Below, one piece after another: positions 1 through 33,426 of a stretch of DNA of 33,426 nt. How positions within the stretch are numbered: position 1 is the first letter of the stretch; every line of letters starts with the position of its first letter. The DNA is from Pseudomonadota bacterium (lineage in GTDB: Bacteria > CALINM01): NCBI GenBank assembly GCA_026415985.1, contig JAOAGA010000009.1, positions 1 through 33,426 on the forward strand. Direction: 5' to 3'. A program made the translations under genes and the position numbers. Under the pieces are notes generated by a model that saw nothing but the letters and a program-made list of their open reading frames with translations, was not told the DNA's origin and did not search any database.

Positions 1-2
1 TT

Positions 3-1343
3 GGTAAAGGTATAGATATAAAACAAGCTATTAACTGTGATATCTCGGGAAATACAGATATTTTCTTTGATGGCATATCTACGGACACAAGGACTATCAA
101 AGAAAAAGAGATTTTTTTAGCCCTGAAAGGCCCTAAATATGATGGCCATAACTTTATTGATACTCTTAAAGGAAAAATAAAGGGGTTCATAGTCAACAGA
201 GATTTTCACCTCAGTGGGGGCAAAGATTTTTTTGTAATAAAAGTTGACGATACATTAAAAGCCTATGGTGAAATTGCCAATTTCTGGAGAAGAAAGATTA
301 ATCCAAAGGTTATTGGAGTTACAGGAAGTTTAGGAAAGACTACTACTAAGGAGCTAATTGCGGGGGTTCTTTCAAAGAAAACCAAGGTCCTTAAAACGGA
401 AGCAAATCTTAACAATATCATTGGTGTATCAAGAATGTTACTTTCCATTCGGGATCAGAAAATGGTCGTACTCGAAATGGGGATAAATAATGTTGGCGAG
501 ATGCAGGAACTTTGCAAGATAGCGGAGCCCGATATAGGCATCATTACCAATATAGCTCCGGTTCATCTTGAAGGGCTGAAGAGTCTGAGAAATGTCTTTG
601 AGGAGAAAAAAGTTATTTTTGATTACGCCAGAGAGGCAATTTTCGTAAACAAAGAAGACAAGTTTCTCAAAAACTATAAAAAAAAGGGTGTAAAAAGAAT
701 ATTTTTCGGAAAGGGGTCTCCATTTAGCTATGGGGGGCATAGCATAATAAACTTTAGTAAAATGCAAGTGTCCCTGATGGTCAAGGATAAAATATTAAAT
801 ATAGATTTTCCGTATATCAATCTTGGGTTGCCCGTTCTTTTGTCATCGGCAGTAGCAGTTGGAAAATATTTTAATATTAATGATGAAGATATAAAATCGG
901 CTTTGGAAAGTGTCAAACTACCTAAACTAAGAATGGAAATCCTGGATATAAACGGCAAAAAAGTTATACTCGATGCCTATAATGCCAATCCCGTCTCGGT
1001 AAAATATGCTTTAAAGACCCTTTTAGAGCTAACAGGAGAGAGAAAAACCGTTGTGCTGGGAGATATTAAGGAGCTTGGTAAATATAGCAAATACTATCAT
1101 GTTGTCCTGGCAAAACAGTTAGCCACACTTTCCTTAAAAAATATAGTATTAATAGGAGATGAGATGGAAAATTGTCATATTTATCTGAGAGATAAAAATA
1201 TCAAACACTACTATTTTAAAGACGTTTTTTCTGCAAGCAAGAGTTTTGAAAAAATTTTACATAACTCAGATGTTGTTTTAATAAAAGGTTCCCGTGCAGT
1301 TCAGTTAGAGAAGATATTGGGAGAGGATCTTTATGCTTTATAA
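3..1343 (+). CDS. murF: UDP-N-acetylmuramoyl-tripeptide--D-alanyl-D-alanine ligase (MurF), 5' truncated by the window edge
   Basis: Frame 3 is open from the first bases (GKGIDIKQAINCDISGNTDIFFDGISTDTRTIKEKEIFLALKGPKYDGHNF...VIGVTGSLGKTTTKELIAGVL...) and continues into the listed 435..1343 ORF (VLEMGINNVGEM, APVHLEGL, LDAYNANP). Mur ligase P-loop GSLGKTTTKE; next to mraY. Confidence 0.95.
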   Translation, partial: GKGIDIKQAINCDISGNTDIFFDGISTDTRTIKEKEIFLALKGPKYDGHNFIDTLKGKIKGFIVNRDFHLSGGKDFFVIKVDDTLKAYGEIANFWRRKINPKVIGVTGSLGKTTTKELIAGVLSKKTKVLKTEANLNNIIGVSRMLLSIRDQKMVVLEMGINNVGEMQELCKIAEPDIGIITNIAPVHLEGLKSLRNVFEEKKVIFDYAREAIFVNKEDKFLKNYKKKGVKRIFFGKGSPFSYGGHSIINFSKMQVSLMVKDKILNIDFPYINLGLPVLLSSAVAVGKYFNINDEDIKSALESVKLPKLRMEILDINGKKVILDAYNANPVSVKYALKTLLELTGERKTVVLGDIKELGKYSKYYHVVLAKQLATLSLKNIVLIGDEMENCHIYLRDKNIKHYYFKDVFSASKSFEKILHNSDVVLIKGSRAVQLEKILGEDLYAL

Positions 1344-2415
1344 TCTCCTCTATCCTTTAAAAGAGTATTTCAGCCCCTTGAATGTTTTAAGATACATAAC
1401 CTTCAGATCAATCTGGGCAATAGTAACCGCCTTTTTAATAACCCTGATAATTGGTCCTAAAATAATTAAATGGCTTGAAAAAAAGCAGGTTAAACAGGTG
1501 ATAAGAGAAGACGGTCCTGAAACCCATTTTGAAAAAAAGGGAACACCTACAATGGGTGGTATAATGATATTAATATCTCTTTTCGTATCGGTAATCCTCT
1601 GGGGCGATCTTACAAACAAATATATATATATAACCCTTTTGGGGACAATGTCTTTAGGGATACTGGGTTTTATAGATGATTACAAGAAGGTGAAAGAAGG
1701 CTCAAGTAAAGGTGTACGGGGTAAGATAAAACTCCTTGCGCAGTTTATCATCGGGTTTGTTATAGGTTTGTTTATCTATTATGATCCCGCCTTTAAAGAT
1801 GGATTTGCAGTTCCCTTTCTAAAGTTTGCAGAAAGATACTGGAGTTTGGGTTTCTTGATGATACCCTTTGTAATACTTGTAATATCAGGAACATCTAATG
1901 CAGTGAATTTAACAGATGGTCTCGATGGACTTGCAATAGTCCCGGTAATGACAACTGCCTTTGTTTTTATGCTACTTTCCTATATAACCGGAAATATTAA
2001 GATTGCCAATTATCTTCAGGTTCCCTATGTGGCAGGTATAGGTGAACTGGCAGTTTTCTGTGCTGCTATCGTCGGAGCGGGATTAGGATTTTTATGGTTT
2101 AATGCCTACCCCGCCATTGTTTTTATGGGAGATACGGGTTCATTGTCGCTTGGCGGTGCCTTAGGGATAATTGCCCTTCTCTCAAAGCATCCCTTTTTAT
2201 TAATTATTGCAGGCGGGATTTTTGTAATAGAGGCGGTATCGGTTATAATTCAGGTGATTTCATTCAGACTTACCGGAAAAAGAATTTTTCGGATGGCACC
2301 AATTCATCATCATTTTGAGAAAAAAGGTGGCTATGAAACCCATATAGTAATCAGGTTCTGGATAGTATCAATTATGCTTGCGTTATTAACTTTGTCAACA
2401 CTCAAACTGAGGTAA
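1333..2415 (+). CDS. mraY: Phospho-N-acetylmuramoyl-pentapeptide-transferase
   Basis: 360 aa polytopic; motifs PTMGGIMI, FIDDYKKV, NAVNLTDGLDGLA, FMGDTGSLSLGGALG, APIHHHFEKKG. Confidence 0.98.
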   Translation: MLYNLLYPLKEYFSPLNVLRYITFRSIWAIVTAFLITLIIGPKIIKWLEKKQVKQVIREDGPETHFEKKGTPTMGGIMILISLFVSVILWGDLTNKYIYITLLGTMSLGILGFIDDYKKVKEGSSKGVRGKIKLLAQFIIGFVIGLFIYYDPAFKDGFAVPFLKFAERYWSLGFLMIPFVILVISGTSNAVNLTDGLDGLAIVPVMTTAFVFMLLSYITGNIKIANYLQVPYVAGIGELAVFCAAIVGAGLGFLWFNAYPAIVFMGDTGSLSLGGALGIIALLSKHPFLLIIAGGIFVIEAVSVIIQVISFRLTGKRIFRMAPIHHHFEKKGGYETHIVIRFWIVSIMLALLTLSTLKLR

Positions 2416-2419
2416 GAAT

Positions 2420-3793
2420 ATGCAGATAAAAGGTAAAAGGTTTCTTATAGTGGGGGCAGGAATAAGCGGTATAAAAAGTGCCCTTTTTTTAAAAAACAGA
2501 GGCGGTAACGTTTTTGTTAATGATATAAAACCTCCTAAGGACCTTTCAGAAGAGAGTAAAATCTTACAGCAAAAAGACATACCATATTATTTCGGAGAAC
2601 ACAGAGAGGAGTTTTTCCTGAATCAGGACTATATTATTGTGAGCCCCGGTGTCCCCCACAACACAGATTTGTTTAAAAAGGCAGGAGAGAAAGGCATTGA
2701 GATAATGGGAGAAATGGAGCTTGCAAGCAGATTTATCTCTACCCCTATAATAGCAATAACTGGCACAAATGGAAAAACAACCACAACAACACTAATAGGA
2801 GAGATTTTAAAGTCTGCAGGAAAAAAGGTTTTTGTAGGTGGAAATATAGGAACACCTTTAATAGAATATGCAGATGACGACAGCAAAGATCTCGTGGTTC
2901 TCGAAGTTTCAAGCTTTCAGCTGGAGACGATAAGCCATTTTCATCCCTATGGCGCTGTTCTATTAAATATTACTCCCGATCATCTTGACAGATATAATGG
3001 CATGGAAGGATATACGGAAGCCAAGATGAGAATATTTGAAAATCAGGAATCCTTTGATTTTGCAGTAATAAATGAAGACGATCAGTGGATTATGAAATAC
3101 AGATACGGAATACTTTCAGAAATATTTACCTTTTCCACAAAAAAAGAAGTTAAGCGGGGAGCTTATTACAGAGATGGCAAGATATTTCTGAGGCACCCCC
3201 TTCTTAAAAATGAGGAGATAATTTTCTCGGACAATATAGCTCTGAAAGGTTTGCACAATATGGAAAATGTTATGGCAAGTGTTATCACCGCCATTGAGTT
3301 GGGGGTTCATTTAGACCCTATCAGAGATACTTTGGTTAGATTTACAGGACTTCATCACAGGGTAGAGTTTGTTGATGAGATTGACGGAGTTAAGTTTTAC
3401 AATGATTCAAAAGGAACCAATGTAGGGGCAACAGAGAAGGCTCTGGCAGGTTTCAATAATAAGGTAGTTTTGATATTGGGCGGAAGAGATAAAGGCGGAG
3501 ATTATACCTTCCTGAATGACGAGATAAAAAGGATAGTTAAGGCTGTCATCGCCATAGGTGAGGCAAAAGAAAAGATATATCAGCAGTTGAAAGATCTGGT
3601 GCCTGTTTTTAAGGTTGAAGAGTTCGAATCAGCTATAAGAACCGCCTTTAAAAATGCTGAAAAAGGAGAAATAGTTCTACTCTCTCCCGCCTGTTCAAGT
3701 TTTGATATGTTTTCCTCTTATGCGGAGAGAGGTAATAGATTTGTCGATATAGTGCGAAAAATAAAGGAGGAAGTTTCTGGAAAAGATAGATAA
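2420..3793 (+). CDS. murD: UDP-N-acetylmuramoylalanine--D-glutamate ligase
   Basis: GTNGKTTTTTLIGEIL, EVSSFQLETI, NITPDHLDRY, HHRVEFV, NDSKGTN; SPACSSFDMF. Confidence 0.97.
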   Translation: MQIKGKRFLIVGAGISGIKSALFLKNRGGNVFVNDIKPPKDLSEESKILQQKDIPYYFGEHREEFFLNQDYIIVSPGVPHNTDLFKKAGEKGIEIMGEMELASRFISTPIIAITGTNGKTTTTTLIGEILKSAGKKVFVGGNIGTPLIEYADDDSKDLVVLEVSSFQLETISHFHPYGAVLLNITPDHLDRYNGMEGYTEAKMRIFENQESFDFAVINEDDQWIMKYRYGILSEIFTFSTKKEVKRGAYYRDGKIFLRHPLLKNEEIIFSDNIALKGLHNMENVMASVITAIELGVHLDPIRDTLVRFTGLHHRVEFVDEIDGVKFYNDSKGTNVGATEKALAGFNNKVVLILGGRDKGGDYTFLNDEIKRIVKAVIAIGEAKEKIYQQLKDLVPVFKVEEFESAIRTAFKNAEKGEIVLLSPACSSFDMFSSYAERGNRFVDIVRKIKEEVSGKDR

Positions 3794-4874
3794 ATATATC
3801 TTATTCCCCTTTGTCTTTCTTTTGTCCATTGGTGCAATAATGGTTCTTTCTGCAGGAACAAGCCTAAAGGGTGATAATCAGTTTTCTGCATTATTTATCA
3901 GACACTTAGCAATGATAATGCTTGGTTTTTTTGCCTTACTTTTAGCACTTCTGATACCGCTTGAAAAGTGGCAGGATAATATTTACTGGCTACTTTTGCT
4001 GGCAATATTTCTTATGATACTCGTCCTGTTTCCGGGGATTGGCGTTGCTGTAAAAGGTGCCAAGAGATGGATTAATACCCCCTTTGGTGTTAGGTTACAA
4101 CCATCTTTTATATGCAAACTGGTATTAATTATGTTTATGGCTTCCTCTTTAAGCAAAAAAACACCTGAAAAACTTACAAGTTTTAAAAAAGGCGTTCTTC
4201 CCTATATAATCATAATCTTTATTCTGGGTCTCTTGTTCATGGGGGAGCCGGACTTTGGGGGGTTTTTTGTAGTCCTTACCATATCATTTCTTATGCTAAT
4301 AATTGGCGGAACTCCCTTTAGGTATTGGTTTACAATGATTTCAGGCTTGATGATACCCGGACTTATATATCTTGCCAACAGTCAGAGCTACAGAGCGGCA
4401 AGGATAAAAGCCTTCTTGGATATATGGAGACATCAGGAAGGTGCATCCTATCAGATAGTTCAATCACTATATTCATTTGCTGCAGGTGGTATAACAGGTA
4501 TGGGGATAGGAATGGGCAGGCAGAAAATCAGCTTCCTTCCGGAGGCACATACTGATTTTATCTTTGCGGTCGTTGGTGAAGAAATGGGTTTTGTTGGTTG
4601 TTTAACGGTCCTTACTGCTTTTTTATTTATAACCATCAGAGGCTTAATAATATCCATTAAGCTATGTGATAAAAATAATTATTTTGCTCTTCTTGCCTGT
4701 GGTATTACATTATTTATTTCTCTGGAAGCGGTAATTAATATGCTTGTTACTCTTTCTCTTGCACCTCCTAAGGGGTTGCCTCTGCCTTTTGTCAGTTATG
4801 GTGGGACCGCTACAATTTGTTATATGTTTGCAGTAGGATTGCTATTGAATCTTAGCAGGAGGGCAGAAGATTGA
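3777..4874 (+). CDS. ftsW: FtsW/SEDS peptidoglycan glycosyltransferase; start probably CTG at 3777 (track starts at TTG 3822)
   Basis: SEDS motifs GVAVKGAKRWI, EPDFGG, AHTDFIFAVVGEEMGF, PLPFVSYGGTATI; position between murD and murG. Upstream in-frame LEKIDKYILFPFVFLLSIGAIMVLSAG completes the first TM helix; AGGAGG at 3765-3770 is 6 nt before CTG 3777. Confidence 0.93.
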   Translation: MEKIDKYILFPFVFLLSIGAIMVLSAGTSLKGDNQFSALFIRHLAMIMLGFFALLLALLIPLEKWQDNIYWLLLLAIFLMILVLFPGIGVAVKGAKRWINTPFGVRLQPSFICKLVLIMFMASSLSKKTPEKLTSFKKGVLPYIIIIFILGLLFMGEPDFGGFFVVLTISFLMLIIGGTPFRYWFTMISGLMIPGLIYLANSQSYRAARIKAFLDIWRHQEGASYQIVQSLYSFAAGGITGMGIGMGRQKISFLPEAHTDFIFAVVGEEMGFVGCLTVLTAFLFITIRGLIISIKLCDKNNYFALLACGITLFISLEAVINMLVTLSLAPPKGLPLPFVSYGGTATICYMFAVGLLLNLSRRAED

Positions 4875-5938
4875 TAGTAATTACCGGTGGAGGAACCGGC
4901 GGGCATATAGTACCTGCAATGAGCTTAGCTGAAACCTTTATTAAAAGAGGGCAAAAGGTTTTGTATATAGGAAGTGAGAGAGGGATAGAAAGAAAAATTT
5001 TTAATTTAAATGTAAATAAAGTTTTTCTTAATTTAGCAGGAATAAAGGGTAAAGGTTTATCAGGTGCGTTAAAGGGGGTTATTTTAACAATAATTGCGGT
5101 GTTTAAGGTAATATTTCTTTTTATAAAACTTAAGCCATCAATAGTCGTCGGGACCGGAGGATTCGTCTGTATACCCGCAGTGATTGGTGGTTATTTCACC
5201 GGTGCAAAGATATACCTGCAGGAGCAGAATGCGGTTCCCGGTGCCTCTGTAAAATATTTATCTAAGTTAGCAAGAAAGGTTTTCGTGGGTTTTGAAGATT
5301 GTAAAAATTTTTTCCCGACGGATAAGGTCATGGTAACCGGTAATCCTATAAAGAGTATCTTTTTTTCTCAGGAGATAGGGTATAATAAATTAAAAGAAGA
5401 TGAAAAGTTATGTATACTGGTAATAGGAGGCTCTCAGGGCTCTAAATTTATAAACGAGCTTTTATTTTCGGCAATAAAATATATAGATTCCAAAAAAATA
5501 AAAATTTTTCATCAGACCGGCGAGAGATATAAGGATACCGCTATTGAAGAGTATAGAAAAAGAAATGTTGAGGCAGAAATTTTTGCCTTTACCGATAAGA
5601 TTTTTGATTATTACAAAAGATCTCATTTAGTTATTGGCAGGGCAGGGGCAATGAGTTTGTCCGAATTGATAGCGGTGAAAAGACCCGCAATACTTATTCC
5701 CTTTCCCCATGCAATTTATGACCATCAGGCAAAGAACGGAGAGTTTCTCAAAAAAACAGGATCAGCATTACTATACAGAGAAAATGAGATAGATGGAAAA
5801 AAACTGGCAGAGTTAATAGATGACTTCCATAATCATCCTGAAAAATTAGAGCTGATGGCAAAAAATTATGAAAAGATAGATATTAAGAACTCGTCGGAAA
5901 TAATAGTTGATTATATTTTGGAGGATGCAGGTGTATAA
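4871..5938 (+). CDS. murG: UDP-N-acetylglucosamine--undecaprenyl-PP-MurNAc-pentapeptide GlcNAc transferase
   Basis: N-terminal TGGGTGGHIVPAMSLA, VVGTGGFVC, LQEQNAVPG, IGRAGAMSLSEL. TTG start preceded by AGGAGG. Confidence 0.97.
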   Translation: MIVITGGGTGGHIVPAMSLAETFIKRGQKVLYIGSERGIERKIFNLNVNKVFLNLAGIKGKGLSGALKGVILTIIAVFKVIFLFIKLKPSIVVGTGGFVCIPAVIGGYFTGAKIYLQEQNAVPGASVKYLSKLARKVFVGFEDCKNFFPTDKVMVTGNPIKSIFFSQEIGYNKLKEDEKLCILVIGGSQGSKFINELLFSAIKYIDSKKIKIFHQTGERYKDTAIEEYRKRNVEAEIFAFTDKIFDYYKRSHLVIGRAGAMSLSELIAVKRPAILIPFPHAIYDHQAKNGEFLKKTGSALLYRENEIDGKKLAELIDDFHNHPEKLELMAKNYEKIDIKNSSEIIVDYILEDAGV

Positions 5939-7298
5939 AAAGGACTTTAAGATACATTTTGTCGGTATTGGCGGTATTGGTATGAGCGGAATCGCTGAGG
6001 TATTAATTAATCTGGGATATAAAGTATCAGGCTCAGATTTAAAGGAAACAGACATTACAAAAAGACTTCAGAGGTTAGGTGCCGAGATTTATTACGGGCA
6101 TAATGAGAATAATATAAAAGATGTGGGGTGTGTTGTCATTTCAAGCGCCATTAAAAAGGATAACCCGGAACTGTTAAAGGCTTATGATATCAATATACCG
6201 GTAATTTTAAGGGCAGAGATGCTGGCAGAGCTTTTGAGAATGAAATATAGTGTTCTTGTAGCGGGCACTCACGGCAAAACCACAACTACTTCATTAATTT
6301 CTCACGTACTATATTGCGCAGATATGGATCCTACAATGGTTGTTGGAGGTAAGCTAAATAATTTTGGCAGTAACGCAAAATTAGGTCAGGGCAACTTTGT
6401 TGTAGCGGAAGCAGATGAAAGCGACGGAAGCTTCCTTTTGCTGTCTCCAACTATAGCGGTGGTTACGAATATTGAAAGAGAACACATGGAACATTACGGA
6501 GACTATGAAGAATTAGAAAAGGCTTTTGTCGACTTTTTAAACAAGGTTCCCTTTTACGGATTAAATATTGTTTGTCTTGACGATCCCGGTGTTCAAAAGA
6601 TAATATCTCGACTAAATCGCAGGGTTATTACCTATGGGTTTTCAAAACAGGCAGACATTCAGGCATATAATATAAAAACAGGAAAGGATGGAAGTGAGTT
6701 TGATGTTATATTTTCCGGAGAGAACCTGGGGAGATTTAAGACAAATGTTTTAGGTTCTCATAACGTATTAAACTCTCTGGCGGTAATAGGCGTTGCCCTT
6801 GAGTTAGATATTCCTTTAGAGAAGGTTAGAGAAGGGTTTAGTACCTTTAACGGTATTCAAAGAAGATTTCAGTTCAAAGGCTCTGTAAACGGTATAAGGG
6901 TTATAGATGATTACGGACATCATCCCACAGAGATTAAAGCAACTCTTGATACTGCAAGAAAGTATTGGGATGGCAGAATAGTTGTATTGTTTCAGCCCCA
7001 CAGATATTCGAGGACAAAAGATCTTTTTGATGATTTTCTTACATCTTTTTATGATGCCGATGTAGTAGCGGTTATGGAAATATACAGTGCTCAGGAAGAT
7101 GAGATACCCGGTGTTTCCGGAAGGTTGTTGGCCGAAGGAATAAAAAAACACGGCCATAAGGAAGTATACTTTACCGGCGATAAGGAGTCGTCCTATAACT
7201 TTTTAAAGTCCTTTCTTAAAGAAGGTGATTTGCTCATTACACTTGGTGCAGGTGATGTCTATAAAGTTGGTGAGATGATTTTGGAAAAAAAAGGCTGA
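5931..7298 (+). CDS. murC: UDP-N-acetylmuramate--L-alanine ligase; start likely GTG 5931 rather than TTG 5907
   Basis: HFVGIGGIGMSGIAEVL, GTHGKTTTTSLI, EADESDGSF, DDYGHHPTEI, FQPHRYSRT. GGAGG at 5919-5923 lies 7 nt upstream of GTG 5931. Confidence 0.97.
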   Translation: MYKKDFKIHFVGIGGIGMSGIAEVLINLGYKVSGSDLKETDITKRLQRLGAEIYYGHNENNIKDVGCVVISSAIKKDNPELLKAYDINIPVILRAEMLAELLRMKYSVLVAGTHGKTTTTSLISHVLYCADMDPTMVVGGKLNNFGSNAKLGQGNFVVAEADESDGSFLLLSPTIAVVTNIEREHMEHYGDYEELEKAFVDFLNKVPFYGLNIVCLDDPGVQKIISRLNRRVITYGFSKQADIQAYNIKTGKDGSEFDVIFSGENLGRFKTNVLGSHNVLNSLAVIGVALELDIPLEKVREGFSTFNGIQRRFQFKGSVNGIRVIDDYGHHPTEIKATLDTARKYWDGRIVVLFQPHRYSRTKDLFDDFLTSFYDADVVAVMEIYSAQEDEIPGVSGRLLAEGIKKHGHKEVYFTGDKESSYNFLKSFLKEGDLLITLGAGDVYKVGEMILEKKG

Positions 7299-7318
7299 TG
7301 ATATTTTAGGAGAGATTT

Positions 7319-8236
7319 TTGGAAAACTTTACCGGCAGGATAGAAAAAAATTTTTCTTTAAAAGATTTAACTACTTGGAAGATAGGTGGAGAGGCAAGGT
7401 ATGTTTTTTTCCCCATTGACAGGAAAGATGTTGAGATAGCTGTTTCCTATGCAAAAAGGGAGAGTCTTCCCTATTTTGTAATGGGGAACGGAAGTAATAT
7501 CCTCGCAGGAGATCAATTTTTTGATGGAGTTATTATAAATTTGAAGGAAGGTTTAAAGGAAAAGACAGTAGTAAATTTTTTTGAAGATGAGATTGAGATA
7601 TATTTGGGAGCAGGAAATCTTGTGCCGGAGATTATTAAATTTCTTATTAGGGAGGAACTTACTGGTTTGGAGTTCCTAGCAGGGATCCCCGCAACCCTTG
7701 GCGGGCTTCTGAGAATGAATGCAGGTGCCTTTGATGATGAGATAATGAAGTTTGTAAAAAAAATAAATTTCTATAACCCCCAGAGGGGTTTTTACAGCCT
7801 TCCAAAGGAACAGGTCAGGTTTGGCTATAGAAGGTTAGAGATTGATGATGGAACAGTTATTCTGGGAGCAAGCATGATCTTAAAAAACGGGAAGAGAGAT
7901 GAAATTAAGGAAAAGATAAGCTCCTTTATAGGCAGAAGAAAAGAAAAACAACCCCTCGATCTGCCCAGTTGCGGATCTGTATTCAAGAATCCGGAGGGCT
8001 CATATGCAGGTAAAATTATTGAAGAGTTAGGATTAAAGGGTTATCAGGTTGGTGGTGCAAAGATTTCGGAAAAACATGCAAATTTTATTGTCAATACCGG
8101 TTCTGCTTCCGCTAAGGATGTGTTAACATTAATAGAGCTTATCAAACAGAAAGCCTATTTAAAAAAGGGTATTGTTCTTAAAGAAGAGGTTTATTATTTT
8201 AACATCAATAAAAAGGTAAGGGCGATGGTTTTATGA
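7319..8236 (+). CDS. murB: UDP-N-acetylenolpyruvoylglucosamine reductase
   Basis: TTWKIGGEAR, GNGSNILAGD, GIPATLGGLLRMNAGAF, SCGSVFKNPEG, KISEKHANFIVNTG. Confidence 0.96.
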   Translation: MENFTGRIEKNFSLKDLTTWKIGGEARYVFFPIDRKDVEIAVSYAKRESLPYFVMGNGSNILAGDQFFDGVIINLKEGLKEKTVVNFFEDEIEIYLGAGNLVPEIIKFLIREELTGLEFLAGIPATLGGLLRMNAGAFDDEIMKFVKKINFYNPQRGFYSLPKEQVRFGYRRLEIDDGTVILGASMILKNGKRDEIKEKISSFIGRRKEKQPLDLPSCGSVFKNPEGSYAGKIIEELGLKGYQVGGAKISEKHANFIVNTGSASAKDVLTLIELIKQKAYLKKGIVLKEEVYYFNINKKVRAMVL

Positions 8237-9135
8237 GAGTAGGCGTTATTTACGGCGGAATTTCAAAAGAAAGAGAGATATCCATAAAGACTGGTACTGC
8301 CATTTCAAAGGCATTAAAAGAAAAAGGCTACGAGGTAGTTGATTTACTTGTTAAGGAGAATATGGTAGAAGATATTTTAAAAGCAAAGATTGATGTGGCC
8401 TTTATTGCTCTTCATGGCAGGTATGGTGAGGATGGAACAGTTCAGGGGTTACTTGAACTTCTTAAAATTCCCTATACCGGTGCATCCGTTTTGGCTTCCG
8501 CCATTGGTATAGACAAGATAATGACAAAAATTATATGGCAGTATTATGGTATATTAACACCAAAATTTCAGGTAATAAGAGACATGAAAGATGAAAGGAA
8601 TATTCATTTCCCCTTGGTTGTTAAATCTCCGAGGGAAGGCTCCACCATAGGAGTATATATAGTAAATGATGAGGAAGAATATAAAAGGGCTCTCTCAGAG
8701 GTTTTCAAACTTGACGATGAAGTCTTGTTAGAAGAGTATGTCAAAGGTGCAGAGATTACCGTATCGGTTATTGACGATATGGTACTAACTCCCATTGAGA
8801 TAAGGCCAAAAAAAGGTTTTTATGATTTTCATTCAAAATATACCAAGGGAGAGACAGAGTATCTAATACCGCCTCAGTGCAAAGACGAGGTAATAGAAAA
8901 GATGAAAGATACCGCCCGCAAAGCATACAAAGCAATTAAATGTTCAGGTTCAGCAAGGGTTGATTTTATACTTACAGAAAATGATGAGTCCTATGCCCTT
9001 GAGATAAATACCATACCGGGAATGACAGAGACGAGTTTGCTACCAAAATCGGCAGACTATCATGGTATACCCTTTCAGGAATTGGTTGAGATTATTTTGA
9101 AAAAGGCAAGATTGCACAACTCGTATAAAGATTAA
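8233..9135 (+). CDS. ddl: D-alanine--D-alanine ligase
   Basis: GGISKEREISIKTG, ALHGRYGEDGTVQGLLELL, PYTGASVLASAIGIDK, VVKSPREGSTIGV, SARVDFIL, LEINTIPGMTETSLLPKSA. ATGA overlap with murB stop. Confidence 0.97.
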   Translation: MRVGVIYGGISKEREISIKTGTAISKALKEKGYEVVDLLVKENMVEDILKAKIDVAFIALHGRYGEDGTVQGLLELLKIPYTGASVLASAIGIDKIMTKIIWQYYGILTPKFQVIRDMKDERNIHFPLVVKSPREGSTIGVYIVNDEEEYKRALSEVFKLDDEVLLEEYVKGAEITVSVIDDMVLTPIEIRPKKGFYDFHSKYTKGETEYLIPPQCKDEVIEKMKDTARKAYKAIKCSGSARVDFILTENDESYALEINTIPGMTETSLLPKSADYHGIPFQELVEIILKKARLHNSYKD

Positions 9136-9138
9136 TCT

Positions 9139-9990
9139 ATGGGAAGAAAAAACGTTAGAGCCCTTCTTGAAAAAGACAGAAAGAAAAAAACTTTTAAAAG
9201 GTTTTTGAAGAGGTTTGTTTTGTTTTTCTTTGTTTTTGGTTTGCTGATACTCTTTGCTACGCAGACCTATAGCCTTACAAAACCGATGTTTTCCAAAGAG
9301 TTATCTTATTTTACAAGGGATTTTTTAATGATAAAGGAGTTGGCAATAGTTGGGGTTAGTGATTATGCAGACAGAGAGATCAGAAGTTTTGTCAAGCCGA
9401 TTATTGATGTAAATCCAAACATTTTAACTTTTCCAGTTGAAAACATTAAGCTATTTCTTGCTACAAGACCTTATATAAGCAAAGCAGTGATAAGAAAAGA
9501 GCTACCTGACAGAATTGTTTTGGATATTAAAGAGAAGAAACCGGTAGCGATTTTTTTCGATGGAGAGTTAAAATTCCTTGACGAAAACGGGGAGATTATA
9601 AGACCGATGTCAGTAGGTGAAAACATTGATGTTCCCGTTATAAGCGTCGATGGTGTTGAAGATGAAATGAAAGCTAATTTACTAAAGATGGGATGTTACT
9701 TTATTCTTCTTGATAATCAGTCAACTCCCTATATCTTGCCTTCGGAGGTTAGATTGAACAGAAATTATATTGAGATAAAGAGTTTGGAGCTCAAGACTGC
9801 TAATAATTACATACCCTCGGTTTATATCAGTTATGATGAGTTGGAAAAAAAGATATTAAACCTAAAAAAACTCTGGACAGATATAGTTAATAAAAAGGAA
9901 AATATTGAGTATATTGATGCAAGATATAGTAAGGGAATATCTGTTAAACAAAAAAATATTTCAGAGGTAAAAGATGGCAAAAGGCAGTAG
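9139..9990 (+). CDS. ftsQ: Cell division protein FtsQ (POTRA domain)
   Basis: Single N-terminal TM helix, then a POTRA-like region (IKELAIVGVSDYADREIRSFV) and ARPYISKAVIRKELPDRIVLDIKEKKPVAIF; sits between ddl and ftsA. Confidence 0.88.
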   Translation: MGRKNVRALLEKDRKKKTFKRFLKRFVLFFFVFGLLILFATQTYSLTKPMFSKELSYFTRDFLMIKELAIVGVSDYADREIRSFVKPIIDVNPNILTFPVENIKLFLATRPYISKAVIRKELPDRIVLDIKEKKPVAIFFDGELKFLDENGEIIRPMSVGENIDVPVISVDGVEDEMKANLLKMGCYFILLDNQSTPYILPSEVRLNRNYIEIKSLELKTANNYIPSVYISYDELEKKILNLKKLWTDIVNKKENIEYIDARYSKGISVKQKNISEVKDGKRQ

Positions 9991-11215
9991 CGATAGAATG
10001 ATAGTGGGACTTGATATTGGCACAACCAAGGTTTGTGCCATCGTGGGTGAGTTGGTTGATTCATCCTTGGAGATTGTCGGGGTAGGGATCGCACCCTCAA
10101 AGGGCATAAAAAGAGGTGTTGTAATAAATATAGATGAAACAGTAGACTCAATCAGAAAGGCTATTCATGAAGCAGAAGTTATGGCTGGCAACAAAATACA
10201 AAACGTCTATGTAGGTATAGCGGGTGGTCACATAAAAAGTTATAACAGTAATGGTGTAATAGCAATAAAAAGCAGAACTGTTACAGAGGCAGATAAAAGG
10301 AGGGCTATTGATGCAGCACAGGCTCTGAATATTCCTCTCGATAGAGAGATATTGCATGTTCTGCCTCAGGAGTATATTGTTGATAATCAGGACGGGATAA
10401 AAGAGCCACTGGGAATGAGTGGGGTAAGGCTTGAAGTTAAGGTTCATATCGTAACTGCTGCAGTGACCGCAGTTGAAAATGTTATAAAATGTTGCAAAAA
10501 AGCCGGGCTTGAAGTTCAGGATATTGTTCTTGAGCAGTTAGCAGCAAGTGAATCAGTTCTTACAGAGGATGAGAAAGATTTAGGGGTAGCTCTCGTTGAT
10601 ATGGGAGGTGGAACGACAGATATTGCTGTTTTCCACAATGGAAGCATAAAATATACATCAGTTTTAGCTATGGGGGGAAATCATATCACCAATGATATAG
10701 CAATAGGACTGAGAACTGCCACTCATGAAGCGGAGATGTTAAAGATAAAATACGGATCTGCCATGGGGGCTTTGGTAGATAAAGGTGAGATGGTAGAAGT
10801 TCCCTCTGTAGGGACCCGGAAAAATAAGATAATACCAAGAACAACCCTTGCAGATATTATAGAACCAAGAATGGAAGAGATTTTTGCCCTTGTAAACAGA
10901 GAGATAATGAAATCGGAGGTTAGCAATTACATCACCTCAGGAATGGTATTAACAGGTGGTGGCGCTCTTATGTATGGAACACTTGAGTTGGGGGAGCAGG
11001 TTTTTGGGATGCCCGTGAGAGTTGGAATTCCCAAGGTATCTGGTGTTGTAGATCTTGTGTCTTCACCACAACTTGCAACTGGAGTTGGTCTTGTAATTTA
11101 CGGGAGTAAACACTATTATAAAAGGATGAAAAGCTCAAAGGGCGACAACGGAGGCTGGAGCTTTGGCAAAATAGTGGAAAGGCTTAAAACTATTTTAAAA
11201 GATTTTTTTGAATAA
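9974..11215 (+). CDS. ftsA: Cell division protein FtsA
   Basis: IVGLDIGTTKVCAIVGE, GVALVDMGGGTTDIAVF, GMVLTGGGALM; C-terminal amphipathic segment FGKIVERLKTILKDFFE. Confidence 0.97.
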   Translation: MAKGSSDRMIVGLDIGTTKVCAIVGELVDSSLEIVGVGIAPSKGIKRGVVINIDETVDSIRKAIHEAEVMAGNKIQNVYVGIAGGHIKSYNSNGVIAIKSRTVTEADKRRAIDAAQALNIPLDREILHVLPQEYIVDNQDGIKEPLGMSGVRLEVKVHIVTAAVTAVENVIKCCKKAGLEVQDIVLEQLAASESVLTEDEKDLGVALVDMGGGTTDIAVFHNGSIKYTSVLAMGGNHITNDIAIGLRTATHEAEMLKIKYGSAMGALVDKGEMVEVPSVGTRKNKIIPRTTLADIIEPRMEEIFALVNREIMKSEVSNYITSGMVLTGGGALMYGTLELGEQVFGMPVRVGIPKVSGVVDLVSSPQLATGVGLVIYGSKHYYKRMKSSKGDNGGWSFGKIVERLKTILKDFFE

Positions 11216-11234
11216 AAATCAGAGGGGGGCATAG

Positions 11235-12305
11235 ATGATCGAGGTCCAAAGAGAAGAAGTTTTTGAAGCCAAGATTAAGATATTTGGTGTTGGCGGAGCG
11301 GGAGGTAACGCTATTAATAATATGGTTAAGCAGGGAATAGAGGGCGTTGAGTTCTGGGTAGCCAATACCGATGCACAGGATATAGAAAAGTCCCTCGCTA
11401 CCTTTAAGCTTAAGTTGGGTGTCAGCAATAAGGGTTTGGGAGCGGGCGGAGATCCTGAGAGAGGTAAGGAAGCGGCCCTTGAGAGTATGGAAGACATAAA
11501 AAATGCCCTTATAGGCACAGACATGCTTTTTATAACCGCAGGAATGGGTGGCGGAACCGGAACGGGGGCATCTCCTATCATTGCAAAGGTGGCAAGAGAA
11601 CTTAATATTTTAACCGTTGCGGTTGTTACTAAACCTTTTGATTTTGAGGGAAAACTGAGAATGAACAGGGCTGAAAGTGGGCTTGAGGAGCTGAAAAAAA
11701 ATGTCGATGCCCTCATTACCATTCCCAATAACAGATTATTGGCGCTGGTGGACAAGTCAACCCCCCTGTTAAAGGCTTTTGGAATAGCAGATGATGTATT
11801 ATATCAGGCGGTAAGAGGTATTTCAGACCTGATAACCATAAACGGTCTTATAAATATTGATTTTGCCGATGTTCGATCTGTAATGCAGGAGACTGGAGTT
11901 GCCAGAATAGGTATCGGTGTTGCAGGCGGAGAAAGCAGGGCGAGAGAAGCAGCGGAAAAGGCCATATCAAACCCGCTACTTGAAGAAGTCAGCCTGCATG
12001 GATCTAAGGGATTACTGCTTAATATTACAGGTGGCTATGACTTAACTCTTGCTGAGGTTGAAGAGGCTGCAAATATCATAAAGGCAACGGCAAGAGAAGA
12101 TGCAAACATCAGGTTTGGTGCCATTATTGATGAAAATATGAATGAATCAATAAGAATAACAGTTGTGGCAACTGGTTTTGATGGCGCTGAAAAAAAAGAG
12201 TATTATTCATATAAGGGTAGGACTAAAAGACCAATAGTTATTAATGAAGACGTTCCCGATGAAGTCCTTGATATACCAGCCTATGTGAGATGGAATGTTG
12301 ATTAG
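11235..12305 (+). CDS. ftsZ: Cell division protein FtsZ
   Basis: GVGGAGGNAINNM, ITAGMGGGTGTGASPIIA, RMNRAESGLEEL; C-terminal tail LDIPAYVR. Confidence 0.98.
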   Translation: MIEVQREEVFEAKIKIFGVGGAGGNAINNMVKQGIEGVEFWVANTDAQDIEKSLATFKLKLGVSNKGLGAGGDPERGKEAALESMEDIKNALIGTDMLFITAGMGGGTGTGASPIIAKVARELNILTVAVVTKPFDFEGKLRMNRAESGLEELKKNVDALITIPNNRLLALVDKSTPLLKAFGIADDVLYQAVRGISDLITINGLINIDFADVRSVMQETGVARIGIGVAGGESRAREAAEKAISNPLLEEVSLHGSKGLLLNITGGYDLTLAEVEEAANIIKATAREDANIRFGAIIDENMNESIRITVVATGFDGAEKKEYYSYKGRTKRPIVINEDVPDEVLDIPAYVRWNVD

Positions 12306-12389
12306 TCCCTAATTTGTTTCAGATAAAAAGGGGATATTTAGATTTAATCACCTCGGTCTTCATAGAATTTCTTATGTGGGGTTTAAAAA

Positions 12390-13784
12390 ATAAATAAAGT
12401 TTTATCACCAGACTTTTTTAACCTAAGAAAAGAGATTTTAAGTCAGGAAAAAGGAGAAAAGGGAAGGAGGGGGTTACTTAACGTAGCTCTTTTTTATCCC
12501 AATACTTACAACGTTGGAATAAGTACTTTAGCTTTTCACAGGATTTTTGAGCTAACAAAAAGGGTTGCAGAAACAGGAGTTACCCGGTTTTTTTTAGAAG
12601 GTAATAAGGATAAAAAGGTCTTTTCGTTAGATAATTTTTTCGGTATTAATGATTCACAAATAATTGCCTTCTTCTTTTCCTATGAGCTTGATTATCTCAA
12701 TGTAATAAAAACCCTTAAACTCCTTTCTATCCCTTTAATATCGGCTGAACGAAAAAGTTCCCATCCTTTGATAATAGGCGGGGGTACCGCCATAACCGGA
12801 AACCCGGAAACTTTCAGAGATGTTCTTGATGTGATTTTCACAGGTGAGGCAGAAGAGAGTTATATTAGTTTTCTGAATCTTGTTCTTGCAGAAAAAAAGA
12901 AAGAAAAAATATTAGAAACTTCAGCTAAGATTAAAGGGGTCTTTGTTCCCACAATAAGCTCCGTTTATAAAAAAGTTTATTACAAAAATTTCCCCGAAGA
13001 TTTTTCTGAAAGTGTATTTTTTACACCAAGAGGGGAGTTTGGGGAATGCAAGTTAATAGAGCTTACAAGAGGATGTCCTGCAAAATGTAAATTCTGCATA
13101 TCGAGAACACTTTATAGCCCACCGAGATTTGCCGATAAAGATTTAGTTAAGGATGTCGTAAAAGAAAGCAAAATTAATAAAATAGGGTTATTAGGGGCAA
13201 GTGTATCCTATCATCCTGATATTAAAGAGATTATGGAGTTCATAATAAAAGAAGGGAGAATTTTTTCCATATCTTCTCTCAGAGCAGATAAGGTTGATAA
13301 TGATTTTTTAGAGCTTTTATACAGAGGTGGGAACAGAACAATTACGATAGCACCGGAAGCAGGTACCGAGAGGTTGAGAAAATTAATAGAAAAGGGCATA
13401 AGCGAAGAAGATATTGAGAAAACGATAGAGTTATCTCTAAAAAAGGGGTTTTCCGGGATTAGGTTATATTTTATGATTGGTCTTCCTGAAGAGACAGAAG
13501 AAGATATAGTGGCAATAGTTAATATAGGAAAAAGAATAAAACTGATAGAGAGTCATATGAAGAAAAGATTTATAAAAAGGTCCTTTACAATCAGTCCCTT
13601 TGTTCCTAAAAGGAATACAGCCTTTTCCTGTTACCCTATGGAAGAGGTTAAAGTTCTCTCAGAAAAAATAAACTATCTTAGAAAAAGGCTTTCTTCTGAA
13701 GGCATTGAAGTTTTATATGATCCCCCGAAGACTGCAAGATTAGAATATGATCTATCAAGACATAATATTTTAACTCAGATTTAA
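12390..13784 (+). CDS. Radical SAM protein; frame open from 12387, true start unresolved (track start 12768 is too short)
   Basis: ELTRGCPAKCKFCISRTLYSPPRF (CxxxCxxC radical SAM cluster motif), TIAPEAGTERLRKLIEKGIS, FMIGLPEETEEDI, TISPFVPKRNTAF. In-frame upstream translation KINKVLSPDFFNLRKEILSQEKGEKGRRGLLNVALFYPNTYNVGISTLAFHRIFELTKRVAETGVTRFFLEG... reads as the family N-terminal domain. No ATG/GTG/TTG between the stop at 12384 and that domain. Confidence 0.88.
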   Translation: MNKVLSPDFFNLRKEILSQEKGEKGRRGLLNVALFYPNTYNVGISTLAFHRIFELTKRVAETGVTRFFLEGNKDKKVFSLDNFFGINDSQIIAFFFSYELDYLNVIKTLKLLSIPLISAERKSSHPLIIGGGTAITGNPETFRDVLDVIFTGEAEESYISFLNLVLAEKKKEKILETSAKIKGVFVPTISSVYKKVYYKNFPEDFSESVFFTPRGEFGECKLIELTRGCPAKCKFCISRTLYSPPRFADKDLVKDVVKESKINKIGLLGASVSYHPDIKEIMEFIIKEGRIFSISSLRADKVDNDFLELLYRGGNRTITIAPEAGTERLRKLIEKGISEEDIEKTIELSLKKGFSGIRLYFMIGLPEETEEDIVAIVNIGKRIKLIESHMKKRFIKRSFTISPFVPKRNTAFSCYPMEEVKVLSEKINYLRKRLSSEGIEVLYDPPKTARLEYDLSRHNILTQI

Positions 13785-13844
13785 TGGCGGTTGACTAAAA
13801 AATTCTCAGGCAACAGGCAATGGTTATTTGGTAACTCATTTTTG

Positions 13845-13873
13845 TTGATTTTTAAAGCATATCTATCTAAAAT
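13845..13873 (+). promoter_or_regulatory. Candidate sigma70-type promoter for the lysA-dapF-dapA-dapB unit
   Basis: TTGATT (13845-13850), 17 nt spacer, TAAAAT (13868-13873), about 30 nt upstream of the lysA TTG start, itself preceded by AGGAGG. Confidence 0.5.
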
Positions 13874-13903
13874 TTAAAAATAATTTTTTACAGGAGGTCT
13901 GGT

Positions 13904-15151
13904 TTGCATTATTTTAACTATAACAATAATGAGATGTATTGTGAAGATGTACCTATTAGTAAGCTTGTAAAAAAGTTTGGAACACCACTTTATGTTTACA
14001 GCGGCAAGACTCTTTTAAGACACTATAAGGCCTTTGATGAATCTTTTAAGCCCCATAAACATATAATTTGTTATTCCGTAAAGGCTAATAGCAATATTGC
14101 CATTTTAAACCTTTTTGCAAAAGAAGGATCTGGTTTTGATATTGTTTCAGGCGGAGAGTTGTATAGGGCGATAAAGGCGGGAGGGGATCCTCAGAAAATT
14201 GTTTTCTCAGGGGTTGGGAAAACCGATGAAGAGATAGAAATGGCCCTCTCAAAAGATATTCTCATGTTTAATGTGGAGTCTGAATCGGAGTTATATGCCA
14301 TTAATAGTGTTGCAGATAGATTAAACAAAAAAGCCCCTATATCTTTAAGAATTAACCCGGATGTTAACCCCCTTACACACCCCTATATATCAACGGGGCT
14401 TAAGAAAAACAAGTTTGGTATCCCCTATGAGAGTGCCTTGGAAACTTATCTGAAGGCAAAAAAACTAAAAAATATAGAGATTGTTGGTATTGACTGTCAC
14501 ATAGGCTCGCAGATTACCCAGCTTTCGCCCTTTCTTGAAGCAATTGATAAGATTAAGGCTTTAATGAAGGAGCTTGAAAGAAATGGTATAGAGGTTAAGT
14601 ATATTGATTTGGGTGGAGGGCTTGGTATCAGCTACAAGGATGAAGATCCACCTCACCCCAATGAGTATGGAGAGGCGGTCTTGAAAAGGTTTGAAAAGAT
14701 TGATAAAACCCTTATTTTTGAGCCCGGAAGGGTTATAGTAGGTAATGCGGGTATTCATGTTACAAGGGTTCTTTATACAAAGGAAAATACAGAGAAAAAG
14801 TTTGTAATTGTCGATTCCGCAATGAATGATTTAGCAAGGCCTGCTCTATATGGTTCCTATCACTCAATTCTTCCTATGAATAAGAAGGACGGAGAAAATG
14901 ATGTCTATGATGTTGTAGGACCTGTTTGTGAATCTACTGACTTTTTTGCCAAAGACAGGAGCCTGCCAAAACTTGAAAGAGACGATTATCTTTGTATTTT
15001 TAGCGCAGGTGCCTACGGGTTTTCAATGTCTTCTAACTATAATTCACGCAGGAAATCGGCAGAAGTACTTGTAATGGGCGATAAATATTATCTGATCAGG
15101 GAAAGAGACACTTTTGAAGATTTGATCGCCAAAGAAAAAATTCCTCAGTAA
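13904..15151 (+). CDS. lysA: Diaminopimelate decarboxylase
   Basis: CYSVKANSNIAIL (PLP lysine), GSGFDIVSGGEL, CHIGSQI, DLGGGLGI, EPGRVIVGNAG, PVCESTDFFAKDR, GAYGFSMSSNYNSR. Confidence 0.97.
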   Translation: MHYFNYNNNEMYCEDVPISKLVKKFGTPLYVYSGKTLLRHYKAFDESFKPHKHIICYSVKANSNIAILNLFAKEGSGFDIVSGGELYRAIKAGGDPQKIVFSGVGKTDEEIEMALSKDILMFNVESESELYAINSVADRLNKKAPISLRINPDVNPLTHPYISTGLKKNKFGIPYESALETYLKAKKLKNIEIVGIDCHIGSQITQLSPFLEAIDKIKALMKELERNGIEVKYIDLGGGLGISYKDEDPPHPNEYGEAVLKRFEKIDKTLIFEPGRVIVGNAGIHVTRVLYTKENTEKKFVIVDSAMNDLARPALYGSYHSILPMNKKDGENDVYDVVGPVCESTDFFAKDRSLPKLERDDYLCIFSAGAYGFSMSSNYNSRRKSAEVLVMGDKYYLIRERDTFEDLIAKEKIPQ

Positions 15152-15160
15152 GGAATAGCT

Positions 15161-15982
15161 ATGGAAAAGATGCATTTTTATAAACTAAGTGGCTCTGGTA
15201 ATGATTTTATTATTATAGATAACCTGAATGGTGAGTATCCCTTTGATTTTTTCAGAGGTATTGTTACGAAAGTAACCAGCAGAAATAACGGTGTCGGTGC
15301 TGACGGTTTAATAATCCTGAACAAAGATGATGAAGTGGACTTCAGGTGGGATTTTTTTAACTCCGATGGAAGTGTTGCTGAGATGTGTGGTAATGGCGCA
15401 AGATGTGCAGGCAGAATATACTCTATTATTTCCGGAAAAAACAGTATTGTATTTAAAACTATTGCTGGCAGGATAGATGCTCAAATCAATGGTGACATTG
15501 TGAAAGTAAGGTTACCTGATCCAACCGATTATTCCGAAGAGATAAAATTAGAGATAGATGGCAAGTTTTGCAGAGGTAGCTTTATCAATACGGGTGTTCC
15601 CCATTTTGTCGTTGAGGTAGAAGATATAGAGAGTTTTCCCGTAAAGGAGATTGGTAATAAGATAAGATTTCATAATGTATTCTCGCCAAGAGGAACTAAT
15701 GTAAACTTTGTGAAATATCTTGGTAATGACACAATAAAAGTCAGAACTTATGAAAGAGGTGTGGAAGACGAGACCCTTGCCTGCGGAACAGGAGCCTGTG
15801 CATCTGCCCTTGTTTTTGGGAAAAGAGGGCTCATTGCTGACAGGGCTAATATAATTACTTCTGGTGGTGAGAGATTGTCGGTCTATTTTAAGATAGAAGG
15901 AGAGAAGTTTTCTAATGTATATTTAGAGGGCAGGGTCAGACTGATATGTGAAGGAGATATTTTTCTGAAGGAACTTAACTAA
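15161..15982 (+). CDS. dapF: Diaminopimelate epimerase
   Basis: KLSGSGNDFIIID, GVGADGLI, FNSDGSVAEMCGNGARCAGR, TYERGVEDETLACGTGACASA. Confidence 0.97.
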   Translation: MEKMHFYKLSGSGNDFIIIDNLNGEYPFDFFRGIVTKVTSRNNGVGADGLIILNKDDEVDFRWDFFNSDGSVAEMCGNGARCAGRIYSIISGKNSIVFKTIAGRIDAQINGDIVKVRLPDPTDYSEEIKLEIDGKFCRGSFINTGVPHFVVEVEDIESFPVKEIGNKIRFHNVFSPRGTNVNFVKYLGNDTIKVRTYERGVEDETLACGTGACASALVFGKRGLIADRANIITSGGERLSVYFKIEGEKFSNVYLEGRVRLICEGDIFLKELN

Positions 15983-16025
15983 AGTTTAAGGGGTAAAGGC
16001 TAACAACTAAAAACAGGAGATAATT

Positions 16026-16907
16026 ATGTTTAAAGGTGCAATAACCGCAATAGTTACACCTTTTAAAGAAGGAGAGGTAGACTGGAAATCTTTTGAAAAA
16101 CTTATTGAGTTTCAGATTAAGGAAGGGATTAATGGTATTGTTCCCTGTGGTACGACAGGTGAGTCTGCCACACTTTCTTACGAGGAACATAACAAGGTAA
16201 TAGAGTTTACTGTGAAAAAGGTCAAAAAAAGAGTTCCCGTTATAGCGGGTACCGGGGCTAATAGCACGGAGGAGGCAATAGAGTTAACAGAACATGCGAA
16301 AAAGGCTGGTGCATCCGCGTCTTTGCAGGTTTGTCCCTACTACAATAAACCAACACAGGAGGGGCTGTACAGACATTTCAAAAAGATTGCCGAGACCGTA
16401 GATATTCCCATAGTCCTTTACAATATTCCCGGCAGGACAGGAATCAATATGCAACCTGATACCATCATAAGATTATCTGAAATACCAAATATTGTAGCGA
16501 TAAAAGAGGCAAGCGGTAGTCTTGACCAGGTAACAGAAATCATAAAAGGGGTTAAGAAAAAAAACTTTACTGTCCTTTCAGGTGATGATTCTCTGACGCT
16601 ACCTATGATGTCAGTAGGGGCAAAAGGTGTCATATCAGTGGCATCAAATATAATCCCTAAAAAGATATCAAAAATGGTAAAAGACTATCTGGATGGAAAG
16701 ACAGAATTGGCTATGAAGGCTCACTTAGATCTTTACGAGTTAATGAAAACACTTTTTATTGAAACAAATCCGATACCTGTCAAATCTGCCCTGAGTCTGA
16801 TGGGAATGATTAAAGAAGAGTTCAGATTACCTCTATGTGAGATGTCTCCGCAAAACAAAGAGAGATTAAGAAAGGTTTTGGTTAAATATAAAATTATAAA
16901 GGAGTAG
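16026..16907 (+). CDS. dapA: 4-hydroxy-tetrahydrodipicolinate synthase
   Basis: GAITAIVTPF, GTTGESATL, VIAGTGANSTEEAI, YYNKPTQEGLYRHF, YNIPGRTGINM, IKEASGS, LSGDDSLTLP. Confidence 0.97.
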   Translation: MFKGAITAIVTPFKEGEVDWKSFEKLIEFQIKEGINGIVPCGTTGESATLSYEEHNKVIEFTVKKVKKRVPVIAGTGANSTEEAIELTEHAKKAGASASLQVCPYYNKPTQEGLYRHFKKIAETVDIPIVLYNIPGRTGINMQPDTIIRLSEIPNIVAIKEASGSLDQVTEIIKGVKKKNFTVLSGDDSLTLPMMSVGAKGVISVASNIIPKKISKMVKDYLDGKTELAMKAHLDLYELMKTLFIETNPIPVKSALSLMGMIKEEFRLPLCEMSPQNKERLRKVLVKYKIIKE

Positions 16908-16911
16908 TAAG

Positions 16912-17712
16912 GTGATAAAGGTTATAGTTTTGGGTGCCTGTGGCAGAATGGGAAGCACCATAATGCGTCTTGTCGAAGAAGATAAGGATCTTGTTTTGTT
17001 CGGAGCGATAGAAAGACCAGATTCTCCTTTTATAGGAGAGTCCGCCGAACGTTTTGGTGGTGCTAAGGATATTAAGATTACAAGTTCTTTGAAGGATATA
17101 GCAGGTAAAGATACGGTTATTGTAGATTTTACTCACATAGATGCTACCCGGGAGAATATTAAGATAGCAAGCGATAAGGGGTCGCCTATGGTTATAGGGA
17201 CAACCGGTTTTAGCTCTGATGAAACAAAGCTCATAGCAGATATGGCAAAAAAAAGTTTTCCCTGTGTTTTGTCTCCCAATATGAGTTTGGGGGTTAACGT
17301 GCTTTTTAAACTGGTATATGAGACAGCAAAACTTTTAACCGATGAGTATAATGTTGAGATAGTAGAGATACATCATAACAAAAAGAAGGATGCACCAAGC
17401 GGAACTGCGGTTAAATTAGGTCAGGTTGTAGCCGAAGCCTTAGGGTGGGACTATGATGAAACTGCCGTTTATGAAAGAAAAGGGATGGTTGGCGAAAGAA
17501 AGAAGAAAGAGATTGGTATGCAAACGCTCAGGGCGGGAGATGTAGTTGGAGAGCATACGGTAATATTCGGTGGCATGGGGGAAAGGATAGAGCTTACCCA
17601 TAGAGCCCACAGCAGAGAAAACTTTGCAAGAGGTGCCATAAGGGCGGTGAAATGGGTTTATAACAGAGAAAATGGCTTCTATACGATGAAGGATGTATTG
17701 GGTATAAATTAG
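16912..17712 (+). CDS. dapB: 4-hydroxy-tetrahydrodipicolinate reductase
   Basis: VLGACGRMGSTIM, VIGTTGFS, SPNMSLGVNVLFKL, EIVEIHHNKKKDAPSGTAVKLG, ELTHRAHSRENFARGA. GTG start. Confidence 0.97.
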   Translation: MIKVIVLGACGRMGSTIMRLVEEDKDLVLFGAIERPDSPFIGESAERFGGAKDIKITSSLKDIAGKDTVIVDFTHIDATRENIKIASDKGSPMVIGTTGFSSDETKLIADMAKKSFPCVLSPNMSLGVNVLFKLVYETAKLLTDEYNVEIVEIHHNKKKDAPSGTAVKLGQVVAEALGWDYDETAVYERKGMVGERKKKEIGMQTLRAGDVVGEHTVIFGGMGERIELTHRAHSRENFARGAIRAVKWVYNRENGFYTMKDVLGIN

Positions 17713-17730
17713 CAGAGGCTGTTATTATAA

Positions 17731-18522
17731 ATGAAAATTGGCAGAGTCAGTCATCTAAAAAGCGGTGAAATATTGGAAGGTATTTTCGAAGATAATAGTT
17801 TTTATCCCTTCGAAGAAAGCTTAATCTCATATTTTGAAAAACATCATAGCCTTGAGGGAATAAAGATCTCAAAAAAGGCGATCAGTATAACTGAGCTGAA
17901 AATACTTACTCCCACAGTTCCTTCCAAGATTGTCGCAATTGGGTTAAACTATAGGGAGCATGCCAAAGAGTTCGGCAAGGAAGTTCCTGATGAGCCGTTG
18001 ATCTTTTTTAAGCCCCCTTCTGCCTTGATAGCCCATGGTGAGGAGATACTGATACCGACCTTTACCAAAAGAGTAGATTATGAGGGAGAGCTTGCTATTG
18101 TTATTGGTAAAACCTGCAAGAATGTCTCAGAGGAGTCTGCAAGGGAATACGTACTTGGATACAGCTGTTTTAACGATGTGACAGAAAGGGTTATACAAAA
18201 AAAGGATGGACAGTATTCCAGGGCGAAGGGCATTGATACCTTTGCTCCCTATGGACCATATATAGCTACAAACATTGATCCATCCTCCCTTGAGATTAAG
18301 ACTCTTCTTAACGGCAGGACTGTCCAGCATAGCAATACAAAAGATCAGATATTCTCCCCCTTTTTTCTTGTTAGTTTTATAAGTAAATATATAACACTCT
18401 TGCCCGGCGATATTATTCCTACGGGTACACCATCAGGAGTTGGACCCTTGAAAGATGGTGATACGGTAGAAGTTGTTATAGAAAAAGTTGGTGTATTAAG
18501 AAACAAAGTCAGATCAATATAA
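17731..18522 (+). CDS. Fumarylacetoacetate hydrolase family protein
   Basis: [92 protein letters not shown]. Confidence 0.93.
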
Positions 18523-19959
18523 TATCTCGTAGGAAAAACTGTAATCAGAAAAAATTGGTGTCGAGAAAAGGACTTCACCGGCAGGTGATATTATACCGGA
18601 TATTCCTGTATTGGCAGACCTTATGAGAAAAAGATTGTTTTCAATGGCCCTGAACTTACTCATGGCAAAATGTTGGTAAGGTGCTGAGGATTTACCAAAC
18701 CATGCGTCATTTGTAACATTTATAAGTATATTGGCACCTTTAAGTTTGTATTCCTTTGATATCTCGGGAAAGATTGACTCATAGCAGATCAGGGAACCTA
18801 TTTTAAGATCCTTTACCGACAGAGTTTTCAGCTCATTACCAGCCAGAAAGTCACCGGCAGCAGTAACCAGCTTTTCCACAAAAAAAAGTATTTTTTTCAT
18901 TGGGACATACTCTCCAAAGGGGACCAGATGAGTTTTATGATATTTGTCCAGTAACTCACCTTTGTAGAATATACCTGCACTATTTGTGTAATATATCTTT
19001 CCATCTTCACCAAAATCGTAATAGGGAAAACCAGTGAAAAGATAAAAATTTTTATTTGAAAGAAAGTTTTTTAGATACTCAGTGAGCTCTATATTATTTC
19101 CGTAGATGAAAGGCAGAGCAGTTTCAGGCCAGACCACAATTGATGGTTTCTTAACAAGCTCCTTTTCGGTCAGCAATATATATTTATCAATGATATTTTT
19201 TTGAAGGCTCTTTTCCCACTTCTGAGATTGATCAATATTGCCCTGAATTACCGAAACAGTTAATGGTTTTTTGTTTTCCAGTTGTCTTTTAACAAACTGA
19301 ATCCTGTAGATACCGTAAAATCCAGCAATAATTATAATACTAACTGCAACAGCAAAATTAAATAATGATTTTTTATTCCTCTCTAAAAACAGATTTGATA
19401 GGGCAAGATTAAAGAATATGACAATAAAGCTAACTCCATAAACCCCTGATAGGTTAGCAATCTGAATTAGTGGTGTAAATTTATGTTGGGTGTATCCCAA
19501 AAGCATCCAGGGAAAACCGGAAAGAATTTTTGACCTGATAAACTCAAGAAAGATAAAAATTACCGCCATTATTAAAGGTAGAATAGCCTTTGGTATTTTA
19601 TTCCTAAGCAAGAAAAATAATTTAAAAAAGACACCGTAGTAAAGGGCTAAATACATACAGAGTATTATCATAAGGGAAACGGAGATCGGTAGCATAATAT
19701 TTCCGTAATTGTTAAGCACATAAGTGATCCAGTACATTGTCAGAATGTTATATGTTAAACCAAAGACAAAACCCTTTTTGAAGCTATCTGAGGTGGATCT
19801 GGTTTTGATTAATGCTAAGAAAACAGCAAAATAAGCCAAGAAAAAAAGGTCATAGGGTGGGCTTGCCAGAAAAAGCAGGAAGGCACCAAAGAATATAAAG
19901 AAATAATCTCTATATTTTACGAAACTGAATTTTTTTGATTCTTCTGTCATCGGCATCAA
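18514..19959 (-). CDS. lnt: Apolipoprotein N-acyltransferase
   Basis: N-terminal TM helices, then a nitrilase-type domain with triad contexts [46 protein letters not shown]. Confidence 0.95.
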
Positions 19960-20734
19960 GAATTTTTACCTCGATTTTATCGTCTATTTTGAGAGACTCT
20001 GACTTTTCAGGTATTCTGCCAGTTTTATAAATTATGTAGCCCGCTATTGTCTCGACCTTCTCCTCTGTATAAAAATCTATCTCGAACTTGCCTGAAAGTT
20101 CGTCTAAGGGATAGGTTCCTGAAACCTCGTACCAGCCAAACTTATCCTTCTTAATACCTTTGGTGTTGCTGTCATCATCTTCACCTAAATCACCTAATAT
20201 CTCTTCAATAATATCAGTCTGGGTAACAAGCCCCGATACCTCACCAAACTCATCTACAACTATAGCCATTCTTTCCTTTTTTTGTTTCAGTTCAGGCAGT
20301 AGTTCCGAGATCTTTTTGGATTGGGGTATAAAGTAGGGAGGTTTAAGGATGTCCTTTAAATTAAATTGCTCCGATTTGCTTATGTGAATGAGAAGATCTT
20401 TAACATTTAGGATACCTATTATATTTCTTGTTTCCTCTTCATAGACGGGATAGCGTGAAAAACCTTTTTCGGATATTACCCTGATAACGCTATCTTTGTC
20501 TAAATTAATTGAGATTAAGGACATGGAAGGTAGGGGAATTAATATCTCTCTTACCTCTGTATCTCTGAACTTAAATATGCCTTCAATAATTTCCGCTTCC
20601 TCGGAACTATAGTTTATATCTTCATAACTTAAAGATAAAAGAAGCTCCTTCTCAAGGGTCTTTATATCCTTTTTTTTCAAAAGACAGTCTATCAGAAACC
20701 TGAAAAAAATTTTTAAGTATTTAATGCAGTTCAT
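19910..20734 (-). CDS. corC: CBS-pair / CorC_HlyC-type protein (CorC-like), without an obvious DUF21 membrane domain
   Basis: FRDTEVREILIPLPSM, SRYPVYEEETRNIIGILNVKDLL, MAIVVDEFGEVSGLVTQTDIIEEILGDL, WYEVSGTYPLDEL; between ybeY/dgkA and lnt as in many bacteria. Confidence 0.85.
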   Translation of the reverse strand: MNCIKYLKIFFRFLIDCLLKKKDIKTLEKELLLSLSYEDINYSSEEAEIIEGIFKFRDTEVREILIPLPSMSLISINLDKDSVIRVISEKGFSRYPVYEEETRNIIGILNVKDLLIHISKSEQFNLKDILKPPYFIPQSKKISELLPELKQKKERMAIVVDEFGEVSGLVTQTDIIEEILGDLGEDDDSNTKGIKKDKFGWYEVSGTYPLDELSGKFEIDFYTEEKVETIAGYIIYKTGRIPEKSESLKIDDKIEVKILDADDRRIKKIQFRKI

Positions 20735-20737
20735 ATC

Positions 20738-21430
20738 CTACCTACTAAAGATTACAAAAATTAAATATGTTATTCCGGTGCCTACGAATGCTCCGTACAA
20801 AACTTCTTCTTTTTTATGGATGCCCAAGTAATATCTGCTCAAACTGACAATAAGGGCGAAAAAAATAACCGCTATATTAATATAAATATTTTTTTGTGAG
20901 AACAATACTGATAACATAAAAGAGAAGGCACAGGCGGAATGTCCCGATGGCATACCGCCTCTAAGGGGTCTCCCCCTCCTGTAATAAGCCTTAAGCAGTA
21001 TTACAGATATAACAACCATTAACAATGAAATAGAACCTAAATATAACCCGCTTTCGGTTAATCTTTGCGGAACATCTCTGAAAATATATTTGGAGAAGAT
21101 ATAGATACCACCAAAAAGGGCTGTCACAGAGGATAAAAGAACAGCACCCGCAGAGATATCCTTTGCGTGTTTAACAGATATGTGAAAATCCTTTTTAAAC
21201 TCATCGAGGGTAATTTCTACAGCGGTATTTATAAGTTCCGTTATTATTACAAAGGTGATGAGGATAGATAATATTAGGAAATCGATGACAGAAACGTTCA
21301 GGATCATTGCAGAAAAAATGACCAGTATTGCAGAAGCAAAGTGAACTCTCATGTGCTTCTGAGTTTTTAATGTGTAGATAATGCCTTCGCAGGCACAATT
21401 TACAGAGTTAAAAAAGTTTTTAGGCTTCAT
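20738..21430 (-). CDS. DgkA-type lipid kinase fused to PAP2 phosphatase
   Basis: DgkA part: CACEGIIYTLKTQKHMRVHFASAI, ITELINTAVEITLDEF, HAKDISAGAVLL. PAP2 part: KAYYRRGRP, PSGHSACAFS, SRYYLGIHKKEE. One uninterrupted 230-aa ORF. Confidence 0.92.
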   Translation of the reverse strand: MKPKNFFNSVNCACEGIIYTLKTQKHMRVHFASAILVIFSAMILNVSVIDFLILSILITFVIITELINTAVEITLDEFKKDFHISVKHAKDISAGAVLLSSVTALFGGIYIFSKYIFRDVPQRLTESGLYLGSISLLMVVISVILLKAYYRRGRPLRGGMPSGHSACAFSFMLSVLFSQKNIYINIAVIFFALIVSLSRYYLGIHKKEEVLYGAFVGTGITYLIFVIFSR

Positions 21431-21887
21431 CTTCGAGATCGATTTCAGGAAAAATTTTCTTGAAAATCCTCAATTCTTCCTTACGCATTAACTTTTCATC
21501 CTTTTTACTGATGGTGTGGTCATAGCCCGTTAGGTGTAGAAGCGAATGAATGAAATAAAAAACAATCAACTCAAAGGGGGTCAGCCCTGTTTCCTTAGAT
21601 TCATATATACAGTAGTCAACGGATATATAAATGTCACCCAACTTGTTTTTCTCATCGGAGGGGAAGGATAATACATTAGTAGGCTTGTCTTTCTTAAGAA
21701 ACTCTTTGTTAAGCTTTCTGATTTCTTCGTTGTTTAAAAGAAATAGTGTTACAGTCTTCTTGATTTTTTTCTCTTTTAATATCTTAATTATAATCTCTTT
21801 TAGGTCTCCGATTTTAAAATCTATTTTTTCCCCATAGAGATTCTTGATAAGTATTAGCTTATTTGTTTCCTTCTTTTCCAGACTCAC
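21420..21887 (-). CDS. ybeY: Endoribonuclease YbeY / rRNA maturation factor
   Basis: NVLSFPSDEKNKLGDIYIS, HSLLHLTGYDH metal-binding motif. Confidence 0.95.
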   Translation of the reverse strand: MSLEKKETNKLILIKNLYGEKIDFKIGDLKEIIIKILKEKKIKKTVTLFLLNNEEIRKLNKEFLKKDKPTNVLSFPSDEKNKLGDIYISVDYCIYESKETGLTPFELIVFYFIHSLLHLTGYDHTISKKDEKLMRKEELRIFKKIFPEIDLEDEA

Positions 21888-21907
21888 GCCCTTACTCCTG
21901 TAAATAG

Positions 21908-24163
21908 CTATTTTTTACCATTTTCCTTTTTTGTTTTTATATCGGGGTAGTCAATCCTTTGATGATAGACTCCCATTAATGTTCTTGTAAAGCTCTCCGT
22001 GACCAATGTAAGGTCTTTCAATGTAAGTTCGCATTCATCAAGTTGCCCGTCAAGAAAGATATCGTTGATTATCTTTCTTACAAGCCCTTTTATTCTACCT
22101 GCGGTTGGTTCATCGAGAACTCTGCTGGCTGCTTCAACCGCATCTGCCATCATAATCAGGGCAACCTCTCTTGTTTTGGGTTTAGGCCCGGGGTAGCGAA
22201 AGTTTTCTTCCGATACGTTCGGATCTGCCTTAAGTGCCTTTGCGTAAAAAAAGGTTACAACTCTTGTGCCGTGATGCTGAGAAATGGCATCGATTATCTG
22301 GTCTCCCAAGTTATATTGCCTGGCTATTTCAATGCCTTCTTTTACATGAGAGGTTACTATGAGATAACTCATTGATGGTGATAGCTCTTCGTGTTTGTTG
22401 TATCCGGAAAACTGGTTTTCAATAAAAAATTCAGGCATCTTTATCTTACCTATATCGTGATAATAAGCTGAGACTCTTGCAAGAATAGGATTAACCTTTA
22501 TGGCACTCGCTGCCGATTCAACCATATTAGCTATAAGCATACTATGATTGTAGGTGCCCGGCGCCTTCATCATAAGCTCTTTAAGAAGCGGATGGTCAAG
22601 ATTACTCAGTTCTATTAATTTAATAGTTGTTGTATATTTAAAAATATACTCAAATATGGGGGTTAGCATTATAAGAAGTGTCGTTGAAAGAAAACCACTT
22701 ATAATAACACTGCCAATAACTATCATCTTTGTGGCATCTAAGCTTATCTTTCTTTCAGTAAAGTAAAACATAACCAGCACAAAGAGAATATTAAAAAGAG
22801 AGATTTTAAAACTCGATCTTAGTATATCTGTTCTTGTGTAGTTTCTTCCGATAATATTTATACCAACCAGTGAAGAGCCAAGAAAGTATAAGATAATATA
22901 GTAGTTTTGCGGAAATATGTTTCCTATAATTATCACTGCATAAAAAAGAGAGATAATGGCAGTTTCTGAATTAAGGAAGAGTCTCAGTAACATTCCTGAA
23001 AGCGCAAAGGGAACAAAGAGAACAAAAAGTTCCGGATGGATATTATAGTCATAACTGATTAATATCCCGAAGAGATAAAAGACACCTAAAGAAAGAAAAG
23101 TCAGAGATATTACCGTTAGATTGAAGAGGATACTTTTATAGTCATAGCGGAATTTTTTAATAGACGCTACCGATAGATTATAGAAAAGAACACTAAAGAA
23201 AAAATAAATCAGGAAGGTTATAAGAATATTAATGAGACTGATTTTTTTCAGCTCCTCTTTTTTAATGGCTGTTATCTTATCGTAAATCTGGGGTGAAACT
23301 ATTTCTCCCTTTGATACGAGTAGCTCTCCGCTTCTTATTACGATGAAGTTTGGCTCGATCTTTCTTATGGCAACATTTTCCCTAATCTCAGTCTCAGCAA
23401 TATTATAGGAAATATTAGGCTGAATAAGATAAAAAATTGCATCTCCAATAGTTTTCTGATGTTTAGTGGCAAGCTCACTTTTATCACTTTCTAACAGGCT
23501 TTTTATATAGCTTTTTAAGTCATTCTTATTAAAAATAAAGTCGGGATCTTTTATAAATATCTCTTCATAGGAGGGTAACACTCTTTTGATAACCCGTCTT
23601 TCCTGCTGAAAGGATTCTTCCCTTAGATATCCCTTCTCATATATTTTTGAGAGTATTTGGGCTATTTTACTTTCCACTTCTTTGGAAAAGGAAAGAGACC
23701 ATAAGTTAATAAAGCTATCATAGGGGAAGCTTGATATTTTAAAGATTAACTTAAACTTCTCATAGCCGTCGTTTGCTATCTCGTTGTTATTCTTATAATT
23801 TTCGTAAGGGAAAAGTTTTGTCCATCCCCTCATCTGGGCAAAATTAGAGCTTAGCTCTTCAAGATATTTTTCCGTAAGGGAAGGATCATAATCTATAATC
23901 TGAGGAGAGGTTTTCCTTGCCTGAATTTTTTTCTTGTCAAGGGTGTAATAATCGGGAAGAAAATAATTTTTTAAGGCTACTATATTTTTATCTGACTTAT
24001 GTCCTGCCTTTATATCTTTAAAATAGAAGAAAACCTCATAGGGAAGTGAAAGGGCGGTAAGTATTAAAGAAAAGATCAGGGAAAGATAGATAAGCCTGAG
24101 CTTATCGTAATCTTTTATTAACGGCTTTTTTAAAAAATCTTCCTTTTTAAATCTTTTTGCCAT
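21908..24163 (-). CDS. pgpH: 7TM receptor with HD hydrolase domain (PgpH-type, c-di-AMP phosphodiesterase family)
   Basis: Large N-terminal extracytoplasmic region, multiple TM helices, C-terminal HD domain: KAPGTYNHSMLIANMVESAASAI, RVSAYYHDIGKIKMPEFFIENQ, ISQHHGTRVVTFF, IMMADAVEAASR. Confidence 0.9.
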   Translation of the reverse strand: MAKRFKKEDFLKKPLIKDYDKLRLIYLSLIFSLILTALSLPYEVFFYFKDIKAGHKSDKNIVALKNYFLPDYYTLDKKKIQARKTSPQIIDYDPSLTEKYLEELSSNFAQMRGWTKLFPYENYKNNNEIANDGYEKFKLIFKISSFPYDSFINLWSLSFSKEVESKIAQILSKIYEKGYLREESFQQERRVIKRVLPSYEEIFIKDPDFIFNKNDLKSYIKSLLESDKSELATKHQKTIGDAIFYLIQPNISYNIAETEIRENVAIRKIEPNFIVIRSGELLVSKGEIVSPQIYDKITAIKKEELKKISLINILITFLIYFFFSVLFYNLSVASIKKFRYDYKSILFNLTVISLTFLSLGVFYLFGILISYDYNIHPELFVLFVPFALSGMLLRLFLNSETAIISLFYAVIIIGNIFPQNYYIILYFLGSSLVGINIIGRNYTRTDILRSSFKISLFNILFVLVMFYFTERKISLDATKMIVIGSVIISGFLSTTLLIMLTPIFEYIFKYTTTIKLIELSNLDHPLLKELMMKAPGTYNHSMLIANMVESAASAIKVNPILARVSAYYHDIGKIKMPEFFIENQFSGYNKHEELSPSMSYLIVTSHVKEGIEIARQYNLGDQIIDAISQHHGTRVVTFFYAKALKADPNVSEENFRYPGPKPKTREVALIMMADAVEAASRVLDEPTAGRIKGLVRKIINDIFLDGQLDECELTLKDLTLVTESFTRTLMGVYHQRIDYPDIKTKKENGKK

Positions 24164-25580
24164 AAGCTTCTCTTATGTAATCTATTGCGTCCCTTTTGTC
24201 TTTAAACCTGCCTTCCAGTTCTAACTCTTTAATATCAGTAATAATTTTACCAACAAGGGGCCCCTCCTCTAATTTCAATATTTCCATTATGTCTGATCCG
24301 TTGAGCAGTGGTTGCTTTTCTTTATTTTTTTTGTCAAAGTTTAAATAATCTTCGTAAAGTTTTTTTGCACCGGTTATTAAATAAGAGCTGTTTTCATTAT
24401 CCTTAGCGAGGTTATCGGCAATAAAAAGAACAAAAAGTAAGGCTGTAAAAGGTCCTACTTCTTTATTTAATCTAAAGTATGCCTTAGGAGAGAGCTTTAG
24501 ATTTTCTTTGGAAGACTGAATAATATGGAAGGGATATAAATGTAATTTTATTAGCTTTTCTATAAAGTTAACTGATTTTGAGGAAAACTTTTCCTTTATC
24601 AAGAAATTTTTCAAAAAATTACTACCTTCTTCATCGTGTTTATAAAAAGTAATTTTATTATTAATTACCTTTTTAGTCAAAATCTTTCCTGTATCATGAA
24701 GAAGAGCGGTGAGTTTTAGGGCAGAAAGGGCGGAAAAACCATGCTCTAACTCTTCTGAAAGGATATTTTTATCGAACTCTAAGGGGAACCCTGCATCGTT
24801 GAAGGTTTCTATTATCCTGAGCGTTTCCAGGCTATGGTTAAACAGGTCATATTTATGTAGTTTCCCGCTGTAAAAATTTTTATAGGACTCCATAAAAGGA
24901 AAAAGTGTCTTTAAAAGATTAGATTCATCCATATCTCTGAAAATTTTTTCAGTATTTCGAAAGGATAATATTTTAAAAAGTTCAGCCTTGAGTCTTTCCT
25001 TTGCGACATCTCCTGTGAGAAATGACAGCTCCTTAATATACCCTTTTGTTTTATCTTCTATTTCAAAATTAAGCTGAGCTTTAAATCTGTAAGCTCTTAG
25101 TAATCTTAAAGGGTCTGAAACAAGGTTTTCTCTTGAGATAGCCCTGATAATCTTTTTTTCTATATCTGGAAACCCTTCCAGGGGGTCTATTATCTCAATC
25201 TCACGATTTCTGATTTTTATTGCTGTTGCGTTTACGGAAAAATCCCTTCGTTGTAAATCCTCAATAATATCAGCTCCCTGTAGTTTTGATATATCAAGAT
25301 ATCTTTCAAAACCTTTGATAAATACCCTGTATACCCCGAAGTCTTCGTCAAGGGTTATAATATTACCTTTCATCTCTCTTTTAAAATAGTTAAGTGCGCC
25401 ATTAATATCTTTAACTGCAATATCAATATCAAAATTCTTCTCTTTATTCAGATAGATATCTCTTACGAAACCACCGACAAAATAATTTCCATCTTCCTTC
25501 ATAAAGCAGGTGAGTTTCTCCGGCAGAAGGGATAAAATATAAGAAAAATTTTTTTTGAAATTATTGAGAGGGTTGTCCAT
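24147..25580 (-). CDS. Class II CCA/poly(A) nucleotidyltransferase family protein with HD domain
   Basis: YFVGGFVRDIYLNKEKNFDIDIAV (nucleotidyltransferase motif), RRDFSVNATAIKI, SDPLRLLRAYRFKAQLNF; HD motif ALLHDTGKI. CCA-, A- or CC-adding activity cannot be decided by eye. Confidence 0.88.
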   Translation of the reverse strand: MDNPLNNFKKNFSYILSLLPEKLTCFMKEDGNYFVGGFVRDIYLNKEKNFDIDIAVKDINGALNYFKREMKGNIITLDEDFGVYRVFIKGFERYLDISKLQGADIIEDLQRRDFSVNATAIKIRNREIEIIDPLEGFPDIEKKIIRAISRENLVSDPLRLLRAYRFKAQLNFEIEDKTKGYIKELSFLTGDVAKERLKAELFKILSFRNTEKIFRDMDESNLLKTLFPFMESYKNFYSGKLHKYDLFNHSLETLRIIETFNDAGFPLEFDKNILSEELEHGFSALSALKLTALLHDTGKILTKKVINNKITFYKHDEEGSNFLKNFLIKEKFSSKSVNFIEKLIKLHLYPFHIIQSSKENLKLSPKAYFRLNKEVGPFTALLFVLFIADNLAKDNENSSYLITGAKKLYEDYLNFDKKNKEKQPLLNGSDIMEILKLEEGPLVGKIITDIKELELEGRFKDKRDAIDYIREAYGKKI

Positions 25581-25619
25581 ATTTATTTTCTTTTGATTGG
25601 TGAGGGTATGATGTTTTTT

Positions 25620-27959
25620 TTAGATTTCTGCTTCATTTATTTTTGAAAGTTCTGGCTTCTTTTTGAGTAACTCATCTATCTTATTTTGAGCTATCTTTAA
25701 ACTTAAATCAAGATTATTTGCCTTTTTAAAACAGATATAGGCCTTGTCGTAATTTTTTTCTTTTTCATAGATGTTTCCTAACTCGAAGTAGATCCCCGCC
25801 TTTTTGTCTTCCGAAATATTACTAACTCCGAGAGCTCTTTTGTAGAAGATAGTTGCCTTTTCAAGCTCTCCTTTCTCCACAAAACAGTTTGCAATCATTA
25901 TATAGGAGTCATAGACCTTTTCTTCAAACTCAGAGGTAAGGAGAAACTCTCCTATGGCATCATCATAAAGCCCCATTTCTTTGTAGGCAATTCCCAGATT
26001 ATAATGAGTTTCTACATCTTCTTTCCCTATCTGCTGTGACAGCTTATCTTTAAACTCTTTAAAGAGACTTTCAAAGGTTATCCTCTCGGCATCATCCTTG
26101 AAGGGATATTTTATCTCAGGCTCACTTTCTAACTCTTTCATTATTTCCGATGTCAGATCAAAATATTCAGCTCCTTCTTCTTTCTTAACCGACGTTTCAG
26201 CTAATTCTTCCTTTTCCTCTACCTTTAAAGATGAAAGGATCTCCCTTGCCTTAACATTATCGGGATAAATTTCAAGTATCCGGTAGCAGATATCTTTAGC
26301 ACCTTCTGAATCATTATTCTTTAATTTAAACTGAGCTTCTATTATTAAATCTTCAAGATTAGGCTTAAAGCTCTCTGTCTCTATCTCTTCAATCTCTTCT
26401 ATTATCTCTGGTTCTTCAATAGTTTCTGTAATTTCTTCTTTTACAGCTTTTTCTTCGTCTTTCTTAAGGGAGTTCAGTTTGTCTTGATAAAAGGATATTT
26501 TTTCTGAATTTTCTGTGGATCTGTATATGTTCAGGAGTTCTTTATAGACCATCTGCAGTGCTTCGTAATCTTTTGTATTCTCGAAATATTCTGCCCACTT
26601 TTCCTTAACGAGCGGACTGTCAGGGAATCTTACGTTAAGATCTTCAAGCTTTTCCTTTGCATTTTTTAAAAGACCGTATTTAAGCAGAAAGCTTGCTTCT
26701 TCTACCTCCTTTTCAATGTTGGCAGGTTCTTTAATCTCAAGAACCTTATGCTCGGTATCCTCCGTTTGTGCCTTGGAGGCTTTTTTATGGCTTTCAATCT
26801 CTCTTTCTTCAAAGAATCTTACCGCTGACTCTTCATAGGGGTCTATTTTGATAATTTCTCTGTAAACTGTTTCGGCTTTAGATATGTCTTTCGCTTTATG
26901 ATAAAGCTTACCTAATTTCTTTAGATATTCAATTAAAAGGGGCTGGTTTTTTGTCTCCCTTGCCAGATCGATATACAGGTTGATTATCTTTTCTTCCTCA
27001 GGTAAATAGGGGAAGTAGTTATCGAGAAAAATTTTTATATGGTCATACTCCTTTTTATCTTTAAGAATTTTGTATATCTCTTCAAGGGCGATAATTAATG
27101 AGACAAAATCCTTCTGTTTGACCAGAAGCTTGGCAAGCCCTTTTCTTGCATCTATATGGTCATTTTTCAGCTTAATGGCGTTCTCAAAGCATGAGCGGGC
27201 AACTGCATAATTTCCTGTATTAAGATAGCAATAACCTTTAAGAGAATAAAAATCGGGGTTTTTCGGGTTTTGTTTTATAATGGTATCTAATTTGTTAATC
27301 GCATCGTTATACTTTCCCGATTCAAAAAGAGAAAGGGCAACCTTAAAAGATAAATCCTTGTCTTCCTGAATTATGCCGGGGAAATGGGACAGAAGTTTTT
27401 CCACCTCTTCCATCTTACCTTTGCTTTTGAGATAATCTATGCTTTGTTGTAATTTTTCTGCTGCACGGGAAGAAAGTCCCTGCTTGAGGTAAAACTCAAC
27501 GATCTTTCCTCTGTAAAAAACATTATCAGGATCATAGGATATAATCTTTTCCCACGTATTTATTGCCTCTGACAGATTCTTTTGTTTTTCCTGTATTTCT
27601 GCCAGACTTCTTAACTGAGTGAGGGCATCTCCTGTAAGACCCTGCTTTTTATATAGATCTGCTAATTTTTCGTAAATATCATATTTGGTAGGATCTGTTC
27701 TCAATACCTGTCTGTATATGGCAATAGCCTTTAAATAAAAGCCATCTTTTATATAGATATCAGCTACATTAAGATATTGATTTATTGCCTCGTTTTTCTT
27801 GCCTTTCCTTAGATATAAATCCCCCAACTTCTGGCGTAATTTAAAATCTTTAGGATCGATACGCAGTATCTTCTCATATTCCTCAATGGCTTTATCAATC
27901 TGCCCTTTTTGGATATACTTTTGAATATCTTCTAATACTTTTGCCTTATTGAAGCTCAT
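25620..27959 (-). CDS. Large tetratricopeptide-repeat protein
   Basis: 779 aa; repeated TPR signatures (AIEEYEKILRIDPKDFKLRQKLGDLYLRKG, AIAIYRQVLRTDPTKYDIYEKLADLYKKQG, HYNLGIAYKEMGLYDDAIGEF). Central Glu-rich linker; no signal peptide or TM helix seen. Confidence 0.9.
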   Translation of the reverse strand: MSFNKAKVLEDIQKYIQKGQIDKAIEEYEKILRIDPKDFKLRQKLGDLYLRKGKKNEAINQYLNVADIYIKDGFYLKAIAIYRQVLRTDPTKYDIYEKLADLYKKQGLTGDALTQLRSLAEIQEKQKNLSEAINTWEKIISYDPDNVFYRGKIVEFYLKQGLSSRAAEKLQQSIDYLKSKGKMEEVEKLLSHFPGIIQEDKDLSFKVALSLFESGKYNDAINKLDTIIKQNPKNPDFYSLKGYCYLNTGNYAVARSCFENAIKLKNDHIDARKGLAKLLVKQKDFVSLIIALEEIYKILKDKKEYDHIKIFLDNYFPYLPEEEKIINLYIDLARETKNQPLLIEYLKKLGKLYHKAKDISKAETVYREIIKIDPYEESAVRFFEEREIESHKKASKAQTEDTEHKVLEIKEPANIEKEVEEASFLLKYGLLKNAKEKLEDLNVRFPDSPLVKEKWAEYFENTKDYEALQMVYKELLNIYRSTENSEKISFYQDKLNSLKKDEEKAVKEEITETIEEPEIIEEIEEIETESFKPNLEDLIIEAQFKLKNNDSEGAKDICYRILEIYPDNVKAREILSSLKVEEKEELAETSVKKEEGAEYFDLTSEIMKELESEPEIKYPFKDDAERITFESLFKEFKDKLSQQIGKEDVETHYNLGIAYKEMGLYDDAIGEFLLTSEFEEKVYDSYIMIANCFVEKGELEKATIFYKRALGVSNISEDKKAGIYFELGNIYEKEKNYDKAYICFKKANNLDLSLKIAQNKIDELLKKKPELSKINEAEI

Positions 27960-27962
27960 CGG

Positions 27963-28337
27963 TTATTCAATCAACCTCTCATATTCGTCAATATCAAGAA
28001 GTTCTTCTGTCTCTTCCGGCTCATATAAGTCTATTTCAATTAACCAACCATCCCCATAGGGGTCTTCAACTATAACCTCAGGCTCATTTAAAACAAGATT
28101 ATTAACTCTGATCACTTCACCACTTAGTGGTGATATGAGGTCAATTACCTGTTCACTTGTATCCAAACCACCGAAGACCTCATCTTTGTCAACATCTTCA
28201 CCCTTCTTTGGAAGGGATACACCAACGATCTCCTTTGCCTTTTCCAGAAAGAACTCCGTTATCCCAATCTTGGCTCTCTCACCTTTTATGAAAACCCACA
28301 TATTTTCTTTAGAATACTTGAGCCCCTGAGGTAGCAT
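27963..28337 (-). CDS. GcvH-family protein lacking the lipoylated lysine
   Basis: LKYSKENMWVFIKGERAKIGITEFFLEKAKEIVGVSLPKKGEDV...SPLSGEVIRVNN...EDPYGDGWLIEI matches the GcvH fold; the ESVKAxSD lipoylation site reads DTSEQVID. SD AGGAGG upstream. Confidence 0.88.
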   Translation of the reverse strand: MLPQGLKYSKENMWVFIKGERAKIGITEFFLEKAKEIVGVSLPKKGEDVDKDEVFGGLDTSEQVIDLISPLSGEVIRVNNLVLNEPEVIVEDPYGDGWLIEIDLYEPEETEELLDIDEYERLIE

Positions 28338-28346
28338 AAAATCCTC

Positions 28347-28907
28347 CTATTTTACTCGCTCTATATAAGTGCCCGTTCTTGTATCTATCTTTATAATATC
28401 CCCTTCATTTACAAAAAGAGGAACGTTAATGGTTGCTCCTGTTTCGACCTTTGCAGGCTTTCCGCCACCGCTTACGGTATCGCCCTTAATACCGGGAACT
28501 GTTTCCACAACCTTTAGTTCAACAAAGGTTGGAACTTCAACGCCTATTACCTTACCTTCGAAGAAGTTAACCACTACATTCATATTTTCAACAATCCAGT
28601 TTTTGGCGTCACCCATTAGCTCTTCTGAGACAACTATCTGTTCATAACTTTCATTATCCATAAAAATATAACCATCCTCCGATGAATAAAGATATTGCAT
28701 GTTTCTGTCTTCTAATTCGGGTTTTTCCACCTTTTCCCCAGACCTAAAGGTATTTTCGATAATATAGCCTGTTTTTAAGTTTTTCATTTTAGTTCTAACA
28801 ATTGCCCCACCTCTGCCCATTTTAACATGCTGAAAATCGACAATTTCGTAGGGGTCATTATTAAAAACTATCTTAAGCCCCTTCTTAAAATCTGCGGTTG
28901 AATACAT
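28347..28907 (-). CDS. efp: Elongation factor P with Arg at the loop tip; start corrected from 28946 to ATG at 28905-28907
   Basis: MYSTADFKKGLKIVFNNDPYEIVDFQHVKMGRGGAIVRTKMKNLKTG...VPGIKGDTVSGGGKPAKVETGATINVPLFVNEGDIIKIDTRTGTYIERVK. GGAGG sits just upstream of this ATG. Confidence 0.96.
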   Translation of the reverse strand: MYSTADFKKGLKIVFNNDPYEIVDFQHVKMGRGGAIVRTKMKNLKTGYIIENTFRSGEKVEKPELEDRNMQYLYSSEDGYIFMDNESYEQIVVSEELMGDAKNWIVENMNVVVNFFEGKVIGVEVPTFVELKVVETVPGIKGDTVSGGGKPAKVETGATINVPLFVNEGDIIKIDTRTGTYIERVK

Positions 28908-28954
28908 AACAATCCTCCAAATAAAGTTTAATCTGTAAAAAGTCAAGGTTAATA

Positions 28955-28982
28955 ATTATCTTAAATGTCAGACCCTTATCAA
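28955..28982 (-). promoter_or_regulatory. Candidate sigma70-type promoter upstream of efp
   Basis: On the minus strand: TTGATA (28977-28982), 16 nt spacer, GATAAT (28955-28960), in the 125-nt gap between the M24 peptidase stop and the efp start. Confidence 0.45.
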
Positions 28983-29032
28983 GTATAACATCCCAGGTGT
29001 CACATCCAAACCCATTACCCATAAAATAAATA

Positions 29033-30064
29033 TTATAATATTTCACAACCACTTTTTGTAACTAAAATCATCTCTTCGTATCTGACACCGCCAATTCCTT
29101 CAAAGTAAAGGCCGGGCTCAAGTGTAACAATCATCCCTTTTTTGAAAACCCCTTTCGTTTTATAACTAATTGCAGGTGACTCATGGACAGAAAGTCCTAT
29201 ACCATGACCTGATGAATGAAGAAAATTTTTTAAAACCCCATACTTTTCAAAGATATTTCTCACTGCCATATCAACATCTTTAATTTCTTTTCCATGGCCG
29301 ATTTTACTTAGCCCTGCGGTAAAGGCTGATTTAACAATTTTCAGACAGTTTTCCATTTCCGGATTATCAAAAATTATAGTTCTTGTATGATCTGTGCAAT
29401 AATTTTTAAACCTTAATCCAAAGTCAATAATTACAGAATCACCTTTTTTGACTTTTTTTGAACCCGGACTGCCATGAGGTAGAGAAGAGTTTTTTCCGCT
29501 TAAAACCAACGTTTCAAAGCTTATTCCTTCCCCCTTTCTTTTTAATCTGTAATCTAACTCGTTAACACATTCTGTTTCTTTGAGACCTATTAGATTAATG
29601 TTAGTAACAAAATCCTTATAGGCACTCTGAGATTTTTTTATAGCTGATTTTATAAGTTCAATCTCATCTTCATCTTTAATCTCTCTCATCTTTTTAATCA
29701 ATCTCTCTTTATCTTCATAAAAAGTAAGATCACTAAACTCTTCAATTAGTTTCCTGTAAAAGGCAAAAGCCAGAGTTTCTCCATCGAAGCAAATTCTTTT
29801 TATTCTTAAACCTTTTAAATAAGTTTTTAAATCATTCCAGAAGTCGGTGGTAAGGACAAGTTCCTTTAAATCTGTTTCCTTTTTAGCCTTTTCATAATAC
29901 CTTCCGTCTACAAAGAGGACACTTCCTCCCTTTGTGATTAAGAAGACCCCAAAGGAGCCATAAAAGCCTGAAAGGTAATATATATCTTCCTTGTTCAAAA
30001 CAAGAAAAGCCTCATCACTTTTCAAATTTTTTCTAAAAGTTTCTTCTCTCTTCTTAAAGTTCAT
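29033..30064 (-). CDS. M24 family aminopeptidase (Xaa-Pro type)
   Basis: VIIDFGLRFKNYCTDHTRTI, HSSGHGIGLSVHESP, GMIVTLEPGLYF, GVRYEEMILVT. Confidence 0.93.
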   Translation of the reverse strand: MNFKKREETFRKNLKSDEAFLVLNKEDIYYLSGFYGSFGVFLITKGGSVLFVDGRYYEKAKKETDLKELVLTTDFWNDLKTYLKGLRIKRICFDGETLAFAFYRKLIEEFSDLTFYEDKERLIKKMREIKDEDEIELIKSAIKKSQSAYKDFVTNINLIGLKETECVNELDYRLKRKGEGISFETLVLSGKNSSLPHGSPGSKKVKKGDSVIIDFGLRFKNYCTDHTRTIIFDNPEMENCLKIVKSAFTAGLSKIGHGKEIKDVDMAVRNIFEKYGVLKNFLHSSGHGIGLSVHESPAISYKTKGVFKKGMIVTLEPGLYFEGIGGVRYEEMILVTKSGCEIL

Positions 30065-30065
30065 T

Positions 30066-30512
30066 TCAGGCTTTTGTTTTTTGTAGATGACGGTAAATTG
30101 CTAACAGGGCTAAATAGTAGGAGTCTTCCTTAAAACCACTGATTACACCAAGGGCAATATCACTAATCATAGATATATGTCTAAACTCTTCTCTCGCAAA
30201 AACGTTGGAAAGGTGTACCTCTATAAAAGGTTTGTTAAAGATAAGAAGGGCATCCCTGATGGCGATACTTGTATGAGTATATGCACCCGCATTAATTATT
30301 ATCCCATCAATATTTTCTTCAACCGCTTTATGAATGGCAGATACAATCTCACCTTCTGTATTGCTCTGAAAAAATCCAAGTTTAATATTTAATCTTTTTG
30401 CCTCTTTTTTAAGGATTTCATTTATTTCTGACAAAGCTTGAGAACCATAATGTGTATTTTCCCTTTTTCCGAGCATATTTAAATTGGGTCCGTTGATTAT
30501 CAGAACTTTCAT
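30066..30512 (-). CDS. aroQ: 3-dehydroquinate dehydratase, type II
   Basis: VLIINGPNLNMLGKRENTHYG, FQSNTEGEIVSAIH, GIIINAGAYTHTSIAIRDAL, EVHLSNVFAREEFRH. Confidence 0.96.
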   Translation of the reverse strand: MKVLIINGPNLNMLGKRENTHYGSQALSEINEILKKEAKRLNIKLGFFQSNTEGEIVSAIHKAVEENIDGIIINAGAYTHTSIAIRDALLIFNKPFIEVHLSNVFAREEFRHISMISDIALGVISGFKEDSYYLALLAIYRHLQKTKA

Positions 30513-30868
30513 TTAAACTCTTCCCCCAGTTTCTCTGAGACAAGCTTGGCTAAATATTTTGCCTTTCCTATATTGCCATCGGTTTGAGTAATTAGAATTA
30601 AATAATACTCACGAGTTATAAGTCTGATAACTATAACACTGCTTTCTGTAGAAATAAGCACCTCTTCTAAACTCCCTAACTTTAAGATATCTGTTACCTT
30701 AAGTATTTGTTTCATAGCGGTAACATACTCAATGGCAAGCTCGTGAACGCGTGAACGTTCTTCCTTTGCCTTATCGGCAATTACAATACCGTCTTTATCG
30801 ATAATCAGGGCAGCAGAAACTGATGCTTCTCTCTTTAAAATCTCTTCTATCTTTTTTTCCAGCTCCAT
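30509..30868 (-). CDS. Roadblock/LC7 domain protein
   Basis: 119 aa; pattern EASVSAALIIDKDGIVIADKA...EYVTAMKQILK...EEVLISTESSVIVIRLITREYYLILITQTDGNIGKAKYLAKLVSEKL. Confidence 0.75.
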   Translation of the reverse strand: MELEKKIEEILKREASVSAALIIDKDGIVIADKAKEERSRVHELAIEYVTAMKQILKVTDILKLGSLEEVLISTESSVIVIRLITREYYLILITQTDGNIGKAKYLAKLVSEKLGEEFK

Positions 30869-31014
30869 AGATAAATAAAAGATTAATTTATAATAAGCCT
30901 TAAGTCAAGGATATTCACATTAAATTAGTAACATGTCTTAGAGAATGGCTGATTTAAAGATATAAATATGTAAAAAACTTTCATTTAACTTAAGGTATAG
31001 GATATACTATTACT

Positions 31015-32037
31015 TTGATGCCTGAAATGCTTGACAAAAAAATTATTATAACCTATATAACCAAATCAGGTGAAAAGCTTGCCAAAATAATTAAGGATAG
31101 AGTTTTTAAAAATGCTACTCTAAAAAAATTAGGATCAGGACAACATGAGGTTTTTTTTGAAGAAGCCTTCAGAAATTATGATGCAGTTATCGCCATTATG
31201 GCGGTTGGAATAGTCGTCAGAGGGATTTCAAAGTACCTAAAGGATAAAACAACTGATCCCGCTGTTATTGTAATAGATGAGAAAGGTAAGTTTGTAATTA
31301 GCCTGTTATCAGGTCATTTAGGTGGTGCCAATGAGATAACAGAGTTTATTTCAAAAAGGATTAAAGCACTTCCTGTTATTACAACGTCATCAGATTTAAA
31401 TAATTATCCAGCAATCGATGTATATGCAAAAAGGTCCGGATACATAATATCTGACAAGAATCTCTATAAAAAACTCGTAATGGAAATGCTCGATGGCAAG
31501 AAAATCCCTGTTTATCTTGAAGATGATGAGGATGATAGCTTTTTTCAAAATAATCCCTTTAAAATCTTAAAAGATATCAATGAGTTCAAGAAAAGACGTA
31601 GCCCTAAAATTTATGTAGGGGTGAGAAAAACAGATAGCCAAACACTTCATCTTATCTCTAAGAAACTTGTGTTAGGTATGGGTTTTCACAGAGGTATTGA
31701 TGAAAAGAGTTTATTCGAATTCACTTCAGGGGTTTTTACAGCCCATAGTCTATGGTTGTCTGCGGTTTCAAAGATTGCTACAATTGACAAAAGAAAAGGA
31801 GAGGCAGGCTTTGAAAGGTTTGCAAAGAAACTAAAGGCTGAGGTTTTTTATTTTTCAGAAGGGGAGTTAAAGGAAGTAAAATTATTCGAAGAGAGTAAGA
31901 AGGTCCTTAAATATCACAATGTTGGTAATATATCTGAAACCTGTGCCTATCTTGCAGGTAATGGTGGTAAGATTTTAGTGCCGAAAATCAGAGGGGGTAA
32001 TATAACAATATGCGTATCAAAGGAAAGATATTTGTAG
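31015..32037 (+). CDS. cbiG: Cobalt-precorrin 5A hydrolase (CbiG)
   Basis: AIMAVGIVVRGISKYLKDKTTDPAVIVIDEKGKFVISLLSGHLGGANEIT, LGMGFHRGIDEKSL, SETCAYLAGNGGKILVPK; overlaps cobJ. Confidence 0.92.
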   Translation: MMPEMLDKKIIITYITKSGEKLAKIIKDRVFKNATLKKLGSGQHEVFFEEAFRNYDAVIAIMAVGIVVRGISKYLKDKTTDPAVIVIDEKGKFVISLLSGHLGGANEITEFISKRIKALPVITTSSDLNNYPAIDVYAKRSGYIISDKNLYKKLVMEMLDGKKIPVYLEDDEDDSFFQNNPFKILKDINEFKKRRSPKIYVGVRKTDSQTLHLISKKLVLGMGFHRGIDEKSLFEFTSGVFTAHSLWLSAVSKIATIDKRKGEAGFERFAKKLKAEVFYFSEGELKEVKLFEESKKVLKYHNVGNISETCAYLAGNGGKILVPKIRGGNITICVSKERYL

Positions 32038-32747
32038 TTGGCTGTGGTGCCTTAACGAGAGGAACCTTAACGGGCGATGCGGTATCTGCATTGGAAAGGT
32101 CTCAAATTATTGTAGGATATAAAAGTTATGTTGATGAGATAAAAAAGATACTGCCTGAAAAGGAATATTATCAAACGGGCATGAAAAAAGAGGTGGAAAG
32201 AGTTACAGAGGCTATTAATTTTGCGTTGGGTGGAAAGAGTGTAAGCCTTATCTGCTCAGGAGATGCAGGTATTTACGGAATGGCAGGACTACTGTTAGAG
32301 TTGCTCGATAAAAATGAGATTGATATTGAGTATGAAATAATCCCCGGACTTCCCGCCCTTGTTATTTGTTCTGCTGTATTAGGTGCACCGCTTATGAATG
32401 ATTTTGGTGTTATAAGCTTTTCTAATTTACTAACGAACGAAAGACTGATAGAGAAGAGATTAAGGGCTCTCTTAGATGGCGGGCTTGTTGTTGTTATTTA
32501 TAATCCCGTAAGCAAAGGGAGAAAAGAGCTTTTTGACAGGCTATGGGATATTATACTGGAAGAGAGAGAGACAAACTTTGGCGGATATGTAAAAAGGGGC
32601 GGAAAAGAGGGACAGGAATGGGGGTTAGGCAGAGTCTTTGATCTGCCTGCAGATAAGTTTGATATGAACACCCTGATTATAATTGGCAATGAGTTTACTG
32701 ATATTATAAAAGGCAGACTTATTACAAGAAGGGGTTACCATCTTTAA
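32010..32747 (+). CDS. cobJ: Precorrin-3B / cobalt-precorrin-3B C17-methyltransferase (CobJ/CbiH), atypical N-terminal loop
   Basis: SQIIVGYKSYVD, ICSGDAGIYGMAGLLLEL, IPGLPAL, GAPLMNDFGVISFSNLLT, VVIYNPVSKGRKE, TRRGY. Confidence 0.9.
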   Translation: MRIKGKIFVVGCGALTRGTLTGDAVSALERSQIIVGYKSYVDEIKKILPEKEYYQTGMKKEVERVTEAINFALGGKSVSLICSGDAGIYGMAGLLLELLDKNEIDIEYEIIPGLPALVICSAVLGAPLMNDFGVISFSNLLTNERLIEKRLRALLDGGLVVVIYNPVSKGRKELFDRLWDIILEERETNFGGYVKRGGKEGQEWGLGRVFDLPADKFDMNTLIIIGNEFTDIIKGRLITRRGYHL

Positions 32748-32749
32748 AT

Positions 32750-33340
32750 ATGCTTAAGATAGCGATAACCGGCGTAATCGGCAGTGGTAAATCAACAATT
32801 GCAAAAATATTTAAGGATATGGGCTATGATGTCTTAGACGCTGACGAGGTAAGCAGGGATCTGACGAAGAAGGGAACTTCTGTTTATAGGGAAATTATAA
32901 GGGTTTTTGGTGAGAAAATATTAAAGAAAGATGGCCAGATAGACAGAAGGTTACTTGCAGAAATAGTTTTTAATGATAGAGAAAAGAAAAAATTACTGGA
33001 AGACATAATTCATCCGGAAGTTAAAAAATTTTTTTCAGAAAAGGCTGAAAAATTAGAGAGAGAGGGGAAAGAGGCAGTAATTTTTGATATCCCCCTCTTG
33101 TTTGAGGCGGGCATGGAGAACTTAGTTGACTATGTAATACTTGCCTATGCAGACAAAGAGACCCTTTATGAAAGGGTTAAAAAAAGAGACGGAATAACCA
33201 AAGAAGAGTTTTTATCAAGACTAAAAAATCAGATACCCTTAGAGGAGAAGGTTAAAAAGAGTGATTTTGTAATTGATACAAGAAAAGACATAAAAGAACT
33301 AAAATCGGATTTGGAAGAAATCTTAAAAAAAGTATTGTAA
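32750..33340 (+). CDS. coaE: Dephospho-CoA kinase
   Basis: IAITGVIGSGKSTIAKIF, VLDADEVSRDL, IIHPEVKKFF, VIFDIPLLFEAGME, RDGITKEEFLSRLKNQIPLEEKVKKSDFVIDT. Confidence 0.96.
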   Translation: MLKIAITGVIGSGKSTIAKIFKDMGYDVLDADEVSRDLTKKGTSVYREIIRVFGEKILKKDGQIDRRLLAEIVFNDREKKKLLEDIIHPEVKKFFSEKAEKLEREGKEAVIFDIPLLFEAGMENLVDYVILAYADKETLYERVKKRDGITKEEFLSRLKNQIPLEEKVKKSDFVIDTRKDIKELKSDLEEILKKVL

Positions 33341-33366
33341 TTTAAACAAACTATCTTACTATAGGT

Positions 33367-33403
33367 AAAAAAAAAGCCCCGCCTTATGAGCGGGGCTTTT
33401 TTT
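33367..33403. terminator. Intrinsic terminator downstream of coaE, potentially bidirectional
   Basis: A-run (33367-33375), GCCCCGC (33376-33382), loop CTTATGA, GCGGGGC (33390-33396), T7 (33397-33403). Confidence 0.95.
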
Positions 33404-33426
33404 AGTTTTAATAAGCTACATTAAAA

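Follow-up and report, generated by a model that had tools for sequence, protein, structure and literature searches.

The H protein of the glycine cleavage system (GcvH) works in glycine cleavage through lipoate attached to its lysine. Members of the family are recognised by the Pfam model PF01597 (GCV_H) and by the NCBIfam equivalog model TIGR00527. In the E. coli H protein the aminomethyl-lipoate arm is clamped by Glu14, according to simulation and mutagenesis of Ser-67 (PMC7733448). A GcvH homolog acting outside glycine cleavage is the lipoate-binding protein LbpA of sHdr sulfur oxidation, in which the lysine is strictly kept and lipoylated (PMC6067878). Two further NCBI models, TIGR03077 (not_gcvH, glycine cleavage protein H-like protein) and NF045810 (GcvH-related protein), describe H-like proteins modelled apart from gcvH. 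No paper on a GcvH devoid of the lysine was found in the literature searched, in which subscription papers were few.

The window analysed here, 33,426 nucleotides of contig JAOAGA010000009.1 from a bacterium of the GTDB lineage CALINM01, encodes one full-length protein of the GCV_H family (124 aa), referred to below as the H-like protein. Its gene starts with ATG preceded by AGGAGG. The protein is homologous to GcvH over its whole length, is 40% identical to the pea H protein, and matches PF01597 along positions 1-119 of 122 (E 1e-28, 100 bits against a cut-off of 22.2). It stays under the TIGR00527 cut-off of 115.85 bits and far under those of the two models set apart from gcvH (48 of 144 bits for TIGR03077, 40 of 150 bits for NF045810). 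The features discussed are collected in Table 1.

Table 1. Features of the gcvH-like gene and its conserved surroundings in the window
Feature	Position	Strand	Evidence
GcvH-family (H-like) protein	27963..28337	-	PF01597 E 1.1e-28; TIGR00527 99.3 bits; AF2 pLDDT 95.5; TM 0.88-0.92
GAA = Glu62, lipoyl-lysine position	28152..28154	-	sequence; 1dxm alignment; Glu also in G002, G016
ATG = Met13 (residue 14, pea/E. coli numbering), Glu14-clamp position	28299..28301	-	sequence, alignments; PMC7733448
TPR protein, 779 aa, candidate partner	25620..27959	-	Pfam TPR families; 51% identical ortholog, same place in G002
Elongation factor P (efp), 9 bases upstream of the gcvH-like gene	28347..28910	-	NF001810 269 bits; 79% identity to G002
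Xaa-Pro peptidase-like M24 protein, conserved operon	29033..30064	-	Pfam M24, synteny
aroQ type II dehydroquinase, conserved operon	30066..30512	-	Pfam, synteny
Roadblock/LC7-family protein, first gene of conserved run	30509..30868	-	PF08923/PF03259, synteny
tRNA nucleotidyltransferase/poly(A) polymerase-HD protein, next in conserved run	24147..25580	-	Pfam, synteny

In the phmmer alignment ESVKATSD of the pea H protein (1dxm) lies over DTSEQVID of the H-like protein without a gap, so that the lipoyl-lysine, Lys63 in pea, corresponds to Glu62. The replacement of this lysine by Glu, reported in the preliminary description, was confirmed in both codon and coordinates by the reading frame and by this alignment. 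The hairpin has no lysine inside, K51 being the closest one; a lysine shifted within the hairpin was sought and was absent in the window protein and in the Glu forms of two other genomes described below (G002 and G016). The same Glu62 sets the protein apart from LbpA, and no hdr-like genes were seen among the open reading frames of the window or of the corresponding G002 region.

The rest of the protein looks like an H protein, as had been claimed earlier: EDPYGDGWLIEI is present, and an AlphaFold2 model built from 33 sequences has a mean confidence that leaves the H-protein fold confidently predicted as kept. Solved H proteins, with TM values of 0.88-0.92, were among the best Foldseek matches of this model. 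Two strands of the model, 54-60 and 64-68, are joined by a turn that contains Glu62; this is where the lipoyl-lysine hairpin normally lies.

The lysine is not the only residue of the lipoyl-arm site that differs. The positions of the arm-holding Glu14 and Ser67 are occupied by Met and Ile in the window protein, by Ile and Val in its G002 ortholog and by Leu and Phe in the G016 protein, position 14 being hydrophobic in all three Glu forms, and a further Asn of the site is changed to Val or Leu. Judged by these residues, the arm-binding site of the H-like protein is dismantled beyond the loss of the lysine. To see this in a broader frame, 213 distinct H domains were taken from the retrieved loci, 197 with the lysine and 16 without it, a sample picked by similarity to the window protein and not at random. 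An acid at position 14 was absent in all 16 Lys-less forms and kept in 119 of 132 Lys forms of the thinned set, which gives a Fisher value of 6e-14 if kinship is ignored. After correction for kinship there were three well-supported independent pairs, of which about two agreed and none disagreed, too few for significance, and the link between the two losses as independent events is therefore suggestive.

The three phylum genomes were searched for the partners and the cofactor pathway of an H protein. None of them gave a match to GcvT or a match to LipA over the cut-off, and GcvP gave only sub-cut-off matches, the one inspected being a PLP protein of Cys/Met metabolism adjoining cysteine synthase. 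The BPL/LplA/LipB family (PF03099) had one match in each of two phylum genomes; the sole match in the genome carrying the window, the only one of the family checked, is BirA, an HTH-bearing biotin ligase. The biotin_lipoyl-domain matches inspected carry biotin-type AMKM motifs. In the window's own genome neither GcvP and GcvT nor lipoylation machinery (LipA together with LipB, LplA or LipM) was thus detected, and the LipS1/S2 route, outside this search, also needs an LplA-type ligase (PMC10332631). Since the three genomes are 84-92% complete (84% for the own genome), little weight can be put on one missing gene, but that all of them are jointly missing from the three genomes is telling. The earlier remark that the window holds no gcvT, gcvP or lipoate gene extends, within the limits of detection, to the genome. 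No canonical GcvH was found elsewhere in the own genome, and the gene described here was the sole GCV_H gene detected there.

Within the phylum, one other genome was found to carry the gene: G002, of a sister genus. The third, G001, is devoid of efp and the gcvH-like gene altogether, which is probably an assembly gap. The G002 ortholog is 46% identical, stands in the same operon and also has Glu at the lysine position (DNGEDLVE). The gene order robl-aroQ-pepP-efp-gcvH-like-TPR-cca-HD-ybeY-dgkA/PAP2-lnt is common to both genomes, and the gene of the TPR protein begins 3 bases past the stop codon of the gcvH-like gene in the window and 6 bases past it in G002. The dgkA/PAP2 gene (20738-21430) codes for a single protein that joins diacylglycerol kinase with a PAP2 phosphatase, and G002 has this fusion too.

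A Roadblock/LC7 protein and a large TPR protein are thus found in one conserved run. In the polarity system of Myxococcus, Roadblock and TPR proteins (MglB, SgmX) act together. The label SgmX was rejected for the TPR protein of the window, as it scores 204 bits where 1800 are required, which indicates generic TPR similarity only.

The close relatives of the H-like protein in the searched genome contigs were nearly all ordinary Lys-bearing GcvH proteins. A Glu form was found in G016, a genome of another phylum, beside a canonical GcvH, so that the coexistence of a Lys-less form with a normal copy, considered in the preliminary description, occurs there and not in the own genome. The G016 gene (L132:1495-1893, contig G016:C108) is surrounded by nifS on the opposite strand and by pgsA-like and mlaC-like genes; TPR and EF-P genes were not seen next to it. 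The phylum of G016 holds one genome and yielded no further Glu members. The hairpins of the clean Glu forms, DTSEQVID (window), DNGEDLVE (G002) and ETGEEVFE, are all acidic. In the tree the window protein and its G002 ortholog formed a supported pair (SH-aLRT/bootstrap 100/87), which G016 joined in the best tree as one clade with a support of 48/43 that leaves this grouping unsupported.

Other residues at the lysine site were also encountered: Arg in G039/G184, G170/G023 and L087, Thr in L042/L051 (two MAGs that the tree places near Binataceae), Asp in Acidipropionibacterium (L092) and Ser in G148. Since Lys-less forms occur in several lineages with Arg, Thr, Asp and Ser, the lysine has been lost several times among H homologs. 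These proteins share with the H-like protein the H fold and the loss of both the lysine and acid-14, but they differ from it in the residue at the site and in their neighbours, and only the G016 form closely resembles it.

Several of these loci deserve a short description. The Asp-type gene of Acidipropionibacterium timonense (L092:8001-8408) is followed downstream by genes for an FHA-domain (GarA-like) protein and for two regulators of the MerR type, a neighbourhood usual for gcvH in actinobacteria. The Arg-type proteins of L153 and L201 (G170 and G023) are the only strong GCV_H match listed in their respective genomes, and the G170 gene comes after a cca/poly(A) polymerase-HD gene. A Candidatus Zipacnadia MAG (L085:6829-7671) encodes tandem H proteins, the first with the lysine and the second without a hairpin lysine and with a one-residue insertion. 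A similar insertion at the lysine hairpin is present in an H-like protein encoded directly downstream of dnaK in G151 (L173:1935-2378). As the insertion makes the aligned residue ambiguous, L085 and L173 were left out of the clean Glu forms.

Three other explanations of the Glu hairpin were weighed. A sequencing, assembly or strain-specific error masking a normal GcvH, named in the preliminary description as what would overturn its reading, might be suspected in a genome fragmented into 161 contigs and 84% complete. It is ruled out by the independent Glu of the G002 ortholog, to which the Glu of G016, the additional changes at Glu14, Asn and Ser67 and the absence of the pathway may be added; the probability left to an error is practically negligible. 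Alternatively, the gene could be an evolutionary remnant, decaying after the loss of lipoate and glycine cleavage and kept only by its place in an essential operon. The undetected pathway genes and the loss of the lysine in several other lineages with differing replacements are in line with decay, as is the greater divergence from G002 of the H-like protein than of EF-P (46% against 79% identity). This divergence, however, equals that of neighbours such as cca and dgk (45% identity). The frame is also intact in two genera, and the differences at the first, second and third codon positions (0.39/0.20/0.69) are dominated by the third position and close to those of the neighbouring genes. Such a pattern fits purifying selection, at a distance too large for a formal dN/dS. 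With the core residues and predicted fold kept and the same residue, Glu, found in three genomes, a remnant is considered unlikely.

The H-like protein could also act as a cofactor-free docking H protein, that is, a regulatory subunit whose acidic hairpin enters the enzyme site normally visited by the lipoyl-lysine hairpin. The M24 peptidase, HD-domain proteins or biotin enzymes are examples of such an enzyme, whose gene could belong to this operon or lie elsewhere. The shape of the hairpin, kept and acidic in all clean Glu forms, and a fold that is that of a carrier docking into enzymes would suit such a role; no enzyme to which a normal H protein docks was detected in the phylum, however, and no such partner was identified, which makes this explanation quite improbable.

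The reading preferred here is that the protein is a retained, non-lipoylated H-protein fold, and this is regarded as very likely. The earlier statement that lipoate cannot be carried at Glu62 proved stronger than originally put, since the whole arm site is changed and the genes for lipoate and glycine cleavage were undetected in the phylum. Of the interpretation as a whole, the non-lipoylated state held, a canonical copy alongside did not hold for the own genome, and the repurposing as a binding or regulatory scaffold is what we infer, the one pointer to a partner being the efp-gcvH-like-TPR order in two genera.

If the shape of a carrier is preserved although its arm is gone, the carrier most likely still binds proteins, and on balance a function as a protein-binding adaptor is slightly favoured. 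The TPR protein, encoded directly after the H-like protein in both genera, is the first candidate partner, although the adjacency is weak evidence because the whole gene run is conserved and may reflect general synteny, and the G016 Glu form has other neighbours; its assignment as the partner is a tentative guess from the conserved gene order. The adjacency of EF-P by itself says little about a partner.

The following course of events may be proposed. Glycine cleavage and lipoylation would have been lost in the ancestor, after which the lysine and the lipoyl-arm pocket could vary: Glu would have taken the place of the lysine, Met/Ile that of Glu14, Val/Leu that of Asn and Ile/Val that of Ser67. 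The protein would then have been retained under selection for a new role, since its surface would bind something else, and would now serve as a cofactor-free adaptor of small size and acidic character, with the TPR protein, translated next, as its most plausible partner. More speculatively, and with considerable doubt, the Glu forms may belong to an unrecognised cofactor-free H subfamily that is not confined to one phylum, shares the hairpin [DE]-[TN]-[SG]-E-x-[VL]-x-[DE], acts as an adaptor or regulator and can persist without lipoate metabolism.

For annotation, the Lys-less proteins of L042, L087, L153 and L173 pass the NCBIfam gcvH cut-off and would thus be named GcvH despite a missing or displaced carrier lysine; such names mislead the prediction of pathways from gene names. 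For the family, the case shows that the fold of the H protein can persist after cofactor and pathway are gone, and the loss of the lysine in several lineages points to a second role that is normally hidden by the lipoyl arm.
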